Below, piece by piece: positions 1 to 64,000 of a stretch of 64,000 nt of DNA. The DNA is taken from the NCBI RefSeq assembly GCF_000710615.1, contig NZ_JDTH01000002.1:1170082-1234081 (forward strand), written 5' to 3'. The notes beneath the pieces were generated by a model. That model did no database searches and had not been told where the DNA came from. It saw only the letters and a list, made by a program, of their open reading frames with translations. The position numbers and the translations under genes were made by a program. The number at the start of each line of letters is the position of its first letter. Within the stretch, counting starts at the first letter, position 1. The DNA is from Haladaptatus cibarius D43 (GTDB lineage Archaea; Halobacteriota; Halobacteria; Halobacteriales; Haladaptataceae).

Positions 1-401
1 CGGGCGTCACGGCGGGCGCAGTCGAAAGCGAGTTCCAAACGCATCGGATTCAGGATTTGTGCGACCGCCTCGGCATCGACCTGTTTGCTCCCCTCTGGCA
101 GGAAGACCCCCGCGAACTTGGGGATGCGATGATTGACGCCGGATTCGAAATCAAAATCATTCAAGTCGCGGCCTACGGCTTGGACGAATCGTGGCTTGGC
201 CGAACGCTGGACAAGCAGGCATTGGACGAACTGGAGACACTCAACGACGAGTACGGCGTTCACATTTTGGGGGAGGGCGGAGAGTTTGAGACGTTAGTAA
301 CCGATGCGCCGCATATGGAACGACCAATCGAATTGGAGTACGAGACTGAATGGGATGGAGACCGGGGACGGGTTCGAATTTCGGATGCGAAACTAGGGTG
401 A
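1..401 (+). CDS. Diphthine--ammonia ligase family (Dph6-like), 3' part
   Basis: This is the C-terminal part of a gene that begins left of the window; the frame is open from base 3 (GVTAGAVESEFQ...) to the TGA at 399-401. The residues GAVESEFQTHRIQDLCDRLGI, followed by LFAPLWQ and later GEGGEFETLV, match the Dph6/MJ0570 ATP-binding (adenine nucleotide alpha-hydrolase-like) family. Dph6 amidates diphthine on elongation factor 2 to complete diphthamide. The N-terminal ATP-loop motif lies outside the window, so the assignment rests on the C-terminal motifs only. The gene converges on the nucleotidyltransferase, with a strong hairpin between them. Confidence 0.85.
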   Translation, partial: GVTAGAVESEFQTHRIQDLCDRLGIDLFAPLWQEDPRELGDAMIDAGFEIKIIQVAAYGLDESWLGRTLDKQALDELETLNDEYGVHILGEGGEFETLVTDAPHMERPIELEYETEWDGDRGRVRISDAKLG

Positions 402-461
402 GTAGCGTTCCACGAACGAACAGCGTGAGTGAGCGGACTTCTGTTGTTTGTAGAATCAGTA

Positions 462-493
462 CGAAGACATGACTCTGGGAAGTCATGTCTTCG
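462..493. terminator. Hairpin between convergent genes
   Basis: A perfect 13-base inverted repeat, CGAAGACATGACT (462-474) and its complement (481-493), encloses a 6-base loop. It lies between the convergent stop codons at 401 and 529 and has no coding role. A bidirectional transcription terminator or RNA-stabilising stem is the simplest reading. There is a short A-rich stretch on the plus side but no long U-tract. Confidence 0.6.
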
Positions 494-528
494 TCAAAAG
501 TCAAACTAGTCGGATTCGAGGCTTTGCG

Positions 529-1506
529 TTACTCGTCGCGCGCACCGTTCGTAATCTGGGTGTGCGCACCGATGAGGGCACCCGCGAGGTCCATATTCTC
601 GATGTGCGTCTTCTCGTCGATGATGGAATCTCGCACGTCACAGTCCCGAACCATTGCGTTCGAGAAGATGATGGCGTTATCGACGCTGGCGTTTTCGAGC
701 GTCGCACCATCCATCACGTGGACGTTCTCGCCGACTTCGGCGTTGTCGAGCGTCGCGCTGTCGGCGACGTAAGAATCGCCATCGAGATACCACGACACCG
801 CATCGAGATAACTTTCCGGCGTGCCGATGTCGAACCACGCTTCTTCGAAGGAGAAGGCGTACACCGGTTCTTGGGCCTGCAACCACTGGAGGAACCACCC
901 GGGTTCGTCCGGGTTGTTGCCATCTTGGAGGTACTCCTGCAGGAGCGGCAAGTTGTCCTGCGTGAATGCGTAGCAGGCGATGGAAACCAGCGTCGAGTTG
1001 GGGTCGTCGGGTTTCTCTTGGAAATCGACGACGCGGTCGTTGTCCAGTTCTACGAGGCCGTAGGATTTCGCGCGCTCCTTGGTCCCAACGTCGTAGGCGG
1101 CCAGAATCGGCGATTCTTTCTCCTCGAAGAAATCGACGAACTCGCCGACGTCGAAACTGATGAGGTTGTCTCCGGCGATGACGATCATGTCGTCATCGAC
1201 TTCTTCGCGTTCGACCAGTTGGGCCAGTGCGCCGACGACGCCGAACTTCTCGTCTTCTTCGGCGGTGTCTTCGACGCTCAGTGTCGGCTTTTCGAACTCG
1301 CTTTCTTGGAGGTGCGTGCGGAACTCGTCCGCGAATCGCTCGTTCGTACTGACGTACACCGTATCGATACGGTCGTCGGCTTCGAGGTCGGCGAAAATGC
1401 GGTCGATGACCGTTGTCTCACCAATCGGGAGAAACATCTTTGGCCGGTGTTTCGTGATGGGCCACAGGCGCGTCGCGTATCCGCCCGCGAGGACGACGGC
1501 TTTCAT
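529..1506 (-). CDS. Sugar nucleotidyltransferase (NTP_transferase + left-handed beta-helix)
   Basis: A 325-residue protein of the glucose-1-phosphate thymidylyltransferase/UTP-sugar uridylyltransferase type, which couples a sugar phosphate to an NTP for surface polysaccharide or glycoprotein synthesis. The start at MKAVVLAGG is chosen because the nucleotide-binding signature (LAGGYATRLWPIT, then RPKMFLPIG) must sit at the N terminus; the open frame extends 37 codons further upstream without plausible protein. GDN near residue 105 and EKPDDP near 180 are typical active-site stretches. The last 90 residues carry hexapeptide-like repeats (SATLDNAEVGENVHVMDGA), a left-handed beta-helix tail. The exact sugar cannot be told. 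Confidence 0.85.
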   Translation of the reverse strand: MKAVVLAGGYATRLWPITKHRPKMFLPIGETTVIDRIFADLEADDRIDTVYVSTNERFADEFRTHLQESEFEKPTLSVEDTAEEDEKFGVVGALAQLVEREEVDDDMIVIAGDNLISFDVGEFVDFFEEKESPILAAYDVGTKERAKSYGLVELDNDRVVDFQEKPDDPNSTLVSIACYAFTQDNLPLLQEYLQDGNNPDEPGWFLQWLQAQEPVYAFSFEEAWFDIGTPESYLDAVSWYLDGDSYVADSATLDNAEVGENVHVMDGATLENASVDNAIIFSNAMVRDCDVRDSIIDEKTHIENMDLAGALIGAHTQITNGARDE

Positions 1507-1645
1507 GCGTTGACCGTCACTCCCGCCCCCTAAGTCCTTTTTCATTGCAGTGCCGACGAATGCTGTGCGGCCTCCGTACCGACTCTGTGCGAACATTCGC
1601 ACAAAAAATCTATGCACTTACGCGAAAATTCCCGCGTAAAACCGA

Positions 1646-3652
1646 CTAGCCGTCGATGAACGCCGAAAGGAGTTCGTTCTGTGCCTTCCGAAGATGATAG
1701 TGGAGCGTCGGCGACGTAATATCGAGCGACCCCGCGACTTCCTCGGCGGTGCTCCCGCGTGGCCAGTCGTAATATCCCGCGAAGTACGCCGTTCGGAGCG
1801 CCGTCTCCTGTCGGTCGGTAAGCCGTTCGGTCAACGACTGTCGGAACTCGCGGGCCGTTTGTGTTCCTCGCCTAACTGTGCGCTTGCCGACCAACTGCGA
1901 GTCCGGGTAGGCTGACTGAAAGGTGTCCACGACTTGCCGAACGTCGGTGTCGTGTGGCACTTCCGCGACGAGGGTCACTTCGCCCGAATCAACGGTTGCG
2001 GACTGGACGGCCGCGCCCGCCTCGATGAGTTTTTTCACCGTCGATTCGGCCATGACGGTTTCGAGGACGAACCCGGCATCGTCGCTTTCGATGAGTCTGC
2101 ACTCCTCGATTTGTTTCGCGTCGGAAACCATCTCTTTGACGCGCTTCGGCGATGTGCCGTCGATTCGGACGTAGTGGAGCAGTTTTCCGTCCGAGGCCGG
2201 AACCAACCCGTGAAGATAACACCGACAGTCCAACTCGCGGGAGATGATCAAAAACACCTCTCGCGGGTCGTTCACCTGAAACTCGAGTTCGACGGCGCTG
2301 TCCGACAGCAGTATTTTCTTGTTTTTCGCGGCGTTGATAGCGAAGCCAATCGTGTCGCCGAGCGTTTCGAGCGCGGCTTGTGCCCGCTTTCCCAGTACGC
2401 CGGACTGTGTCGAAACGAGCGATAGCGTGCCGTACACGGTGTTGCCATACGAAATTGGAATCGAGATACCGGATTCGACGCCGCAGTCGAGTGCCTCCTG
2501 ACAGACGGCAGGTGGGAGTTTGTCCGTGTCTCGAACGTCTCTGATGACCTGTAACTCGTCGGTTCGCATCGCCATGTCCGCCGGGTCGTCGTCGATTGCC
2601 GTTCCGAAGTCGATGAGGGTGTCGAGATAGCCGTCGATTCCTCCGGCGCGAGTTCGGGGTGTGACCCCTTCTCGACTCACTTCGCTTTCGTCAGTCCACG
2701 CGAGTTCGTACAGCCCGGAATCGACCAGTCGCTCGCAGATCAACTGCTCGATGTCGTCCCGGGTTGCGGCGTGAACGAGTTCGTGGATGACCTCCTGAAT
2801 CACCCGATGAATCTGGTTCAGCGTCTCCAACTCCTCGTGCTGTCTGGTCAGTTTGTGTTCTCGTTTACGGCGGTCTGTGATGTCCCGAGCGACCCAGACG
2901 ACGGCCTCGCGACCGTTGATTTTTGCCCCGAGCGGCGTCGTTCGCGCTTCGAACCAACGTTCCCCTCGTTCGACCTCCAGTGGGTATTCCATCGTCTCGA
3001 TACGTCCGGTGTCGAGCGTCCGATGGATGTGTGTCAAAAACCGATCGGCTTCGTCCTCCGGAAACACGTCGTGAAGTTGCCTTCCAACCAAATTCGTCGG
3101 AGAGCTGGCGGCCAGATTCTCGGTGTTCGGGCCGACGAGCAGTTCGCAGTAATATCCTTTGTCGTCGAGAAGGAAGGCAACGTCCGGAAAAGTGGTCGTG
3201 AGCGCCTTGATTCGGCTTTCGCCACGCCCGCCGAGATGGGTTTCGATGACGTTCTCGATGCTCGTCCAGAGGTCGTCCATCCCGTCTACGGTCGTTTCGG
3301 GGAGGTAGTCACTCACGCCCGCCGAAATCGCTTCGCTTGCGACGTGTTCACCGCCCGCGCCAGTGAGCATGACGAACGGGAGGTTCGGATAGTCGTCGCG
3401 TACCGATTCGAGGAGGGAAAGACCGTCGCTCTCCGGGAGGTCATAGTTACTGACGATGCAGTCCACGGCGCGTCGTTCGAGGCGGACGAGGCACTCCGAC
3501 GCCGACGATTCGACGTGGACGGTCAGGTCGTCACGTGCGCGGGCAAACGTCCGCGCGATGTCCGTTTCGTGTTCAACAAAAAGGACGGTTTGATTGTTTA
3601 GCATGATTTCGTCGGGCATCTCGGTGTGCTCCCCGTATCGCAGATTAGCCAT
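1646..3652 (-). CDS. Receiver-PAS-GAF-HTH10 (bacterio-opsin activator-type) regulator
   Basis: A 668-residue multidomain regulator. In order: a response-regulator-like domain (about 20-140), PAS (about 145-265, ending WVARDITDRRKREH), a short coiled coil, GAF (about 290-435), the BAT-associated domain (about 450-600) and a C-terminal HTH-10 (LTDRQETALRTAYFAGYYDWPRG). Proteins of this family act as cytoplasmic sensors and transcription activators. The receiver appears degenerate: the usual phosphoacceptor Asp is Asn (CIVSNYDLP) and the N-terminal acidic pair reads VEHE. In-frame starts at 3652, 3619 and 3604 are possible; the last gives MLNNQTVLFVEHE, closest to a receiver start. It is divergent from the HTH/Zn gene at 3731. 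Confidence 0.85.
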   Translation of the reverse strand: MANLRYGEHTEMPDEIMLNNQTVLFVEHETDIARTFARARDDLTVHVESSASECLVRLERRAVDCIVSNYDLPESDGLSLLESVRDDYPNLPFVMLTGAGGEHVASEAISAGVSDYLPETTVDGMDDLWTSIENVIETHLGGRGESRIKALTTTFPDVAFLLDDKGYYCELLVGPNTENLAASSPTNLVGRQLHDVFPEDEADRFLTHIHRTLDTGRIETMEYPLEVERGERWFEARTTPLGAKINGREAVVWVARDITDRRKREHKLTRQHEELETLNQIHRVIQEVIHELVHAATRDDIEQLICERLVDSGLYELAWTDESEVSREGVTPRTRAGGIDGYLDTLIDFGTAIDDDPADMAMRTDELQVIRDVRDTDKLPPAVCQEALDCGVESGISIPISYGNTVYGTLSLVSTQSGVLGKRAQAALETLGDTIGFAINAAKNKKILLSDSAVELEFQVNDPREVFLIISRELDCRCYLHGLVPASDGKLLHYVRIDGTSPKRVKEMVSDAKQIEECRLIESDDAGFVLETVMAESTVKKLIEAGAAVQSATVDSGEVTLVAEVPHDTDVRQVVDTFQSAYPDSQLVGKRTVRRGTQTAREFRQSLTERLTDRQETALRTAYFAGYYDWPRGSTAEEVAGSLDITSPTLHYHLRKAQNELLSAFIDG

Positions 3653-3730
3653 GTGCGACCGGAGGAAAATACTTTACGCCGTCATCTTCGTCGCGGTAGA
3701 AATTTGAACGAGCGACGCGAACCTCGAAAT

Positions 3731-4027
3731 ATGACCGAGGACGAAACGACGCGGGAGCAGATTGCGGACTTCCTCAGGGAGACGCCCGCCGCGCCGAGCA
3801 CCCTCGCGGTGGAGTTCGACATCACGCCCGGGTCGGCGCTCCGACACGCCAAACACATCGCCCGGTCGGTCGAATCCGGCGACGAACAACTGCTCGTCGC
3901 GCCGCCCGAATGCCGGGACTGCGGATTCGACAGATTCGACGACCCGGCGAACCGCCCCTCCCGGTGCCCGGAGTGCAAGAGCGAAGCAATCGACGAACCG
4001 ACGTTTACGATTCGGAACGTGGAGTGA
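3731..4027 (+). CDS. Small HTH + zinc-ribbon transcriptional regulator
   Basis: A 98-residue protein. The N-terminal half (REQIADFLRETPAAPSTLAVEFDITPGSALRHAKHI) reads as a winged HTH; the C-terminal half holds a four-cysteine zinc ribbon (CRDCGFDRF...CPECKSEAI). This combination is widespread in archaea and annotated as a predicted transcriptional regulator with an HTH fused to a Zn-ribbon. It starts at the ATG at 3731, 78 bases from the divergent HTH-10 regulator, so the two may share a regulatory region. Its target is unknown. It converges on the broken gene ending at 4047, with only 19 bases between them. Confidence 0.8.
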   Translation: MTEDETTREQIADFLRETPAAPSTLAVEFDITPGSALRHAKHIARSVESGDEQLLVAPPECRDCGFDRFDDPANRPSRCPECKSEAIDEPTFTIRNVE

Positions 4028-4046
4028 GGAATCGAAAAAAGTCGAA

Positions 4047-4438
4047 TCAAACGAATATTCCGACGTCTAGTTTGCCATCCGTACTGCACCTCACGCTTAC
4101 GTGAAGTGGGTTCTCATACCCGGTAGTATTCTCCGTAACTTCTTGATTTCCAACAGTAGCACGAATCTCCGTGATAGGAATTTCTGGGTAGTCTTCTATA
4201 TATTCAGTGGAGAATTTATTACCGGGTGCTCCAGAGACGGTAATTTTCCGTTCGTATGCGATTTTTCCATCCTTGCTATGTAAGAAAATATTAAATTCTT
4301 TTGATTTTCACTAAAATTAGAGGCATCTAAGGAAGCAATATCTGCTCCATTTTTACTCATTATGTTTTCTATACAACCGCTAGAAATGCCGACTACAGTA
4401 ACTATACTAGCAGATGTTAAGAACTTACGGCGTTTCAT
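4047..4438 (-). pseudogene. Frameshifted lipoprotein gene (predicted Tat/lipobox signal)
   Basis: The first frame begins MKRRKFLTSASIVTVVGISSGC, a signal with a twin-arginine-like RRKFL and a lipobox ending SSGC, and stops early at 4196. A second frame carries protein-like sequence (EFNIFLHSKDGKIAYERKITV, then GYENPLHVSVRC) to a TGA at 4047-4049. One extra A in the AAAA run (complement of 4299-4302) would join the frames into a 130-residue lipoprotein, since 392 + 1 bases is exactly 131 codons. It is either a decayed gene or a homopolymer sequencing error. The DNA is markedly AT-rich compared with its neighbours. The function is unknown. Confidence 0.75.
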
Positions 4439-4470
4439 ACAATCAAAAATAGATTATTAAGTGGTTAAAT

Positions 4471-5329
4471 TTATTGCTTTTTGATGGACGTCGGATTCGC
4501 TTCTACTTTTGCCCAATTTGGATACTGAACTCGGTGAACCGCTCCGCCTCCTCCAATTCTTTCCAATCGTGGGATTTGGTTTGCTGCGTGAGCAGGAATC
4601 GTTTCAAGTACCTTTATTTGAGTACTATTTGACAATAATTGGTATCCATTTTGTTGAAGTTCCTGAGGACTATGCGATGCATACGATACTGGCAATTCGT
4701 CAGATTGGGTTGAATAAGCAGAGGTGCCGTTTTTCTCCGCGTCAACTCCGTTCGGAAAATATACGTAAAATGAAACCGGAACCGCATTAGAACCAACGTT
4801 CGCTCCATCTAATACACCACGAACTTTGATTTCAGAATCGTAATAATAATCATGATGGGTTCTGAACCGAGCATATGACTCGTTTTCTGCAGCACCGGAA
4901 TGAGATGAGTGGTACTCTAAGTTTGTTCCTGTTGCACTTCGGTTGCCCGAATCAACTAGTTCATAGAGTACTCTCGCGGCGTCGTATGCAATATCTGCGC
5001 CCTGTTTTAACTGACCTGCGCAAAGTCCGATAGCAGCATCTAATGCATAAAGTGCTGCATCACCATAATTTAACGATGAACCCCCCAGAAGATGGACGAA
5101 CTCCAAATGGAGGCGCTTGGTTAAATGGGTCATCAGCCAATATTATGTTTGATGGGCCTGAATGCTCGGTAACCTCCATCTTTTGGCCAAATAACTCTGA
5201 AATTTTATTCGCGGTTGATTCTCCCGCATTGCTATGTGTAGAAACGCCCTTTCCCGCAAAAGTAAATTCATGTTCTGCAGGTAGTTGACCACCACCGTCC
5301 GTACCCACATAACTTTGAAGATAATTCAA
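4471..5329 (-). pseudogene. Frameshifted hypothetical gene, apparently lacking a normal start
   Basis: Two overlapping frames carry one protein: 5329-5060 (NYLQSYVGTDGGGQLPAEHE..., ending in the run PSSGG) and 5133-4471 (GGSSLNYGDAALYALDAAIG... to IKKQ). Removing one base from the G6 run (complement of 5081-5086) joins them into about 285 residues. The middle part is helical (ALDAAIGLCAGQLKQGADIAY) and the C-terminal part is rich in S/N/Y as in secreted proteins. No ATG or GTG lies in frame before the coding-like region; only TTG at 5329 is available, and a stop lies about 14 codons upstream, so the N terminus may also be lost. I do not recognise the family. Confidence 0.65.
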
Positions 5330-5432
5330 TTCACACCATAAATTTAAATTTTTATATCTTTTTATAACTATTTAATATTGAAACCACTTATTGAGCATTG
5401 ATAAAAAGGTCGCGCGAATGTACACAAAATAG

Positions 5433-5843
5433 CTATTCGAATCCAAGAGAGCGATTCGAGGACAAATCGTACTCGATAGAAGACCCCTGCTGAACGAAAT
5501 CATAATCGGAGTCGGTCAGATACACTGCACCATCTTCGACGGTCACGTCAACCGAATCGAGGACGGCGTCTTCACACGGGCCGTAAGAACAGACGCCGGA
5601 ATCGGCTTCGAACAGCGCGCCGTGCTTGCCGCAGACGAGTTCGCCGTCGCGCATGGTCGCCCCGTTTCCTTTGTCGAGGCGCACGTCCGTCCAGTGTTGG
5701 CAGTAGTTTTTCCATGCAAGCACGTCGTCGTTCTGCGTGACCAACACGGCTTCCTCCTCGTCGAAGCCGTTCCGAATCGTGAATAGGAAGGTGCTGTCGT
5801 CGGGGAGTTCCGAAAGCGCGGCGATGCGGCGGTTCTCGTCCAT
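5433..5843 (-). CDS. Rieske-type [2Fe-2S] ferredoxin-like protein
   Basis: A 136-residue soluble protein with both halves of the Rieske cluster site: CQH (near residue 48) and CGKHGALF (near residue 71). It lacks a membrane anchor, so it is not the bc1-type Rieske subunit; it resembles stand-alone Rieske proteins or the ferredoxin part of dioxygenase systems, which pass single electrons to a partner enzyme. It follows pabC on the same strand with a 50-base gap and is probably the last gene of that transcription unit. Its electron partner is not evident nearby. Confidence 0.85.
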   Translation of the reverse strand: MDENRRIAALSELPDDSTFLFTIRNGFDEEEAVLVTQNDDVLAWKNYCQHWTDVRLDKGNGATMRDGELVCGKHGALFEADSGVCSYGPCEDAVLDSVDVTVEDGAVYLTDSDYDFVQQGSSIEYDLSSNRSLGFE

Positions 5844-5893
5844 CGGCGAGGGATTGCTTGCGAAGACGCTTGAGGCTTTTCAATGGGAGTGCA

Positions 5894-6745
5894 TCAGTAG
5901 TGGCGCGATTCCACCAGCGCGTCGAAGGCCGCCGCGAGTTCGCGGGTAACGGAACCGACTGCAAATTCCTCCCCACCGAGAGAACCGACTGGGCGAACTT
6001 CCCACGTCGTGTTCGTCAGAAACGCCTCGTCGGCGCGCCGGAGGTCGTCCGGGCGATAGCAACCGGTTCGGGTCGGAATCCCCACCTCCTCGGCCAGTTC
6101 GAGGACGACCTTTCGGGTGATTCCGGGCAGAACCGGCCCGGAAAGCGAGGGCGTGTGGAGCACGCCCTCGCGGACGAAAAACAGGTTGCTCGTCGCGCCC
6201 TCGGTGAGGTTCCCATCCGAATCGAGCATGAGCGCCTCGTCAGCCTCGGTTTCGAGGCGGGCCAGAACCCCGTTCAGGTAGTTGTGCGTCTTCGCGTGCG
6301 CGGGCAGTGCTTGGTCGGGAACGCGCCGGGTTTCCACGATTTCGGCGGTGGCCGAACCGTCCCAGACTGAGGTTCCGCGTTTTCCCCCACGCGGAAGTTC
6401 GGAGACGATGATGACGACTGTCGGATTGTCCGCCGGGGCGGGCGTCAGTTTCCCGGGTTGAACACCCCGCGTAATCGAGCATTTGACGTAGGCGTCCCGC
6501 ACGTCGTTCGCGTCCAGCGTCTCGTGGATTCGCGCTTGGAGTTCGTCGTCGCCGATTCCGTGGTCGATGGAAAGCGCCTCGCAGGTTCTCCGGAGGCGAT
6601 TTACGTGGGCCTCCCACTCGAAAATCGTGCCGCCGTAGGCGCGCAGGGTTTCGAACCCGGCGTCGCCGTACATGAAACCCCTATCGCGGACGCTGACCGT
6701 CGCTTCCTCCGCGGGAACGAGACGGCCGTTGACGTGGTACTGCAT
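5894..6745 (-). CDS. pabC: Aminotransferase class IV, probable aminodeoxychorismate lyase
   Basis: A 283-residue PLP-dependent fold-type IV protein. MQYHVNGRLVP... RDRGFMYGDAGFETLRAYGG is the family N terminus; KTHNYLNGVLARLE holds the PLP lysine, and EGATSNLFFV and TRTGCYRPDDL are further signatures. Class IV includes branched-chain aminotransferase, D-amino acid aminotransferase and 4-amino-4-deoxychorismate lyase; the immediate pabA and nearby pabB support the lyase role, releasing p-aminobenzoate and pyruvate. It starts 12 bases after the pabA stop, consistent with co-transcription. Confidence 0.8.
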   Translation of the reverse strand: MQYHVNGRLVPAEEATVSVRDRGFMYGDAGFETLRAYGGTIFEWEAHVNRLRRTCEALSIDHGIGDDELQARIHETLDANDVRDAYVKCSITRGVQPGKLTPAPADNPTVVIIVSELPRGGKRGTSVWDGSATAEIVETRRVPDQALPAHAKTHNYLNGVLARLETEADEALMLDSDGNLTEGATSNLFFVREGVLHTPSLSGPVLPGITRKVVLELAEEVGIPTRTGCYRPDDLRRADEAFLTNTTWEVRPVGSLGGEEFAVGSVTRELAAAFDALVESRHY

Positions 6746-6757
6746 GGTCTTTATTTA

Positions 6758-7336
6758 CTACTCCACGGCATCACACAACTCGCAGAAGTTCCGAATCATC
6801 CGTTTTCCCTCGTCGGTGAGGATGCTCTCGGGATGGAACTGCACCCCGACGTGCGGGCGTTCGGCGTGCTGAACCCCCATCACGGTTCGGCGGTCGTCCG
6901 CGGTCTGGGCCGTTTCGACCAGCGCGTTCGGCAAGTCGCCGCGCTCGACCGCCAGCGAGTGATAGCGCCCGACTTCGAACGTTTCGGGGAGTCCGGTGAA
7001 AATGCCTTGCCCGTCGTGGCTCACCGTCGAGGGCTTGCCGTGGACGACCTCCGGAGCGTGAACCACGGGCGCCCCGTTGGCGGCACAGAGCGCCTGATGG
7101 CCCAGACAGACCCCGAGCGCGGGATAGGTCGTTTCCGCGAAGATAGGAACCGAAACCCCCGCGTCGTCCGGCGTTCCGGGGCCGGGCGAGACGACGATGC
7201 CGTCCGGGTCGAGTTCGCGGATGCCCGCGATGTCGATGGCGTCGTTTCGCCGGACGACTACCTCGTCGGCGAACTCCCCAACGTATTGGACGAGGTTGTA
7301 GACGAACGAGTCGTAGTTGTCGATGACGAGAATCAT
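6758..7336 (-). CDS. pabA: Glutamine amidotransferase subunit (PabA/TrpG type)
   Basis: A 192-residue class I glutamine amidotransferase. The oxyanion loop PGPGTPDDAG (about 50-59), the nucleophile in GVCLGHQAL (Cys near 78) and the C-terminal FHPES (His/Glu) are all present. It hydrolyses glutamine and channels ammonia to a chorismate-using partner. The start MILVIDNYDSFVYNLVQY is chosen because this is the family N terminus; the frame extends 57 codons upstream with non-protein-like sequence that runs towards the repeat element. The partner is probably the PabB/TrpE-like protein encoded 620 bases upstream. TrpG and PabA cannot be separated by sequence alone. Confidence 0.85.
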   Translation of the reverse strand: MILVIDNYDSFVYNLVQYVGEFADEVVVRRNDAIDIAGIRELDPDGIVVSPGPGTPDDAGVSVPIFAETTYPALGVCLGHQALCAANGAPVVHAPEVVHGKPSTVSHDGQGIFTGLPETFEVGRYHSLAVERGDLPNALVETAQTADDRRTVMGVQHAERPHVGVQFHPESILTDEGKRMIRNFCELCDAVE

Positions 7337-7479
7337 TTTCTGGGATTTGGTGGGTTTCGCGTCTTGGTCGTGAGTTTCGCGGGTTTCGGGTAAACTTTGT
7401 TGGTTCGATTGAATTTTGAGAAGGTGCAGTGGCGACGGGATTTCGAACTCTTTTCCGGTTTTGTCTTCGATTTCTGGTA

Positions 7480-7910
7480 GCAAATCACGACTCCACTGAA
7501 ACCGCACCGCAACAACTACACCCTCCCCAACCGAGTCCTTCGCTCCTACCGTCGCTCAGTCCTCCCTCGCGCGGGCGAACCACAGGTCCGCCGTCGCGCG
7601 CCGTATAGTACGTTTGGAGTTCGTGGATATTCACCACCTTCATGGCGCGTGCGTCAGCAGACCCGAGGAAAACGCGGTTTCTCCGAAACCGCGACTGCGA
7701 GCGGCGGAGCCGCGAGCCACCGCCGAGGGTTTGCAGATTATCACGCGAGGTCTTCGTGAGCGACAAAGGAGCGAGCGAACGGCTTGTCGAAGCTTGCTCC
7801 GACAGTGGACGAGTGCGTGAACGAACGTAAGCGCACGAGTCGGTTGGGGAGGATGTGGCCTGCGGTGGCGGTGCGGTTTTCATTGGAGTCGGCAACAGCT
7901 AGCAACACCG
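7480..7910. repeat. Intergenic repeat element, family I copy 1
   Basis: About 430 bases of non-coding sequence with imperfect inverted ends: AGCAAATCACGACTCCA on the left (about 7477) and a right end built on ATTGGAGTCG then AGCTAGCAA (7882-7905). Inside, CTCCCCAACCGAGTCC (left) is complementary to the right block around CGGTTGGGGAGG (7841-7852). The right block recurs at 35861 and 39987. It lies between pabB and pabA on a strand where both genes point the same way. The codon-like frames through it (for example a 136-codon minus frame) have the low-complexity composition of antisense or repeat DNA, not protein. Confidence 0.6.
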
Positions 7911-7955
7911 AAAAAAGACGGTACCAGATTTGACCACTATCACGTACTGAAGCGA

Positions 7956-9488
7956 CTACTCCACGGAAAACCCATCGTCACGACCTAAAGCCTCGTCAAT
8001 CGCCTTCACGAGCGCCTTCCCCTTCGCTAGCGTTTCCTCGTACTCCAGTTCTGGCACGGAGTCGTGGACGATTCCGGCCCCGACGCGCAGGTGATACTCG
8101 TCCCGATACCGAACCAGCGTCCGGATGACGATGTTCAAGGTCGCCCGGTCGTCGAAGCCGAGCATGCCGATACTTCCCGTATATGGCCCTCTTCGAGTCG
8201 ATTCCAGTTCGTCGATGATTTCCATCGTCCGGGGTTTTGGCGCGCCAGTAATCGTCCCGCCGGGGAACAGCGCCGCGATTGCGTCCGTCAGACTCACCCC
8301 CGACCGCCGCCGCCCGGCGACCTCCGAAACGAGGTGCATCACCTCGGAGTACTTATCGACCCGGCGGTAATCCGTCACCTCGACAGTTCCGTACTCGGCG
8401 ATTTTCCCGCAGTCGTTTCGCTCCAAATCCACGAGCATCGCGTGTTCTGCGCGTTCTTTCTCGTCGCCGAGGAGGTCGGCTTCGAGTTCCGCGTCCTCCG
8501 CCGCAGTGTCTCCCCGCGTTCGAGTTCCTGCGATGGGTTCCGTGACGATTCGTTCGTCCTCAACGGAGAGCAGGAGTTCCGGACTGGCGCTGACCAAATC
8601 GACGCCCGGAAATTCGATGAGCGCGGAGTAGGGCGCTGGATTCACGCGCCGAAGCGCGTCGAAGGCTTCGACGGGATGCACGCTCGCGGGCGCTTCGAGT
8701 CGCTGGGAGATGTTCGCCTGAAACGTCTCGCCGTCGCGGATGTACCGCTTGACGGCCTGCACGCGCTCCGCGAAGGCGTCCTTGCCACAACTGCTGACGA
8801 ACGACCCCTGTTCGTCGGTGGGCGGGTCGCCAACCGCTTCGTCGCCCTCGATTGCAGATTGGGCGAGGACACACGCCATTTCCCGAGCTTTTTCGTAGGT
8901 CGAATCTGGATTATCAGGGTTCCCGAGTCGTGGACAGGCCGTCACTCGGAGGGTCGTTTCCGGACTCTCGTCCGCTTCGCCGTGCGTTTCCCACGCCGCA
9001 ACGCAGTCGTACAGTCCGAACTGGAGTTGCGGCAGGGTTCGGTCGTCCGTCGCCAGTCCCGGAAGCGTCTCCAACTCGCGCACGAGGTCGTATGAAAGCC
9101 AGCCGAACAGGCCGCAGGGGTACGGAACGTCGCAGTCCCCGCGAAGCAGTGTTTCGTCGTCCAGCACGCCCGAAAGCGCGGCGAGGCTCGTTCCCGACTC
9201 ATTGGCGAACTCGCTGTCCGCTCCGCCGAATAGCGAGTCCGCATCCTGTCTCGCTTGCAGTCGCTCTGTCGGTTCGACGCCGAAGTAGCCCCAGCCGGAC
9301 TGTCCACCCGTCGTCGCCAGATAAAAGCCACCGGAACCGTTCCGCGCGCGTCGGTAGGCGAGAAACGGGTCGTCCACGTCGATACGAACTTCGACGGGAA
9401 TCCTCGCGCCGCGCGATGCGTCGCGGGCCACCTCGCGGTACGCAAACCGCGAGGTGATGACCGTCAGTTTCTCACATCGATTTCGCAC
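7956..9488 (-). CDS. pabB: Chorismate-binding enzyme, aminodeoxychorismate synthase component I-like
   Basis: A 510-residue member of the TrpE/PabB family. The chorismate-binding core covers about 230-500: FQANISQRLE, SPELLL, PIAGTRTRG, DLERNDCGKIA, FPGGTITGAPK and VGAGIV. The N-terminal third lacks a recognisable LLES tryptophan-binding motif (the equivalent stretch reads FYLATTGGQSGW), which argues against a feedback-regulated anthranilate synthase. PIAGT has Ala where classical PabB has Lys (PIKGT). With pabA and pabC downstream and aroE upstream, a p-aminobenzoate role is favoured. The GTG start at 9488 overlaps the upstream gene by 17 bases. A TrpE paralogue remains possible. Confidence 0.75.
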   Translation of the reverse strand: MRNRCEKLTVITSRFAYREVARDASRGARIPVEVRIDVDDPFLAYRRARNGSGGFYLATTGGQSGWGYFGVEPTERLQARQDADSLFGGADSEFANESGTSLAALSGVLDDETLLRGDCDVPYPCGLFGWLSYDLVRELETLPGLATDDRTLPQLQFGLYDCVAAWETHGEADESPETTLRVTACPRLGNPDNPDSTYEKAREMACVLAQSAIEGDEAVGDPPTDEQGSFVSSCGKDAFAERVQAVKRYIRDGETFQANISQRLEAPASVHPVEAFDALRRVNPAPYSALIEFPGVDLVSASPELLLSVEDERIVTEPIAGTRTRGDTAAEDAELEADLLGDEKERAEHAMLVDLERNDCGKIAEYGTVEVTDYRRVDKYSEVMHLVSEVAGRRRSGVSLTDAIAALFPGGTITGAPKPRTMEIIDELESTRRGPYTGSIGMLGFDDRATLNIVIRTLVRYRDEYHLRVGAGIVHDSVPELEYEETLAKGKALVKAIDEALGRDDGFSVE

Positions 9489-10113
9489 GTTCTATCCAGC
9501 CTTCGATTCGCTTCGCCGAGAGGTCGGTTTCTTCCGCGAGTTCCTTGGAGTCCGCGACCGCCAACTCCGCCGTGTCGGCCACGCCCACATTGCGAAGTCG
9601 CTCGGCATACGCCGGGCCGATACCTTTCACGTCTTTGAGCGGTCTGCCAGCCTCAGTCTCCGGTTCGGGTTCCGCCGCCGGTTCGGTTTCATCGACGGGT
9701 TCCGCGTCCTCGGGTTCCGCGTCCTCGATTTCCTCCGGGCCGGGTTCGGGTTCCGTCCCCTCGGTTTGTGCGGGCTGTCCCGCTTCCGCGGACGGCCCAG
9801 TGGCCTCGGCCGGTTCCGCGGCGGTGTCCACCTCCGACTCGGCTTCCGATTCGGCTTCTGCCTCCTCGATGTGGTCGGTCGGTTCGTCCACGAGGTCTTC
9901 GGTCGAGACGCTCGTGTCCGATTCCGGGGTCGCCTCCGATTCCGGGGACTCGTCGGGTTCTGTCTTTTTCACCGCTTTCTCGTTCGTCGCATCCGGTTGC
10001 TCTCGCGTCTCGGTCGGTTCGCGTTCTATCGTCACGCCGGAGTCGCGCTGGCGCGTTTGCGAACGCTCATCGCCAAGACCGAGCAGCGATTTCAGCCGTG
10101 TGATAAGCCCCAT
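9472..10113 (-). CDS. Acidic-linker helix-hairpin-helix protein
   Basis: A 213-residue protein with three parts: a short amphipathic N terminus (MGLITRLKSLLGLGD), a very acidic low-complexity region of about 130 residues rich in E, P, A and S, and a C-terminal HhH-type domain (LKDVKGIGPAYAERLRNVGV ... LSAKRIEGWIERAKSM) like those in DNA-binding or helicase-associated proteins and ribosomal-RNA-linked small proteins. I chose the ATG at 10113 over the one 15 bases upstream because MGLI begins the structured part. It sits between aroE and pabB on the same strand, but its job is unknown. Confidence 0.75.
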   Translation of the reverse strand: MGLITRLKSLLGLGDERSQTRQRDSGVTIEREPTETREQPDATNEKAVKKTEPDESPESEATPESDTSVSTEDLVDEPTDHIEEAEAESEAESEVDTAAEPAEATGPSAEAGQPAQTEGTEPEPGPEEIEDAEPEDAEPVDETEPAAEPEPETEAGRPLKDVKGIGPAYAERLRNVGVADTAELAVADSKELAEETDLSAKRIEGWIERAKSM

Positions 10114-10139
10114 TACATGATTGTACAAAGCCCCATCAC

Positions 10140-10937
10140 TTAAAGGCGTCTTCGCAAGGCGGCGTCCATCCGTTCGACGGGAGCCGGTTCGTCAGTCCAT
10201 ATTTCAAACGCCGCGACGCCTTGAAACAGGAGCATCCACGCGCCGTCGATGGTCGTGGCCCCGCAGTCGGCCGCCTCGCGCAGAAGTGTGGTTTCGAGCG
10301 GTCGGTACACCGCGTCCATCACCGCGAGGTCGGGGTGAAGAGTCTCCCGCGGAACCGGGGAAACGTCCTCCTCCATTCCGACGCTCGTCGCGTTGACCAG
10401 CACATCCGCCTCGGGAACGATGTCGCTCAATTCGTCCAATCCGTGCGCGCTCGCGCCCGGCACGTTCTCGGCCAGCGATTCGGCGCGCGTGCCGGTTCGG
10501 TTTGCAATCCGAACCGTCGCGCCCTCGTCCGCCAGCATGAATGCGACTGCGCGCGCCGCCCCGCCAGCACCGACGACGACCGCGGATGTTCCGTCGAGTG
10601 CCACGTCGTGGCGGGAAAACGCGCGGCGAGCGCCCTCTGTGTCCGTGTTGTGGCCGGTTGGAGTACCGGAGCCGGAGAAATCGACCGTGTTCACCGCGCC
10701 GATTCGCTCCGCGAGCGAATCGGCTTCGACGTGGGAAAGAACGTCTTCTTTGAACGGAATCGTGACGTTCAATCCTCGGATACCGAGCGTCTGTGCGCCC
10801 TCGATTGCTGCCCCGATTCTTTCTGGTTCAAAAGTTACATATCGCGCGTTCAACCCGAGTTCGTCGTATGCAGACTCGTGCATCGGCGACGACAGAGAGT
10901 GGCCGACTGGATTGCCGAGCAGTCCGTAAACGTCCAT
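10140..10937 (-). CDS. aroE: Shikimate dehydrogenase
   Basis: A 265-residue enzyme that reduces 3-dehydroshikimate to shikimate with NADPH in the cytoplasm, on the route to chorismate. [13 protein letters not shown] (residues 9-21, shikimate binding), [10 protein letters not shown] with the catalytic Lys near 64, [11 protein letters not shown], and the Rossmann glycine loop [11 protein letters not shown] (near 120) are all present and the length is normal. It starts a minus-strand run whose products use chorismate (pabB, pabA, pabC), which fits the pathway. It is divergent from the antiporter at 11017, with an inverted repeat in the shared promoter region. Confidence 0.93.
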
Positions 10938-10957
10938 ACGTCATCTGTGGTCTGCTA

Positions 10958-10990
10958 ACGAATAACCTATTCGTCGGAAGTAATATATAT
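10958..10990. promoter_or_regulatory. Palindrome and TATA-like box in aroE/antiporter divergent promoter
   Basis: ACGAATA-ACC-TATTCGT (10958-10974) is a perfect 7-base-arm inverted repeat centred 30 bases upstream of the aroE start. An AT run, TAATATATAT (about 10980-10989), follows and is placed to serve as a TATA box for the plus-strand antiporter at 11017. Operator function is inferred from position and symmetry only. Confidence 0.4.
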
Positions 10991-11016
10991 TGGTGGTGAA
11001 ATGAATCAGGAAGACA

Positions 11017-11982
11017 ATGTACGCGCCGCAATTCACGATGGGAATGTCCGCCGACCTGCTGTTACTGCTCGGTGGTATCGTACTCCTCTATATCGGTGCA
11101 GAACTGCTCGTGGATAGCGCGTCGTCGCTCGCGCTCGGCGTCGGCATCGCTCCGGTGACTATCGGCGTGACAATCATCGCCTTTGCAACGACCGCGCCGG
11201 AACTGTTTGTCAGCCTCATCGGTGCCGTCTCCGTCTCCGGCGACATCGGCCTCGGCAACATCGTCGGGTCGAACATCGCCAATATCGGCCTCGTGTTGGG
11301 TGCGTCCGCACTCGTCCAACCGATGGCAGTCAACCGCGACCTGCTGTGGCGACATGGGTCGTTCATGCTCGCCGCCGTCGTCCTCCTCGTCGTTCTGGGA
11401 AGCGACGGCGTGCTCAGTGCGGCTGACGGCGCACTTCTGCTCGCCGTCCTCGCCGTCTTCACGGCCTACATCCTTCGGCACACGCGCCGCGGCGGCGACG
11501 AGGCTGCCGTCACCGACGAAGTCGGCGACGAAGGAGCAATCAACACGCGCACCGTCGGCATGTTCGTCCTCTCGGTTGCCGTCCTGCTGGCGGGGTCGCG
11601 TCTGCTCATCATGGGGAGCGTCGAACTACTCCGTGGATTCGGCTTTTCCGACCTCTTCATCGGCCTCACCGTCGTCGCGTTCGGTACCTCGCTTCCCGAA
11701 CTCGCCACCTCGATGGTCAGTTCCGCCCGCGACGAAGCGGATTTGAGCATCAGCAACGTTATCGGAAGCAACATCTACAACATCCTCGCGGTTATCGGCG
11801 TGCTGGCGCTCGTCGTTCCGGTGAACGTTCCGGTGGCCACGCAGAACTTCGAGTTCCCGTTCCTCATCGCCTTCACGGTCGGCGCGATGGCACTGATGGC
11901 ACACCGACATCACGTCTCTCGGTTTAACGGTCTACTGTTAGTCGCCGGATACGGCGCGTTCGTCTTCCTCTTGTTTCCCTGA
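11017..11982 (+). CDS. Sodium/calcium exchanger family protein (CaCA)
   Basis: A 321-residue integral membrane protein with about ten hydrophobic segments and the two inverted alpha repeats of the CaCA superfamily: FATTAPELFVSLIGAV...GNIVGSNIANIGLV (about 55-95) and VAFGTSLPELATSMVSS...NVIGSNIYNILAV (about 218-255). These repeats form the ion-binding centre, so the protein probably exchanges Ca2+ for Na+ or H+. A hydrophilic cytoplasmic loop lies between them (TRRGGDEAAVTDEVGDEG). Internal Met at 11038 or 11044 are alternative starts. A second, more divergent family member follows 46 bases downstream. Confidence 0.9.
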   Translation: MYAPQFTMGMSADLLLLLGGIVLLYIGAELLVDSASSLALGVGIAPVTIGVTIIAFATTAPELFVSLIGAVSVSGDIGLGNIVGSNIANIGLVLGASALVQPMAVNRDLLWRHGSFMLAAVVLLVVLGSDGVLSAADGALLLAVLAVFTAYILRHTRRGGDEAAVTDEVGDEGAINTRTVGMFVLSVAVLLAGSRLLIMGSVELLRGFGFSDLFIGLTVVAFGTSLPELATSMVSSARDEADLSISNVIGSNIYNILAVIGVLALVVPVNVPVATQNFEFPFLIAFTVGAMALMAHRHHVSRFNGLLLVAGYGAFVFLLFP

Positions 11983-12028
11983 TTCCGGAACGCAAGGATT
12001 ACCTTCGGCGACCAGCAACTGATGTTCG

Positions 12029-13318
12029 ATGAAGGAACGATTACGACATCCACTTACAGCAGTTTTTCTCTCGGTGCTTCTAACAGCACCGTGGATGGGG
12101 CTGTGGGCGACCGGAAACGCCCATTCCCTTTCGACGCTGCAGACGATTGCCATCACCGGAATTTCAGTACTCGGCGCATCGTTTTTGCTTGCATGGGGGG
12201 CGGAGACGGCGGAGGAGGACGTTCCGCGTGCATTCGCGCTCGCCATCCTCGCCGTTCTCGCCGTCGCCCCCGAATACGCGGTTGACGCACTGTACGCGTG
12301 GAACGCGGGCGCGTTCGCCGGAACCCCTCGCGGGGCGGAAAACGCGAGCCTCGCCGTTGCGAACATGACCGGCGCGAACCGCATCCTCATCGGACTCGGC
12401 TGGTCGGCTATCGCCGTGTTCGCCATTTACAAAGCGAAGACGACGAACGACCCTGCGGTCGAAAGTCGGAGCGGCTTCCTCGCCGACCGAGTGAAACTCG
12501 ACCCGGACATTTCGACCGAAATTCTCTTCCTCTTCATCGCAACCATCTACGCCTTCTTCGTGCCGCTCGGCGACGGCATCGGCTGGCCAGACATGGTGTT
12601 CCTCGTCGGCCTGTACTTCACATACATCATCTTCACGCTGAACGCGCCGCACACCGACGAAGAGCAGGTCGGCGTCCCGGCCTACTTCCAGTCGTTCAAA
12701 AAGAGCATTCGTGTTCCCATCTATCTCGGGATGTTTGCGTTCTCGGCTGTCGTTATTTTCACCGCCGTCGAACCGTTCGCGCACGGATTGGAGGCATACG
12801 GGGAGCAAATCGGCGTTCCCTCGTTCTTGATGATTCAGTGGGTTGCGCCGCTCGCTAGCGAGAGTCCGGAACTCATCGTCGTCGCGTATCTGGTCAACAA
12901 GGCGCGCTCGACGGCGGCGTTCAACGCGCTCATCTCCTCGAAACTCAACCAGTGGACGCTCCTCATTGGAACCCTCGTCCTCGTTTACAGCATCTCGCTC
13001 GGCAGTCTCGAAACCCTTCCGCTCGGCCAGAAACAAGCTGGTGAAATCTGGCTCACCGCCGCACAGAGCTTCTTCGCGCTGGCGATTCTGGTCAACTTCA
13101 CAATCAGCATCCGCGAAGCCCTCGCACTGCTCGTGTTGTTCCTCGTGCAGTTGTATCCGGATTTCCACCACTACGACGCTCTCATCGCGTTCAGCGCCGT
13201 TTACATCGTCCTCGGAATCGCGCTGTTGGCGACTCGCCGGGAGGCGCTTCAATTCCTCGTCGGTCGCGTCTACAAGCGTATTTCCGGCGGCGAACCGGCA
13301 CCGGTAGAACAGGTCTGA
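12029..13318 (+). CDS. Divergent sodium/calcium exchanger-like membrane protein
   Basis: A 429-residue polytopic membrane protein with about 11-12 hydrophobic segments. The two half-repeats are recognisable: AEEDVPRAFALAILAVLAVAPEYAVDALYAW...NMTGANRILIGLG and WVAPLASESPELIVVAYLV...LISSKLNQWTLLIGT. The second keeps S-E-S-P-E-L, while the first has APEYAV instead of the usual TS/APEL. It is longer than the upstream paralogue and has a distinct N-terminal signal-anchor. This architecture is common in haloarchaea, annotated as sodium:calcium antiporter. The gene lies 46 bases after the first exchanger, probably in the same operon. Ion specificity is unknown. Confidence 0.8.
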   Translation: MKERLRHPLTAVFLSVLLTAPWMGLWATGNAHSLSTLQTIAITGISVLGASFLLAWGAETAEEDVPRAFALAILAVLAVAPEYAVDALYAWNAGAFAGTPRGAENASLAVANMTGANRILIGLGWSAIAVFAIYKAKTTNDPAVESRSGFLADRVKLDPDISTEILFLFIATIYAFFVPLGDGIGWPDMVFLVGLYFTYIIFTLNAPHTDEEQVGVPAYFQSFKKSIRVPIYLGMFAFSAVVIFTAVEPFAHGLEAYGEQIGVPSFLMIQWVAPLASESPELIVVAYLVNKARSTAAFNALISSKLNQWTLLIGTLVLVYSISLGSLETLPLGQKQAGEIWLTAAQSFFALAILVNFTISIREALALLVLFLVQLYPDFHHYDALIAFSAVYIVLGIALLATRREALQFLVGRVYKRISGGEPAPVEQV

Positions 13319-13399
13319 CCGTTTCGGCACTCCAACAGCGCCCGTAGAAGTCAGTCCACATTCGACGCCCTTTTTCGATTTTAGCGCGGAGTCCTGACC

Positions 13400-14800
13400 A
13401 TGATTGCCGTCGTCGTCAGCCGCGCCGATTACGCCTCGGAACACATCGGCGAGCAGTTGCATTCGAAAGCGGAGTGGATGGAAAACGAAGACGATTCTCG
13501 CCCCGACGCCGACGGTGGCGGAACGTACTACCAGCGCGAGGGATTCGAACTTCGCGAGTTCGAATCCCTCCACCTCGACATCGAAAACGTTGCAGAGGCG
13601 TTCTCGAATCCCGAAATGCTCGTCTTCGCCTCCCGCCACTCGGGCGACACCGGCCCACTGCTGACGGCACACTTCACGGGCAACTTCGGCCCGGCGGAGT
13701 ACGGCGGGGCGGACGGGAAACTCGCGGAAACGTCTCCGAACGCGCAGAAAAAACTGCTCGATTCGTTCGACGAGCACGCGCCGGAATCCTACGAAGTTGG
13801 CATGGAGTGTACCCATCACGGGCCGAGCGAAGTCCGCGTTCCGTCGATGTTCGTGGAACTCGGAAGCGGCGACGAACAGTGGAACGATTCCGATGCGGCG
13901 CGCGCAGTCGCGCAGGCCATCCTTGACCTTCACGGCGTCGAACCGACGCGCGAACGACAACTGGTTGGCTTCGGTGGCGGTCACTACGTCCCGCGATTCG
14001 AGCGAATCGTCCGCGAGACGGACTGGGCCGTCGGCCACATCGCCTCGGACTGGAATCTGGAGGAACTCGGGTCGCCAGACGAGTCACAGGCGCGGGAAAC
14101 GATTCGGCAGGCGTTCGAGCGAAGCGGCGCGGAGTACGCGGTTTGTGAGGGTGAGTACCCGGAACTGGAATCGGTCGTCGCCGACCTCGGCTATCGACTC
14201 GTGAGCGAAACGTGGGTTCGGGAGGTGTCCGGCGTTTCCCTCTCGCTCGCGGAAAAGCTGGAAACCGAACTGTCGTCGGTCGAATCCGGACTGCGATTTG
14301 GAGAAGTGGCGGGCAGCATGGGCACTGCGGCCGACACGGACGATACAGACGACACGGACGATGCAGACGACCCGAACGATGCAGACGACCCGAACGAGTT
14401 CGAAATCGTCCCGCTCCCCGACGATTTGCTCGACAGTGCGACGGGAATCGACCGCGAGGAGACGCGGGATGCGGTTGCGAAGCACGCAATCGCGTTCGAA
14501 ACCGAACAAGGGGGGACGCGAGTTTCGGGGCGGGCGGCAGTTCGCGGGCCGGACGATTACGACGCCATTATCGACGCGCTGGCGGCGCTTCTCGACCGAA
14601 AGTACGACGAAGTCGAACGAACGCCGGACGAAATCGTGGTACGAGAAACCGGCTTCGACCCCGAAAAAGCCCGGAAACTGGGTGTTTCGGAGGGACCGAA
14701 GTTCGGAAAACTCTCGGCGGGAACCGCGGTAACGGTCGCAGAAAGGACGATTCCGCCGGAGGCCGTGCGAACCGAACGCACACATCGCTTTTCCATATAA
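13400..14800 (+). CDS. dtdA: D-aminoacyl-tRNA deacylase, archaeal type
   Basis: A 466-residue homologue of archaeal DTD2/DtdA, which removes D-amino acids mischarged on tRNA. MIAVVVSRADYASEHIGEQL, FASRHSGDTGPLLTAHFTGNFG, VGMECTHHGPSEVRVPSMFVELGS and GGGHYVPRF are the family's conserved stretches, including the His-rich metal site. A low-complexity Asp/Thr/Asn insert (about residues 312-334, bases 14332-14400) interrupts the usual sequence. A C-terminal extension of about 120 residues follows, as in other haloarchaea. It is upstream of ftsZ1, 135 bases away. Confidence 0.9.
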   Translation: MIAVVVSRADYASEHIGEQLHSKAEWMENEDDSRPDADGGGTYYQREGFELREFESLHLDIENVAEAFSNPEMLVFASRHSGDTGPLLTAHFTGNFGPAEYGGADGKLAETSPNAQKKLLDSFDEHAPESYEVGMECTHHGPSEVRVPSMFVELGSGDEQWNDSDAARAVAQAILDLHGVEPTRERQLVGFGGGHYVPRFERIVRETDWAVGHIASDWNLEELGSPDESQARETIRQAFERSGAEYAVCEGEYPELESVVADLGYRLVSETWVREVSGVSLSLAEKLETELSSVESGLRFGEVAGSMGTAADTDDTDDTDDADDPNDADDPNEFEIVPLPDDLLDSATGIDREETRDAVAKHAIAFETEQGGTRVSGRAAVRGPDDYDAIIDALAALLDRKYDEVERTPDEIVVRETGFDPEKARKLGVSEGPKFGKLSAGTAVTVAERTIPPEAVRTERTHRFSI

Positions 14801-14935
14801 TTTTTGAACGTTTCGCGTGGTAAATCGGTGGTTCACATAAGTATTATTCTATAGGTGGTGTGCGAACGTGCGTCAGACGTGCGTCATCCAGAGGGGAAAG
14901 ATAATTAATCTGCGTTGGTAAACCAAACCTCAAGG

Positions 14936-16093
14936 ATGGACTCCATTGTCGAAGACGCCATTGAGGAGGCAGAAGGGGAGCAACAAAACGCCTCCCAGAC
15001 GCAAATCGGTGGTGCCAGAAACGAGGCCGCCCCGTCGGGTACGACCCCATCGGGCACGATGACCGACGACCAACTAGAAGACGTACTCAAAGACCTCCAG
15101 ACGAACATTACCGTCGTCGGCTGTGGCGGCGGCGGAGGAAACACGGTCAACCGAATGGCCGAAGAAGGAATCCACGGCGCGTCGCTGGTCGCCGCGAACA
15201 CCGACGTTCAGCATCTCGTGGAAATCGAAGCGGATACCAAAATCCTGATGGGCGAGCAAAAGACCAGCGGACGCGGCGCGGGGTCGCTTCCGCAGGTCGG
15301 CGAGGAAGCCGCGCTCGAAAGTCAGGAGGATATTTACGACGCGATTCAGGGGTCGGACATGGTGTTCGTCACCGCCGGACTCGGCGGCGGGACGGGAACC
15401 GGTAGCGCCCCGGTCGTCGCAAAGGCCGCGCGCGAGGCTGGCGCGCTCACCATCGCCATCGTCACGACGCCGTTCACGGCGGAGGGCGAAGTCCGACGCA
15501 CGAACGCCGAGGCCGGACTGGAACGACTGCGCGACGTGAGCGACACGGTCATCGTCGTCCCGAACGACCGACTGCTCGACTCCGTGGGCAAACTGCCCGT
15601 CAAGCAGGCGTTTAAGGTCGCCGACGAAGTGCTCATGCGCTCGGTGAAGGGAATCACGGAACTCATCACCAAACCCGGACTGGTCAATCTGGACTTCGCC
15701 GACGTTCGTACCGTCATGGAAAAAGGCGGCGTGGCAATGATTGGACTGGGCGAGAGCGATTCGGATTCGAAGGCACAGGATTCGGTCAAAAGTGCCCTGC
15801 GCTCGCCGCTCCTCGACGTGGACATCAGCGGCGCGAAATCCGCGCTGGTCAACGTCACGGGTGGCAACGACATGTCCATTGAAGAGGCAGAAGGCGTGGT
15901 CGAACAGATTTACGACCGCATCGACCCCGACGCCCGCATCATCTGGGGAACCTCCATCGACGAGAGTCTGGAGGGCACTATGCGCACCATGATTGTCGTC
16001 ACCGGCGTCCAGTCGCCGCAAATCTACGGTCGCAGCGACGAAGAGCAGGCGCAGGCCACAAGTCGAACCGAAGACATCGACTACGTCGAGTAG
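14936..16093 (+). CDS. ftsZ1: Cell division protein FtsZ, type 1
   Basis: A 385-residue tubulin-like GTPase that polymerises at mid-cell. The G-box [27 protein letters not shown] near the N terminus, NAEAGLERL and the T7 loop [11 protein letters not shown] are intact. The start at [13 protein letters not shown] is the usual haloarchaeal N terminus; a TTG frame extends 7 codons upstream. The N-terminal extension of about 45 residues before [10 protein letters not shown] and the secE-spt5 neighbours downstream fit FtsZ1, the haloarchaeal paralogue involved mainly in ring assembly. Confidence 0.93.
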
Positions 16094-16171
16094 TTCGCTG
16101 GCTGATAAATCAGAGCGATTTTTGCGAGAGTTTTCAGCATTTTGACCGTGACCGGTAAAGGGATAATCAGC

Positions 16172-16528
16172 TTATCTATTGACTGCAATCAAAATGCCGT
16201 AGAGTACAAATCCATCACCGAGGACAGCACCACTAATCCATCTGTTTGCGGTGTTCGAACTCACGACGCCAATACCGAGGATGCAAAGCCCACAGAGCGC
16301 CCAGAACAGCCCTCTCCAGTAGCGATTCAAGTCGGTAAACCATGGAGATAGTCGCGGCGCGAGTAGACTCACAACACCAATTGCAATCAGTGCGATACTC
16401 GACACGACGCCACCAGTGTTGACCGAATCCCCGTGGAATACGAATATCGTCATCGCTACCAGTCCAACAGCGATGTACGAGAGGCCGTCCCACAACCCGC
16501 CGAAGTCAGAACGGCCACTCTCGGTCAT
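16172..16528 (-). CDS. Small membrane protein, unknown function
   Basis: A 118-residue protein with four predicted membrane segments: SYIAVGLVAMTIFVF, VVSSIALIAIGVVSLLAP, GLFWALCGLCILGIGVV and AVLGDGFVLYGILIAV. It has no motif I recognise. The ATG at 16526-16528 is the only reasonable start. It lies on the strand opposite to ftsZ1 and the secE genes, in locally less GC-rich DNA, and may be a later insertion between ftsZ1 and secE. No function is proposed. Confidence 0.65.
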   Translation of the reverse strand: MTESGRSDFGGLWDGLSYIAVGLVAMTIFVFHGDSVNTGGVVSSIALIAIGVVSLLAPRLSPWFTDLNRYWRGLFWALCGLCILGIGVVSSNTANRWISGAVLGDGFVLYGILIAVNR

Positions 16529-16672
16529 TAGTCCCTATTGGACACTGCACGGGAAAATATCTGCGAAGATAGGATTGGATAGCGGATTCAATAGCGAATT
16601 TTCCGCAAAAATTCATCAACAGAGCCGATTGCTATTATATAGTCTAATGATTATATTTCAGTGAAAATAAAA

Positions 16673-17098
16673 ATGAACCTACACCGACGGCAACTGCTTT
16701 TCAGTATCCCGCCAGCGGTGGCGCTTGCGGGCTGTTCCGCGTTCGGTTCGCAGTCGGTCGAACTGTCGAACATCTCGTTCATCAACCTCGATGATTCGCC
16801 TCACGATATTCACGTCCGTATCGAGCGCAACGGAGAGGCGGTTCACGAGCAAACTTATTCGCTCGCCCGGTCGTCCGAATCGGGAACGAAATCGAATCCC
16901 GCGCCGGTAATCGACGAACCGTGGATGCACGAAAAAGGGCAGTTCACCATCGAGGCTCGCATGGACGACAGGGAGTGGAAACGCCACCAAATTCCTGCGA
17001 AAAATCGTTCGGGGGAGTGCTATGCGGTCGTGATTCGCGTTCGCAACGCCGACCGACTGGAATTTCCGCTCGATTCGATGGCAAGCGGTTGCCAATAA
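16673..17098 (+). CDS. Predicted Tat lipoprotein, unknown function
   Basis: A 141-residue secreted protein. MNLHRRQLLFSIPPAVALAGC has a twin-arginine-like N region, a hydrophobic core and a lipobox (LAGC), so it should be exported by Tat and lipid-anchored outside the membrane. The mature part is beta-rich (SHISF..., IHVRIERNGEAVHEQTY), like the small immunoglobulin-like domains of other haloarchaeal lipoproteins. The ATG at 16673 is preferred to a GTG four codons upstream because it puts the arginines near the start. An AT-rich promoter region with a TATA-like tract (about 16635-16645) precedes it. Confidence 0.75.
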   Translation: MNLHRRQLLFSIPPAVALAGCSAFGSQSVELSNISFINLDDSPHDIHVRIERNGEAVHEQTYSLARSSESGTKSNPAPVIDEPWMHEKGQFTIEARMDDREWKRHQIPAKNRSGECYAVVIRVRNADRLEFPLDSMASGCQ

Positions 17099-17184
17099 GT
17101 GGGGGTTCCCCCCGTCCACACGAACGACGCTCTCGGCTGACCTTGGAAAGATAGAAAAAGCCCGATGGCTAAGCACAACTAACT

Positions 17185-17352
17185 ATGGATGTCAAACTCG
17201 ACGTGGCGTCGTACGTTCGCGTGCTCAAACTGGCGAGTACGCCCTCGTGGGACGAGTTTTCACAGATTTCGAAGATTGCTGGCGCGGGTATCCTCCTCGT
17301 CGGACTGCTCGGCTTCACCATCTTCGTCGTGATGAGCTTCCTCCCGGCCTAA
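17185..17352 (+). CDS. secE: Protein translocase subunit SecE (Sec61 gamma)
   Basis: A short 55-residue gene. [20 protein letters not shown], then [14 protein letters not shown], is the amphipathic N-terminal helix typical of SecE/Sec61 gamma, and one membrane segment follows ([17 protein letters not shown]). SecE clamps the SecY channel in the membrane. It ends 10 bases before spt5, the conserved archaeal secE-spt5 arrangement, and ftsZ1 lies upstream as in other haloarchaea. Confidence 0.9.
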
Positions 17353-17362
17353 CCCGAATACC

Positions 17363-17800
17363 ATGTCAATTTACGCAGTAAAGACCACGGCAAGTCAGGA
17401 ACGCACCGTCGCGGATATGATTGTCAACCGCGAGGAACCGGATATTCACGCCGTTCTCGCCCCCGACTCACTGACGAGTTACGTCATGGTCGAGGCGGAA
17501 GGCGACGCGGTCATCAGCCGCGTGCTGGAGGAGATTCCCCACGCCCGGAGCATGGTGCCCGGCGTGAGCAGTATCTCCGAAGTCGAACACTTCCTCTCGC
17601 CGACGCCCGACGTGGAGGGTATCGCGGAGGGGGACATCGTGGAACTCATCGCTGGCCCGTTCAAGGGCGAAAAGGCGCAGGTTCAGCGCATCGACGAAGG
17701 GAAAGACCAAGTGACGGTCGAACTCTACGAGGCGACCGTTCCGATTCCGGTGACGGTGCGGGGCGACCAGATTCGCGTGCTGGATAGTGAAGAACGATAG
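17363..17800 (+). CDS. spt5: Transcription elongation factor Spt5 (NusG-like)
   Basis: A 145-residue protein. The NGN domain ([20 protein letters not shown] ... [19 protein letters not shown]) binds the RNA polymerase clamp; the C-terminal KOW domain ([23 protein letters not shown]) completes the archaeal Spt5, which with Spt4 keeps polymerase processive. Length and order are normal. It is coupled to secE by a 10-base gap. Confidence 0.93.
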
Positions 17801-17867
17801 TTCTTCTTACTCTCGTTCGCTCCGCCGTCGCTCACGAGAACTCCGAGGAACGGTAAGCGAAAAATCG

Positions 17868-18773
17868 TCACGCCACGTCCCGTGCGTGAACCACGAACTC
17901 CAGCGCGTTCACGAGGTAGTGAGCGACGACTACGACCAGCAGGCTTCCCGTGATGATGAAGGCGGCGGCGAGCACGCCGCCCAGCGCGCCCGTCACGATG
18001 ATTCCGGCCGGGCCTTGCGCGCCGTGTCCCACCGCGAACGCGACTGACGACAGCACGGCCAGAAGCCACGGCGACAGTCCGTAACCGCTGGCCAGCACGC
18101 CAATGAGCGCCGAGCGAAACAGCAGTTCTTCGAAGCCCGCGATGATGGGTAAGGCACCGCCGAGCAGGAGCACCCACCCGCGAATCGAATCCGGCGTCAG
18201 CAGCTCACGCAACCCATCTTCGTAGTCGATGTCCAGCGCGTCCGCCCCGCGCTGGCCGAGTTCGTTCGCCACGAACAACGCGATGCCGAGGATGATTCCC
18301 ACCCCGAACTGCAGCAGGGTCGCGGATTCGACACCCAACGCGATGGCCGGAATTCCGGCCAGCACCGCCGCAACGACGAGTATCACGCCGAACAGCCCTT
18401 GGCTCAACGCAACGTTCAACAGAAGCATCTTCGTCGTCATCTCGTACTCCTGATTCGACTGTTCGTCCTCGGGATTCGACTGTTCGTCGGGATTCGACTG
18501 TTCGTCGGGATTCGACTCGAAATCCGACTGTGGTTCGGAAACGGGGTGTGATTCAAAATCGAGGTACGATTCGGACTCCGGTTGTGGTTCGAAATTGAGG
18601 TGTGATTCGGACTCCGAAGATGTGTCCAAATCGGGCTTCGAGTCGATTTCGGACACCGCGGACTGGTCGTCTTCTCCGGCCAGCATCGCTTGGGAGGCCC
18701 GCGCCAGCGCGATGAGGATGACGAGGACGAACAGTGTGACAGCAGTGAAGGCGTTCCAGTTCGGCGCGGGCAT
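17868..18773 (-). CDS. CPBP-family intramembrane metalloprotease
   Basis: A 301-residue membrane protein with an N-terminal segment (TAVTLFVLVILIALARAS), a hydrophilic acidic linker (about 31-110) and six or so further membrane segments. The Abi/CPBP catalytic motifs are visible: FEELLFR (EExxxR, near 220), FAVGH (FxxxH, near 250) and a late HYLVNALE. Members process prenylated or other membrane proteins. The linker has two repeat types, SNPDEQ units and SESxLxFE units, which look like slippage expansions. It converges with spt5. Confidence 0.85.
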   Translation of the reverse strand: MPAPNWNAFTAVTLFVLVILIALARASQAMLAGEDDQSAVSEIDSKPDLDTSSESESHLNFEPQPESESYLDFESHPVSEPQSDFESNPDEQSNPDEQSNPEDEQSNQEYEMTTKMLLLNVALSQGLFGVILVVAAVLAGIPAIALGVESATLLQFGVGIILGIALFVANELGQRGADALDIDYEDGLRELLTPDSIRGWVLLLGGALPIIAGFEELLFRSALIGVLASGYGLSPWLLAVLSSVAFAVGHGAQGPAGIIVTGALGGVLAAAFIITGSLLVVVVAHYLVNALEFVVHARDVA

Positions 18774-18883
18774 TCGATTCCGTGTAGGGCTTTCGGTGGG
18801 GAAAAGCTATCTACTCACGACGTTAGCGGGGAACTGTCGTGGAATTGTTTTTCGATGGTCGAAGTGGCATTTGAACGATTATC

Positions 18884-19290
18884 ATGACTTCAAATCACGA
18901 CAATAAGCCACGCCCTCTCTCGTCAATCGCTCGTGGCAGGGCCACTCGCTCTTTCTTTCGTTCGCCCGTTGCCGTCAGGCCGCCAGAGGGCCGAGCGCGC
19001 CGCGCTCGACCCTCAAACGATTGGTTGAACTGCCACTGTGTGTCGGAAGCTATATCTTCGAAAAGCGACGGCTGACCAAATTTGGATTGAACGGGCGGGC
19101 CAGCGGCCCGCCCGTTCTGCTGTCCTTGTGTCTTGAAAACGCAGGGCGTTTTCAACGGCAGGAAAAAGCATGTCTCTTCCCGCGGCAACGGGCAAGCAAA
19201 CGCGGGAACGAGTGGCGGAGCTACGAGTGACCGCGTGAACGAGGGCGTGGCGTAGAGTCGTGAGTTGTAGTATCCCATTTGAATCAACTA
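18884..19290. repeat. Intergenic repeat element, family II copy 1
   Basis: About 400 bases without a supportable gene, between the lonB stop and the CPBP start. The ends form an imperfect inverted repeat: GCCACGCCCTC (18907-18917) and GAGGGCGTGGC (19241-19251). A strong hairpin, ACGGGCGGGCC-AGC-GGCCCGCCCGT, occupies 19091-19115, preceded by TTTGGATTGAAC. GATTGGTTGAACTGCC then TGTGTGTCGGAAG (19019-19049) recurs in the elements at 28.1 and 46.8 kb. The 19291-19410 tail shows nothing recognisable. Confidence 0.55.
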
Positions 19291-19410
19291 TCGCACAGCA
19301 AACGTGAGATACAAATCTGTCATCCCTGACGCGAAACCTTCAGAGACAAACCATTCGTCGTCGCAACTCACGACTGCAAAAACATAGAAAAACGAATTCT
19401 GCGGATTCGG

Positions 19411-21402
19411 CTATTGCGGGCTGGGGCGGCCCGTATTGCCGCCGATTTCGCGCTCCAGCGCGCTGCCGGTGATGTTCTTCAGGCGGTCGATGAGACCGTC
19501 CTTTTCCGGTTCGCCCGAGAGGGCGACTTCGAGCACTTCGCTAATGTGCGAGACGGGGATGATTTCGACCATCTCCTCGTACTCTTCTTCTATCATCACG
19601 TCCTGTTCGTTCGCCTTCGGGATGATGACCGTCTTGATGCCTGCCTTCGCGGCGGCCTCGATTTTGTGGGTCACACCACCGACGGGGAGCACGTCGCCAC
19701 GCACCGACAGCGAACCGGTCATAGCAACGTCCTGCTCGACCGGTGCGTCTTCCAGCGCGCTGATGACGGCCGTGGCGACCGTGATGGACGCCGAGTCGCC
19801 GTCAACACCCTGCTGGCCTGCTTGGACGAACTGGATGTGAACGTCCTTCTCGCTGATGTCCTCGTCGCTGAACTTCTTGATGATGGCGGAGACGTTCTTC
19901 ACGGACTCCTCTGCCATCTCTTTCAGTTGACCGGTGGCGATGACTTGGCCGGGCCCCTGCGACGGCGTCACTTCGGCCATCACGGGGAGCATGATACCGC
20001 TGTCCTCGCCCATGACAGCAAGGCCGTTGACACGGCCGACCACATCGCCGTCGGAGACGGTGAGTTCGTAGTCCTTGCGGCGCTCAATGAAGTCGTCGGC
20101 AATCTGTTGCTCGATGGAGCGCGAGCGGCGCTTCGCCTGCAACACGTGGTCGCGCGTGGTGTAATCCGCATCCTCCGCACGAGCGATGTCACCTGCGACA
20201 CGAACCAACCCACCGAGGTCGCGCAGTTTGAGCGTGAGGTGGTCTTTGCGTCCGGCGCGGCGCTGGGCTTCGAGGATGACTTCCTCGACTGCCTGCTCGT
20301 CGAAGTGCGGGAGGCGACCGTCCTTCTCGACTTCCTGCGCGATGAACCGCGCGTACTTGCGGCGCATCTCGGGCGTGTCGTCGATGGTGTCGTCCATGTA
20401 CACCTCGTATCCGTACCCCTTGATACGAGAACGGAGCGCGGGGTGCATGTTTTCCATCGCGTCGAGGTTGCCTGCCGCGACCATGACGAAGTCGGTCGGG
20501 ACGGGTTCGGTCTGCACCATCGCGCCCGAACTGCGTTCGGACTGGCCGGTGATGGAGAACTCGCCTTCCTGAATCGCCGTCATGAGCTTCTGCTGACTGC
20601 GAATGTCGAGCGTGTTGATTTCGTCCACGAACAGCACGCCCTTGTTGGCCTTGTGGATTGCACCCGGCTCAACACGGTCGTGGCTCGGCGTTTCCATTCC
20701 ACCTGACTGGAACGGGTCGTGACGAACGTCGCCGAGCAGGGCACCTGCGTGTGCGCCCGTCGCGTCCTCGAACGGCGCGCTGGTCACGTCGCTGTTGTTC
20801 ACCAGCAGGTTCGGAATCATCGCGTCGGTTCCGCGCGAACCGTAGCGGAACGCGAGGTAAATGACACCTGCCGCGAGGATACCCAGTAGTGGTCGTCCGG
20901 CGATGAGGAGCGCATAGCCGACCACGATGGCGATGATGACCCACATCAAAAACGAGCGCATCTGGTTGCGCTTTCTGGCCTCTTCTTTGTGGGCGTCGAT
21001 TATCTGGTCGCCTTTTCCGGCGGGAACTGTTCTGACCTTCGGTTCGTTCCCATCGTCCGGGTTGTGGTAGACGAGAACGTCCTGCAAATCCTCTTTAGGG
21101 AGGAGTTGGCTCATCGCCTTCGCCAACATCGACTTCCCGGTACCCGGCGTCCCAATCATCATGACGTGGCGGCGCTGTTTGGCCGCTTTCATCACCACGT
21201 CGCGGGCGTGGTCTTGCCCAATGACTTGGTCAACCAATCGGTCGGGAATTTCGACTTCTTCCGTGCTTTCTATCTCCAACCCACCAAGCAAGTTGTCTTC
21301 CGAAACATCGTCGGCAACCTCGGCATCCACATCGCTCCCGAGGCTATCGATCTCCTGCTCTGTTTCCTGCTCCGGCGGTGGAGCTTCGGTGTCGTTACTC
21401 AT
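19411..21402 (-). CDS. lonB: Archaeal membrane-bound ATP-dependent protease LonB
   Basis: A 663-residue protein. The AAA+ domain has Walker A GTPGTGKS (about 84-91), two membrane segments are inserted in the ATPase domain (VIIAIVVGYALLIA and LLGILAAGVIYLAF, about 150-185), Walker B LFVDEIN is near 255, and the C-terminal Lon protease domain has Ser in GDSASIT and Lys in THKIEAAAKAG. The enzyme degrades unfolded and regulatory proteins at the membrane and is essential in studied haloarchaea. The N-terminal 45 residues are highly acidic. It is divergent from nadM. Confidence 0.95.
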   Translation of the reverse strand: MSNDTEAPPPEQETEQEIDSLGSDVDAEVADDVSEDNLLGGLEIESTEEVEIPDRLVDQVIGQDHARDVVMKAAKQRRHVMMIGTPGTGKSMLAKAMSQLLPKEDLQDVLVYHNPDDGNEPKVRTVPAGKGDQIIDAHKEEARKRNQMRSFLMWVIIAIVVGYALLIAGRPLLGILAAGVIYLAFRYGSRGTDAMIPNLLVNNSDVTSAPFEDATGAHAGALLGDVRHDPFQSGGMETPSHDRVEPGAIHKANKGVLFVDEINTLDIRSQQKLMTAIQEGEFSITGQSERSSGAMVQTEPVPTDFVMVAAGNLDAMENMHPALRSRIKGYGYEVYMDDTIDDTPEMRRKYARFIAQEVEKDGRLPHFDEQAVEEVILEAQRRAGRKDHLTLKLRDLGGLVRVAGDIARAEDADYTTRDHVLQAKRRSRSIEQQIADDFIERRKDYELTVSDGDVVGRVNGLAVMGEDSGIMLPVMAEVTPSQGPGQVIATGQLKEMAEESVKNVSAIIKKFSDEDISEKDVHIQFVQAGQQGVDGDSASITVATAVISALEDAPVEQDVAMTGSLSVRGDVLPVGGVTHKIEAAAKAGIKTVIIPKANEQDVMIEEEYEEMVEIIPVSHISEVLEVALSGEPEKDGLIDRLKNITGSALEREIGGNTGRPSPQ

Positions 21403-21540
21403 AGAATTCGTTCAGTGTGATTCAAACGAAGGCTGGCGAACTGATATACTTTCTCCCTTCGTCTGTGTGTTCCTGTCTCTCACGAACCCGCGGAAACGCA
21501 CGAAATACGGCCGTTCGTCCCGGACGCAACTCGTCACTCT

Positions 21541-21547
21541 TATAAAA
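21541..21547 (+). promoter_or_regulatory. TATA box of nadM
   Basis: TATAAAA lies 22-28 bases before the nadM ATG at 21569. In archaea transcription starts about 25 bases after the TATA box, so the transcript would begin at or next to the start codon (leaderless), a common haloarchaeal pattern. Confidence 0.6.
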
Positions 21548-21568
21548 ACGCTGCCCGACGAATCCATC

Positions 21569-22087
21569 ATGACCCGCGGGTTCTACATCGGGCGCTTTCA
21601 ACCCTACCACAACGGCCATCACAGCGTGGTCGAGACGATTTCCGAAGAAGTGGACGAACTCGTCCTCGGCATCGGAAGCGCCGGGGACTCACACACCCGG
21701 CACGACCCGTTTACGGCTGGCGAACGAATCATGATGATTACCAAATCCCTCGTGGACTCCGACCTCGTTACCTACGCGGTTCCAATCGAGGACTTGGACA
21801 GAAACTCGGTCTGGGTGAGTCACGTCCAAAGCATGAGTCCGGAGTTCGACGTGGCCTACTCGAACAATCCCCTCGTCATCCAACTGTTCAAAGAGGCTGG
21901 CGTCGAAGTTCGCCAATCACCGATGTTCAATCGGGACGTGCTCGAAGGGACAGAAGTCCGCGACCGAATGGTAGAAGGCGGCGATTGGGAGAAACTCGTC
22001 CCCGAGCCTGTCACCGAAGTCATTGAGGAAAGCGGCGGCATCCAGCGCATCCAGCGCGTCAGCCAGACCGACTCGAACGGCGTATGA
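21569..22087 (+). CDS. nadM: Nicotinamide-nucleotide adenylyltransferase (archaeal NadM)
   Basis: A 172-residue enzyme that joins nicotinamide mononucleotide and ATP to give NAD+. MTRGFYIGRFQPYHNGHHSVV carries the nucleotidyltransferase HxGH signature (HNGH), and EGTEVRDRM near 135 is the second ATP-binding motif. The frame extends far upstream through lonB antisense, so the start is set by this N terminus and by the TATA box 28 bases away. Its stop overlaps the next gene by 4 bases (ATGA), implying translational coupling. Confidence 0.92.
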   Translation: MTRGFYIGRFQPYHNGHHSVVETISEEVDELVLGIGSAGDSHTRHDPFTAGERIMMITKSLVDSDLVTYAVPIEDLDRNSVWVSHVQSMSPEFDVAYSNNPLVIQLFKEAGVEVRQSPMFNRDVLEGTEVRDRMVEGGDWEKLVPEPVTEVIEESGGIQRIQRVSQTDSNGV

Positions 22088-22863
22088 TTACGCTCTCGTC
22101 AGATTTCGGTACGCCGTATCCAGCGGCGATGAAAGGTGTCCTCTGCCAGCACAGCGACGCCCGCCTCGTAGACGTGGCTCATGACTTCCCACGGCAGGAC
22201 GTTCGCGCCACGGCGTTCTGGCTCCGCGAAGTGCTTCCGTACTTTCCGCCAGCAGTCCACCTCGTCGTCGTTGACCCCGGTGTCGGCACCGACCGCGCCG
22301 CAATTGCGGTCCGGGCAGGCAATCACGCGCTCGTCGGGCCGGACAACGGCGTTTTACTTCCCGTCGCGCGCGAGCTCGGCGACCCCGACGGCGTAGAAAT
22401 GTTCGAAATAGAACACGAGGACGCCGACAGTTCGACGTTCCACGGACGGGACGTGTTCGCACCGGCCGCCGCCCGCATCCACGAGCGAGGAGTCGATTCG
22501 CTCGAAGAACTACCCGACATCGGGCCCACCGACGAGTTCGAGGACTTGCGATTCCCCGAATCGGAGGTCGGGGAATCGCAGGCGACGGGCGAACTCCTCG
22601 TCGTGGACGACTTCGGCAACGCCATCACGAACGTTCCCGGCGACTTCCTCGCCGACGCGGACGAAATCGAAGTGAGTGTTGGCGAAGCAGGTAACGGAGG
22701 ACTCGCGCCAGTCGAACCCTCCTACGCTCACGTCGAATCCGACCAGCGACTCGTGACGGTCGGAAGCCACGGCAACGTCGAACTCGCAGTGAATCGAGGC
22801 CGCGGTGACGACGCGTTCGGCGTCTCCGTCGGCGACGAAATCCGACTGGAAATAGAAAAATAG
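22084..22863 (+). CDS. SAM hydroxide adenosyltransferase (SAM hydrolase, DUF62)
   Basis: A 259-residue member of the fluorinase/duf62 family, which splits S-adenosylmethionine with water to adenosine and methionine. MITLSSDFGTPYPAAMKGVL is the N-terminal SAM site; DPGVGTDRAAI has the catalytic Asp and Arg, and STFHGRDVFAPAA the His. The C-terminal domain starts near 150 (LLVVDDFGNAITNV). No chlorinase/fluorinase loop is evident. It overlaps nadM by four bases; the pairing links NAD and SAM/adenosine metabolism, although the physiological reason is unknown. Confidence 0.9.
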   Translation: MITLSSDFGTPYPAAMKGVLCQHSDARLVDVAHDFPRQDVRATAFWLREVLPYFPPAVHLVVVDPGVGTDRAAIAVRAGNHALVGPDNGVLLPVARELGDPDGVEMFEIEHEDADSSTFHGRDVFAPAAARIHERGVDSLEELPDIGPTDEFEDLRFPESEVGESQATGELLVVDDFGNAITNVPGDFLADADEIEVSVGEAGNGGLAPVEPSYAHVESDQRLVTVGSHGNVELAVNRGRGDDAFGVSVGDEIRLEIEK

Positions 22864-22891
22864 CGATGGGAGTGCAAACGGGACAATAACG

Positions 22892-23494
22892 ATGGACGCT
22901 TTCGGAATCATGAACATCGTCGGCCTGCTTGCGTTCGCAGTCGTCGGTTCGCTCCGCGGAAGCGAGGCCGACCTCGACCTGCTCGGCGTGGGCGTCCTCG
23001 GCGTGATGACGGCCCTCGGCGGCGGCGTCACCCGCGACCTGCTCGTAAATACGACACCAGTCGCGCTCCGTTCGACAGGTGACGTGAGCGTCGCACTGGT
23101 CGGGGTTGGCCTCGCCGTCGTTCTCGCACGATTCGGCGACGATTTGACCGAACGCACGGTCGTCCGAATTCCGGATGCAATCGGCCTTTCGGCGTTCGCC
23201 ACGACCGGCGCGCTCGTGGCTCACGACGCCGGACTTACCGCGTTCGGCGTGGTACTGCTCGCAACCGTGACGGGAGTCGGCGGCGGCCTCATCAGCGATT
23301 TGCTCCTCCAGAACGTTCCGTCCGTTCTCGTGGAGGATTTTTACGCGACCTGCGCTCTGCTCGGCGGACTGTCGTTCTGGCTGTTGGTGGAAGGCGGAGT
23401 TGGGTCGCAGAAAAGCGCGATTGCGTGCGCGGGAATCGTGTTGAGTCTCCGTCTGCTGGCGATTCGATACGACTGGGAACTGCCGACGGTGTAG
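22892..23494 (+). CDS. TRIC-type cation channel family protein (UPF0126)
   Basis: A 200-residue membrane protein built as two similar halves of three segments each. The glycine-rich pore motifs GGGVTRDLLV (near 49) and GGGLISDLLL (near 130) identify the prokaryotic trimeric intracellular cation channel/UPF0126 family, proposed to conduct K+ or related cations. It follows the SAM hydrolase by 28 bases on the same strand, probably in one operon. It converges on the lipoprotein at 23501 with a gap of 6 bases. Confidence 0.85.
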   Translation: MDAFGIMNIVGLLAFAVVGSLRGSEADLDLLGVGVLGVMTALGGGVTRDLLVNTTPVALRSTGDVSVALVGVGLAVVLARFGDDLTERTVVRIPDAIGLSAFATTGALVAHDAGLTAFGVVLLATVTGVGGGLISDLLLQNVPSVLVEDFYATCALLGGLSFWLLVEGGVGSQKSAIACAGIVLSLRLLAIRYDWELPTV

Positions 23495-23500
23495 TTCTGG

Positions 23501-23956
23501 CTACGCGTATCGCGCCAATACAACCTGAATCGTCTCGCCTTCGTACTCGATGTAGTATCCGAACTCGTCGCCTCGGTATATCGGTGCATCCGCCAGCGCC
23601 TTCGACACCTGTTCCATTCCCTTTCCGTCCACGTTTATCGACCCATCACCCATTCCATGAGCCTCCTTCAGCACGTCTTCGAGCAGGGACGAGTTGCCGA
23701 TTCTGTCGTCCGTGAAACCCACCACGGTTGCGTTCTCGGGAGGGTCAGACACTACGTCTGCCATCACCTTCCCACCACCGACTGCAGTGGTTCCGGTTTG
23801 GGTTCCCGGTTCGGTTGATTTGTCGGTTGTCGTCGTACCGACTGTCGTTTCAGTCGTCGTTTCTGCGGGCGACTGTGTACTGTCAGTAACGCATCCCCCG
23901 AGCGAGAGGGCGATGACGAGGACGATTGCGAGGGTTATCTGGCGTCGTTTAATCAT
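23501..23956 (-). CDS. Predicted lipoprotein, unknown function
   Basis: A 151-residue protein with the N terminus MIKRRQITLAIVLVIALSLGGC, a signal with lipobox LGGC. A threonine-rich linker of about 45 residues (TTTETTVGTTTTDK), probably O-glycosylated, follows. The mature domain (about 65-151) reads ATVVGFTDDRIGNSSLLEDVLKEAH and ends YYIEYEGETIQVVLARY, an alpha/beta fold I do not recognise. Similar small Thr-rich lipoproteins are frequent in haloarchaea. A TATA-like AT run follows at 23965-23985. Confidence 0.7.
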   Translation of the reverse strand: MIKRRQITLAIVLVIALSLGGCVTDSTQSPAETTTETTVGTTTTDKSTEPGTQTGTTAVGGGKVMADVVSDPPENATVVGFTDDRIGNSSLLEDVLKEAHGMGDGSINVDGKGMEQVSKALADAPIYRGDEFGYYIEYEGETIQVVLARYA

Positions 23957-23992
23957 GGATAAGTATATCGCTATTTTATATATTATAACGAG

Positions 23993-24262
23993 CTACCGCC
24001 GATTCCTCGTATCGACCAACGCAGGGCCGAACGCGAAGAAGACGATACCAGTCCAGAGAACGGCGAAGATGAGCGCGCCGCTCATCGTCGTCGTCAGATA
24101 CCTGAAAAAGCCTATTCCAAGGTCTGCACTGTAGGTGTCAATTGCGACGTAAAAGGCAAAGAGCGTCGGCATGTTCGCCAGCAGAATCGTGAGCGCAATC
24201 GCCAGTGTGTCCTGCGTCGGATTTCGACTCCGACTGGTTCGAGTGGAGGATTTCGTTGCCAT
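23993..24262 (-). CDS. Small membrane protein (two to three segments)
   Basis: An 89-residue protein with a basic N terminus and hydrophobic segments TLAIALTILLANMPTLFAFYVAI and TMSGALIFAVLWTGIVFFAFG. No motif is recognised. It lies 36 bases upstream of the lipoprotein gene on the same strand and may be co-transcribed with it. A role linked to the neighbouring 87-residue membrane protein is possible but not shown. Confidence 0.55.
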   Translation of the reverse strand: MATKSSTRTSRSRNPTQDTLAIALTILLANMPTLFAFYVAIDTYSADLGIGFFRYLTTTMSGALIFAVLWTGIVFFAFGPALVDTRNRR

Positions 24263-24300
24263 ACTCGCCCGAAGTCATTCAAGCAAAATAACAGTTTTGT

Positions 24301-24564
24301 TCACGTCGTCCGTTCGGTATCATATCGAGAGACGTAGGTGACGAGACCGAACACCAACGCCAACACGCAGGTCGTGAGAATCATGCCGAACAGCGCCATC
24401 GTGAAGGGGGTCATTTCGAACAGCGAAACGCCGAAAATCGCCATCGCCGTGCCGCGACTCTGACCGGTCGTACCGACGACGAACCCGATCGCACCCGCGA
24501 GGAGAACGACGACTGTGGCAGTGGTGAGGAAGATGGGACGACTCGAAACGATGCGCTCGCTCAT
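24301..24564 (-). CDS. Small membrane protein, haloarchaeal type
   Basis: An 87-residue protein with two membrane segments (IFLTTATVVVLLAGAIGFVVG and MALFGMILTTCVLALVFGLVTYV) joined by a short loop. This resembles small proteins seen near haloarchaeal terminal oxidase genes, but no oxidase gene is present here, so no function is assigned. The ATG at 24564 is preferred to the GTG one codon upstream. It is 38 bases upstream of the 89-residue membrane protein on the same strand. Confidence 0.55.
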   Translation of the reverse strand: MSERIVSSRPIFLTTATVVVLLAGAIGFVVGTTGQSRGTAMAIFGVSLFEMTPFTMALFGMILTTCVLALVFGLVTYVSRYDTERTT

Positions 24565-24714
24565 CACCGGGAAGTTGGCACCCTCGGCGGATAGGGCTTG
24601 CTACTTCGAGTCCAGCAGCCAGCAGAATGTATGCTAATACCTCTCATTTCTTTCGATCCATGGTGGTAAGGGACGATAGAAACAGCACAATCCTTATCGT
24701 CGAAAGCCGTGTAC

Positions 24715-24728
24715 TTGTACATGTACAA
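24715..24728. promoter_or_regulatory. Palindromic operator candidate of vapBC
   Basis: TTGTACATGTACAA is a perfect 14-base palindrome whose last base is the A of the vapB start codon at 24728; an extra TGTAC half-site lies just before it (24709-24713). VapB proteins of the ribbon-helix-helix/AbrB type repress their own operon through such sites. The overlap with the start codon implies repression at or just after the transcription start. Function is inferred from symmetry and location. Confidence 0.6.
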
Positions 24729-24970
24729 TGAGTTCGAAAAACATCACGCTCAAAGAAGAAGCATACGAGTCGTTGAAGTCTCACAAACGTGACGACGAGA
24801 GCTTTAGTGACGTAGTCCTTCGCCTGTCGGGTGCAAACAAAGACGTGATGAAAGGCTTCGGTATGCTAAGCGATGAAGAAGCAGATGACCTCCGAGAACA
24901 CGTTGAGGACGTTCGAGAACAGTTTAACGAGGATTTCACGGAGGGGCGAGATGAACTGTTTGGACAGTAG
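24728..24970 (+). CDS. VapB-type antitoxin (UPF0330-like)
   Basis: An 80-residue acidic protein. MSSKNITLKEEAYESLKSHKRDDESFSDVVLRL matches the archaeal antitoxin family with a ribbon-helix-helix-like N terminus; the C-terminal part (SDEEADDLREHVEDVREQFNEDF) is a charged helix expected to bind the toxin. It overlaps the downstream PIN-domain gene by 20 bases, the standard antitoxin-toxin order. A palindrome at its start codon suggests autoregulation. Confidence 0.85.
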   Translation: MSSKNITLKEEAYESLKSHKRDDESFSDVVLRLSGANKDVMKGFGMLSDEEADDLREHVEDVREQFNEDFTEGRDELFGQ

Positions 24971-25331
24971 TTTTCTCATTGACTACCTCAACGGACAACC
25001 CGACGCACAGGAATATATGGAAACCAATCCAACTTCGTCGTTCTACTCCCCTTCGCTCGTGCTATTCGAGTTATACGACGGGTTGGACGAACACACTGAC
25101 CGTTCGCTCGACGAGTTCGATGCTGCTTTGGACTGGATAACTCCGATGCCGTTCACGGTAGCAAGTTCCCGAGAGGCAATCAAAATCAAACGAGAGTTGA
25201 AGGCGAATGGCATGCCAGTGAACCTCAAAGACGTGCTTATTGCAGGTACTGTCCGTGAAGCGGGTGGTACAATCGTTACTCGTGATGATGATTTTAAACA
25301 CGTAGCGGGGCTTTCTGTGAGGAATTATTGA
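24951..25331 (+). CDS. VapC-type PIN-domain toxin ribonuclease
   Basis: A 126-residue PIN-domain protein, expected to be a Mg2+-dependent RNase that cleaves tRNA or rRNA. Acidic residues of the site are visible: LDSSFLIDYL (Asp near 5), SLVLFELYDG (Glu near 41), NLKDVLIAG (Asp near 96) and VTRDDDF (Asp near 114). The start at MNCLDSSF (24951) is set by the PIN N terminus; the frame extends 26 codons upstream through vapB. All catalytic positions look intact, so it should be active unless neutralised by the antitoxin. Confidence 0.88.
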   Translation: MNCLDSSFLIDYLNGQPDAQEYMETNPTSSFYSPSLVLFELYDGLDEHTDRSLDEFDAALDWITPMPFTVASSREAIKIKRELKANGMPVNLKDVLIAGTVREAGGTIVTRDDDFKHVAGLSVRNY

Positions 25332-25489
25332 TGGTATGAAAGACCGCCAACAATCCGATGAAAGCCTGCCAGTTCCGGGCACACCCTCACGTCTCAGCAC
25401 CTGCTCGATGAATCGCCGATGTTCTGTCCGGTGAGTCCGCTGCCGTACCTTGCCGACGAAAAATAAAACCGAATTCAGTCGGTTCCTGC

Positions 25490-27082
25490 TTACTTCGCCG
25501 CGATAACGTCGTCGATGCGGGCGATCATCGTCGCGGCTTCGGTCGCGCTCTCGACTGCTTCGCGCTTGACCGCGGCGGGGTCGATGACGCCTTCCTCGAC
25601 TGGGTCTGCGATTTCGCCGGTTTCGCCGGAGGAGATGATTCCTGCGCGGCCCGCTTCGTCGTCGTTCGCGGCGCGGAGGTCGACGAGGGCGTCGATTGGA
25701 TCCATACCCGTGTTCTCGGCGAGCGTGCGCGGAAGCACTTCGACGGCGTCGGCGAACGCTTCGATGGCGAGTTGCTGGCGACCTTCGACGCCTGCGGCTT
25801 CGTCGCGGACGCGGCCCGCGATGTTGATTTCGGTTGCGCCTGCGCCGGGGACGACGTTTCCGGAATCTGTGGCGGTCGAAACGACGTCCAGCGCGTCGTT
25901 CAGTGCGCGCTCCAGTTCGTCAACGACGTGTTCGGTCCCGCCGCGGACGAAGAGGCTGACGGACTTTGCGGCCGCGCCGCCCTCTATGAAGGTGAGGTCT
26001 TCGCCGCCGTACTTTTCGACGCGGATGCTGTCTGCGTGACCGAGTTCGTCCTCGTCTACATCGTCCGGTTTGCCCGTGCGCTTGCCGCCCGTGGCCTGCG
26101 CAATGGAGGTAGTGAGGCCGTCGTCAACGTCCTCGAAGGCGAGGATGCCGTGTTTGGCGAGGTACGACGCAGTGCGGTCGTCGATGGAGGAATGCGAGAA
26201 GACGACATCGACGCCAGCGTCGGCGATTGCGTCGGCGAGTTCTTTGAGTTGGCTCTCTTCGGCGTCCATCGCGGCCGTGAGTTGGTCGACGTTATCGACG
26301 GAGTACTCCGCGTCGATTTCCGTCTCGCGGACGCTGAACGTGCCGTCAGTGCAGAGAACGGTTGCGTCCTCGACCGAGCGCGGCATGTTCTTGTGCGCCG
26401 GTTCCGTGTCGGTGACGATTCCCTCGATGAGTTCCGTCGCGCTGGAACTCGAACCGACTTGGGTGTGAACGCGAATGTCGTCTCGTTCGACCTTCTCTTC
26501 GCCTTCGACGTGGCGCACGGCGTTCACGACGACTTCGGCGAGTCGTTCGGTCGTGATGTCGCCGGTGCCTTTACCGGTCATGCTAGATTCTGCGACCTGT
26601 TTGAGAATCTCGTCGTCGATGTCGGCATCGAGCGAAAGGTCGTCGATAGCTTCCAGTGCGATGTCTCGTGCGCGTGCGTAGCCTTCCACGATGGTCGTCG
26701 CGTGAACGTCCTGTTCGAGGAGGTCTTCCGCTTTGGCGAGGAGTTCCCCGGCGAGAACGGAGGCCGTCGTCGTGCCGTCGCCGACTTCGTCTTCCTGTGT
26801 CTGGGAAACCTCGACGATCATCTGTGCGGCGGGGTGTTCGATGTCCATCGAGTTGAGGATGGTCGCCCCGTCGTTGGTGATAACCACGTCACCGTCGTCG
26901 GAGACGAGCATCTTGTCCATTCCTCGCGGGCCGAGCGTCGTTCGTACTGCCTCGCTTACCGCTTTGCCCGCGGCGATGTTGGAGGACTGAGCGTCCCGAC
27001 CGTGCGTTCGTTGGGAATCCTCGTTGAGGATGAACATCGGTCGTCCGCCCATGCGTCGCTGTCCGAAGCCTGATTCTGACAT
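25490..27082 (-). CDS. Thermosome (group II chaperonin) subunit
   Basis: A 530-residue chaperonin subunit that forms the double-ring ATP-driven folding chamber. [28 protein letters not shown] (ATP site), [21 protein letters not shown] and [11 protein letters not shown] are characteristic. Start [13 protein letters not shown] (27082) is chosen over a 35-codon upstream extension because the TATA box lies at 27107-27114. The protein ends [10 protein letters not shown] with no Gly-Gly-Met tail, unlike many haloarchaeal subunits, which points to a CCT3-like paralogue. Confidence 0.93.
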
Positions 27083-27106
27083 CAGTACAACGAATGATTG
27101 ATATTC

Positions 27107-27114
27107 TATATAAG
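27107..27114 (-). promoter_or_regulatory. TATA box of the thermosome gene
   Basis: On the minus strand CTTATATAG is centred about 28 bases before the ATG at 27082, so the transcript is probably leaderless. No GC-rich symmetric heat-shock operator is obvious upstream by eye. Confidence 0.55.
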
Positions 27115-27214
27115 CTTTTTCACTGCGTTCGGGGCGTGACAGGCAAACACATATCCGGAATCCGAATCCCGTGACCGATAGATTCAAATAACATTACGGG
27201 GGAGGAATTTTCAG

Positions 27215-28030
27215 ATGCTGGAACTGGAACACCGTTTTCGCGTCGTGGACGTTCATTCCCGTCTCCCCGTCGAAGAAACGGTCACCGCGCGCGGGCGGGC
27301 AATCTCGCCGGAGAAATTGGAGCGCGAGATGCACCAAGCGGGCGTCATCTCGACCGTTGTCTTTCCCGGACCGCAGGAAGGCCAAAGCTATCTTCGCGCG
27401 AACAACGCAGTCGCTCGGCGGAGCGTCGAACGCCCGTTCGTCAGTTTCGCGCGAATCAACGGCCCGCGCGACCCGACCGGAAGCACGACGGCGCGACTGC
27501 GGAACTTCGGCGCGCGACGGAAAGAATGGCACACCTCTCCGGAGGACGTAGAGCAGTACGCTTACGACGACCGATTCCACGGGTTCAAACTCGACCCGGT
27601 GCAGGACGGCCTTCCGGACGAGGCTGTCCTCGACCAACTGGAAGATGTTGGCCTTCCCCTGCTCGTCCATGCGGGCGACGGATTTTCACCGACCGACGCC
27701 ACAGATGCCCTTCTCGACCGGTCGTTTCCCGTCATCCTCTCGCATTTCGGCGGCTATCCTCTCAATCGGAATTTGATGGACGACGCAATCGACCTGCTCG
27801 ACTCCTCCGACGACTGCTATCTGGACACGAGTTTCGTTCGCTACCGCGACCAGTTAGAGCGCGCCATCATGGAACACCCCGACCGCGTCCTGTTCGGCAG
27901 TGGTGCGCCGAACTCCCATCCGAACGTCGCCGTGATGGAAATTTTGACCTTGGACGTTCCGGAAGACGCCATGCGAAAAGTGTTCACCAAAAACCCGTCG
28001 CGCGTCGTTGCCGGACTCTCCGTCGAATAG
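27215..28030 (+). CDS. Amidohydrolase/TatD-like TIM-barrel protein with altered metal ligands
   Basis: A 271-residue protein of the amidohydrolase-2 superfamily. RVVDVHSRLP stands where DxHxH is usual, LPLLVHAGDGF and PVILSHFGGYPLN keep later His ligands, and LFGSGAPNSHPN stands where FGTDxP is usual. The second N-terminal His is Arg and the late Asp is Gly, so the metal centre may be mononuclear or lost. The gene is haloarchaea-like, with a normal barrel length. It is divergent from the thermosome gene by 132 bases. The substrate is unknown. Confidence 0.75.
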   Translation: MLELEHRFRVVDVHSRLPVEETVTARGRAISPEKLEREMHQAGVISTVVFPGPQEGQSYLRANNAVARRSVERPFVSFARINGPRDPTGSTTARLRNFGARRKEWHTSPEDVEQYAYDDRFHGFKLDPVQDGLPDEAVLDQLEDVGLPLLVHAGDGFSPTDATDALLDRSFPVILSHFGGYPLNRNLMDDAIDLLDSSDDCYLDTSFVRYRDQLERAIMEHPDRVLFGSGAPNSHPNVAVMEILTLDVPEDAMRKVFTKNPSRVVAGLSVE

Positions 28031-28136
28031 CGTTTGGGAACGTCGGTCGCGAGGAGGGAATCGATTTCGGGCGGTTAGCGTGTTTTACTCCGGATACGGT
28101 CTATTTTGAATGGTTTTGAGTGGATGTGTTATTCAT

Positions 28137-28490
28137 CCCGCTAGCTATTCACGACTCCAATCGAACCGCCACCGCAACTGCACCGCCTCCGCAACCGTAC
28201 CACCTCCGCAACTGCACCGCCTCCGCAACCGCAGGCGGACGAGTGCGTTGCACTCGCCCGCCAAGTGACTGATTGGCGTTGCGATAGTGTGTCAGAAGAC
28301 GAATTGCCGAAGAAAACGGTCAGTCGAAGTTGGATTGGGCGGGCGCGCCTCGGCGCGCCCGCCCTGCGGTTTTGGCTGAGAACGGGCGAACGAACGAGCG
28401 AATCGAGCAGACGCGAAGCGTCTGCGAGCAGAGCGAGTGAGTCGGGCGTGGTTTATTGCCTGCATCAGCAGTCGTCGCGGTATCAAAGTT
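28137..28490. repeat. Intergenic repeat element, family II copy 2
   Basis: About 350 bases between convergent genes (28030 and 28550). The left end GCTAGCTATTCACGACTCCAAT (28139-28160) is the complement of the right end of family I elements. A 24-base unit, GCAACTGCACCGCCTCCGC plus AACCG, occurs twice (28174-28197 and 28208-28231). A perfect 13-base hairpin, GGGCGGGCGCGCC with a TC loop, lies at 28337-28364, preceded by TTGGATT. AAGTGACTGATTGGCGTTGC then AGTGTGTCAGAAG (28264-28299) recurs in copies at 19.0 and 46.9 kb. No gene is supported. Confidence 0.6.
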
Positions 28491-28549
28491 AGTTCTACCG
28501 CGAACCTACACGACAGTTTTCGAGCTATCTTCCGATTCTACTCTACGCG

Positions 28550-29449
28550 CTATCGCCAGTCGTAGCGTTCGACCGCGCGGTCTGCCCGCGACGAAACCCC
28601 CGCAGGATTTCGGGCGTCGCTTCGGTCGCGCAGGCGGGCGAGAACGCCGTCTTTCGTTCCGACGGCGATTCCCTTACAGACGTGTTTTCCGCACCCCACC
28701 CAGAAGGTCGGTTTCGTCTCGCCCGACGCCACATCTCGGCCTTCTTCGCGGGCGTCACCCACTGCATCCTGTACCGTTCGTCTGAAAACCGTGAAACGCG
28801 GCCCGTAGTTTTTCGTCATTCGATAGGCGAGCGAGCGATATTTGATTCCCCAATCGCGGTCGTCGCCGTCGTCTCCCTCACTCCGGCGCACGCTCACCGT
28901 GGGCGACCACGTGACCGACCGGTCGAGGGTTGCGAGGCGGTGTGCGCAGTCGCGCGCGCCGCCGGTTTGCAGATTCTCGTCGAAGCCATCCACAGCCTCG
29001 ATTGCGTCCCGACTGAAGGCGGCGTTCCGGCCCGAAAAGTAGGTCACGTCCCGTCCGGCAATCGTCCGCGTTTCGACCGTTTCGGTCGTCATCCCCGCTT
29101 TGACCATTCGGTGGACGGGACCGGTTACGACATCCGCGCCGTTCGTTATTGCTTGCGTAACGCCGTCGCACCACGACTCTTCGATAGTGACGTTTTGCCC
29201 GATGAGCGCTATCGCGTCGCCACTGGCTTCGGCGATTCCGGCGTTCCGCGCGACGTTCAGGTTTCGGTCGGAGATTTCGACCAAGGCACTCACGTCGTCG
29301 CGGTCACACACCATCCCGGTCGTTCCGTCCGCGGATGGCCCGTTGACGACGATGACCTCGGCCTCCGGCGCGTGCCGGGAGAGCGTGTCGAGGCTTGTGC
29401 TCAGAGGGTCACGCCCGTTGAGCGTCGGAACCACCACGGACAGGTTCAT
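28550..29449 (-). CDS. Family 2 glycosyltransferase
   Basis: A 299-residue GT-A-fold protein. MNLSVVVPTLNGRDPLSTSLDTL is the family 2 start; VIVVNGPSADGT and RNLNVARNAGIAEASG follow. The position of the usual DxD metal motif reads ALIGQNVTI, so the acidic pair is missing; YFSGRNAAFSRDAIEAVDGFDENL is the acceptor-side region. It probably transfers a sugar in surface glycan or lipid synthesis, at the cytoplasmic side of the membrane. The C-terminal 100 residues (VQDAVGDAREEG...) are soluble. Donor and acceptor are unknown. Confidence 0.8.
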   Translation of the reverse strand: MNLSVVVPTLNGRDPLSTSLDTLSRHAPEAEVIVVNGPSADGTTGMVCDRDDVSALVEISDRNLNVARNAGIAEASGDAIALIGQNVTIEESWCDGVTQAITNGADVVTGPVHRMVKAGMTTETVETRTIAGRDVTYFSGRNAAFSRDAIEAVDGFDENLQTGGARDCAHRLATLDRSVTWSPTVSVRRSEGDDGDDRDWGIKYRSLAYRMTKNYGPRFTVFRRTVQDAVGDAREEGRDVASGETKPTFWVGCGKHVCKGIAVGTKDGVLARLRDRSDARNPAGVSSRADRAVERYDWR

Positions 29450-29495
29450 ATCCGCTTTTCAGATACCGGATGCGTAAAAGTAATTCGGCACGCGC

Positions 29496-30203
29496 CTACT
29501 TGACCCGCGTATTCCAGTAGGAAACCGACGCGAGTTGGTCGCCGACAGCTGAATTGATGAGGCTCGTATCTATCTCACGGATTCGCTCCGCAACGGCGTC
29601 GGGAATCTTGCGGTAGAAGCCGTATGGAAGCACCCAATCGTGTTCTGCGCCGACGAGTCGAAGACCGGTTTCGGACAGCAGTTTCTCCACGTCGGAAAGC
29701 GAGTAGAGCCGCGACCCCATCGGCAGAAGCCAGTTGTAGAGGCTTCGCGTACTCGGCCCGGCGAACGTATCGAAAAAGACCTGTTCTTTCGCTACCCTCC
29801 GCATCTCACTCAGGAAGGATGCGGGAGTGTCAGCGAGGTGGAAAAATCGCATCGCAAACACGGTGTCGAAATAGTCGTCGGGAAACGGAAGGCGGGCCGC
29901 ATCACCGCGCATAAATTCCAGATGGTCGTCGACGCCAGCATTGTGGGCTTTGTGGCGCCCCTGCTGAAGCATCGCCGACGAAATATCGAGTCCGACGATG
30001 TCGGCCCCACGCTCCGCCAGCATGACGGTAAATCGGCCGGTGCCACAGGCGATTTCGAGGACTCGTTTTCCTTCGACTGGCCCAATCGCGTCGAGAACTG
30101 CCCGTTTCTCACGGCGGTCGATAAGCCGTCCGCCACGGGAGAATCGCTTCTCGTCGTACTCCTCGGCCACCTCTGTCGCCTGATACCATTCCTGTCCCTT
30201 CAC
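29496..30203 (-). CDS. Class I SAM-dependent methyltransferase
   Basis: A 235-residue methyltransferase of the UbiE/COQ5-like methyltransferase-11 type. VLEIACGTGRFTVMLAERGADIVGLDIS is the SAM-binding loop (near 50), RGDAARLPFPDDYFDTVFAMRFFHL is motif III-IV. I chose the GTG at 30203 (VKGQEWYQATEVAEEYDEKRF) because the longer frame to 30647 reads as non-protein. N-terminal YDEKRF is the usual entry helix of this family. The substrate is unknown. It is 46 bases from the glycosyltransferase start on the same strand. Confidence 0.8.
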   Translation of the reverse strand: MKGQEWYQATEVAEEYDEKRFSRGGRLIDRREKRAVLDAIGPVEGKRVLEIACGTGRFTVMLAERGADIVGLDISSAMLQQGRHKAHNAGVDDHLEFMRGDAARLPFPDDYFDTVFAMRFFHLADTPASFLSEMRRVAKEQVFFDTFAGPSTRSLYNWLLPMGSRLYSLSDVEKLLSETGLRLVGAEHDWVLPYGFYRKIPDAVAERIREIDTSLINSAVGDQLASVSYWNTRVK

Positions 30204-30332
30204 ACTTTCTTCTACACGGGTGTACCTCACCGGGGGGATAAAACGGTACTGAAAGCGGATAGGCAAACGAACTGGAAAATCAGTTACGCGAACGACTTTG
30301 GAGTTCGCTCGCGTAGAGAATAGAAGAGTAGT

Positions 30333-30503
30333 ATGCCGACGTGTAAGCACTGCAACGGCGAATTTACGGCGGAAGAACTCGTCCGGCACGAGTACGTGCG
30401 GGTAATTGTCGTCCACTGCCCCGACTGCGGGTGCGTACTCGGTCAGTACAACCGCCACGGCGATGCACCGAAAACCGACCACAAATCGAACGCCGACCGC
30501 TGA
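30333..30503 (+). CDS. Small zinc-ribbon protein
   Basis: A 56-residue gene. MPTCKHCNGEF and VVHCPDCGCVLGQY supply two CxxC pairs of a zinc ribbon, spaced by about 27 residues; the tail is charged (GDAPKTDHKSNADR). Such microproteins are abundant in haloarchaea and usually uncharacterised. It stands between a methyltransferase start (30203) and a PPOX gene on the opposite strand. It is supported by the cysteine pairs and codon-level protein composition. Confidence 0.65.
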   Translation: MPTCKHCNGEFTAEELVRHEYVRVIVVHCPDCGCVLGQYNRHGDAPKTDHKSNADR

Positions 30504-30516
30504 GGAAAATTCGGAA

Positions 30517-30915
30517 TTATCCGCCCGCCACGACGCGGTCGGGTCGAATGCGAATGATGACGCGCGGCCCTTGTTCCTCGCCGAGGTTCGGGTACTCGTC
30601 CTGTTCCATATATCGCTGGGTGAGTTCGTTGATGTGTTCGACGGCACCGTCCTCGGTCACTTCCTCGACTTCTCCGCGAATCGAAACGAATCGGTAGGGG
30701 TCGTCCGGGTCGAGCATATCCAGTCCGACCTTCGGATTTCGCTGGACGTTTTTCTCTTTTTGTCGCCCTTTCGCCGTGTTGATGAGAACGTAGTCGCCGT
30801 CGTAGCCGACCCAGACGGGCGTCACCTGCGGCGTCCCGTCCGGCATGACGGTTGCGAAGTTTGCGAACGTCTTCTTTTCGAAGAGGTCGTGATACTCGTC
30901 TGGAATCGGTTCCAT
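30517..30915 (-). CDS. PPOX-class (FMN/F420-type) split-barrel oxidoreductase
   Basis: A 132-residue pyridoxamine-phosphate-oxidase-like protein. FANFATVMPDGTPQVTPVWVGYDGDYVLINTAKGRQKEKNV is the flavin/deazaflavin binding core and FVSIRGEVEEVTEDGA completes the split barrel. The cofactor could be F420, FMN or FAD, and the reaction is not predictable. Its promoter region is shared with the HTH gene at 31061. It converges on the small zinc-ribbon gene, with 13 bases between the stop codons. Confidence 0.85.
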   Translation of the reverse strand: MEPIPDEYHDLFEKKTFANFATVMPDGTPQVTPVWVGYDGDYVLINTAKGRQKEKNVQRNPKVGLDMLDPDDPYRFVSIRGEVEEVTEDGAVEHINELTQRYMEQDEYPNLGEEQGPRVIIRIRPDRVVAGG

Positions 30916-30994
30916 AGGCGAGACACGACGGGGTGCATGGAGTAGCTTCTGCCCGACCTATCGAGTTATTAAAATGTGATATAATGACGACTAA

Positions 30995-31017
30995 GGTGTG
31001 AATATTGTATGAACACC
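30995..31017. promoter_or_regulatory. Inverted repeat upstream of HTH gene
   Basis: GGTGT (30995-30999) and ACACC (31013-31017) are complementary with a 13-base AT-rich spacer; a TATA-like CATATAG follows at 31018-31024. The site lies 44 bases before the HTH gene at 31061 and about 80 bases before the divergent PPOX gene. It may bind the HTH protein itself. Short arms make this a weak prediction. Confidence 0.3.
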
Positions 31018-31060
31018 CATATAGCCAACTTTTACCACCTCTGTCAGGCGGTATCATAAC

Positions 31061-31312
31061 ATGAGCACGACCGCGACCAAACCGGCAGGCGATTTCCGCG
31101 AAAAACTGCGCGAACTTCCACCCAGCGCGAAACTCATCGCCAAGGTGTTGGAAACCGACGAACCGCTGACGCAAGGCGAACTCGCCGACGAATCGCTCCT
31201 CCCCGACCGAACTGTCCGCTACGCCCTGACCCGCCTCGAAGAGCAAGACCTCGTCGTCTCGCGCCACAGTTTCCGCGACGCGCGAAAACAGGTCTACCTC
31301 CTGAACGACTGA
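31061..31312 (+). CDS. Winged-helix (MarR/TrmB-like) DNA-binding protein
   Basis: An 83-residue protein that is almost entirely one winged HTH: LPPSAKLIAKVLETDEPLTQGELADESLLPDRTVRYALTRLEEQDLVVSRHSFRDARKQVYLLN. The recognition helix is around DRTVRYALTRL and the wing around SFRDARKQVY. Comparable small regulators in haloarchaea are annotated as MarR or TrmB family. An inverted repeat sits 44 bases upstream. The regulated genes are unknown; the divergent PPOX gene is a candidate. Confidence 0.8.
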   Translation: MSTTATKPAGDFREKLRELPPSAKLIAKVLETDEPLTQGELADESLLPDRTVRYALTRLEEQDLVVSRHSFRDARKQVYLLND

Positions 31313-31453
31313 TTCTGCGAATCAGTCGTTCGAACCTCGGCCTCCCAATTTTTCGTTTTCTTTTCGCTTCGTTCTCCATCTTCGTTCCGCAGTCATTCAT
31401 CATCGTCCGGCACGAACGAGGGATTTTTTCGGGTTACCTGTGTCTTTCCGCGT

Positions 31454-32209
31454 GTGAATCCCATCCCCGTCCCGACGGAAACAGTCGCTCCACATGGCGC
31501 GACGAACGCCTACGTGGTCGGAGACGTACTCGTTGACCCGCCAGGCAGAACCGACGAACTCGACCGAACAGTCGCCGAAAACGATGTCGAACACGTTCTC
31601 GTAACCCACGCCCATCCCGACCACGTCGGGGCAGTCGCCCACTACGCCGAAACCTGCGGTGCGACCGTCTGGGCGCGACAGGGCCGCGAAACGCGATTCG
31701 AGCACGCGACGGGAATCGCGCCCGACGAAACGTTCCGCGAGGGGACGAAAATCGGTTCCCTGACCGCTATCGAAACGCCGGGTCACGCCCCCGACCATGT
31801 CGCACTTGCAGATGACGACGGAGCCGAAATCCTCGCGGGCGACCTCGTCGTCGCGGAGGGGAGCGTGATGGTCGCCGCCGGAGAGGGCGACCTGCGAGCG
31901 TATCTCACCTCGCTCCGCCGACTGTACGCTCGGAATCCTGCTGTGCTGTATCCAGGACACGGGCCGGTTATCGACCAGCCACGGGAGACGATTCGGCGAC
32001 TTATCGACCATCGACTCGCCCGCGAAAAGCGCGTTCGGTCTGCGGTGCTGTCGGGTGCGAAAACGCTCGACGAAATCACCGACTCGGCATACAACAAGGA
32101 CATCTCCGGGGTTCGGGAGTTCGCCGAGCAGACTGTGGCCGCCCATCTCGAAAAGTTGGCCGTCGAAGGCGACCTGCGATGGGACGACGAGCGCGCCGTG
32201 CCGCAATGA
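31454..32209 (+). CDS. Metallo-beta-lactamase-fold hydrolase
   Basis: A 251-residue MBL-fold protein. LVTHAHPDHVGAVAHY has the HxHxDH dizinc motif, and IETPGHAPDHVAL and VLYPGHGPVI supply later His ligands; GDLVV near 135 is the bridging Asp. The C-terminal part (KRVRSAVLSGAKTLDEI... ) is the helical domain of the LACTB2/hydroxyacylglutathione hydrolase-like subgroup, sometimes RNA or ester hydrolases. It starts at GTG 31454, the only start that precedes the first beta strands. The substrate is unknown. Confidence 0.85.
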   Translation: MNPIPVPTETVAPHGATNAYVVGDVLVDPPGRTDELDRTVAENDVEHVLVTHAHPDHVGAVAHYAETCGATVWARQGRETRFEHATGIAPDETFREGTKIGSLTAIETPGHAPDHVALADDDGAEILAGDLVVAEGSVMVAAGEGDLRAYLTSLRRLYARNPAVLYPGHGPVIDQPRETIRRLIDHRLAREKRVRSAVLSGAKTLDEITDSAYNKDISGVREFAEQTVAAHLEKLAVEGDLRWDDERAVPQ

Positions 32210-32237
32210 TTTTGCGCGCTCGCCCGAACTGGAAACC

Positions 32238-32897
32238 GTGCAGAGTCTCGAAGCCGAACTGGAGCGCGCGAACGCACTCGACGTGAGCGACCTCGCGGAC
32301 GCAATCGAGGACATCGGATTCGAATGTACGCGCTGTGGATCCTGCTGTACGAGCGAGGCGGACGACCCCCACACCGCGACGATGTTTCCCGACGAAGTGC
32401 GCGAGCTACAGGACGCGACGGAGTACGACTTCCGGGACGTAGCGCGACCCATGCCCTACGGCCTCTCCGACGGCGACGATGAACCGGAGGGTGAAACGTT
32501 CGAGTGGGCGCTTCAGACTGACGACTGCGGCGACTGCCGATTTTACGAGGAAGACGATGATGGACTGGGCGCGTGTTCCGTGCATCCCGACCGACCGCTC
32601 ATCTGCCAGACGTACCCCTTCAGCGTCGAACTGGGTGGCACGAGTCAGCCGATGGGCGAAGCGGTAGATGAATCCGGAATCGTCCGAGCACACGAATGCG
32701 AAGGACTCGGAACCGACATCGACCGAGAACACGCCGAGGAACTGGCGGACGCTCTCAAAGAGCGTGCAGTCCGCGAACTCGAAGAGGCAATCGGCGTACG
32801 CGACAACTACGAACCCGCGAATCCCGATTCCGGCGAAGTCGTCGTCCATGATTCCGAGGGTGCGAAAAACACGGATGGAACCGAGTACGAGGGGTAG
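32238..32897 (+). CDS. YkgJ-family cysteine cluster protein
   Basis: A 219-residue protein with FECTRCGSCCTSE near the N terminus, DDCGDCRFYEE mid-protein and GACSVHPDRPLICQTYPF towards the end, giving the CxxCxxCC plus later Cys pattern of the YkgJ/Fe-S or Zn-binding family. The start at GTG 32238 (VQSLEAELERAN) is chosen because the longer frame overlaps the MBL gene and reads poorly. The C terminus is highly acidic. It lies 28 bases after the MBL gene and is probably co-transcribed. The biochemical role is unknown. Confidence 0.8.
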   Translation: MQSLEAELERANALDVSDLADAIEDIGFECTRCGSCCTSEADDPHTATMFPDEVRELQDATEYDFRDVARPMPYGLSDGDDEPEGETFEWALQTDDCGDCRFYEEDDDGLGACSVHPDRPLICQTYPFSVELGGTSQPMGEAVDESGIVRAHECEGLGTDIDREHAEELADALKERAVRELEEAIGVRDNYEPANPDSGEVVVHDSEGAKNTDGTEYEG

Positions 32898-33068
32898 GAT
32901 AGCGAGCGGTCGGTGCAATAGCCCGATGATACAACCGCTGGATTTCGACATTCGACACAACCACTAGCGGGGAGCAATTTTCCGCGAGTGAGGAGCGATA
33001 GCGACGACCGAGCGGGCAGACGACTGAATGGAGCAGCGAAGAGCGAAGCTCTTTCCTGCGAAATGAAA

Positions 33069-33159
33069 GAGGAGTGCTTTTGGTCGACCTTTTACAGGAA
33101 GACGGGTCAGGCCAGCGCGAATCGCGCTGGCCCGGCCGCTCGACCGTCGTAAAAGGTCG
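33069..33159. repeat. Left arm of large inverted repeat around the TRAM gene
   Basis: This 91-base stretch is nearly the exact reverse complement of 33661-33756: apart from one 5-base indel there are only a few differences. It contains its own hairpin (CCAGCGCGA/TCGCGCTGG, 33112-33130) and ends 2 bases before the TRAM stop codon. Looser complementarity continues to CGACACAACCACTA (32953-32966). It could serve as the TRAM terminator, a recombination arm or a non-autonomous element end. Confidence 0.75.
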
Positions 33160-33161
33160 GT

Positions 33162-33605
33162 TTAGAACTCTTCGTCGATGATTTCGCCGACGGCAAAGTT
33201 CGATTTCACTTCCGTGATTTCGACCTTCACGCGCTCGCCGATTTCCGCGCCGGGGACGATAATGACGTAGCCGCGTTCGACACGCGCGATACCGTCGCCC
33301 TGCTTGCCGATATCTTCGACTTCGACGTAGCGGATTTCTCCCCCTTCGACGGGTGGTTGTGGCTCCGACGAAACAGGAGTCGGGCCACCGCTGTCGTTTG
33401 TGGATTTCGTCGTCGCCGCCGCCTCGGTTTGGTCGTCGCTCGATTCAGTCTCCGTTTCGCGCGAGATAAGCGCAACACGGTAGGTTTCTCCCGGTTCGAC
33501 CGAACCCGTGTCGATTTCGCGGCGTGGAACTGAGACGACGTATTCGTCGCCTTTGAGAGTAACATCAGCGCTGAACAGACACAGGAGTTTGTCAGAGATT
33601 TCCAA
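33162..33605 (-). CDS. TRAM-domain RNA-binding protein
   Basis: A 147-residue protein. The C-terminal TRAM domain (EIRYVEVEDIGKQGDGIARVERGYVIIVPGAEIGERVKVEITEVKSNFAVGEII, about 90-147) binds RNA in archaeal stand-alone proteins and tRNA-modifying enzymes. The N-terminal 50 residues (MEISDKLLCLFSADVTL...YVVSVPRREID) form a separate beta-rich part seen in haloarchaeal TRAM proteins, and a Ser/Thr/acidic linker joins them. Stand-alone archaeal TRAM proteins are proposed RNA chaperones. The gene and its promoter lie exactly between two near-identical inverted repeat arms. Confidence 0.85.
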   Translation of the reverse strand: MEISDKLLCLFSADVTLKGDEYVVSVPRREIDTGSVEPGETYRVALISRETETESSDDQTEAAATTKSTNDSGGPTPVSSEPQPPVEGGEIRYVEVEDIGKQGDGIARVERGYVIIVPGAEIGERVKVEITEVKSNFAVGEIIDEEF

Positions 33606-33660
33606 GGTCGTAGACCTCCAGTTGAAACCAAGTAGTCAACCATTAAAGAATTATCGGGAA

Positions 33661-33756
33661 CGACCTTTTACGACGGTCGAGCGGCAGGGCCAGCACGATT
33701 CGCGCTGGCCCTGCCCGTCTCCCTGTAAAAGGTCGACCAAAAGCACAGCACTCCTC
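33661..33756. repeat. Right arm of large inverted repeat around the TRAM gene
   Basis: Reverse complement of the arm at 33069-33159, 55 bases upstream of the TRAM start. It holds the hairpin half-sites CCAGCACGA/TCGCGCTGG and GGTCGACC. Complementarity to the left side resumes at TAGTGGTTGTGTCG (33852-33865). The promoter of the TRAM gene must lie between this arm and the start codon (33606-33660). Confidence 0.75.
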
Positions 33757-33990
33757 CCTTCGGTCGTCGCTTGGCCCGCTCGTTCGTCGTTCCACTCCTC
33801 ACTCGCGGAAGAGCTGCTAGCCCGCTGGCGGTTGTGGCGATTGCTGATTTATAGTGGTTGTGTCGCCTGCCGACTCCTGATGGTTAGGTCAGTCGCAGAT
33901 TCTCGGCGGTTGTGTCACTTGCTTATCGCTCCCTCGCGCCGACCTCTCGCTTCGCTCGGTGTCGGCGCTCGGTCGCTGTCGAGAAATGAG
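33757..33990. repeat. Repeat-rich gap downstream of radical SAM gene
   Basis: About 230 bases with no credible gene. It contains GGTTGTG(T/G)CG units at about 33833, 33855 and 33911 and GC-rich GAGCGAAGCGAG-like palindromic sequence at its right end (33948-33975). Parts match the far-left side of the TRAM element in reverse (for example CTCACTCGCGGAA). It is interpreted as the outer part of that element or a second adjacent one. Confidence 0.4.
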
Positions 33991-34005
33991 AATCAGTTGT
34001 CGGCT

Positions 34006-35733
34006 TCAGTCCGCGCTTCCCGGCTTTTCTGCTTGTGCAAACTTGCTCAAATCCACATCCACCGTTTCCGCGAGTTCGTCCGGCGTTTCGTAGGGGCGGT
34101 TGACGATGACGTTTCCGGCGCGCTGTTTTCCCAGTCCGGGAATCGCGGTGAGTTCGTCCATCGTCGCGCTGTTCACGTCCAGCGGGTACGGAACGCCCGT
34201 CACGGAGCGGAATCCGTGGTCAACCACGGCCACGTCGATGGTTCGGCCCAGTTCGCGCTCGCCCGGAATCCCGACGAGCAGGGGGTAGGTGCCGAGTTGT
34301 CGGCCGAAGGTTCGCCCGTCCTTGTGGTACTCCAGATGCACGTTCGGCAGGACGGTTCCCGGCGGGGCCACCCGATTCAACATCGGGTTGTCGATTTCCT
34401 CCCGAACCTCGCGTTTGTACTGCTTAAACAGCTTTTTGTGGTCGTTTGCGATGTCCGCACCGACCTCGTTCATCTCGGTTCCGGAAAACGCCATGACCTG
34501 CCGGATGTTCACCCGGCGAAGCATCAGGCCCTCATCGTACACCCGCTGGAGGAACTCCCGGTTGTGGTCGAAGGTTTCCCGGCGCTCGCCTTTGAGGCCG
34601 TGGAGCAGGTTAATTCCCGGCAGGAGTTTCGGCAGTCGGTTTTCCGCGTCGGAGCCGAACGTCGGCGCATTTTCGCCGTCCTCCCCGGGTCGCCAGCCAG
34701 CCTCCTCGTTGACGATTTTCACCGCCTCGAAACACTCCTCGGCGGTGACGTTCAGGTTGTTCTGTTCCTGCACTTTCGGGTCGGCGGATTCGAGGCCGAA
34801 CGCAGCGGTGTCGCCTGCCGTGTTATGCTCTGCAATCACGCGAATCCCCTCCCGCGACAGTTCCGGCCACTCAACGACGGTAATCGGGTTCATGTTGTCG
34901 AGATGGAGCGTCCCGAGGTCTGGCGCGACCTCCCGAATCCCGCCGTACAGTTTTCTCAGCGCGTCGGGGTTCGGTTTCTCGCCGTTCCCCCCGTAGGCCA
35001 GAATGTCGGCCTGTCGCCCGAGGCGGAAGTGTCGGGCACCTCGCTGGTACAGCCCTTCGACCTCCGTGATTACCGAATCGGGTTCCCGGAACGACGGATT
35101 CCCATACAGCGGTTCCGTGCAGAACGAGCATCGGTAGGGACACCCCCGCGAGGTTTCCATCTCGCAGATGAGATACTCCGGGTGGTTCGGATGCTGTTCG
35201 ATGACGAACGCGCCCGACTCGGCCCAGCGGTCGATTTCCTCGTTGTCCCGCATCCGGTTGCTGAAGCCCTCTAACCCGCTTTCCACGAGGTCGAAGGCCG
35301 CGGCCTCCACGTCGCCTTTCGCCACGAAGTCGAAATCGAGGTCGTCACGTTGGGTTTCCGTTCCACCCGCGTTTTCGTCGCCGACACCGAATTTTACGGG
35401 GCCGCCCATCAAACTGGTTCCGTCGGCCGTCCACGCCATTTTGCGCACTTCGTCCGGTTCGGCGGGCGTCCCGCCGACGTATTTTCCGGGGACGGTCATT
35501 CCGCCGATGTAGATGAAGAGGTCGGCGTCGGCCACGTCGGCCCACTTCGGGTTCTCTTCGCGGAGTTCGTCGATTGTGTGATACGTAATCTGCTCCGCTG
35601 GCACACCCGCGTCCACGAGCGCCCCGGCGGTGTAGCGCGGGTACGTCGAGATGTACGGCGGCACGCCGAAGTGGGCCGGTTCATCGACGTAGCCGTCCAC
35701 GAGCGTCACGTCGAGGGTCGTGGGGTCAATCAT
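34006..35733 (-). CDS. Radical SAM protein with C-terminal helix-hairpin-helix
   Basis: A 575-residue protein. The N-terminal region (about 1-190) resembles a cobalamin-binding-like/B12-radical SAM N domain (VTLVDGYVDEPAHFGVPPYISTYPRY). The radical SAM centre is CPYRCSFCTEP (near 200), which holds the [4Fe-4S] cluster for SAM cleavage. The C terminus has an HhH element (VNSATMDELTAIPGLGKQRAGNVI, near 530). Family members with this order are widespread in haloarchaea, annotated only as radical SAM proteins. The start MIDPTTLDVTLVDG is preferred to an upstream Met 17 codons earlier. The substrate may be RNA or protein. Confidence 0.85.
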   Translation of the reverse strand: MIDPTTLDVTLVDGYVDEPAHFGVPPYISTYPRYTAGALVDAGVPAEQITYHTIDELREENPKWADVADADLFIYIGGMTVPGKYVGGTPAEPDEVRKMAWTADGTSLMGGPVKFGVGDENAGGTETQRDDLDFDFVAKGDVEAAAFDLVESGLEGFSNRMRDNEEIDRWAESGAFVIEQHPNHPEYLICEMETSRGCPYRCSFCTEPLYGNPSFREPDSVITEVEGLYQRGARHFRLGRQADILAYGGNGEKPNPDALRKLYGGIREVAPDLGTLHLDNMNPITVVEWPELSREGIRVIAEHNTAGDTAAFGLESADPKVQEQNNLNVTAEECFEAVKIVNEEAGWRPGEDGENAPTFGSDAENRLPKLLPGINLLHGLKGERRETFDHNREFLQRVYDEGLMLRRVNIRQVMAFSGTEMNEVGADIANDHKKLFKQYKREVREEIDNPMLNRVAPPGTVLPNVHLEYHKDGRTFGRQLGTYPLLVGIPGERELGRTIDVAVVDHGFRSVTGVPYPLDVNSATMDELTAIPGLGKQRAGNVIVNRPYETPDELAETVDVDLSKFAQAEKPGSAD

Positions 35734-35809
35734 ACCCGTGTTTGCGACCGGACGGGTAAAACGGTGACTACACAGGTTTCGCATAGAAATACGATAAACA
35801 ATATAGGCG

Positions 35810-35985
35810 CGCGAGAAACGCGCGAGGGATGAACGAACGAGCGATAGCGAGCGAGTGAATCGGTTGGGGAGGATGTGGGCGGTCGCGGTGGCTGTAATTT
35901 GTTGTCGTGATTTGCGTACGTCCGTTTGTTCCGTTTGTTCCGATTGTGTCGAAGCAAATCACGGCAACAAAACACGGAGTTTCAC
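35810..35985. repeat. Intergenic repeat element, family I copy 2 (partial)
   Basis: A 175-base stretch between the radical SAM start and the small zinc protein at 36058. CGGTTGGGGAGGATGTGG (35861-35878) is identical to 7841-7858, and GGTCGCGGTGGC follows. AGCAAATCACGGCAAC (35954-35969) mirrors the left end of copy 1. GTCCGTTTGTTCCGTTTGTTCCG (35928-35951) is a 10-11 base tandem repeat. It lies in the divergent promoter region, so it could influence expression of both genes. Confidence 0.5.
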
Positions 35986-36057
35986 AGAGCACAACTCGCA
36001 GTCGGAAAAACGACCGGAGTCAGCGCGTTTATTTTCATTCAGACCATACCACCACAC

Positions 36058-36216
36058 ATGCCAGCCACGCTTGAGGTCAAATGTACCGAGGACGACTGCG
36101 AGTTAGACATGTTCGAGATGCACTACACCTACGACATGCCCGACGACGTCGGTATGTCGGATTTCAGTTGCCCGTACTGTGGCGAAACCGATAGCTTGGA
36201 CGAAATCGAACTATGA
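36058..36216 (+). CDS. Small zinc-ribbon protein, haloarchaeal
   Basis: A 52-residue protein, MPATLEVKCTEDDCELDMFEMHYTYDMPDD... FSCPYCGETDSLDEIEL, with two cysteine pairs (C9, C14 and CPYC near 38-41). It is a strongly acidic single zinc-ribbon domain common in haloarchaea. Its stop overlaps the start of the Hsp20-like gene by 4 bases (ATGA), so the two are translationally coupled and may work together. AT-rich TTTATTTTC at 36028-36036 fits a TATA box for a leaderless start. Confidence 0.75.
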   Translation: MPATLEVKCTEDDCELDMFEMHYTYDMPDDVGMSDFSCPYCGETDSLDEIEL

Positions 36217-36602
36217 CCCTACAGGACATCGGTCGCTCGACCGCGACGGCCATCGCCTCGCGCGTCGGCCGCGCCGCGAGCAAAGTACAGGAAAAACGCA
36301 AAATCCCCTCCGACCTACTGGAGAGCGAGGACGCCTATCTCATTGTCTTCGACGCGGCGGGCGCGACGGGAAGCGACGTGCAGGTTCGGTTCGCCGAGGA
36401 CGCCGTCCTCGTTCGAATCGACCGATTCCGCGATTTCCACGACGGCTACGACATGGTGTACCCCGGACGAGGAATGTCCCTCGACGGGAAGGTCGAACTC
36501 CCGGCCGACGCCGACGTGGACGCACAGAGCGCCTCGGCGACGCTGACCGACTCGGGAACCCTCGAAGTTCGCGTACCGAAATCTACGCTGGAATCCGAGT
36601 AA
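36213..36602 (+). CDS. Hsp20/alpha-crystallin-like small protein
   Basis: A 129-residue protein. LLESEDAYLIVFDAAGATGSDVQVRFAEDAVLVRIDRFRDFHDGYDMVYPGRGMSLDGKVELPADADVDAQSASATLTDSGTLEVRVPKS has the strand pattern of an alpha-crystallin domain, including the GTLEVRVPK near the end that is the C-terminal strand motif. The first 35 residues are basic (TATAIASRVGRAASKVQEKRKI), unlike the classic Hsp20 N-arm. It is probably a small chaperone or stress protein. It overlaps the zinc-ribbon gene by 4 bases. Confidence 0.7.
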   Translation: MTLQDIGRSTATAIASRVGRAASKVQEKRKIPSDLLESEDAYLIVFDAAGATGSDVQVRFAEDAVLVRIDRFRDFHDGYDMVYPGRGMSLDGKVELPADADVDAQSASATLTDSGTLEVRVPKSTLESE

Positions 36603-36663
36603 CGAATCGAAATCGGTGGACGATTCCGAACCGCGCCACAGTCCTCGATTTTTCAATCGGTCG

Positions 36664-37806
36664 CTATTCGACGGCCATCCCTTCCACGATTTCGAACTCC
36701 TCGTCGCCGGTGAACCGTGTCGGGTCGAATTCGGGGATGCTTCTCTCTCCAAGTACGTCCTTCGCAATCGCCTCGCCGAGCGCTGGCGCACGCATGAAAC
36801 CGTGGCCTTGCCAGCCTGCAGCGACGTAGAGTCCCGGCCGGAGTTCACCGAGAAGCGGGTCGTAATCGGGCGTCGCATTGCAGAGTCCGGCCCACGCGCG
36901 TTTGACGGTTGGAGCGAACTCGGGAGTGTTCGCTCCAACCCGATGCGAGAGGCGGTCTTCCATCGCCGAAACGAACTCCTCGTCTCCTTCGCGTTTCCAC
37001 TCGTCGGGGTCGCTTTCGACCTCCTCGGTGCCATCTCCGGCGAGCAATCCCTCGGGATGTGGCCGCAGGTAGTAGCCCTCGGTTGCATCGTACACCATCG
37101 GCACGTCCGCATCGGCATCGAACTCGCAGGTAAGCGCCTGCACCCGATAGGGTTTCAGCGAAACCGCGATGTCGGCGTCCGCGAGGAGACGTTTGGTGTG
37201 AACGCCAGCGGCGACGACGATTGCGTCGAACTCCCGTTCGTCCGTTTCAGTTCCGTTCTCGGAGACGATTCGCGGCGGATTGATTCGAACCGCGACTTCG
37301 TCGCCGGTTCGAATCTCAGCACCCGCTTCTTTCGCCTCCTCGGCAACGGCGCTGGCGTAGCTTCCGGGGTTGGTTCGACCCGTATTCCGGGCGATTGCGG
37401 CGACAGCAACATCTTCGGTATTCAGCGTGGGATAGCGTTCCGCGAGTTCGTCCGCGTCGATGAACGACACGTCGCGCCCTTGTTCTTGCATTCTGGGCAC
37501 CTGCTCGCGGAGTGCCGCCGCTCGTTTCTCGTCGCCAGTTCGGGCGAGCCAGACGTAGGGCGTTTCCACGAACTCGAAGCCGTTGGTTCCGGAAAACTCC
37601 CGAAATCGTTCGATTGCCCGGTCGCCGATTCTCGCGTCCTCGGGCGCGGCAAATGCGTCGTACAGCACGCCTGCCGCGCGATTCGTGCTTGCATCCTCGT
37701 TCGGAATCTCGCCCTTTTCGAACAGCACCACATCTTCGCCGCGAACCGCGAAGTCGTGCGCCGCGGTGATGCCGACCGCACCGCCGCCGACGACTGCGAT
37801 TTTCAT
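36664..37806 (-). CDS. FAD-dependent amine/amino-acid oxidase (DAO family)
   Basis: A 380-residue flavoprotein. The Rossmann FAD site MKIAVVGGGAVGITAAHDFAVRGEDVVLFEKGE (1-33) is typical, and the DAO fold continues to GGDGTEEVESD... and RAWAGLCNATPDYDPLLGELRPGLYVAAGWQGHGFMRAPALG near the C terminus. Relatives oxidise glycine, sarcosine, proline or similar secondary amines. The start codon overlaps the end of the creatininase gene by 4 bases. The pairing suggests breakdown of a creatinine- or amide-type nitrogen compound, but no sarcosine- or creatine-specific residues are identified. Confidence 0.85.
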   Translation of the reverse strand: MKIAVVGGGAVGITAAHDFAVRGEDVVLFEKGEIPNEDASTNRAAGVLYDAFAAPEDARIGDRAIERFREFSGTNGFEFVETPYVWLARTGDEKRAAALREQVPRMQEQGRDVSFIDADELAERYPTLNTEDVAVAAIARNTGRTNPGSYASAVAEEAKEAGAEIRTGDEVAVRINPPRIVSENGTETDEREFDAIVVAAGVHTKRLLADADIAVSLKPYRVQALTCEFDADADVPMVYDATEGYYLRPHPEGLLAGDGTEEVESDPDEWKREGDEEFVSAMEDRLSHRVGANTPEFAPTVKRAWAGLCNATPDYDPLLGELRPGLYVAAGWQGHGFMRAPALGEAIAKDVLGERSIPEFDPTRFTGDEEFEIVEGMAVE

Positions 37807-38567
37807 CGGTGTTCCTCCGGCCAGAGGTCGGCCATTTTTCGCTCGCAGAGCCAGTCGATGAGCGCGTCGAGTTCATCGCTGGACGCAGAAAGCAGTCGCT
37901 CTCCTGCCTCCTTCGAGCCTTCAGTCGGATGCCCGACGACGCCGCTCTCGGAGAAATCGGTGGTGTCGAAGCCGACGTTCGCACCGTGAACGTCCTTACC
38001 CCACGTTTCGCCCGCGCCTGCCTCTGCGTCTTCGAGTGCGGCCTCGCGCACGAGGTCTTCCGCGACGGTGAGGAGCATGCTCGTCTCGATTTCGTCGGCG
38101 TGGGTGATACCGACGCCGAACTCGTCGTCCAGTATCTCGCCGATTCCGCTCCACCAGTTCCACGGCACCGCGAAGGCGATTTCCTCGCGTCGGAGGCGGC
38201 GCGCGACGCGCTGGAGCGCGCCGCTGTTGCCGCCGTGACCGTTCACGATAACGATTTTCCGTACGCCGTGGCTGGCGATGCTGGCGACGATGTCTGCGAT
38301 GTAGTTCTCGAACGTCTCGGGGGCCGTCCAGAGCGTCCCGTCGAACTGGCGATGATGTTCGCTCACGCCGACCGGAACCGTCGGCAGACAGATAACGTCC
38401 TCGCGGTCGGAGACGGTGTGGGCGACCGCTTGTGCCGCCATGAAATCGGTTCCCAGCGGGAGAGCAGGACCGTGTTGTTCGACGCTCCCGGTCGGGAGGA
38501 GCGCGACATCAGCGTCGGCGAGGTCGTCCCTCGCCGTCGTCGTCGTGTGTTCGTGAAGCAAACTCAT
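37803..38567 (-). CDS. Creatininase-family amidohydrolase
   Basis: A 254-residue protein. VALLPTGSVEQHGPALPLGTDFM carries Glu, His and Asp ligands, PVGVSEHHRQFDGTL, IVNGHGGNSGAL and GITHADEIETSML the rest of the dinuclear metal site of creatininase/3-dehydro-scyllo-inosose hydrolase/FAPy-type enzymes. Members open cyclic amides or cleave formamides. Substrate choice cannot be read from these motifs. It lies directly upstream of an FAD amine oxidase, with a 4-base overlap. All metal-binding residues appear present. Confidence 0.85.
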   Translation of the reverse strand: MSLLHEHTTTTARDDLADADVALLPTGSVEQHGPALPLGTDFMAAQAVAHTVSDREDVICLPTVPVGVSEHHRQFDGTLWTAPETFENYIADIVASIASHGVRKIVIVNGHGGNSGALQRVARRLRREEIAFAVPWNWWSGIGEILDDEFGVGITHADEIETSMLLTVAEDLVREAALEDAEAGAGETWGKDVHGANVGFDTTDFSESGVVGHPTEGSKEAGERLLSASSDELDALIDWLCERKMADLWPEEHR

Positions 38568-38643
38568 GGGCGGGAGATTGTATTCGGACTATTTCAAACT
38601 GGGTATCGCGGCGAACATGGGAAAGAGGGATACGATAGGTCGG

Positions 38644-39426
38644 TTAGCCGAGGAACGACTCAACTCCTCGCGCCGGATAGCCGACCACCAAATCCGCCCC
38701 GGCGTCTTTCAGTTCGGCGATGCGCTCGCCGACTTCCGTCTCCGTCCCGACCAGCGCGAAGTCGCGGCTCGCTTTCAACAGCACTTCACGGGTGCGTCCA
38801 ACAGCACGGGCGTCCGTCTTTCCATCCTCAGGAAGCGCCCGAGCGACCGGCTTTCGGCGCGCGACGTACTCCCCGACAGCGTCGAGGATGACGTTCTCGT
38901 CGCCCGTGAGAACCGTCGGAGCGTACACCGCAATCGTTCCCTCGAATCCGGCGGCCCGGAGCGCTCGGAGTTCGCGGTCGGTCGAACGCGAGAGGAGTTC
39001 AAACTGCGTCGCCCCCGTCGCGGTTGCAATTCGCTTCACGCCTTCCGTCCCGACCCACGCATTCGGTGCACTATCGAGTGCGTTTCCGAGTCGGGGCGCG
39101 ATTGCGCGAGTTTTCTCTTTCTCCGAGAGATAGGCGGGGTGGCCCGCGACGAGCACCTGCCCTGCATTTTCGGGAATGTGGTCGAAAAGCGAATCGTCGC
39201 CGAGGGGGTCGAAGCCGTCGGCTCGAACCGGAATCGTCATACGGAGATCCTTTTTCGCGGCGAGTTCAGCGAGTGTTTCTCTGTCGGGGAGTTGCTCGCG
39301 CCCTTCGTAGTCGATTGTAATCGTCTCGAAAGGCAGTTCCAGCGCCCTCCGCACGTCGCATTCGGTCGGTTTCAGTGCGACTGCATCGAGGCCGGTTCGT
39401 GTGACGGCGTGGCTACTGGTTAACAT
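38644..39426 (-). CDS. Haloarchaeal luciferase-like/TIM-barrel-type protein, unknown function
   Basis: A 260-residue protein with an alternating strand/helix pattern (ETITIDYEGREQLP, QVLVAGHPAYLS, GTIAVYAPTVLTGDENVILDAVGEY) compatible with a TIM barrel. GTETEVGERIAELKDAGADLVVGYPARG at the C terminus resembles the ending of F420-dependent luciferase-like monooxygenases, suggesting a distant relation, but cofactor residues are not certain. Such proteins are common in haloarchaea without assigned function. It lies upstream of creatininase on the same strand, 76 bases away. Confidence 0.6.
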   Translation of the reverse strand: MLTSSHAVTRTGLDAVALKPTECDVRRALELPFETITIDYEGREQLPDRETLAELAAKKDLRMTIPVRADGFDPLGDDSLFDHIPENAGQVLVAGHPAYLSEKEKTRAIAPRLGNALDSAPNAWVGTEGVKRIATATGATQFELLSRSTDRELRALRAAGFEGTIAVYAPTVLTGDENVILDAVGEYVARRKPVARALPEDGKTDARAVGRTREVLLKASRDFALVGTETEVGERIAELKDAGADLVVGYPARGVESFLG

Positions 39427-39659
39427 TGAGTGCTCCCCATGGTCAGAACTAGGCTACTGCATACGCGGAACGCGATCCATCGTCTGTGCGACCATGTGAC
39501 TTTCCGTTGTTCGGTGGTATTCAAAAGCCTGTCGGCAACGGCAACTATGTGATGAATGGCTTTGTGTTCGCGGTCGATTTGTTGTATAAACTTTTGTTCT
39601 GGAAGCTTGTTTTTCTGTTTGGTCGGCTGGTGTTTCAGCGGCTTTCGTCTCTATTTTGC

Positions 39660-40060
39660 TAGCAAATCACGACTTCAAATACCGCAACCGCCCACACACC
39701 TCCCCAACCGACTCGTGCGCTCACGTTCGTTCGCACACTCGTCCCTCGCGCAGTAATCGGCAGGGCTGAGGAATGTTCCTCAGCCCTGCCGACGCACGCG
39801 CCACGAGGAAACGGTCAATTCCGGAGTCACGGATTTTCCATCTGGCGCGCGCTGGCACAGCCCTGAGGAGTTCGCCTCCGAAGGGCTGTGCTGACAGCGT
39901 GCGAGGTCTTCATGAGCGACGCAGGAGCGAGTGAACGGCTTGTCGGAGTTTGCTCCGACAGTGGACGACCGAAATGAGCGCGAGCGAGTGAGGAAGTCGG
40001 TTGGGGAGGGAATGGCCTGCGGTTGCGGGACGGTTTGATTGGAGACGCGACTTGCTCGCC
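39660..40060. repeat. Intergenic repeat element, family I copy 3
   Basis: A 400-base non-coding element. Left end: AGCAAATCACGACTTCAA (39661-39678) with CACCTCCCCAACCGACTCG (39697-39715). Right end: CGGTTGGGGAGGGAATGGCC (39998-40017) and GGTTTGATTGGAGACGCGACTTGC (40032-40055). Two inner hairpins are strong: a perfect 16-base stem at 39758-39791 (CGGCAGGGCTGAGGAA) and GCACAGCCCT/AGGGCTGTGC at 39855-39891. GAGCGAGTGAACGGCTTGTCGGAG (39926-39949) recurs at 7767. It lies in a 715-base gap with no gene. Confidence 0.6.
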
Positions 40061-40141
40061 ACTCTGAAATCAGGTCAGCGGAACTAACAAGAAAGCACAG
40101 AAATCACCGCGGAAAGTAACACAAAACATAGAACCGATTCG

Positions 40142-40744
40142 CTACCCCAAATCCGGGTCGGTATCGACGTACCTATCAATCGTCTCGGGCGCGCGCCAAT
40201 CGGTAACTAATTCCAAAAACTGCACCACCATTCGCCCGGTCGCACCCCAGACGGTGTAGCCATCGACGTGGAAAAAGTGGATGACGATGTCGCCGTAATG
40301 CGGGTGGTCGCGGTGTTCGTTTTCGTAGTTCGCAGAATCAATCAGCCCGGAAATCGGAAGGATGGCGATTTCCGCGACTTCGCGCTCGTCGGGTTCGTAA
40401 GTTCGGTCGGCAACTCTGGCGACGAACGGCGTGACGGCGTAGTTCGTGATGGTTCGAATGTCGTCCAACCGACCGACGCGTTCGGCCTCCTCGCGCCGAA
40501 GGCCGATTTCCTCGTTGGCCTCGCGCAGGGCAGTGTCCCAGAGGTCATCGTCCTGCGGTTCCCGCCCGCCGCCGGGGAAACTCATTTGGCCGGGATGTTC
40601 CCCGAGGTGGTCGGCCCGCTTGGTAAACAGGAGATGCGGGCCGTCCGCCCGCTCGACGATGGGAACGAGGACGGCGGCGTCGCGCTTCTCGTCCGTGACC
40701 AACCGCGGTTCGTAGTCGGCCACGCAACCCAAGTCCATGTCCAT
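40142..40744 (-). CDS. Nudix hydrolase, CoA pyrophosphatase type
   Basis: A 200-residue protein. ADHLGEHPGQMSFPGGGREPQD matches the NUDT7/UPF0035 signature (LLTxRxxxLxxHxGqxaFPGG) and the Nudix box continues as TALREANEEIGL, so it probably cleaves CoA or a related nucleoside diphosphate derivative. IGLRREEAERVGRLDDI follows as in this group. It starts at MDMDLGCVADYEPRLV; the second Met six bases downstream is an alternative. It is 18 bases after the DUF-type gene at 40763 on the same strand. Confidence 0.85.
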   Translation of the reverse strand: MDMDLGCVADYEPRLVTDEKRDAAVLVPIVERADGPHLLFTKRADHLGEHPGQMSFPGGGREPQDDDLWDTALREANEEIGLRREEAERVGRLDDIRTITNYAVTPFVARVADRTYEPDEREVAEIAILPISGLIDSANYENEHRDHPHYGDIVIHFFHVDGYTVWGATGRMVVQFLELVTDWRAPETIDRYVDTDPDLG

Positions 40745-40762
40745 TCGTTGCCCCGTCCGACC

Positions 40763-41311
40763 TTAATTTGCCCGGTCGCCGGGCGATTCAGGGGACGATT
40801 CACGAGGCGATTCGTCGGACGATTGGCCCGATAAATCATCGAGCGATTCGTCCAATCGGCCGCGCACCTCGTCAGCCGAGACGGGTGCCCACGCTTCGAG
40901 GTCGTAGCTCACGTCCAGCAAGTAGTCAGCGCGCTTTTCGTCCGCGGTTTCGGCCTCCGATAGAAGACGGTTTTTGACCCGCTCGCCGATTCGTTCGTGG
41001 TTGACCGAACGCTCCGGTACGTCCATGATGTGCGGCAAATCCTCGCCGTTTTCGGGGAGCGCGGGGAAGGCGACGGGGCCGGGAACCAGCACGGTTTCGG
41101 CTCGGTTCACCGTCCTTTCACCTCCTTCGAGCGTCGCGTCCACCAGATAGTAGTCCGTCACGGCGTCCTCGATGACCGATTCGAACGCCGATTCGTCTAC
41201 CTCTTTACCCTGCTTGAACGCCAATTCCGCGAGGGCTTCGGCCAGTTCGGCGCGCGTGAGCGCGCCGAACAAATCGACCACCCCAGCGAGTTCGTCCTTC
41301 GTCTCGTCCAT
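40763..41311 (-). CDS. Haloarchaeal conserved protein of unknown function (DUF7109-like)
   Basis: A 182-residue acidic protein. The N-terminal part has a helical module (VVDLFGALTRAELAEALAELAFKQGKEVDESAFESVIEDAV); the C-terminal half has QVERAV-like repeats GRLDESLDDLSGQSSDESPRESSPESP. A helix-turn pattern suggests an HTH-like fold with an Ala-rich helix bundle but I cannot assign a function. The start MDETKDELAGV is chosen because the 34 codons upstream are Arg/Ala-rich and unlike halophile protein. It is followed 18 bases later by the Nudix hydrolase. Confidence 0.65.
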   Translation of the reverse strand: MDETKDELAGVVDLFGALTRAELAEALAELAFKQGKEVDESAFESVIEDAVTDYYLVDATLEGGERTVNRAETVLVPGPVAFPALPENGEDLPHIMDVPERSVNHERIGERVKNRLLSEAETADEKRADYLLDVSYDLEAWAPVSADEVRGRLDESLDDLSGQSSDESPRESSPESPGDRAN

Positions 41312-41337
41312 TATCGGGAAGGGTCGGCCCACCGATA

Positions 41338-42537
41338 TTAGTGTTGGCGTTCGGGCAGGCGCGGCCGCGCCGCCTCCCGAACGTCGGCGGGGTCGATGGG
41401 CGCGTCCGACCACGCCGGGAGCAGGTTGCTGGCCGGGTCATCAACCGGTTCGCCGACCGATTCGGTCATCGAATCGGTATCCATAGGCGAACTAGTATCC
41501 GTAGGCGAACCGATTTCTCCAAACGAATTGATTTCCCTCGGCGACCGAATCGCATCGGCATACGTTTCGACCTGCTCACGCTCTGCGGTTGCGTCGTATC
41601 GCAAGCCGTTGAACGCGGCGTCAGCGGCGTACTGCCGGACGAGCCGATTTGCGGTTTTTCGATAGCGCGCCGGGAGCGTATCGTAGTCGGGTGAAACGCC
41701 GTTGGCTTCGCAGACGCGGAACAGGGCGCGTCCGACGCCGTCGCTCATCGCGGAGAGGCCGCCAGCCCCGGAAACGCCGCGGTGGTCGTGTTCGTACCGC
41801 CCGAGGTCTACCTGTGCGGTGCCGTCGAAGCCGACCTGCTCGAACGCTTCACCGAGGGTGCCGACCTCCAACCCCCAGTCGCGCTCGATACGGAGGTTCG
41901 ACGCGAGTTCGGCGGTCACGCCGAACTCGCCCGAAAGCGCGTATCGAAACGAATCGAGATAGGAGAGAATCGGTGCGTCGTTGGCTTCGCGCAGTGCCCG
42001 GACGAGCGGCGCGTAAAACAGCCGAAACAGTCGTCCGTACAGTTTTCCGTCCTCGACGCGGGCGTAGTAGCCTTTGGTGAACGAAAAGCCAGAATCGAGC
42101 GGAACGAGCAGTCGCGGGACGATTTCCGAACTGTAGGTTTTTGCGTCGGCGTCGTGACAGACGACGAACTCGGAGTCGCTCGCCGCGACTCCGAGTGCGA
42201 GCCACACGTCCCGGCCTTTGCCGACTGTGCCGTCCAAACCGTGAGTCGCCAACAGGTCGGTCACTCGGGGACTGTTGCACCAGAGCAAGGTGACGGACAG
42301 GTCGAACTCCGCGAGCCAATCCCGAACCGCGCCGACGCGCTCGGATGGTGCACGGAGCGGAACGACGACGTGACCCGGCCCGACGGATTCGAGTTCCGCA
42401 AGCATCCGACTCGCAGTTGCCGACCGATACTCGTGGTCGGTCATCGGGACGACCACGGCGGTGCGGTCTGTGGGTGCGTCGGGAACGCGGCCCGTCAGGT
42501 CGTGGAGCGTCGTCACCTGCTCCTGCACGTACTCCAT
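41338..42537 (-). CDS. Glucosyl-3-phosphoglycerate synthase-like glycosyltransferase
   Basis: A 399-residue GT family 2/81-type protein. VVVPMTDHEYRSATASRML begins the fold; SEFVVCHDADAKTYSSEIVPRLLVPLD carries the DxD motif (HDADAK) and SFTKGYYARVEDGKLYGRLFRLFYAPLVRAL is conserved in glucosyl-3-phosphoglycerate synthases, which make the osmolyte precursor glucosylglycerate. DSFRYALSGEFGVTAEL follows. The start MEYVQEQVTTLHDLTG is chosen because upstream sequence is unlike halophile protein. The C terminus carries a 40-residue Ser/Asp/Pro-rich insert (about 325-365). Solute identity is inferred from family similarity. Confidence 0.7.
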   Translation of the reverse strand: MEYVQEQVTTLHDLTGRVPDAPTDRTAVVVPMTDHEYRSATASRMLAELESVGPGHVVVPLRAPSERVGAVRDWLAEFDLSVTLLWCNSPRVTDLLATHGLDGTVGKGRDVWLALGVAASDSEFVVCHDADAKTYSSEIVPRLLVPLDSGFSFTKGYYARVEDGKLYGRLFRLFYAPLVRALREANDAPILSYLDSFRYALSGEFGVTAELASNLRIERDWGLEVGTLGEAFEQVGFDGTAQVDLGRYEHDHRGVSGAGGLSAMSDGVGRALFRVCEANGVSPDYDTLPARYRKTANRLVRQYAADAAFNGLRYDATAEREQVETYADAIRSPREINSFGEIGSPTDTSSPMDTDSMTESVGEPVDDPASNLLPAWSDAPIDPADVREAARPRLPERQH

Positions 42538-42597
42538 TGCTGGGGGCTTAGGAGAGGGGAATGAAAAAGGGAGTGAAGTCGGCAGGAAGGGGAAGGG

Positions 42598-42669
42598 ATG
42601 TTCATCGGACTCGACCTCGACGAAACGTTGATTCCGACGATGCAAGCCTGTCGACCCGTGTTCGATTAG
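42598..42669 (+). pseudogene. Possible remnant of a HAD phosphatase start
   Basis: A 23-codon open frame, MFIGLDLDETLIPTMQACRPVFD, has the DxDxT nucleophile motif of HAD phosphatases (DLDET) at the right distance from the Met, preceded by GGAAGGG as a ribosome-binding-like sequence. It then hits a TAG within the last codons of the convergent MFS gene. Chance is possible at this length. A sugar-phosphate phosphatase would make sense beside the glucosyl-phosphoglycerate synthase-like gene, so a truncated partner is a reasonable but weak inference. Confidence 0.25.
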
Positions 42670-43841
42670 CTCGTCACCGCCCCGGTCGGCAATCGATTCG
42701 ACCGGTGCAGAACGAGGAGGACGGCGAGGATGACGAACAGAGCGACCGAAAACGCCCGAAACACGTCGTTGAACGCGAACCCTGCATCCCGAAGTGCTCC
42801 GACGACCGAACTTCCGGACGCCTGTACGACCATCATGATTCCGCTGTAGAGTGCGTACGCACTGGCACGATTTTCGTCCGGGAGCGAGTCCAGCATGTAG
42901 GTGTCGAGCGCCGGAAAGAGGCAGTGAATGACGTAGCCGAGCGCGATGGTGACGAGGATGATTGCGGCGAGACTCTGTACCGCGGTCATCGCCAGCAGGC
43001 AGGCCGCGAACGCGCCCAGAATGCTAAGCATGAGCGGAACGTGGGGCAGTCGGTCTGCCAGTCGTCCGGTGAACCAAAACGCGGGAACGCCCGCCGCGAA
43101 GACGACGGTGAGCATCGTTCTGGCCGTGCTCGGTTCCAGCCCTTTGGCTTGCAGATACGTCGGATAGAAGTTGAACAGGCCGTTCCAGACGAACCCCGTC
43201 GCGCCGATGATGGCGACCCCGCTGAGGATGATGGGCCACTGTCGGCGGAACGCCGCCCAGAGGTCGCGGTCGGCCGACCCCGCATCGGGCAGTTCGGTTC
43301 GGCGCGCGATGACGAAGAAGACAGCCGTCGTGACTGCCGCCATGACCCCGACGAAGCCAACGACGCCGCGCCACCCAATTGGAGCCAACATAGCCCCGAC
43401 GAACAGCGGGGCGGCAACCGCCGCAAGTTGACTCGCCGTGCCGTGGATGCCGATTGCTCGCCCGACGCGTTCGGGATACAGTTCGCTCACCAACGGATTT
43501 GCGGCGATGAAGTACGCGCCGCTGGAGACGCCCATCAGAAACGCACCCGCGCCGAGCATGGGAATCGAATCGGAAATTGCGGTGAATCCTGCTGACCCAG
43601 TTAGCAGGATTCCGGTGCCGAGGATGACGTAATGTCGGGGAATGCGCGTGAGCAAGTACCCCGTCGGGATTCGTGGGAGGGCGCTTCCGAGCCAGACGAG
43701 TGTGGCGATGATTCCGACAGTCGCATCACCGACGGTGAACGCATCTTTGAGCGGTTCGAGAAGCGGGGCAAACACCACTCGTGCAAAATTGACTAAAAAA
43801 ACCATCGAGCTAAGCGACGCAAAGAGGCGACCACGGGACAC
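42666..43841 (-). CDS. Major facilitator superfamily transporter
   Basis: A 391-residue protein with about 12 membrane segments in two halves. GSALPRIPTGYLLTRIPRHYVI (about 55-75) corresponds to the loop 2-3 MFS motif. A central cytoplasmic loop (RRTELPDAGSADRDLWAAFRR) follows segment 6. The substrate is unknown; these haloarchaeal MFS proteins are often annotated as sugar or drug transporters without evidence. It is separated from the polysaccharide deacetylase gene by 56 bases on the same strand. Confidence 0.85.
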   Translation of the reverse strand: MSRGRLFASLSSMVFLVNFARVVFAPLLEPLKDAFTVGDATVGIIATLVWLGSALPRIPTGYLLTRIPRHYVILGTGILLTGSAGFTAISDSIPMLGAGAFLMGVSSGAYFIAANPLVSELYPERVGRAIGIHGTASQLAAVAAPLFVGAMLAPIGWRGVVGFVGVMAAVTTAVFFVIARRTELPDAGSADRDLWAAFRRQWPIILSGVAIIGATGFVWNGLFNFYPTYLQAKGLEPSTARTMLTVVFAAGVPAFWFTGRLADRLPHVPLMLSILGAFAACLLAMTAVQSLAAIILVTIALGYVIHCLFPALDTYMLDSLPDENRASAYALYSGIMMVVQASGSSVVGALRDAGFAFNDVFRAFSVALFVILAVLLVLHRSNRLPTGAVTS

Positions 43842-43897
43842 GTGAAGGGATTTCGAGAGCGGACAGTCAAACCTTCCGAAACGGGCAAGAGAGGGCG

Positions 43898-45226
43898 TTA
43901 GGCAGTGGTGTCTGTTCGCATTCGCCAGAGGTCGGAGAAGGTGACGACCTCCACACCTGACGTGCTATCGATATGCGCGAGGAGTTTTTTGTAGTCAGCG
44001 GCGGACATCGTGTTCTCCCTTTCGAAGTGATGGAAGTTCAAGATTCCACAGTTTCGATACTTGGCGACGTTATCGACGACGCGTTTCGAGATTTCCAAAT
44101 CGTGAGCGACAGTTCGAGGGAGAACGAGTGGGTCGAAGCCGTAGACACCGGTCGTGTTGACGTTTCCGGATTGATTCATCCCACCCATGTAGTGGTACTT
44201 CGAAATCACGTTGAGTGCAGTTTTGTCGAAATTGTTGCCGGGATAAACGATGAAATTCGCACCGCCGAACTCGTTGTCGAGGAGCCATCGTTTATTCCGT
44301 CGAAGGATGCCATCCAGTTTCGACGCCGAAATTTCGCCGAACGGTTCGTCAACGCTCCCGTGTGCGGCGATTTCGTCACCTTTCGATTGGCGCTCATGTA
44401 GTTCGTCGAGGGACATGAAATAGTCTTCTTCCACGGCTGCTGGGCGTGGTGGGTGAGTCAGAACGGCGGGAAAACCGTACTCGTCGTGAACCTGCGCACC
44501 GTGCGCGTAGTAACTCCGAGCACCGTCATCCCAACTCAGGATGATATATCCCTTCTCGGGTTTTAGGTGGAGGCGGAGATCGTCTACCCATGCCTCAACG
44601 TCGTCGCTCGTCGCATTGGTGACCTGCAGTTTCATCCGGTCGATATTGGTCAAATCCGGTTCGGTTTCGCTCGTTTTGAAGACGCCGGGACAGGTTCGGA
44701 ACCACCCGATATCCGGTTCCCGATACGTCAAGTCGCGAAGTTCGAGTACAGCATGATTACCAGCAGTATCGTACAAATAGATGTAAAATCCGATTTTTGA
44801 CGGCGTCGTCGTCCGAATCATCGCCGAGATGTCACGGTTGGTAAAATCCATCGGTTCATCCAATCGCCGTTGGAGAATGACGTGACGGTTGTCACCGGAG
44901 GTCAATCTGAGACTCTGTGACCCGGTTCGTTTTATCTCCGTATCGGGCGTCTTTTCCCCGCTCTGTGCTTCCCACAGGTCGGGGTTTTCGAACGTATCGA
45001 AACTCGTTCCGGGGGAACCGTACCGTTTCCTGCTATTGTATTTCGTTCGGAGTGTCGGTTTCGGATTGATGGTTGTCTCCGACGTTGTTCCGCCTGTTGA
45101 TGTCTCCTCTGTGGTTGTTTCGGTCACCGAACGAGGGGTTTCGCTGGTGCATCCGGCGAGAAGGGCAGTAGCACCAGCTAAAGAGAGAAACCGTCGGCGA
45201 GGAGTTTTTACAGGCTTGTTGTCCAT
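43898..45226 (-). CDS. Secreted polysaccharide deacetylase-family lipoprotein
   Basis: A 442-residue protein with a Tat-type lipoprotein signal (MDNKPVKTPRRRFLSLAGATALLAGC), a Thr/Ser-rich linker, and a beta-rich carbohydrate-binding-like region (about 65-235). The NodB-type domain starts at GYIILSWDDGARSYYAHG (motif 1, usually TFDDG) and has DEIAAHGSVDEPFGEIS, in which the second metal His of HxxxH appears as Asp. FIVYPGNNFDKTAL continues the barrel. It probably de-N-acetylates or remodels extracellular sugar polymers, although the ligand change makes activity uncertain. It is extracytoplasmic, membrane-anchored. Confidence 0.8.
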   Translation of the reverse strand: MDNKPVKTPRRRFLSLAGATALLAGCTSETPRSVTETTTEETSTGGTTSETTINPKPTLRTKYNSRKRYGSPGTSFDTFENPDLWEAQSGEKTPDTEIKRTGSQSLRLTSGDNRHVILQRRLDEPMDFTNRDISAMIRTTTPSKIGFYIYLYDTAGNHAVLELRDLTYREPDIGWFRTCPGVFKTSETEPDLTNIDRMKLQVTNATSDDVEAWVDDLRLHLKPEKGYIILSWDDGARSYYAHGAQVHDEYGFPAVLTHPPRPAAVEEDYFMSLDELHERQSKGDEIAAHGSVDEPFGEISASKLDGILRRNKRWLLDNEFGGANFIVYPGNNFDKTALNVISKYHYMGGMNQSGNVNTTGVYGFDPLVLPRTVAHDLEISKRVVDNVAKYRNCGILNFHHFERENTMSAADYKKLLAHIDSTSGVEVVTFSDLWRMRTDTTA

Positions 45227-45364
45227 ATGAGCGATTACTACAGGAATATTGAAAAATCTTCTCGTCAGTTATATTCAAAATATAATAGAATTATTAATTG
45301 AAAGACCACCGTGTATACAATTACATCCCGTTTCGATTTGCCAATATCTATTTACCACATAACA

Positions 45365-45547
45365 ATGTATGACAGATTGATGCAATCAGTCCGAAGTGGT
45401 CTACGAAAAGGGAAAGTTGAGAAGGACACATACGGGCGGTTGTCGTGCTCTGTATGCCGAGAATCACTCACAACGCAAAACGACCCTGACGAGATTTTCT
45501 CGGTTCGGTCGTGTCCAGAATGTGAAAAATCGTGGAAGGTAATCTAA
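45365..45547 (+). CDS. HVO_0758-like small zinc-finger protein
   Basis: A 60-residue protein, MYDRLMQSVRSGLRKGKVEKDTYGRLSCSVCRESLTTQNDPDEIFSVRSCPECEKSWKVI. The two CxxC pairs (residues about 28-31 and 50-53) form a zinc ribbon, and the basic N-terminal helix (SVRSGLRKGKVEKDTY) fits the small zinc-finger family described in Haloferax volcanii as HVO_0758-like. The ATG at 45365 is chosen because the homologous family begins MYDR; the frame extends 18 codons upstream. It is in an AT-rich gap next to the deacetylase gene, with a promoter-like AT tract at 45283-45298. Confidence 0.8.
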   Translation: MYDRLMQSVRSGLRKGKVEKDTYGRLSCSVCRESLTTQNDPDEIFSVRSCPECEKSWKVI

Positions 45548-45562
45548 AATAAACGTTTCAAA

Positions 45563-46651
45563 TCATTCGAAGACGGCGTCGAACGCGTTCGCGCCCATCG
45601 GGTCGAAGCGACCGGCATCCAGATTCTCCTCGACGTGCGTCACGTCGCTCGCACCGACGAGCGAACAGGTCACACCGGGGGCACTTCGAGCGAAGTTGAT
45701 GGCCCGTTGAGCGGTCGTGTCGCCGTCCAGTCGTTCCGCCACGTCCTCCGGAAGTTCTTCAGCGAGGTCACCTTGTGCGATGCTCGCGCTGGTCATCACG
45801 TTCAATCCCGCTTCGTGGGCGAACCAGAGCGCGCTCTGGTCGCCCTCCGGGCCGTCTTGGGATTCGACGGTGAACGCGTCGGCCATGACGACGTTGAACG
45901 GAAGTTGGACGACCCGGAAATGCGTCGTCGTGTTTTCCGCTGTTTTCGCCGCGTTCCTCGCCCGCGAGACGATTTCCGGAAGCGAGAGATAGTCGTCGTG
46001 TCCCCGCGGAACTCGCAACCCAGTCCACGTTGCGATGCCGTAGTGGCGAATATCGCCCGCGTCTGCACGCTCTTCGAGTCGAGTGAACGTGGCTTCGAGT
46101 TGGTCGTACAGTTCCTCCTCGGATTTTTCGAGCAGTTGCGTCTCCGGATTGTGGACGTAGTAACAGTCGATGGTGTCCACCCCCAAATTGTCCAGCGACC
46201 GATTCAGTTGGTCGTCGATGTAGTCGGGAGCAATACAGTGACTCCCGCGAACGAGGTCGTCGCGGTCGATGAGTCCGGAATCGACGTACTCCGCTTTGAC
46301 GAACTCCCCCGGATTGTCCGGTCGTTCGCCGTCGAAGGGGACGAACCCACCTTTCGTCGCCACGAACACCGATTCGCGGTCAACGTCGCTGTCGACGAGG
46401 GCCTGTCCCACCACGCGCTCGCTTCGCTGACAGCGGTAGTTGATAGCAGTGTCGATGACGTTGCTACCGCCAGCCAGCGCCGTCGTAATCGCGTCGTGGT
46501 ACGCCTCGTCTACCTCGTCGGTCGGGTCGCCGAGGTAGGTTCCCACCCCGACGCTCGACACCGCGAAATCGCCGAGTTGGCGGAAGTACGTTCGTCCGAA
46601 CTCATCGCCGTGTTCGTTCCGGTAGGCGTGGGTTCCCGATTCAGTGGCCAT
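45563..46651 (-). CDS. Aldo/keto reductase family protein
   Basis: A 362-residue TIM-barrel oxidoreductase. Landmarks are GVGTYLGDPTDEVDEAYHDAIT, VIDTAINYRCQRSERVVGQAL (the Asp/Tyr catalytic pair region), VFVATKGGFVP, YVHNPETQL and the C-terminal Ser/Arg NADPH segment. Members reduce aldehydes and ketones with NADPH. The start MATESGTHAYRNEHG is chosen because the 127-codon upstream extension is Arg-rich repeat DNA. The substrate is unknown. It converges on the zinc-finger gene with 15 bases between stops. Confidence 0.82.
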   Translation of the reverse strand: MATESGTHAYRNEHGDEFGRTYFRQLGDFAVSSVGVGTYLGDPTDEVDEAYHDAITTALAGGSNVIDTAINYRCQRSERVVGQALVDSDVDRESVFVATKGGFVPFDGERPDNPGEFVKAEYVDSGLIDRDDLVRGSHCIAPDYIDDQLNRSLDNLGVDTIDCYYVHNPETQLLEKSEEELYDQLEATFTRLEERADAGDIRHYGIATWTGLRVPRGHDDYLSLPEIVSRARNAAKTAENTTTHFRVVQLPFNVVMADAFTVESQDGPEGDQSALWFAHEAGLNVMTSASIAQGDLAEELPEDVAERLDGDTTAQRAINFARSAPGVTCSLVGASDVTHVEENLDAGRFDPMGANAFDAVFE

Positions 46652-46789
46652 GCTTCGTGGTAGTCGATTGTACGGTAAAAACACGGGGTTGATGGACTGT
46701 CCGTGGTTCGTGACTGTCGGTTTTGATTGGCGAGGTTCGTTCCGAGATGACGGATTGAGGTTGGGGGTTTTGATTTGTCGGTATCTACT

Positions 46790-47090
46790 GCCGACAACAA
46801 ATGACCGCCTCCACACCCGCCTCCATCTCCGCACCCACCTCCGCCACCGCAATCGCAATCGCAATCGCAATCGAAACCGAAACCGAAATCGAAATCGCAG
46901 GCGGGGAGTGCGCCGCACTCGCCCCCCCCCAAGTGACCAGTCGGTCTTGCAGTCGATTTCAGAAGGACGAATTTTCACCCAGAAATCGGCTGGTCGAGTT
47001 TGGGTTGGGCGGGCAGGCCACGATCTGCCCACCCTGCGGTTGCGGTGGCGGTTACAGTGGCGGCATCAGTAGTCGTCACGGAAAAACATC
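46790..47090. repeat. Intergenic repeat element, family II copy 3
   Basis: A 300-base non-coding element in a 530-base gap. A hexanucleotide tract lies at 46847-46898: CAATCG units followed by GAAACC- and GAAATC-type units. Homology to the 28.1 kb copy includes AAGTGACC, TTTCAGAAGGACGAATT (46961-46978) and TTGGGTTGGGCGGGC. The second hairpin is GGGCGGGCAG/CTGCCCACCC (47007-47034). A run of nine C (46922-46930) follows the first hairpin. CATCAGTAGTCGTCACGG (47064-47081) equals the end of the 28 kb copy. No gene is supported. Confidence 0.6.
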
Positions 47091-47181
47091 GACAGTAGTC
47101 GCCAGACGACCGACCCCAGTTACATAACCAACACGGCCAAACCCAATTGCGCAACTAGTCTCTAAATCGCTGTTTTCGTCC

Positions 47182-48192
47182 CTATCGAACGCGAAATTCG
47201 AAGCCCTCCACTCGCTTGCCGTCGTCGCCGCCGAACGCGCTCGCCACGCCAGCGCCGAACGAGTAGGCAACACCCTGTGCGCCGACGTTCAGTCGCTCGC
47301 GCAGTGGTTGGCGCGGTTCGAACTCCTGTACCGAAACTTCGGGAACGTCCAGTCGTTCCGCGATTCGCTCCTCTACGTCCTCGCGCGTGCCGAGTTCGTC
47401 CACGAGGCCGAGGTCGTGGGCTTCGTCGCCGAGATAGACCCGGGCTTCCGTCTCGCGCACGGTTTCGGGGTCTAAATCCCGCCCTGCAGTTACACGCTGG
47501 ACGAAATCGTCGTACAGGCCGTCGATGAGCCCTTGGAGGTATTCGCGTTCGTCTTCGCCGATTTCTTTCAAGGGGATGCCCGCGTCCTTGTATTTACCCG
47601 CCGCGAATCGCTCGTAGGAGAGGCCGAACCTGTCCGCCAAATCCGCGGCGTTCACCCGCGACCCGATGACGCCGATACTTCCGACGAGACTGGCATTTCG
47701 GGCGAACAGTTCGTCGCATCCGCTGGCAATCCAGTAGCCGCCGCTCGCGCACACGTCGGTCGCGTAGGCGATGGTCGGCCCGTCGAACCGTTCCGCCGCG
47801 AGACGAATGTCCTCGCTCGGGACGACTTCGCCGCCCGGTGTGTTCAACCGGAGCAAGAGTGCCTGTGCGTTCGAATCTTCGTCTGCCTTCTCGATTTGCT
47901 CCACGATTGCGTCCGCGGGCGTGCCGCCCGCCGAGGGAGTCCTTCCGCGCCCGTCCCGACTGATTGGGCCGGAGACGGCGACTTCCGCCACGTCGTAGTC
48001 CGGAAATCGGTGCGCCGCGAGTCGTCCCACGAACCGCGCGCCGAGGACGGCGGAAACGATTACGAGCAGGACGCCGAACAGGTCAACGAGCGAGTTCGGT
48101 ACCGCGTAAAACAGCCACCACGCGACCGCGACTGTGAGCACTATCCCAACGAGAACGACGAGACGGCGTCGTCCCTTCGAGTTATCTGCCAT
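47182..48192 (-). CDS. sppA: Signal peptide peptidase SppA (peptidase S49)
   Basis: A 336-residue membrane protease. N-terminal membrane segments (LVVLVGIVLTVAVAWWLFYA and LFGVLLVIVSAVLGARFV) precede the S49 domain (about 70-300). ATDVCASGGYWIASGCDEL holds the catalytic Ser (CASGG) and GKYKDAGIP the catalytic Lys of the Ser/Lys dyad. The enzyme trims cleaved signal peptides or other membrane-embedded fragments, with the active site facing outwards. It is 58 bases after the coiled-coil gene's stop, on the same strand. Confidence 0.87.
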   Translation of the reverse strand: MADNSKGRRRLVVLVGIVLTVAVAWWLFYAVPNSLVDLFGVLLVIVSAVLGARFVGRLAAHRFPDYDVAEVAVSGPISRDGRGRTPSAGGTPADAIVEQIEKADEDSNAQALLLRLNTPGGEVVPSEDIRLAAERFDGPTIAYATDVCASGGYWIASGCDELFARNASLVGSIGVIGSRVNAADLADRFGLSYERFAAGKYKDAGIPLKEIGEDEREYLQGLIDGLYDDFVQRVTAGRDLDPETVRETEARVYLGDEAHDLGLVDELGTREDVEERIAERLDVPEVSVQEFEPRQPLRERLNVGAQGVAYSFGAGVASAFGGDDGKRVEGFEFRVR

Positions 48193-48249
48193 GCGAGAAA
48201 ATGCGTGTTCGACCGCGTTAAACGTTCGCCGAGAGAGAATCCACAGAAC

Positions 48250-49113
48250 TTAGAGCAGACCGGTCTTCTGGAGCTTCATCAAGTCCTCGGTGTCGAGGGT
48301 TTCGCCTTCCTTGAACTGCTGGTAGATTTCCTCGGCCTCGGCCTTGGCTTCTTCTCGCTCCTTGGCCTTCTCGGACTTGCGCTCCTTTTCTTCTTTCTTG
48401 TCGAGTTCGCGCAGACGCTTCTGGACGCGGACGAAATCCTCGTGGTGCTGGTCGGCGGCCTCTTGGGCCTCCACGAAGCTTTCGTGCATCTCGTCGGCGT
48501 CGTCGCGGATGTCGTCGGCCTCTCGGTAGGCCTCGATCATCTTGTTGTGGTGCTGCTGGGCGCTGTCTGCGAGTTCCGTCACCTTCTCGTGGTGGGTGCT
48601 CGCTTCTGCGCGAACCTCTTCTGCCTCTTCGACCAGTTCCTCAAGGTCGTCACTCTGTTCGAGCTTTCCCTTGCGGCTCTGGTATTCGTCGCGTTTGGCC
48701 TCGATTTTCTCGATGAGTTCGCGCTCGTCCTCGGTGGACAGCACTTCGGTCTGCTGTTTGAACTCAAGCTCTTCGATTTCTTTTTTGAGCTGTTCGAGGT
48801 CTTTTCCCTCGTCGAGTTCGAGGTCGGACTTGCGGTCTTCGACCTGCTCGAACAGTTCGTTTGCTTCCGCGTTGAGTTCGTTGCGCAGTTTCTTGTGTTC
48901 CTGAACCTGCTCGTTCAGTTCATCACGCTTTTCGCGGTGTTCCTGCGCTTCGTCCACCTTTTCTCGCGTCTTTGCGTTGAGATCGTCACGCTTGGACGCA
49001 CGTTTGCTCGCCTTCTGATTCAGCTCGTTCCGCCGGTCACGGAGCTGTCCTGCGAGTTTAATGAGTTCACCTTTCGACTTGTTCTGAAGATCCTCTTCTG
49101 TTACGCTTACCAT
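48250..49113 (-). CDS. Long coiled-coil protein, haloarchaeal
   Basis: A 287-residue protein that is almost all charged coiled coil: RDRRNELNQKASKRASKRDDLNAKTREKVDEAQEHREKRDELNEQVQEHKKLRNELN, then repeated LEELVEEAEEVRAEASTHH heptads. Residues E, K, R, Q dominate, with Leu/Val/Ala at heptad positions. Homologues are conserved in haloarchaea and usually annotated as coiled-coil protein; some archaeal relatives resemble a phosphoserine-phosphatase-adjacent family. It might act as a cytoskeletal or nucleoid organiser; that is speculation. It starts at the ATG at 49111-49113. Confidence 0.75.
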   Translation of the reverse strand: MVSVTEEDLQNKSKGELIKLAGQLRDRRNELNQKASKRASKRDDLNAKTREKVDEAQEHREKRDELNEQVQEHKKLRNELNAEANELFEQVEDRKSDLELDEGKDLEQLKKEIEELEFKQQTEVLSTEDERELIEKIEAKRDEYQSRKGKLEQSDDLEELVEEAEEVRAEASTHHEKVTELADSAQQHHNKMIEAYREADDIRDDADEMHESFVEAQEAADQHHEDFVRVQKRLRELDKKEEKERKSEKAKEREEAKAEAEEIYQQFKEGETLDTEDLMKLQKTGLL

Positions 49114-49527
49114 TCTTAGTTAAACCTCGGTTCCTTCCGCTCCGGTGTACGGTAGCATCGCTACTGTTCTGTGATAACCAACCAGTCCAGTACAATATTC
49201 CCGTATCATTGGTTGACGCGCGGTGCTGCCGTGACGCCGGAAGCGTTCAGGTACTACCAGATATTCGGTATAGCTATTTAAAGTTTGTGCCCTCAAAATA
49301 TGTGTAAACGCATAGCACACGCCCCGTATCCCGTGGAAACGGTTGACACACGCCGAAACGACGATATATAAATAACAGGTGGCATACGCAAGTGATTATT
49401 CACATACTACGAGAAAGTTCAGCGCAATAGTTGCCGAAAACCACCGATGGGCGGGTTCTTCCTTACACTTTCACTTTCACTCCGGACACGGGTCGATTTA
49501 ACGTGGGTAGCGCGCCAAGGACGATGT
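49114..49527. other. Gap of about 410 bases without a clear gene
   Basis: The region holds the divergent promoters of the coiled-coil gene and the small gene at 49528. AT-rich tracts lie at 49270-49285 (TATAGCTATTTAAAG) and 49361-49377 (GATATATAAATAACAG), the latter oriented for the plus strand. A 66-codon minus frame (49120-49320) looks like no known protein. No hairpin or repeat of the two families is present. Nothing further is seen. Confidence 0.6.
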
Positions 49528-49683
49528 ATGATTGAAACCCTGCGGTGTGCCTGCGAAGCGGCCGGATGTGACCGCGACCTCGCCGAGCACCAGTTGATGC
49601 TCACGATGGAGACGAGCGCAGGAACCCGCCACGCTTACGAATGCGACTGTGGCGCGGTGACCGTCACCGTCACGAAAGGATGA
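49528..49683 (+). CDS. Small cysteine-rich haloarchaeal protein
   Basis: A 51-residue protein, MIETLRCACEAAGCDRDLAEHQLMLTMETSAGTRHAYECDCGAVTVTVTKG. Cys at 7, 9, 14, 39 and 41 form two clusters that fit a zinc or metal ribbon. It is compact, hydrophilic and of the microprotein type common in haloarchaea. The ATG at 49528 is preferred over the longer frame that reads poorly. It is 32 bases upstream of the DUF371 gene on the same strand, probably co-transcribed. Confidence 0.6.
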   Translation: MIETLRCACEAAGCDRDLAEHQLMLTMETSAGTRHAYECDCGAVTVTVTKG

Positions 49684-49715
49684 GCCTGAAGTAGTCCCCA
49701 CGGAAAGCGGACTGC

Positions 49716-50132
49716 ATGGAAGAAGTTATTCACGCACGCGGGCACGAGAACGTGAGCGCCGAACACGCGAGTACCTTCGAAATCACGACGGACGATTTTC
49801 TCACGCCCGCCGGGGACTGCATCCTCGCCATCGAGGCCGACCGCACCCCCGCCGATTTCGACCCCGAATTTGTCGAGGCCTGCGGAAGCGCGGACGCCGC
49901 GATTACCATGACCATCGAAGCGGACGGCTACGAACAAACGGTTTCCGGACGAGGCCATCCAGATTTCGAACTCGACAGCGACCGAAGCATGGTCGGTCGA
50001 ACCAGCGACTACATCGACGAGCGAACGTTCGTCGTCGGCTGCGAGTTTGCCGCCGAGGGCTTCGACAGAGAACTGGTGTCGGTCTTGGCGGAGGGTGCGG
50101 ACGTTACGGTGACGGTGACCGTCGATTCGTAA
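49716..50132 (+). CDS. DUF371 domain protein
   Basis: A 138-residue protein. VIHARGHENVSAEHASTFEITTDDFLTPAGDCILAIEAD matches the archaeal DUF371 family (MJ1544-like), a beta-sandwich fold of unknown role; GRGHPDFELDSDRSMVGRTSDYIDERTFVVGC... follows. The family is conserved across archaea and some Asgard and DPANN lineages, suggesting a basic function. It follows the small Cys-rich gene by 32 bases. Beyond the family name no activity is known. Confidence 0.85.
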   Translation: MEEVIHARGHENVSAEHASTFEITTDDFLTPAGDCILAIEADRTPADFDPEFVEACGSADAAITMTIEADGYEQTVSGRGHPDFELDSDRSMVGRTSDYIDERTFVVGCEFAAEGFDRELVSVLAEGADVTVTVTVDS

Positions 50133-50149
50133 GAAGACTGTGTCAGTGT

Positions 50150-50395
50150 CGGTGCGCTCTCGACTGTGCTTGGTCGGTGGCGCGCGGGAGTGAAGCGACT
50201 CGCGCGAGGGACGAGTGAGCGCAGTGAACGAAGAGGCTGGGGAGGACGAGGCATACGAGGTTTCGGAAAAATCTCGAAAGTGAGTAGCGCGGAACTTCGT
50301 TCCGCGGACAGTCGAGCGGCAAAGCCGCGAGACGACGGTGAAACCGCGAGCAAGCGATGGTGGTCTGATTGGAGTCGGAAACAGCTAGCAGTTCG
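50150..50395. repeat. Intergenic repeat element, family I copy 4
   Basis: A 245-base element between DUF371 and endonuclease III. The right end TCTGATTGGAGTCGGAAACAGC, then TAGCA (50364-50390), repeats the end at 7876-7905. GGCTGGGGAGGACGAGG (50237-50253) is a variant of the CGGTTGGGGAGG block. Two hairpin-like stretches, GGAACTTCGTTCC (50299-50311) and CGGCAAAGCCG (50323-50333), lie inside. GAGTGAAGCGACTCGCGCGAGGGACGAGTGAGCG forms the GC-rich palindromic left part. No open frame is convincing. Confidence 0.55.
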
Positions 50396-50492
50396 GCACT
50401 GCTGTTTGAAGTCCAACGAAGCTACAATTCGAAATCACTGTCTGGTAGTGTTCGCCGGAACCTAATTGCAAATCGGGTACTAACCCAATCTC

Positions 50493-51302
50493 ATGAGCGA
50501 CGGTCCGGAGCCGACAGAAAACATCAGCGGGGGTTCCGAGGGCGGCGGCATCGCCGATGTCTTCGACCCCGGCGAGGCAGACAACCGCGTCGAGGAGGTC
50601 GTAGACCGACTCGGCGAACTGTACTGGCAGAAAACCTACGGCGGACAGGACGCCTTCATCTGTCTCGTTAGAACCGTTCTCAGCCAGAACACGAGCGACG
50701 TGGCCAGTCAACCGGCCCACGACGACCTGCTTGGAAAATACGACGAGGACGACGCCGACCTCGCCGAATCGCTCGCGCACGCTGAACACGCCGAACTCGC
50801 GGACACGATTCGCTCGGCGGGCCTCTACAATCAGAAAGCCGACGTACTTATCGAAGCGGGCGAGGAGGTTCTGGCGAACTACGGTAGTGCGACTGACTTC
50901 GACCGATTCGTGACGGAAGAAGAATCGAGCGAAGTGCGGCAGGCGCTCCTCGACATGAACGGCGTCGGGCCGAAAACGGCGGACTGCGTCCTGCTGTTTT
51001 CGGGCGGTCAAGCGGGCGTCTTCCCGGTCGATACGCACGTCCATCGAATCTATCGCCGACTCGGCATCGCGCCCGCGGACGCAGACCACGAGGAAGTGCG
51101 AGAAGTGTTGGAGCGCGAGGTTCCCGCTGAAAAATGCGGCTTCGGGCACACCGCCAGTATTCAGTTCGGGCGTGAGTATTGCTCCGCCCGCAAGCCTGCG
51201 TGTTTGGATGGCCCTGAAGCCTGTCCGATGTCGGATTTGTGCGAGCAAGTCGGTGTGGATTCCGAGAGCAAAGACGTGGTTGACCCGGCGGAGGCCGACT
51301 GA
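50493..51302 (+). CDS. nth: Endonuclease III (HhH-GPD DNA glycosylase)
   Basis: A 269-residue base-excision repair enzyme that removes oxidised pyrimidines and nicks the abasic site. LDMNGVGPKTADCVLLFSGGQAGVFPVDTHVHRIYRRLGI contains the HhH (near 150) with the lysine of GVGPKTAD and the catalytic Asp of PVDTHVHR (near 178). The [4Fe-4S] cysteines are in CSARKPACLDGPEACPMSDLC near 228-248. An N-terminal extension of about 35 residues is acidic. The start at 50493 precedes the helical region. Its stop abuts the convergent aldehyde dehydrogenase gene. Confidence 0.92.
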   Translation: MSDGPEPTENISGGSEGGGIADVFDPGEADNRVEEVVDRLGELYWQKTYGGQDAFICLVRTVLSQNTSDVASQPAHDDLLGKYDEDDADLAESLAHAEHAELADTIRSAGLYNQKADVLIEAGEEVLANYGSATDFDRFVTEEESSEVRQALLDMNGVGPKTADCVLLFSGGQAGVFPVDTHVHRIYRRLGIAPADADHEEVREVLEREVPAEKCGFGHTASIQFGREYCSARKPACLDGPEACPMSDLCEQVGVDSESKDVVDPAEAD

Positions 51303-52694
51303 TTACTCCACCATCTCGTCGGTGTCCGAAACGTCCGTCACCCACATCGTTTTCTCGTTGACGAACTCGTGAATCCCGTGATGGGCCAGTTCGCGCCCGT
51401 AGCCCGAGTCCTTGACGCCGCCGAAGGGCAGTCGCGGGTCGGATTTGACCAGTTCGTTGACGAACACCATTCCGGACTCGATTTCGCGGGCGACCTCCTT
51501 CGCCTGCGTTTTGTCCTGCGTCCAGATGCTCGCACCGAGTCCGAATCGGGTTTTGTTGGCGCGGTCGATTGCCTCCTCTGTGTCCGAGACTTCGAATACG
51601 GACGCAACCGGGCCGAACATCTCGTCTTCGCCCGCAGGGCTTTCGTCCGGCACGCCAGTCAGAATCGTCGGCGGGTAGTACGCCCCCTCCCTGTCGAGGG
51701 GTTTCCCACCGAGTTCGAGGGTCGCGCCCGCCTCGATGCTGTCTTCGACCTGCTCGTGAAGTCCTTTCATCAAATCCTCGCGGGCCTGCGGGCCGATGTC
51801 GGTGTCCTCGTCCATCGGGTCGCCGATAGTCATCGACTCCATCGCTTCGGTGAATTTCTCCATGAACTCGTCGTACACGTCCTCGTGGACGACGAACCGC
51901 TTCGCTGCGATACAGGACTGCCCATTGTTGATACACCGGGCCTGCGCGCCGGTCTGTGCGGCGTCCTCGATGTCCGCATCGGGGAGCACGACGAACGGGT
52001 CGCTTCCGCCCAGTTCGAGGACGGAATTTTTCAGGTTCTTGCCCGCATTTTCGCCGATAGACCGCCCTGCTCCCGTGCTTCCCGTGAGCGTCGTCGCCGC
52101 GATTCGATCGTCCGAAATAACGTCCTCTACGGTGTCGGAACCGACGAGGAGCGTGGTGAACGCACCGTCCGGGTAGCCCGCCTTCTCGAACACGTCTTGG
52201 ATTGCGAGGGCGCACTGGGGAACGTTCGAGGCGTGTTTCAACAGGCCGACGTTGCCCGCGGTGAGGTTTGGCGCGGCGAACCGGAACACTTGCCAGAACG
52301 GGAAGTTCCACGGCATCACCGCGAGCACCGGGCCGAGCGGTTCGTAAGAAATGTAGCTTTCCACGCCCGGTTCAGTGCCGATACGTTCGTCTTGGAGAAA
52401 TTCGCCCGCGTGTTCGGCGTAGTAGTCACAGACCCACGCACATTTTTCCACCTCGGAAACCGCACTGCTGACGGGTTTGCCCATCTCCTTCGTCATCATC
52501 TCGGCGTATTCCTGCTTGTTTTCGCGGAGAACATCACCGGCTTTCGAGATGAGTCGCTGGCGTTCCTCGATAGGTCGTTCTCTCCACTCTTCGTAGGTTT
52601 CGTGTGCCTGTTTGAGTTTTTCGTCAACCGACTGCTCGTCGTCCGCATCGAACGTCTCGATTACCTCTTCAGTTGCCGGATTGAGACTTTCCAT
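51303..52694 (-). CDS. NAD(P)-dependent aldehyde dehydrogenase
   Basis: A 463-residue enzyme, length typical of succinate-semialdehyde/aldehyde dehydrogenases of the GabD type. PWNFPFWQVFRFAAPNLTAGN is the cofactor entry, TGSTGAGRSIGE the NAD(P) loop, VLELGGSDPFVVL the general base Glu region and NNGQSCIAAKRFVVHE the catalytic Cys. MESLNPATEEVIETF is chosen as start because the 54 codons upstream are not protein-like. The substrate is probably a short-chain or semialdehyde. It is adjacent to nth on the opposite strand, and the two stop codons touch. Confidence 0.88.
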   Translation of the reverse strand: MESLNPATEEVIETFDADDEQSVDEKLKQAHETYEEWRERPIEERQRLISKAGDVLRENKQEYAEMMTKEMGKPVSSAVSEVEKCAWVCDYYAEHAGEFLQDERIGTEPGVESYISYEPLGPVLAVMPWNFPFWQVFRFAAPNLTAGNVGLLKHASNVPQCALAIQDVFEKAGYPDGAFTTLLVGSDTVEDVISDDRIAATTLTGSTGAGRSIGENAGKNLKNSVLELGGSDPFVVLPDADIEDAAQTGAQARCINNGQSCIAAKRFVVHEDVYDEFMEKFTEAMESMTIGDPMDEDTDIGPQAREDLMKGLHEQVEDSIEAGATLELGGKPLDREGAYYPPTILTGVPDESPAGEDEMFGPVASVFEVSDTEEAIDRANKTRFGLGASIWTQDKTQAKEVAREIESGMVFVNELVKSDPRLPFGGVKDSGYGRELAHHGIHEFVNEKTMWVTDVSDTDEMVE

Positions 52695-52827
52695 AGTCGA
52701 TGAACACCGCCGATTCCCATGTACGCTTTGGCGGGAAATGCAAGGTCGAGAAAGGGGAGATATTCTAGTGAATTCGAGAAACCTTGTAAATGAATTAAGA
52801 TTAAAGCTGTGCGTGGCTCGGTGTAAT

Positions 52828-53073
52828 ATGACACAGGGGCACATGACGAACGACAAAAACGAGGTGACGAAGCAGGTATCCGACTACGAACTCAAAATCG
52901 TGCTGGTTCCTGAACTCGGTGAATATTCGACGACGCTCCGTCCCGACGTCGATTCGTCTCGTGCATCTCGTTTTCCATTTATCGTGCAGTCAATCCAGCG
53001 TTTCCGAATATACGCGCCGCATACTTATCACGACAGTTGCCGACACTCTGCGCCACATGAGATTCGAGCGTGA
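52828..53073 (+). CDS. Possible small gene or fragment, unknown
   Basis: An 81-codon frame starts MTQGHMTNDKNEVTKQVSDYELKIVLVPELGEY and so reads like protein for its first 50 residues, then becomes Arg/His-rich (SRASRFPFIVQSIQRFRIYAPHTYHDSC), unlike halophile protein. It lies in the 407-base gap between aldehyde dehydrogenase and the cation antiporter. A frameshifted or truncated gene fits better than an intact one. No motif is found. Confidence 0.2.
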   Translation: MTQGHMTNDKNEVTKQVSDYELKIVLVPELGEYSTTLRPDVDSSRASRFPFIVQSIQRFRIYAPHTYHDSCRHSAPHEIRA

Positions 53074-53101
53074 CAAAAGACCGACCGTGAGGGTGTCGTA
53101 G

Positions 53102-54307
53102 ATGTCCTCGCTCGAACTGTTCCTCGTCATCGGGGCGAGTCTCCTGTTCTCGCTAGTTCTGAGCGAGGCGTTCGAACGACTCGGCGAACCCGGATTCCTC
53201 GGCGAAATCGTCGCGGGAATCCTGCTCGGCCCATCCGTACTGATGCTCATCAGCAACACCAATCAGAACAACCCGTTTATCCTCATCGCAACCATTGGTG
53301 GCCTCCTGCTGTTTTTCGACGCAGGTTATCAGCAAATCAGTTTAGACCAACTGCTCGCTGCGTTTCGACCAGTGCTGATAATCGGTCTATCGGGTGTCAT
53401 CATTCCCTTCGTCGTCGGGTTCGCTATCGGAACCGGATACGGCTTCGGACTCGAATCGAGTCTCTACCTTGGCCTCATTCTCTCCGTAACTTCCGTCTCT
53501 ATCGTCGTCAGAACCCTCCTCTCGCTCGATAAACTCGACACCCAGTACGGCAGATGGATTCTCGGCGCGTCCGCCGTGGACGACGTTATCGGTCTTCTCG
53601 GTATCTCGATTCTCCCGCTGTTTTTCGTCGGCGGGGGAGCGAGCGCGACCGTTTCGGCGCTCGGCCTCGCTGCCCTCTTTTTCGTCGCCCTCGGCGTGTT
53701 CTACAAGTTCCTCCTTGACCCGATTGCGAACCTGCTCGCAAAATCCAAGGTAGATCAGGCAGATTTCATCGGCATTTTAGGCCTTCTCTTCGTGTTCGGC
53801 TACGCTTCCGACGCGGTGAACCTCTCCTACTTTATCGGTGCTCTCTCGGTCGGCCTCATCGTCTCCACGAACAAGCGACTCGAAGGCAAAAGCCTCCAGT
53901 CGAACATCTACGGCATCGCCTACGGCGTGTTCATCCCGCTCTATTTCGTCGCCATCGGCGCGCGAATGAATCTCGCCGATTTGACGCTCAACTCGTTCAT
54001 CATCGTCTTCGCCGTTCTCGGCCTCCTTTCGAACTTCATCGCAGGCTATGTCGGCAATCTCCTCGCTGGCGGCCCCCGCGAGCATTCGCTGATTTTCGGC
54101 TTCGCACTGCTTCCGCGCTCCGAATCCGGAATCGCAATCGTCGCACTCGGCGTTTCGCAGGAAATCGTCGGCAACCGGATTTTCGTCGCCTATCTGGTCG
54201 TCTTCGTGATTTCCGTGCTTCTGACGCCCTCGCTGTTGAAACGGGCGGTCAACCGCGCGGAGGCGAAAAACGGGACGCAATCGGGGCAGTCGGGGCAATC
54301 GAGTTAG
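53102..54307 (+). CDS. Cation:proton antiporter, CPA2/Kef type
   Basis: A 401-residue polytopic membrane protein with 12 predicted segments. LGEPGFLGEIVAGILLGPSVLML is the characteristic CPA2 segment; ILGASAVDDVIGLLGISIL contains the VDD acidic pair that binds protons/Na+, and AIGARMNLADLTLN and GNLLAGGPREHSLIFGFALLPRSESGIAIVALG are the conserved later parts. It probably exchanges Na+ or K+ for H+ and has no C-terminal RCK domain. The start follows a TAG in frame upstream. Confidence 0.87.
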   Translation: MSSLELFLVIGASLLFSLVLSEAFERLGEPGFLGEIVAGILLGPSVLMLISNTNQNNPFILIATIGGLLLFFDAGYQQISLDQLLAAFRPVLIIGLSGVIIPFVVGFAIGTGYGFGLESSLYLGLILSVTSVSIVVRTLLSLDKLDTQYGRWILGASAVDDVIGLLGISILPLFFVGGGASATVSALGLAALFFVALGVFYKFLLDPIANLLAKSKVDQADFIGILGLLFVFGYASDAVNLSYFIGALSVGLIVSTNKRLEGKSLQSNIYGIAYGVFIPLYFVAIGARMNLADLTLNSFIIVFAVLGLLSNFIAGYVGNLLAGGPREHSLIFGFALLPRSESGIAIVALGVSQEIVGNRIFVAYLVVFVISVLLTPSLLKRAVNRAEAKNGTQSGQSGQSS

Positions 54308-54324
54308 TCAAACATGTAGCGATT

Positions 54325-54876
54325 TCACTCCGACGAACTCCCGCCGTCCGAGTCCGATACGTCGTAGCGATTCGCGGCGGACTCGAATCCCGTTTCCATC
54401 TGCTCTTTGCTTCGGCGGCCTTCCGCTTCCGCCATGGCTTCCGGATCGGGGTTCACGTCGTCGTCGATTCGCGCCCACGATTTGTGGACTTTCGCGTGGC
54501 ACCAGCGACAGAGGTAGACCGTAATCTCGTGGCTCAGGGTTTCGCCGTCGCTCGCGTAGGAAAGGTGGTGTTCTTCCAACAGCGGTCGCTCGTCGGAGTG
54601 GGCCATCCGGCGCTCTTTGAGTCCGCAGCGAATGCATTGGCGCTCCCGATTTCGACAGCGAAAATGCGGGCAGTCACCCCAGTTCCAATCCCCGTCAGGG
54701 TTTGCGACCGGACACGCAAACTCCTCTTCCCGGCGCTCTTCCGCAAATTCGGGGTCGTGCTGTGGGTATTCGAAGGCGTATCGACACCGCCCCTCGTCGG
54801 TCAGATGGTCACAGAGTCCGGCGTGGTCGTAGGGGTCGTCCACGCCCACGGCGGTTCCCGACGGGGTTTTCTCCAT
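54325..54876 (-). CDS. HNH-like zinc-binding haloarchaeal protein
   Basis: A 183-residue protein. Cys pairs CRYAF...CPVAN, CPHFRCRNRERQCIRCGL and a terminal LEEHHLSYASD...LCRWCHAKVHKSWARID make an HNH-endonuclease-like beta-beta-alpha metal motif (HHLSY and CRWCHAKVH). Such genes recur in haloarchaea without assigned function; it may be a degenerate nuclease or a structural metal protein. The start MEKTPSGTAVGVDD is preferred to the Arg-rich frame 9 codons upstream. It converges on the cation antiporter with 17 bases between stops. Confidence 0.7.
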   Translation of the reverse strand: MEKTPSGTAVGVDDPYDHAGLCDHLTDEGRCRYAFEYPQHDPEFAEERREEEFACPVANPDGDWNWGDCPHFRCRNRERQCIRCGLKERRMAHSDERPLLEEHHLSYASDGETLSHEITVYLCRWCHAKVHKSWARIDDDVNPDPEAMAEAEGRRSKEQMETGFESAANRYDVSDSDGGSSSE

Positions 54877-54937
54877 GAGTGAGTCGTGGCGTCGCCGTCG
54901 CACAAACGTTTTGTTTCCTTCCTGAGCAGTGTGGGTC

Positions 54938-55285
54938 GTGCGCGTCGTACACGAATCCGATGGTCAGTCGCAACCGCTCGCAGAAAACGTTGAGACGGCG
55001 GACTCGTTTCTCACCCAAGCCCGCGGGCTGATGTTCCGCCGGTCGATTCCAGACGATTACGCTCTTGCCTTTCGGTTCGACGATGTCGCCTCGCGGGACG
55101 TCCACATGGTGTTTGTCCCGTTTTCACTTGACGTAATTTGGACGCAAGGCGGAGAAGTTCAGCAGGTCGAACGGCTTTCAGCGTGGACTGGATTGGCGAA
55201 AGCACGGGCGGACACTCTGTTCGAACTTCCGGCAGGAAGCGCGTCGGACGTGAAAATCGGCGATTCGGTTCGGTTGGCCGAATAG
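54938..55285 (+). CDS. DUF192 family protein
   Basis: A 115-residue protein. MRVVHESDGQSQPLAENVETADSFLTQARGLMFRRSIPDDYALAFRFDDVASRDVHMVFVPFSLDVIWTQGGEVQQVERLSAWTG is the DUF192 fold (beta-barrel, sometimes called the ACR family). The GLMFR and HMVFVP signatures are complete. GTG at 54938 or 54929 could start it; the former matches homologue lengths. The family's function is unknown, perhaps a small ligand-binding or secreted factor. It is divergent from the HNH-like gene by 61 bases. Confidence 0.8.
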   Translation: MRVVHESDGQSQPLAENVETADSFLTQARGLMFRRSIPDDYALAFRFDDVASRDVHMVFVPFSLDVIWTQGGEVQQVERLSAWTGLAKARADTLFELPAGSASDVKIGDSVRLAE

Positions 55286-55291
55286 AAAAAA

Positions 55292-55720
55292 TCAGTCCGC
55301 ATCGGGGAACGGCGTGAATCCATCTACTGGCGTAACGGAGTAATCGACGGTGAGGGTGTCCTGTGTCGCGCGAATCTTTCCGACGAAGGCCGAAATCTCT
55401 TCGAGCATTCCTTCGAGGACGAACAGTTCCATGCAGTAGTGGTCGCCGACGTGATTGTGGAAGTTCGACGCCACGAGGCCTTCGTGTTCGTGCCGGAGGT
55501 GCATCATTCGTTCCTCCACGTTCGTCGTCTCGTAGTCGAACATCACCGTGACGACACCCATCAGTTTGCGGTCTTCGAGTCTGCGGTCTTCGAACTCGCC
55601 GAGGAGGTTTCGACTGGCCTCACGGACGACTTCACTTCGCCCGGTGTAGCCGTGTTCGTCCGCGAACTGGTCGATTCGTTTGAGCAGTTCGTCCGGCATG
55701 GAGACGCTGACGACGGTCAT
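55292..55720 (-). CDS. nikR: Nickel-responsive regulator NikR-like
   Basis: A 142-residue protein. The N-terminal ribbon-helix-helix ([38 protein letters not shown]) binds DNA; the C-terminal domain holds [31 protein letters not shown], whose HxH plus downstream C fits the NikR high-affinity nickel site (His, His, Cys and an upstream His). It represses nickel uptake when nickel is bound. No nickel transporter gene is in the window. It converges on DUF192, with 6 bases between stop codons. Confidence 0.85.
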
Positions 55721-55759
55721 GTATTAACTCAGTCCCCATTCGCTATTAGAATCTTGTTA

Positions 55760-56815
55760 TCAGTATTCGAACTGGATTCGCTCGCGACCGGGGTCAATCG
55801 TAACTTCTCCGCCGACGGGAATCGGCGCGACAGGGGCGGTGTGGCCGAAATCGAGGTCGAAGACGACCGGCGCATCCGGATTGTACTCCGCGACGAGGTC
55901 GGCGATTGCATCGCGCTGGCGTTCGCGGTACGCTTCGCGTTCCTCGGGTGGCCTGGGAACCTCGTGTGACCGCGCTTTCGCCCGCCCGACGAGTACCGCC
56001 GAAAAACGGGACAGGAGGCCGCGTTCACCCATTCCCATCAGCACCCAGCGCACGTCAAACTCGCTCGGCAGTTCCTCGGACGTTTCGAGCAGGAGCACGG
56101 TTCCATCCAGTTCCTCGGGGTCGGGCAGATAGCGACTCACCGACAACTGCATGTCCACGATTTCCAGACTGCCGCCCCACGTTCGCCCCGTCACTGACTC
56201 CTCACCCCCGCGCCATTGCCAACCCGGGTTGGGTTCCATCTCGCGTCGCTTGTCGAGATTCTTCGGGTCGGCCCAGTCCAAATCCTCGTCGGTAAACTCC
56301 TCGGCGGGGCGAAGTTCCCCGAACGAATCTTCGAACATCGCCCGTTTTAAATGTTCGACGGTGTAGTCGTGCATCGACCCCTGCATGGCGAAGTCCGTGA
56401 ACAGGGTGCCGCCGTAGAAGGAAACGATGCCCTCGTTCCAGAGGACGGTCTGGAGGTTGGTATTGTCACTGATTCCGTAGAATCGTGTCGGATTCTCGCG
56501 GAGGACATCGGTGTCGAGATGCGGCAGGATTCGCACTTGGTCGGCCCCGCCGATGACCGTAACCACACCTTTGATGTTCGAGTCAGAAAACGCATCCATC
56601 ACGTCTTCCGCCCGCGCTTCAGGGTGGTCGTACAGCCACTCTGGCGACTTCGTCGCGGTCGGAAATTCGACCGGATTCAGCCCGAACTCCGATTTCAGAC
56701 GTTCCAAACCGAGTTCGTACACGTGCGGAAACGGCTCTGCAAGGCTGGTTCCGGGCGCGACGATGGCGATATCGTCACCCGGTTCGAGCGCCGGTGGGAC
56801 GGTGAAACCGTTCAT
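55760..56815 (-). CDS. LD-carboxypeptidase/MccF-like peptidase (S66)
   Basis: A 351-residue S66 peptidase. IAIVAPGTSLAEPFPH begins the fold; RFYGISDNTNLQTVLW holds the nucleophile Ser (GISD), LLLETSEELPSEF the Glu, and VFDLDFGHTAPVAPIPVGG the His. In bacteria S66 enzymes trim peptidoglycan tetrapeptides; MccF relatives inactivate microcin C-type peptide-nucleotides. Haloarchaea lack peptidoglycan, so a detoxifying or amide-hydrolysing role is more likely. The start at MNGFTVPPALEPGDD is preferred to the one 8 codons upstream. Confidence 0.85.
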   Translation of the reverse strand: MNGFTVPPALEPGDDIAIVAPGTSLAEPFPHVYELGLERLKSEFGLNPVEFPTATKSPEWLYDHPEARAEDVMDAFSDSNIKGVVTVIGGADQVRILPHLDTDVLRENPTRFYGISDNTNLQTVLWNEGIVSFYGGTLFTDFAMQGSMHDYTVEHLKRAMFEDSFGELRPAEEFTDEDLDWADPKNLDKRREMEPNPGWQWRGGEESVTGRTWGGSLEIVDMQLSVSRYLPDPEELDGTVLLLETSEELPSEFDVRWVLMGMGERGLLSRFSAVLVGRAKARSHEVPRPPEEREAYRERQRDAIADLVAEYNPDAPVVFDLDFGHTAPVAPIPVGGEVTIDPGRERIQFEY

Positions 56816-56973
56816 TTGTGACACATTTGTGAAACACAAACAAGTAGTTTCTCACCTGACTGGGGAGCTTTTCCCACCTAATCATCTGTTAATTCGGGCT
56901 GCAATCGGCAGTCGTTCCCTATTTCGCGCTTAACCGTGCCATAACAAAGTCGGATTCTATCGTTAGTAAACCC

Positions 56974-57372
56974 ATGTCAAACCGCTCCGTGGGAGGATAC
57001 GGGACCACCGATGGGTGGGCAACCCACGCCCCGAAACGAGCGTGGTTGCTGGTGGCACTCATCGCCGGGAAGACGCTCGACGCCGTGAGCACCGTCACAG
57101 TCCTCCATCTCCGCGACGACGTGTTCGAATCCGTCTGGCTTACACGGACACTGATGGAGACGTTCGGACGAGTCGAGGGGTCGCTTATCACGCTCATCCT
57201 CGCCGTCATCGGCGTGGCGATTCTCGCCGAAAGCGGTTTGATCATCAAACGACTGCTTCCCGACGACTGGACTCCCGACGGCTATCCCGCCGCATTCCGA
57301 ACCACGACCTATCTCGCCGCAGGCGCGTGGTACGGTCTTCTCGGAGTCCATAACTTCCTGTTGTTGTTCTGA
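56974..57372 (+). CDS. Membrane protein of unknown function (DUF5658-like)
   Basis: A 132-residue protein with four hydrophobic segments: RAWLLVALIAGKTLDAVSTVTVL, SLITLILAVIGVAILAES, a segment around TTYLAAGAWYGLLG and the C-terminal VHNFLLLF. The TLDAVSTVTVLHL pattern and small size resemble small haloarchaeal membrane proteins of the DUF5658 type; I am not certain of this. It starts after a 158-base gap that holds two short TTTGTGA-type direct repeats (about 56814-56834). Confidence 0.6.
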   Translation: MSNRSVGGYGTTDGWATHAPKRAWLLVALIAGKTLDAVSTVTVLHLRDDVFESVWLTRTLMETFGRVEGSLITLILAVIGVAILAESGLIIKRLLPDDWTPDGYPAAFRTTTYLAAGAWYGLLGVHNFLLLF

Positions 57373-57447
57373 ATGGCGGACGGAAGATTTGGAGGGAGGT
57401 ATTTCAAAGCGCGAAAGCGTCGCCACAGTATCGGCGAAGCCGCACTC

Positions 57448-58293
57448 TTACGCCATCCGATTCCGTGTCTCCTCCGTGTCGATGAAATCACGAACTGCTG
57501 CCGTAACGCGGTCGGGTGCTTCCGTCGGGCCGAAATGACTGACACCCTCGAATTCGACGAGTCGACTGTTCGGGAGGGCCTCGTTGACTACGCGGACGCT
57601 ATCTCGAAGATGAGCAGGGCCATCGGTTCCGGTCAGCATGAGCGCCGGTGAATCGACATCCGGGGTAGCGGGAAGACTGTACCGCTCGACGGCACGATCC
57701 ATCCGAACCGTATTCTCCACGTGTTCAACACAGGCAGGCCACGCTGGCCATTCTTGGAGCCATTGGTCAATATTTTCACACTTACCACCGTGAATGACCT
57801 CCCGAAGGTGGATCTTCATTGCGTCACGACGTCTTCCATCATTGAGTTGGGATTGCATCCGGGCGACGAGATTAGCCTGATCTCTGTATTCACCGGTGAG
57901 CACTGACGGTTCGTAGGCGACGAGTTTCTCGATCGGTGCAGTTCGGGCGGTTTCTATCGCTTGGAGACCGCCGAACGAGTGTCCGAACAGGATCGGATCG
58001 CCATCGACGGCGTCGATGATTGCATGCACGTCTTCGATTTCGCGTTCGAGGCAGTACCCCGTGCTTTGCTGCGGTTTCGAACCAAGACACGCAGAGTCCC
58101 GTTGCGTGGCGTCATCGCTGTCCCCGCGCCCTCGCCGGTCGGGAACGACGACGGTGTAGTCGTGCGCGAACTGGGGAACGATTGGCTTCCAGTAGCGTCG
58201 CGTGCCGCCGCCATGAAGGAGAATCAGTGGCGACCCGTCTCCGTATTGTTCGTATGCGATGCTTGTTCCGTCGGCAGAAGTAACCGTTTGCAT
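57448..58293 (-). CDS. Alpha/beta hydrolase
   Basis: A 281-residue hydrolase. LILLHGGGTRRYWKPIVPQF is the oxyanion region, DPILFGHSFGGLQAIETAR the nucleophile elbow (Ser in GHSFGG, near 108), and the C terminus ends LVEFEGVSHFGPTEAP with the catalytic His; the acid is probably Asp in LMLTGTDGPAHL. A long lid domain is present. It could be an esterase, lipase or haloperoxidase-like enzyme. It is 56 bases downstream of the HTH-10 gene on the same strand, perhaps its target. Confidence 0.83.
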   Translation of the reverse strand: MQTVTSADGTSIAYEQYGDGSPLILLHGGGTRRYWKPIVPQFAHDYTVVVPDRRGRGDSDDATQRDSACLGSKPQQSTGYCLEREIEDVHAIIDAVDGDPILFGHSFGGLQAIETARTAPIEKLVAYEPSVLTGEYRDQANLVARMQSQLNDGRRRDAMKIHLREVIHGGKCENIDQWLQEWPAWPACVEHVENTVRMDRAVERYSLPATPDVDSPALMLTGTDGPAHLRDSVRVVNEALPNSRLVEFEGVSHFGPTEAPDRVTAAVRDFIDTEETRNRMA

Positions 58294-58349
58294 CGATGTA
58301 CAAATTCGGGAGCAGTTTGGCTAAGACTGTCTCTCATCTATGCGGCCAT

Positions 58350-59030
58350 TTAAATATCATCCGCAGCGCTGACCATGGCTTCGGCGAGATGCGTTTGCGC
58401 GCGTCGAAGGCGCTCGGAAAGTGACGACGCAGTAATCCCGAGGTCGCCTGCGACGTCGTCGAGCGAGGTCGTCCGCGGAATTTCAAAGTATCCCATCTCG
58501 TAGGCAGCCAAGAACGCCTCTCGCTGGCGGTCGGTCAGTTCGTCTCCCATCTCGCCACCATTGTCGTCACGGGTGAGTCGTCGGAGTCTGAATCTACCGT
58601 TGCGTCGCCAGAACGCACGAAATTCGTCCAACGTCGCCCTGTCTGCGAACCATCCGGTTTGAATCCAACCGGTTGGCGTGACTCGAATCCGGTCTATGAT
58701 GGAATCAGTCGTTGCGAGCGCGTGAAGCTCCGAAAGATTCTCGATCCGTTCACCAAGTTGCGCTTCCATACCGACAGCCGGTAAGATTTGATATCGGTAG
58801 GTTTCATTCGTTCTCCCGACTAACGTATACTCCGCGACGAACGCTGACGATTCGAAGGCACGCTCGACCGATGCGACCGTTTCGTGGACGACGTGGACGA
58901 TGAACGGTGGATAACCGCCGTCTTGTGTCGGCTGAATATCGATTTCTAGCGTCGCTTCGGGGACGGCCGCTGCTACGCCGACGAACGGCAACTGCTCACA
59001 GATAATTTCGTATTCGGCGACGAGTCCCAT
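58350..59030 (-). CDS. Bacterio-opsin activator HTH-10 family regulator
   Basis: A 226-residue transcription regulator. The N-terminal part (VAEYEIICEQLPFVGVAAAVPEATLEIDIQPTQDGG...) is the BAT-associated sensor-like domain; the C-terminal HTH-10 (MGDELTDRQREAFLAAYEMGYFEIPRTTSLDDVAGDLGITASSLSERLRRAQTHL) binds DNA. It lacks receiver and PAS modules, unlike the longer relative at 1646. It sits directly upstream of the alpha/beta hydrolase gene (56-base gap), so it probably regulates that gene or itself. Confidence 0.85.
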   Translation of the reverse strand: MGLVAEYEIICEQLPFVGVAAAVPEATLEIDIQPTQDGGYPPFIVHVVHETVASVERAFESSAFVAEYTLVGRTNETYRYQILPAVGMEAQLGERIENLSELHALATTDSIIDRIRVTPTGWIQTGWFADRATLDEFRAFWRRNGRFRLRRLTRDDNGGEMGDELTDRQREAFLAAYEMGYFEIPRTTSLDDVAGDLGITASSLSERLRRAQTHLAEAMVSAADDI

Positions 59031-59148
59031 GAATACTGATTTCTGTCGGCATTAATGCGTGTGTTGAAAGACATCTTGGTGACTGTTTCCAACGTTTGCT
59101 TGCCGTCGCTCGCAAAACCTCGACTGGTCGTGTAGTGTTTGGAAAAGC

Positions 59149-59168
59149 GCCGGGAAGGAGATTTGAAC
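59149..59168. other. Partial duplicate of the tRNA-Ser 3' end
   Basis: GCCGGGAAGGAGATTTGAAC matches 59311-59330 of the tRNA-Ser gene in 18 of 20 bases, in the same orientation and about 160 bases away. No integrase is in between. It looks like a remnant of an attachment site created by integration into a tRNA gene, or a decayed second tRNA fragment. Its flanks do not fold as a T arm. Confidence 0.45.
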
Positions 59169-59263
59169 CACGCCCAGACGTTCCTGCTCACTCGCATTCG
59201 CTCGCTCCGCGGGCGTGCGTCTGGTCTACTTCAAATTCCCCGACCGTCATTTTCTCGCGCGGT

Positions 59264-59289
59264 GGCGAGAGGCATAAATGCCTCTCGCC
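59264..59289 (-). terminator. Hairpin after tRNA-Ser
   Basis: GGCGAGAGGCA-TAAA-TGCCTCTCGCC is an 11-base perfect stem with a 4-base loop, 21 bases past the 3' end of tRNA-Ser. It has no U-tract on the minus strand. A terminator or processing signal for the tRNA transcript is plausible. Confidence 0.45.
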
Positions 59290-59309
59290 GTTTTGCGCTC
59301 GTAGAATGA

Positions 59310-59394
59310 CGCCGAGAGGGAGATTTGAACTCCCGTGTCCGTGAGGACAGCAGATTTCGAATCTGCCGCCTTGGCCGGGCTAGGCTATCTCGGC
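59310..59394 (-). tRNA. tRNA-Ser (CGA)
   Basis: Read on the minus strand it folds as a class II tRNA: acceptor stem GCCGAGA/TCTCGGC, D region TAGCCTAGCCCGGCCAAGGC, anticodon stem-loop GCAGA-TTCGAAA-TCTGC with anticodon CGA, a long variable arm (TGTCCTCACGGACA) and T arm GGGAG-TTCAAAT-CTCCC. The discriminator is G and no CCA is encoded. The long variable arm with a CGA anticodon identifies serine. No intron interrupts the anticodon loop. Confidence 0.92.
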
Positions 59395-59496
59395 TCATCT
59401 CACAGTACCGCGCTGGTGCCTTTATGGGTTTCGATTTGTCGAATTCAAACGCTACTGACCACCACATTAAAATCACTGGCCGTCGCGGCATATTTC

Positions 59497-60447
59497 ATGG
59501 ACGTTACAGACGCGAACGCGCAGAGCGATTCCGTCCTCGACGCGATTGGAACCGCCGTCATCGCCGACCGTGAGTTCCTCGAAACGGTTCTCCTCGGCGT
59601 GATGGCACAGGGTCACGTTCTCCTCGAAGACGTGCCCGGAACCGGAAAGACCCTCACCGCCCGGAGTTTCGCTTCCGCCCTCGGCCTCTCCTTTAGCCGC
59701 GTGCAGTTCACTCCCGACCTTCTCCCGGCGGACGTCACCGGCACCCACGTCTTCAACGAGCAAAACCGCGAGTTCGAGTTCAACGAAGGCCCCATCTTCG
59801 CCAACGTCGTTCTCGCGGACGAAATCAACCGCGCGCCGCCGAAGACGCAGGCCGCCCTCCTCGAAGCGATGGAGGAACGACAGGTGACCGTGGATGGCGA
59901 CACCCGCGAACTCCCGAAACCGTTCTTCGTCATCGCCACGCAGAACCCCGTCGAACAGGAAGGAACCTTCCCGCTCCCCGAGGCGCAGGTTGACCGATTC
60001 GCGGTCAAAACCAGCCTCGGCTACCCAGACAAGGACGGCGAAATCGAACTGCTCCGCAGGCGTGCAAGCAGACATAGCCAGAGTCCGAGCGTCGAAACCG
60101 TGCTTAACAACCAACTCGTCAGCGACCTCCAGTCAGTGCCTGAAACGGTTCGCGTGGAAGAAGACCTCATCGAATACATGGCCAGCATCGCCCGCGAAAC
60201 CCGTGACGACCGCCGAGTCGAAGTCGGCGTTTCGCCCCGTGGTACCCAGCGATTGTTCGAAGCGACCCGCGCCCGCGCCGCCATGCAGGGTCGGGAGTTC
60301 GTCACCCCCGACGACGTGAAGCGAGTCGCGTACCCCGTCCTCGCCCATCGTGTCGTCCTCACGCCGGACGCGAAGGTGAACAACGTGCGAAAGGACGAAA
60401 TCGTTGAGTCGGTGCTGGACAGCGTTCCGGTGCCGACGGTGGAGTGA
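59497..60447 (+). CDS. MoxR-family AAA+ ATPase
   Basis: A 316-residue ATPase that remodels or activates partner proteins. Walker A GTGKTLTAR (near 50), Walker B VVLADEINRAPPKTQAALLEAMEERQVT (near 110) and the sensor-1 ATQNP (near 150) are intact. The start MDVTDANAQSDSVLDAIG is chosen because the longer frame reads through the tRNA region. It stands near the DUF58/membrane gene group on the other strand; such genes form the MoxR-DUF58-DUF4129 set in haloarchaea, thought to act in membrane-associated protein or metal assembly. Confidence 0.88.
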   Translation: MDVTDANAQSDSVLDAIGTAVIADREFLETVLLGVMAQGHVLLEDVPGTGKTLTARSFASALGLSFSRVQFTPDLLPADVTGTHVFNEQNREFEFNEGPIFANVVLADEINRAPPKTQAALLEAMEERQVTVDGDTRELPKPFFVIATQNPVEQEGTFPLPEAQVDRFAVKTSLGYPDKDGEIELLRRRASRHSQSPSVETVLNNQLVSDLQSVPETVRVEEDLIEYMASIARETRDDRRVEVGVSPRGTQRLFEATRARAAMQGREFVTPDDVKRVAYPVLAHRVVLTPDAKVNNVRKDEIVESVLDSVPVPTVE

Positions 60448-60482
60448 GAGGGTTCGACGGTCGAATGCAATAGAACGGTCGC

Positions 60483-61037
60483 TTATCTTTCTTCGCGCCA
60501 ATCATCCCGGAGAAGTCCGTACTGTACCATATCGCGATGTGCGCCGTTGATGAACATGAATTTTCTACGACGGCCTTCCTCGGAGAATCCGAGCGATTCC
60601 AGCAGGCCGCGAGATGCGTCGTTGAAATCGTAGGCCTCCGCGCCGATGGCAGGCGTATCGTACTGCCGGAAAGTGTCGTCGATGACCATGGAGACGGCCT
60701 CCGTGCCGTACCCCTGTCCGTGCACTTCAGGGACGAGCCAATAGCCGAGTTCAGGACGTTTCCAGTCGGCGTCCATTACAGCCACTTCGCCAATCCGCGT
60801 CACATCCGCCTCGTCGGGTTGCTCCGAACTTGCCTCCCCTTCCTCCAGACAAACCAGAAATCGGTCGGAATCGTCGTTTTCAATGTGCTCTTCTAGTTGC
60901 GTTTGGTTCATCAAACGATTGCCAATCGGATACCGGAGTTCGGGGTTCGCCATTGCACGTTGAATGAACCGAATATCCTCTTTCTCGACCGTTCTGAGCG
61001 TGATTCGCTCACTGCTTTGGACGGATGCTCCGGGCAT
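60483..61037 (-). CDS. GNAT-family N-acetyltransferase (RimJ/RimL type)
   Basis: A 184-residue acetyltransferase. ITLRTVEKEDIRFIQRAMANPELRYPIGNRLM begins the RimJ-like fold; LGYWLVPEVHGQGYGTEAVSMVIDDTF contains the acetyl-CoA loop (QGYGTEA), and the NDASRGLLESLGFSEEG ending is family-typical. It could acetylate a protein N terminus or a small amine. It lies between MoxR and the DUF7519-like gene on opposite strands and may be unrelated to that cluster. Confidence 0.8.
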   Translation of the reverse strand: MPGASVQSSERITLRTVEKEDIRFIQRAMANPELRYPIGNRLMNQTQLEEHIENDDSDRFLVCLEEGEASSEQPDEADVTRIGEVAVMDADWKRPELGYWLVPEVHGQGYGTEAVSMVIDDTFRQYDTPAIGAEAYDFNDASRGLLESLGFSEEGRRRKFMFINGAHRDMVQYGLLRDDWREER

Positions 61038-61107
61038 GATACCGTTGTATGTGGGATTCGGTAAATATTTTCTGAGATAAAAACAGGTCAGGGGTGATAG
61101 TTAACGA

Positions 61108-61713
61108 TTACGCCCGCAGTGCAGACGTAAGCGCCAGCGCCGCAATCAGCAGGAACACTAGCGCCGTCATCGGTTGTCCGCCACTTCCGAGCAGGTACAT
61201 TCCGTAGCCGACGCCGCCCGCCGAAATCGCAACCACGGTGCTCGCGGCGGCGTGCATGATTTCGAGGGTTCGGGTGTCCGCCTCTCGACCTAACTGCTCG
61301 CCGACGTTGATTGCCTGTTCACCGGAATCCCACGCCAACACGGTGGCCATCGTGCCGGGAATCATGAGTTCGGGCGGTGCCGCAGCCAATCCCCCCGAAA
61401 GCACCCCGGCGAGAAGGGCGAAACTCCCGGTCGTAACGAGCCTGCGCGACCCGCGAACGACGCCGAGTGCGACCAACACGAGGCCGAGCGAGCCGCCGAC
61501 CAAACCGACGTTGCCGAAGAACGCGCTCGCTCCGAGGGCGACCGACGCCGCGATGATGGCGAGCAGTTGGCTGACGCGGGCGGGCGAACGGTCGATTTCC
61601 GCAGTTTGGGGCTTCGATTCGGTTTCAATCTTGGATGCCTCCGTCTCACGCTCCGCCGCCGAGTCAGTTTCTGCGTTCTTCTTTTTGACCATCTTCGAAT
61701 CCATCTCGCTCAT
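61108..61713 (-). CDS. Haloarchaeal membrane protein, DUF7519-like
   Basis: A 201-residue protein. The N-terminal 45 residues are charged (MVKKKNAETDSAAERETEASKIETESKPQT); five to six membrane segments follow (SQLLAIIAASVALGASAFFG, VGGSLGLVLVALGVVRG, LVTTGSFALLAGVLSGGLA, ISAGGVGYGMYLL, ALVFLLIAALALTSA). Its stop is the last of a minus-strand run, and the start overlaps the DUF58 stop by 4 bases (61710-61713). It probably works with MoxR and the DUF58 protein as part of a membrane complex. Confidence 0.7.
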   Translation of the reverse strand: MSEMDSKMVKKKNAETDSAAERETEASKIETESKPQTAEIDRSPARVSQLLAIIAASVALGASAFFGNVGLVGGSLGLVLVALGVVRGSRRLVTTGSFALLAGVLSGGLAAAPPELMIPGTMATVLAWDSGEQAINVGEQLGREADTRTLEIMHAAASTVVAISAGGVGYGMYLLGSGGQPMTALVFLLIAALALTSALRA

Positions 61714-62981
61714 CGTCGCCACCTCCGGTTTGCCCGGGCCATCGTAATGCCGAGCGAGTCGTCCGTGCTCCAGTCCACCACTCGGATACCGCTCGCTCGA
61801 AGGGACTGGAGTCGATGCTGGCGCTCCGCCCACGCGAGTCGCTGGCCGGTCGTTCCGTCGTTCGTCGGGTCAGGACTGATGACGGTCACGGCGTGGCCAG
61901 TGGCGTCGAGTCGCCGGGCAATCTCCGGCGCGAAGGAGTCACAGAGCGGCGAGAAAAACACCACCTGTGCGTCCGAGGGGAGTCGCCGTCTCAGCCACCG
62001 CAGTTTCAGTGTCGAGTAGAACGCCCCCTCGGGCGGTTTTCGTGAAAACGCTTCCGCGTGCGAGAGCAGTTCTCGCGCCTCCGCTCGATGGTACTCGCCG
62101 GTTCCGGGCGACAGCCACAGTTCTTCCGGGCCGAAGGACGCGATTCCGACCCGGTCACCGTTGTCGAGGAGGGCGCTGAACGCGTCGCCGACGGCGCGAA
62201 CCGAATGTTCGACCGCACCGGGGTCGTCTGTGTCGTGTGTCAGATAGGCGTCTGCGCGAACGTCCACGAGCAGGACGACCGTCGCGGTTTGCTCCTCTCG
62301 AAATTCGACCGTCGTCAGTTCGCCGGTTCGTGCCTTTCGCTTCCAGTCGATGCGCGAGAGGGGGTCACCGGGGCGATACTCCCGTGTCGAAAAGAACTCG
62401 ACGCCGGTTCCGCCCTCGCGGGTCGCAATCCGGCCTGTATGCCGAATCGTCTGCTCGCGGAGGGGCACGTCCTCCGCCGTGGTTTCGAACTGTGGCGTAC
62501 AGGTGACTGTCGTTTCATCCGCGAGGTCGAACTCGTGTTCGACCGCGCCGCTGAAGTCGCGGGCCAACACCTGCGCCGGGGCAAAGTCGTGTTCGCCGCG
62601 AACCGATTCGACGGTGTAGGAAAACACGGCCTTCTTGCCGGGGCGAAGTGCGGTGCCGAGACGGGGCGACCCCGCAGTTACGCGCAGTCCTTCTGGCACG
62701 CCGTCGATGACTCTGATGTCGGGGAGGATTTTCTCCCCCGTATTTTCGATTTCCACTTCGATTTGGATTTCGTCGCCGGGTTGCGGGTCGGTGTCGCTGA
62801 CGGTTCGCGCCAAATTGAGAGTCGCCTCCGATGGCGTCGCGGTTCGGGCGTAGGCCGCGAACGCGACGCCGATGACGCCCGCGAGGAGCGTCTCCGGACT
62901 GCCGAAAATCGTCCCGACCGCCGCGGCGAGCAGCGCGATTGCGCTCACGCCGTACCAGCGGTTCGTTTCTCGGAGCGTCAT
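61710..62981 (-). CDS. DUF58 domain protein
   Basis: A 423-residue protein. Two N-terminal membrane segments (GVSAIALLAAAVGTIFGS and GVIGVAFAAYART) are followed by a beta-rich extracellular-like stretch (about 55-190) and the DUF58/von Willebrand-type core (GVEFFSTREYRPGDPLSRIDWKRKARTGELTTVEFREEQ then DVRADAYL). The RxYxPGDxxxxIdWk pattern is the DUF58 hallmark. In haloarchaea the gene pairs with a MoxR ATPase. The start MTLRETNRWYG is used because the upstream sequence is Arg/Gly-rich. It overlaps its neighbours by four bases on both sides. Confidence 0.83.
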   Translation of the reverse strand: MTLRETNRWYGVSAIALLAAAVGTIFGSPETLLAGVIGVAFAAYARTATPSEATLNLARTVSDTDPQPGDEIQIEVEIENTGEKILPDIRVIDGVPEGLRVTAGSPRLGTALRPGKKAVFSYTVESVRGEHDFAPAQVLARDFSGAVEHEFDLADETTVTCTPQFETTAEDVPLREQTIRHTGRIATREGGTGVEFFSTREYRPGDPLSRIDWKRKARTGELTTVEFREEQTATVVLLVDVRADAYLTHDTDDPGAVEHSVRAVGDAFSALLDNGDRVGIASFGPEELWLSPGTGEYHRAEARELLSHAEAFSRKPPEGAFYSTLKLRWLRRRLPSDAQVVFFSPLCDSFAPEIARRLDATGHAVTVISPDPTNDGTTGQRLAWAERQHRLQSLRASGIRVVDWSTDDSLGITMARANRRWRR

Positions 62982-63547
62982 CTGGTTTCCTCCACGTATT
63001 CGGTCACCGCGTCGGCGGTTCGACGCGCCCGCCGCTGGAACCTCGTTTGTCCGCCGAACGACTGGCGGAACCACTCGCGCCACGACCGGCGCGGTGCGGA
63101 TGGCCCGCCGAGGAAGGCCGCCGCCTCGGCGTCGTCCGTCCATTCCCCCGTTTCCAACTGCGTCCGCGCCTCGTCCTTCGAACAACCTTCACGCTGAACG
63201 ATTGCTTCGACGAGCGAGGTTTCGAGCGTGGCCCTGAGCTTTTTTCGCGCACGAAACCGCTCCTTTCGCGGCCCGGAATGAACTTGCAGGAGTCGCTCGT
63301 CGAACTCGGTTCCCGGGGTAGGAAGCGTCACGTTCGTCTCCGGGTCGTCGGTTTCAGCCTGTAAGAGGTCGTTATTTCGTCGTCCCTGGACGACGCGCAG
63401 TCCTTGGACGAGCGTCAGCACGCCCACGAGTTTCACGAAAATCGCACCCGTCGAAAGGAATCCTGCGAGTTCCGGAGCGAACACGACCGCGAGTCCGCCG
63501 CCGATTGCGAGGATGCCGACGACAGTTATCAGCGGTCGGTCTTTCAT
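62978..63547 (-). CDS. Haloarchaeal membrane protein, DUF7269-like
   Basis: A 189-residue protein. MKDRPLITVVGILAIGGGLAVVFAPELAGFLSTGAIFVKLVGVLTLVQGLRVV has two N-terminal membrane segments; the rest is a soluble cytoplasmic part with a helical ERFRARKKLRATLETSLVEAIVQREGCSKDEARTQLETGEWTDDAEAAAFLGG region. It overlaps the DUF58 and DUF4129-type genes by four bases at each end, so the three are translationally coupled. It is a member of the MoxR-linked membrane set; its role is unknown. Confidence 0.7.
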   Translation of the reverse strand: MKDRPLITVVGILAIGGGLAVVFAPELAGFLSTGAIFVKLVGVLTLVQGLRVVQGRRNNDLLQAETDDPETNVTLPTPGTEFDERLLQVHSGPRKERFRARKKLRATLETSLVEAIVQREGCSKDEARTQLETGEWTDDAEAAAFLGGPSAPRRSWREWFRQSFGGQTRFQRRARRTADAVTEYVEETR

Positions 63548-64000
63548 TCGTCGTCCTCCGCGTAGGTTCGCTCGATTCGGCGAAGAGCGGCCACGGCCCG
63601 CTCTTCGCGTTCGCCGGTCGCATCCTCGCCGCCGTACCGCACCTCCTCGAAGATGTTCGTCAGTTCGGTCACGTCCTCGCGGGCGATTCCGGCGGCCATC
63701 GCGGTCGCGGCGAACTCACCCGGCGTGCTCGATTTCGGGTCGGAAACGTCGAGGTGCGTCGTCATCTCGCGCCACGCCCGGTACACTTCGTTTTCGACGC
63801 TCGCGTCGGATTCGATTCTGTCCGCCGCGTCGCCCGCCGCGCGTCCGACCGCAGCGATGTCCTCTTCGTCGGGTACTTCTTCACTCGTTGAGGTTTCCGG
63901 TTCGGTTCCGCTCGAACTCTTCACGAGGAGGACAAGCGCGCCCACGAGAGCGATTCCGAGGATGACGAACAAGGCCACAGACGGTGTTAGCACGCTCGTC
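63544..64000 (-). CDS. DUF4129-type membrane protein, C-terminal part
   Basis: The gene runs off the right edge. From base 64000 the frame reads SVLTPSVALFVILGIALVGALVLLV (membrane segment), then a Ser/Glu linker and VYRAWREMTTHLDVSDPKSSTPGEFAATAMAAGIAREDVTELTNIFEEVRYGGEDA, the DUF4129 C-terminal domain. GTG at 63993 is an internal codon, not necessarily the start. DUF4129 proteins are often linked to transglutaminase-like and DUF58 proteins in MoxR operons. At least 152 residues are visible. Confidence 0.75.
   Translation of the reverse strand, partial: TSVLTPSVALFVILGIALVGALVLLVKSSSGTEPETSTSEEVPDEEDIAAVGRAAGDAADRIESDASVENEVYRAWREMTTHLDVSDPKSSTPGEFAATAMAAGIAREDVTELTNIFEEVRYGGEDATGEREERAVAALRRIERTYAEDDE

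Follow-up and report, generated by a model that had tools for sequence, protein, structure and literature searches.

Family I, a probable non-autonomous palindromic interspersed element of haloarchaea, old in position and remodelled inside

Several intergenic spacers in the window (the whole stretch of 64,000 nucleotides analysed here, from Haladaptatus cibarius D43) contain copies of one sequence, Family I, which an earlier note had described as a very abundant intergenic element with imperfect inverted repeats at its ends and no coding capacity, not named in any known feature list. Four explanations were weighed: Family I could be a mobile element, a structured RNA, a chromosomal element used by the host, or a sequence that inserts again and again at the same hot spots. 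We conclude that Family I is probably MITE/BIME-like: a palindromic, non-autonomous interspersed element that haloarchaea carry at old positions and whose inside has been remodelled.

The element is present at all four places where it had been reported, but the copies are not equivalent, two being complete, one inside-out and one truncated (Table 1). The reported identity between 7841 and 35861 is correct and extends over 18-19 bases, but the other motifs claimed to be shared are each missing or altered in some of the copies: GAGCGAGTGAACGGCTTGTCG is exact only in the 39.7 kb copy and differs at one base in the 7.5 kb copy, AGCTAGCA is found only at 7.9 and 50.4 kb, and in the 35.8 kb copy TTGTTGTCG replaces GATTGGAGTCG. 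Copy 1 lies between trpG (6758-7483, minus strand) and trpE (7956-9488, minus strand), with a nested hairpin insert inside arm 3 of its core, and copy 3 between a DUF7388 gene (38644-39426, minus strand) and a NUDIX gene (40142-40744, minus strand). Genes near the copies were called by a simple codon-usage script, and a Pfam check of 10 proteins, from which these neighbours are named, gave a family for 9. In the inside-out copy, the terminus of the end module faces a second terminus (35954-35966, minus strand) across a spacer of about 38 nt. The window also holds a separate 86-bp inverted repeat (33074-33159/33661-33746; 93% complementary, 501 nt apart), which encloses a predicted 147-aa gene.

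Table 1. Family I and Family II features in the window.
Feature	Position	Strand	Remarks
Complete copy 1	7471..7909		End-module profile matches both sides; DNA fold z = -7.7
Left end module, copy 1	7471..7569	-	Terminus TAGCAAATCACGACTCC; block CCTCCCCAACCG at 7522-7533; nhmmer 8.7e-20
Four-way-junction core, copy 1	7564..7751	+	Covariance model R1, 96.3 bits, E = 3e-19
Right end module, copy 1	7807..7909	+	Block CGGTTGGGGAGG at 7841-7852; terminus GGAGTCGGCAACAGCTAGCAACA; nhmmer 2.7e-17
Inside-out copy	35823..35970	+	End module 35823-35922, nhmmer 1.2e-18; similar loci found
Complete copy 3	39653..40065		DNA fold z = -11.8; both ends in profile search
Left end, copy 3	39653..39748	-	nhmmer 6.9e-19
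Right end, copy 3	39963..40065	+	nhmmer 1.8e-15
Four-way-junction core, copy 3	39743..39885	-	Model R1, 71.5 bits on minus strand, 55.8 bits on plus strand
Truncated copy 4	50205..50393	+	One end module; diverged block GAGGCTGGGGAGG; hairpin insert of ~90 nt; nhmmer 8.1e-5
Family II element	18871..19285		Only terminal AGTCGTGA motif in common with Family I; unrelated interior hairpins
Hybrid	28131..28490		Family I terminus (28139-28197) joined to Family II interior
Family II-type element	46774..47090 (or from 46765)		Weak Family I-like terminus at 46774-46837

The repeat unit is an end module of about 100 bp, usually found as an outward-facing pair; in a typical copy the two modules are 200-500 bp apart, with a core in between. 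Read from inside to outside, the module is roughly CGAGGGATGA...AGTCGGTTGGGGAGG..GTGTGG..GCGGTTGCGGTGCGGT..TCATTGGAGTCGTGATTTGCTAACGACA, and it stops at a sharply bounded terminus, ...GTGATTTGCTANCRRCA. Over 121 ends the information content falls to near zero immediately after ...GCTANCRRCA, and the next 60 bases are unconserved except for a mild A-richness; hence the ends are conserved, and the terminal inverted repeats have the sharp boundary expected of a MITE. Some sites bear extra outer termini, and others are inside-out, with two facing termini across a spacer of about 30 nt whose sequence is similar between sites. This spacer, approximately CGTTTGATTATATCGTGTTTCA, is common to the centres of six loci (L032, L036, L042, L049, L061 and L089) and to window positions 35916-35953.

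The core is predicted to fold as a four-way junction of hairpins. Its stem P1 (CCCTCGCGC/GCGCGAGGG) is followed by a variable arm P2 and by a conserved, asymmetric middle arm that GCGCGCCA/TGGCGCGTGC closes; after these comes hairpin P4, with a GATTA-like tail behind it. The core hairpins vary in sequence between copies with the pairing retained, and whole copies fold as DNA far better than shuffled sequence (z values in Table 1). Cores were oriented by a covariance model, which replaced an earlier regular expression that had oriented 33 of 107. The model matched 60 distinct loci in the own genome and the H. litoreus sequence, many cores scoring on both strands; against 117 genomes and under stricter filters, matches were confined to Haladaptatus and Halorussus (7 genomes).

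The family proved larger than described. The 3.93-Mb genome of H. cibarius D43 contains 75 CGGTTGGGGAGG blocks compared with 4 occurrences of the reversed control pattern, and the window alone has five exact blocks, or eight at no more than one mismatch, against 0.52 expected, which is not the chance GC-rich similarity that could have explained the first matches. DNA searches with two element copies as queries returned 115 and 113 matches, and an iterated end-module profile found 142 ends at 77 intergenic sites in the fetched loci of the own genome, a lower bound to which six more sites were later added. The 77 clusters are non-coding, multicopy and at most about 520 bp long, within the MITE limit of about 600 bp; the description as an intergenic element without coding capacity, having imperfect inverted-repeat ends, is supported. 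The sites are scattered across the genome in all intergenic contexts and have no preference for gene orientation: neighbouring genes are codirectional, divergent and convergent in 39, 23 and 14 cases, compared with 121, 72 and 38 for all gaps longer than 100 bp in the same loci. Given this lack of orientation bias, a terminator or promoter role was rejected.

The motif is widespread beyond this genome: of 293 Halobacteriales genomes, 124 contain TCGGTTGGGGAGG, spread over 45 of 87 genera, and controls were near zero. Block counts in individual Haladaptatus genomes are 0, 5, 10, 28, 30, 33, 49, 70 and 75, and reach 100 in the family; such unevenness favours a selfish history over an essential function in the host. 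In Halorussus the layout is unchanged, but the termini differ (CTAGCTACTCCCGGTACCTATGAGACCGC). Family I is also found, unannotated, on plasmids of Halorussus, Halobaculum, Natrinema and Haloarcula. Phages gave no match, nor did 2.9 million viral contigs searched with two exact patterns, and a phage origin was therefore rejected. At two Halobaculum plasmid loci (L282, L279) and one Haladaptatus locus (L254), a different inverted repeat, GGGTGGGACTGAAAGGGGC ... GGGGGCTTTCA, flanks the cores; it seems to represent a further haloarchaeal repeat family that is attached to this block as well. As for the claim that no feature list names the element, it is absent from Rfam 15 (the only match in the window was a tRNA), five plasmid records carry copies without annotation, and a search of open-access papers, including one for the block sequence, found no description, a provisional result. 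The family is not confined to this genome: across the order, haloarchaeal genomes carry it as an unannotated component that can reach about 100 block copies in one genome.

When empty sites were sought in relatives, as the earlier note had suggested, most sites proved to be shared. In 800 kb fetched from H. litoreus, where flanks are mostly 87-95% identical (about 91%), element ends were present at 22 of the 23 own-genome sites with both flanks aligned. At the lone exception, beside mutL, the entire intergenic region is unalignable, and no base-exact empty site was found there or in three comparisons that started from H. litoreus. The trp copy is common to H. litoreus and genome G004, partly to G002, and its right end is alike in three species; genomes G001 and G006 lack this copy, and at two orthologous sites they have gaps of 111-155 bp without the element. 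Thus, most Family I positions in Haladaptatus are old and common to several species.

The interiors at these positions have been remodelled in place. Orthologous ends resemble each other only moderately more than paralogous ends do; the difference is clearest in the outer 15-30 columns or so, and the inner columns are at about the paralogue level; the block columns 41-45 are 97% identical between orthologous ends, compared with 86% between paralogues and 62-80% in neighbouring columns. About five of 11 comparable orthologous pairs (trp, 1209734, 1509914, 1575773 and 1587027) have cores that are inverted with respect to the flanks, and about six have direct ones, an estimate based on few, diverged pairs. 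At site 1813382 the loop of one hairpin is reversed, and an A-T pair in the same hairpin has been replaced by G-C, a compensated change. In the inverted pairs, columns 61-103 keep their arm side (65 same : 21 cross), whereas columns 11-60 do not clearly do so (57 : 46). Side identity fades gradually inward, which leaves a single crossover site for the inversion unsupported; the pattern of side identity and inversion is consistent with recombination between inverted arms.

If the core were a transcribed four-way-junction RNA, selection would tolerate G·U but not A·C on the transcribed strand. The covariation that the earlier note had proposed to look for does exist in the core: an alignment of 12 cores has 96.3% of its cells paired, and both partners have changed in 11 pairs, compared with 5.1 in shuffled and at most 4 in slid controls. 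A structured RNA family would also agree with the asymmetric middle arm, with a G·U pair that is conserved in P3 and with a weak wobble excess in arm 3 (P4), where the oriented strand of 40 cores has 32 G·U against 14 A·C. However, in P1-P3 of the same cores, fixed pairs excluded, the ratio is 28 : 26, and whole elements show no strand asymmetry: their ratio is 129.5 : 145, and the dispersion between copies (0.91) does not exceed its null mean (0.95). Because G·U and A·C are about equal in whole elements, the pairing appears to be maintained mainly at the DNA level, P4 apart, and not by selection on RNA. The mismatch test is weakly calibrated, as the rRNA run intended as a positive control yielded too few events (7 : 2.5). 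Since many cores also score on both strands, and cores are inverted between orthologues and match no Rfam family, we regard the RNA explanation as quite unlikely; in palindromes of this sort, compensatory changes need not imply a functional RNA.

Fixed positions with changeable interiors could also mean that the host uses the element, cruciforms or a protein at the CGGTTGGGGAGG block organising the chromosome (topology, insulation, segregation), so that the position is selected and the interior is free. The positions shared with H. litoreus at about 91% flank identity, the constancy of block columns 41-45, the very strong predicted fold and the genome-wide spread over all intergenic contexts speak for this possibility, which would open the question of chromosome organisation in archaea. 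Yet copy number within a single genus varies between species from 0 to 75, G001 and G006 lack the element at orthologous sites, and conversion from paralogues sharing the block could alone keep it constant; hence host use seems unlikely. A more specific version, in which cruciform-forming invertible loci at fixed positions and a dedicated protein at the block form a chromosome-organising system, their interiors exchanged or flipped with the fold kept, is still more doubtful; such a system would have no described archaeal counterpart. Shared sites would not mean shared ancestry if copies had re-inserted independently at the same hot spots. Orthologous interiors are indeed almost as different as paralogous ones, some termini differ too, and the stacked extra outer termini of some sites resemble nested insertions, but in many cases a terminus is clearly orthologous together with its junction, the trp copy at its right end being an example, and site 1509914 retains 94% identity on one outer side. 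Re-insertion is therefore very improbable.

A non-autonomous mobile element, the reading that we prefer, would have spread by a transposase acting in trans on the conserved terminus (...TGGAGTCGTGATTTGCTANCRRCA), perhaps also on the CGGTTGGGGAGG block. A second intergenic repeat family in the window, Family II (18.9, 28.1 and 46.8 kb), has interiors unrelated to Family I but the terminal AGTCGTGATTTGC-like stretch in common with it. The 28.1 kb hybrid matches Family I ends at 79-81% over 55 bp and other Family II copies at 71-77% over about 150 bp (blastn), and between Family I ends and the remaining Family II copies the similarity is 90-95% across about 20 bp. One terminus on different passengers is what a trans-acting transposase would produce, and a single enzyme may have acted on several of them; alternatively, the common terminus could come from recombination between the two families. 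Family II, which also occurs at L300 and L302, has conserved hairpins of its own, e.g. GGGCGGGC..GCCCGCCC. A 17-bp minisatellite (CAACTGCACCGCCTCCG) at window positions 28158-28225 has grown from the GCGGT stretch of an end module.

Transposition is an inference here, since the analysis found neither an autonomous copy nor a target duplication nor a base-exact empty site. Neither a transposase nor a longer copy bearing Family I ends was detected in the own genome; the one 3.5 kb candidate with outward termini (L295) was rejected, as it contains a replication factor C-like and a DUF7282 gene and has weakly matching termini. Among 46 pairs, target-site duplications of 4-9 bp were in no excess over shuffled flanks, the copies being old enough for decay to be possible. 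The turnover of interiors may reflect recombination, or template switching, with the inverted arms or extruded hairpins as partners; either process would at the same time hold the arms complementary. Lasting positions combined with inverting, recombining interiors make Family I a natural record of hairpin- or arm-mediated recombination in archaea.

Among known systems, REP/BIME elements with their RAYT transposases, and CGTC-tagged REPs in particular, resemble Family I in having hairpins and in occurring as palindromic singles, inverted pairs and clusters (PMC3733652). A CGTC-like tag precedes many arm-3 hairpins, adding to the likeness, but it is found only in that arm of the core; the repeat unit is not a short hairpin with a GTAG or CGTC tag, being about 100 bp long and not itself a hairpin, whereas REPs are 20-40 bp. 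No RAYT-type gene was noticed beside the Family I copies, and the paper on CGTC-tagged REPs names no haloarchaea (PMC3733652). With MITEs Family I shares short, non-coding, multicopy and intergenic copies, inverted-repeat ends with sharp termini and patchy copy number. It differs from them in its end modules of about 100 bp, the conserved hairpin-junction core and the interior turnover at shared positions, and in that the own genome yielded no target duplication or parental transposase. ERIC-like bacterial repeats are likewise long imperfect intergenic palindromes with complementary changes between the arms; Family I, unrelated to them in sequence as far as known, is archaeal and has a composite three-arm core. 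It is best read as a new family of the MITE/BIME-like kind.

Follow-up and report, generated by a model that had tools for sequence, protein, structure and literature searches.

The window, the whole 64,000-nucleotide stretch of Haladaptatus cibarius D43 DNA that was analysed, contains a short gene for a TRAM-domain protein, which lies with its promoter between two inverted repeat arms and is flanked by a CxxCxxCC gene and a radical SAM (radSAM) gene. The features of the locus are:

32238..32897, + strand: CxxCxxCC (PF03692) gene, the fixed left neighbour, used as orientation reference
32945..33159, + strand: whole left arm, including its weaker outer part
33074-33159: complementary core stretch of the left arm, 93% complementary to 33661-33746 over 86 nt
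33074..33158, + strand: putative left boundary-element core, inner end towards the TRAM stop codon; 99 bits
33162..33605, - strand: TRAM-domain protein gene, 147 aa, likely TTG start (Pfam PF01938, E 3e-15)
33606..33660, - strand: TRAM promoter region (CGATAATTCTTTAATGGTTGACTACTTGG...), from comparison of the sequence upstream of TRAM
33661..33873, - strand: whole right arm, including its weaker outer part
33662..33746, - strand: putative right boundary-element core, inner end towards the TRAM promoter; 106 bits
34006..35784, - strand: radical SAM gene, the fixed right neighbour, whose 3' flank stayed with radSAM through the inversion described below

The inverted repeats reported around TRAM by an earlier, sequence-only reading are real. 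The arms at 33074-33159 and 33661-33746 are separated by a spacer of 501 nt, the right arm carries a 5-base insertion, TGTGC, directly after the 86-nt complementary stretch, and 2 bases lie between the end of the left arm and the TRAM stop triplet (33162-33164). The weaker complementarity proposed further out was also recovered and reaches about 32945 and 33873, with matches at 32980-32995/33795-33810 (16 nt, 100%) and 32945-32966/33852-33873. A gapped alignment of the TRAM flanks extended over approximately 232 nt with 173 identities and a score of 158, compared with a mean of 20 and a maximum of 36 for shuffled sequences. TRAM is the one gene between the arms, as had been claimed, and its promoter region, bounded on the upstream side by the right arm, is similar across Haladaptatus and in Halomicrococcus. 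Each arm is itself an imperfect palindrome (GACCTTTTAC...GTAAAAGGTC) with a strong predicted fold on either strand (z about -6).

Between the two window arms there are 6 differences, against 7 between each arm and its own positional orthologue, which weakly suggests exchange between the arms; strong homogenisation in the window lineage is only weakly supported. At locus L103 of genome G001, the outer arm ends on both TRAM flanks look homogenised (57 nt, 51 identical) and differ from the usual radSAM-side sequence, suggesting arm-to-arm conversion in that genome. Degenerate tandem units of approximately 25 bases (CGGTGACACAACCGCCGGAAATC-like) were also seen in the outer arm parts, at 32927-32970 and 33830-33930 in the window and at loci L103-L110.

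TRAM was present in all 40 relatives searched and, at a strict cut-off, in 132 of the 146 genomes of the order. The gene order MAM< PNPOx< MarR> MBL> CxxCxxCC> [TRAM] radSAM< DUF7559> Hsp20> FAD< recurs in about 100 loci; TRAM is a core gene whose position is syntenic in nearly every relative. Stand-alone archaeal TRAM proteins have been described as RNA chaperones (PMC5572242, PMC6705878).

A dispersed palindromic repeat at gene ends

Near-copies of the arm occur elsewhere in the H. cibarius genome, away from TRAM; the outer arm part likewise recurs, its relative order unchanged, and the repeat was found in all eight other Haladaptatus genomes. A plain DNA search gave almost no matches beyond Haladaptatus. 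With a covariance model, and on rough E-values, 22 matches were found in H. cibarius, 12-31 in each of the other Haladaptatus genomes, 1-26 in Halorussus genomes, as weaker relatives, and 0-8 in other families. The 40 distinct cores share one common frame, GTGCTTTTGGTCsAGCTTTTACAGGGAG followed by a variable stem and CTCGACCGTCGTAAAAGGTs, in an element of approximately 85 bp whose stem differs from copy to copy and keeps its self-complementarity. In 27 aligned copies 92.4% of stem cells were paired, compared with 31-45% when the partners were slid by 1-3 columns, and changes to stem pairs were two-sided in 154 cases and one-sided in 10 (two-sided in slid controls, 21-39). G-U intermediates are scarce, which suggests either maintenance of the palindrome at the level of DNA or a requirement for it on both strands.

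A search of Rfam returned no known family, the best matches falling far below the gathering score, and no report of the repeat was found among the listed titles and abstracts of open-access papers. The repeats form many dispersed intergenic palindromes with a covarying stem, and in lying at gene ends they resemble REP sequences, for which roles in termination and mRNA stability have been proposed (PMC3733652). Unlike REP sequences, which measure 20-40 bp, the 85-bp Haladaptatus element has a two-part hairpin with a fixed frame and a variable stem.

The placement of the repeat was assessed in 64 copies with gene context. The inner end lay by the 3' end of a gene in 40 copies, 38 of them 1-22 nt from the stop codon, and by a 5' end in the remaining 24, of which 22 were 19-73 nt upstream of the start, mostly 40-60. 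Convergent junctions outnumbered divergent ones by 25 to 3 (binomial p 3e-5), a count in which the copies are not fully independent, some sharing a junction or being orthologous to each other. One of the 'divergent' junctions, that beside TRAM in G003, results from a gene-calling error; the outer neighbour there is the 3' end of CxxCxxCC. T runs in the cores face both ways. Because of this placement at gene ends and the T runs in both directions, the repeat is probably a bidirectional transcription terminator or gene-boundary element. In Haloferax, termination sites are marked by stretches of T and in some cases by hairpins, one of which terminated 59% of transcripts when tested (PMC7237163). 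The Haladaptatus repeat is similar to the Haloferax volcanii terminators in having T stretches and hairpins, which in the latter lie near transcript ends; those were mapped from 3' ends, whereas the present signal is a repeated palindromic element known from sequence alone. A conserved terminator pair, which the sequence-only reading had offered as an alternative, fits the arms well, and it coexists with inversion.

Several further arrangements of the repeat were observed. Outward-facing core pairs approximately 0.35-0.9 kb apart, at L204:1516-2036, L242:1548-2059, L225:1561-2510 and L212:1492-2481, fill junctions between convergent genes, as if they were a larger element with a hairpin at each end. 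At L045:3205-3260, compared with the orthologous site in L056 and L065, the outer frame is kept and the whole hairpin core is replaced by another palindrome (TTTTTATCG...CAATAAAAA in place of TTTTACAGGGAG...). Fixed ends around a variable palindromic middle are also a feature of integron attC sites; a reading along these lines was set aside, TRAM being a syntenic core gene.

Orientation of TRAM among relatives

Haladaptatus species differ in the direction of TRAM while every other gene keeps its position, and among loci with conserved gene order TRAM alone changes direction. In one genome per species, TRAM adjoined CxxCxxCC in 121 species of 44 genera, pointing one way in 70 and the other way in 51. 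Orientation was uniform within 42 of the 44 genera and mixed only in Haladaptatus and Halorussus. Both mixed genera belong to the repeat-carrying family, an association with the repeat that is suggestive only, these genera being among the best sampled.

A tree of the neighbouring genes from 52 species required 4 changes of TRAM orientation, at least 3 of them forced by well-supported branches. In a wider, quicker tree of 85 loci, whose alignment includes TRAM itself, 6 changes were required, 5 of them forced. Exactly one change falls within Haladaptatus, on the branch leading to G008, H. pallidirubidus, H. litoreus and the window (100/100), and all four species of this inverted clade share the same TRAM orientation. 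Horizontal replacement of TRAM was considered and rejected: by TRAM identity the members of the inverted clade come first (96, 94 and 92%, then 87-90%), in line with the neighbour tree.

The idea that this segment inverts is thus supported on an evolutionary scale, from the species comparison and the tree; the idea of a mobile cassette is not supported. Since neither the clade nor 42 of the 44 genera show any variation in orientation, the pattern points to rare evolutionary inversion and not to a flickering switch; the locus looks like a slow inversion hotspot at which TRAM has turned rarely but repeatedly. No report of a haloarchaeal gene inversion was found in the open-access literature.

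Proposed role of the arms in the inversion

The explanation that we favour, and consider fairly probable as a whole, is that the arms are boundary elements, probably terminators, that enabled a single ancestral inversion of TRAM. The arms would be two inward-facing copies of the genus-wide palindromic element, one at the 3' end of TRAM and the other immediately before its promoter. Their near-identity and inverted arrangement would allow the intervening DNA to turn by homologous recombination or by template switching during replication, and this would have happened a single time, in the common ancestor of H. cibarius, H. litoreus, H. pallidirubidus and G008. In Haladaptatus, TRAM lies between arms in each of its two orientations (inverted-repeat scores 158, 87, 84, 63, 39, 36 and 30), with the inner ends facing TRAM wherever the core was read. 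The stretch beside the radSAM stop codon kept its place next to radSAM whichever way TRAM points (scores 73-80 against a null maximum of 27; G003, G004 and G007), which places that breakpoint in the arm region. Within the arm downstream of TRAM, a 46-bp segment is inverted between G003 and G004 (loci L077 and L078; 44 of 46 positions match the reverse complement); short repeats in this sequence thus do give rise to inversions. From these observations we infer that the arms mediated the inversion. Against this, TRAM is also inverted in lineages in which arms are not now visible, such as the Natrinema clade, which has the window's TRAM direction, and the arms would therefore not be needed for every event. 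The left arm is missing from G006 and G008, both in the inverted clade, so that its presence at the time of inversion is deduced from outgroups, and the arms are too diverged for the breakpoints to be mapped exactly.

Those same inversions in lineages with no visible arms, and an element placement that suits terminators, would also fit a pair of conserved terminators that took no part in the event, with TRAM flipping by other means, for example because a flip is tolerated in a monocistronic gene. We regard this as unlikely, given that the two genera of mixed orientation both fall in the repeat-carrying family and that the unmoved radSAM-side sequence puts a breakpoint in the arm region. A present-day switch that flips within populations is very unlikely. 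Flanking inverted repeats, as in an inverton, are present (86-bp arms, 93% identical, 501 nt apart), and TRAM orientation does differ between species; however, the four species of the inverted clade all have TRAM in one orientation, as does each of 42 of the 44 genera, and no recombinase was found among the marker genes flanking TRAM at the locus. There was no evidence for an expression switch either: the TRAM promoter lies inside the segment, so that a change of expression on flipping is not obvious, and orientation is fixed in the clade.

The sequence-only reading had also proposed a gene carried inside a non-autonomous element. That TRAM is the cargo of such an element (MITE), with the arms as its ends, now seems hardly credible. 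The arms are indeed dispersed repeats with inverted termini, but TRAM is near-universal, syntenic and present without arms outside the family. The repeat mostly occurs without TRAM, its copies elsewhere standing alone or as outward pairs at gene ends. The TRAM-arm unit has no clean outer boundary by which a target-site duplication could be defined.

The favoured explanation, inversion between the arms, has parallels elsewhere. The mammalian filamin-emerin region undergoes recurrent inversion between inverted repeats. Such inverted-repeat-mediated recurrent inversions are documented in humans (PMC3961182), and the TRAM segment is similar in lying between inverted repeats and occurring in both orientations among lineages. 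It differs in being one archaeal gene with arms of approximately 0.1-0.2 kb, and its inversions were counted across an entire order. Switching of the replication template from one repeat arm to the other homogenises the arms and inverts spacers (PMC8604942), and it creates and maintains hairpins (PMC8794818). The TRAM locus resembles these cases in its homogenised arms, its inverted spacer and stems whose two sides change together; the process has been described in yeast genes, where the repeats are short, and in RNA hairpins. A broader proposal, which we consider unlikely, is that the bidirectional palindromic boundary elements of Haladaptatus and Halorussus form a family not described before, in which template switching renews the perfect pairing in the DNA itself. 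Gene boundaries would thereby become prone to inversion, and individual genes, TRAM among them, would flip time and again, also at low frequency in living populations.

As read from these genome comparisons, TRAM is a core gene between two palindromic boundary repeats that has been inverted rarely but repeatedly and is not mobile. It provides a clean natural archaeal case of one gene reversing repeatedly within a frozen gene order, at a locus where the repeats visibly rewrite themselves. The locus allows inverted-repeat recombination or template switching to be tested as drivers of small haloarchaeal inversions, and the repeat family is a defined candidate for archaeal bidirectional terminators.
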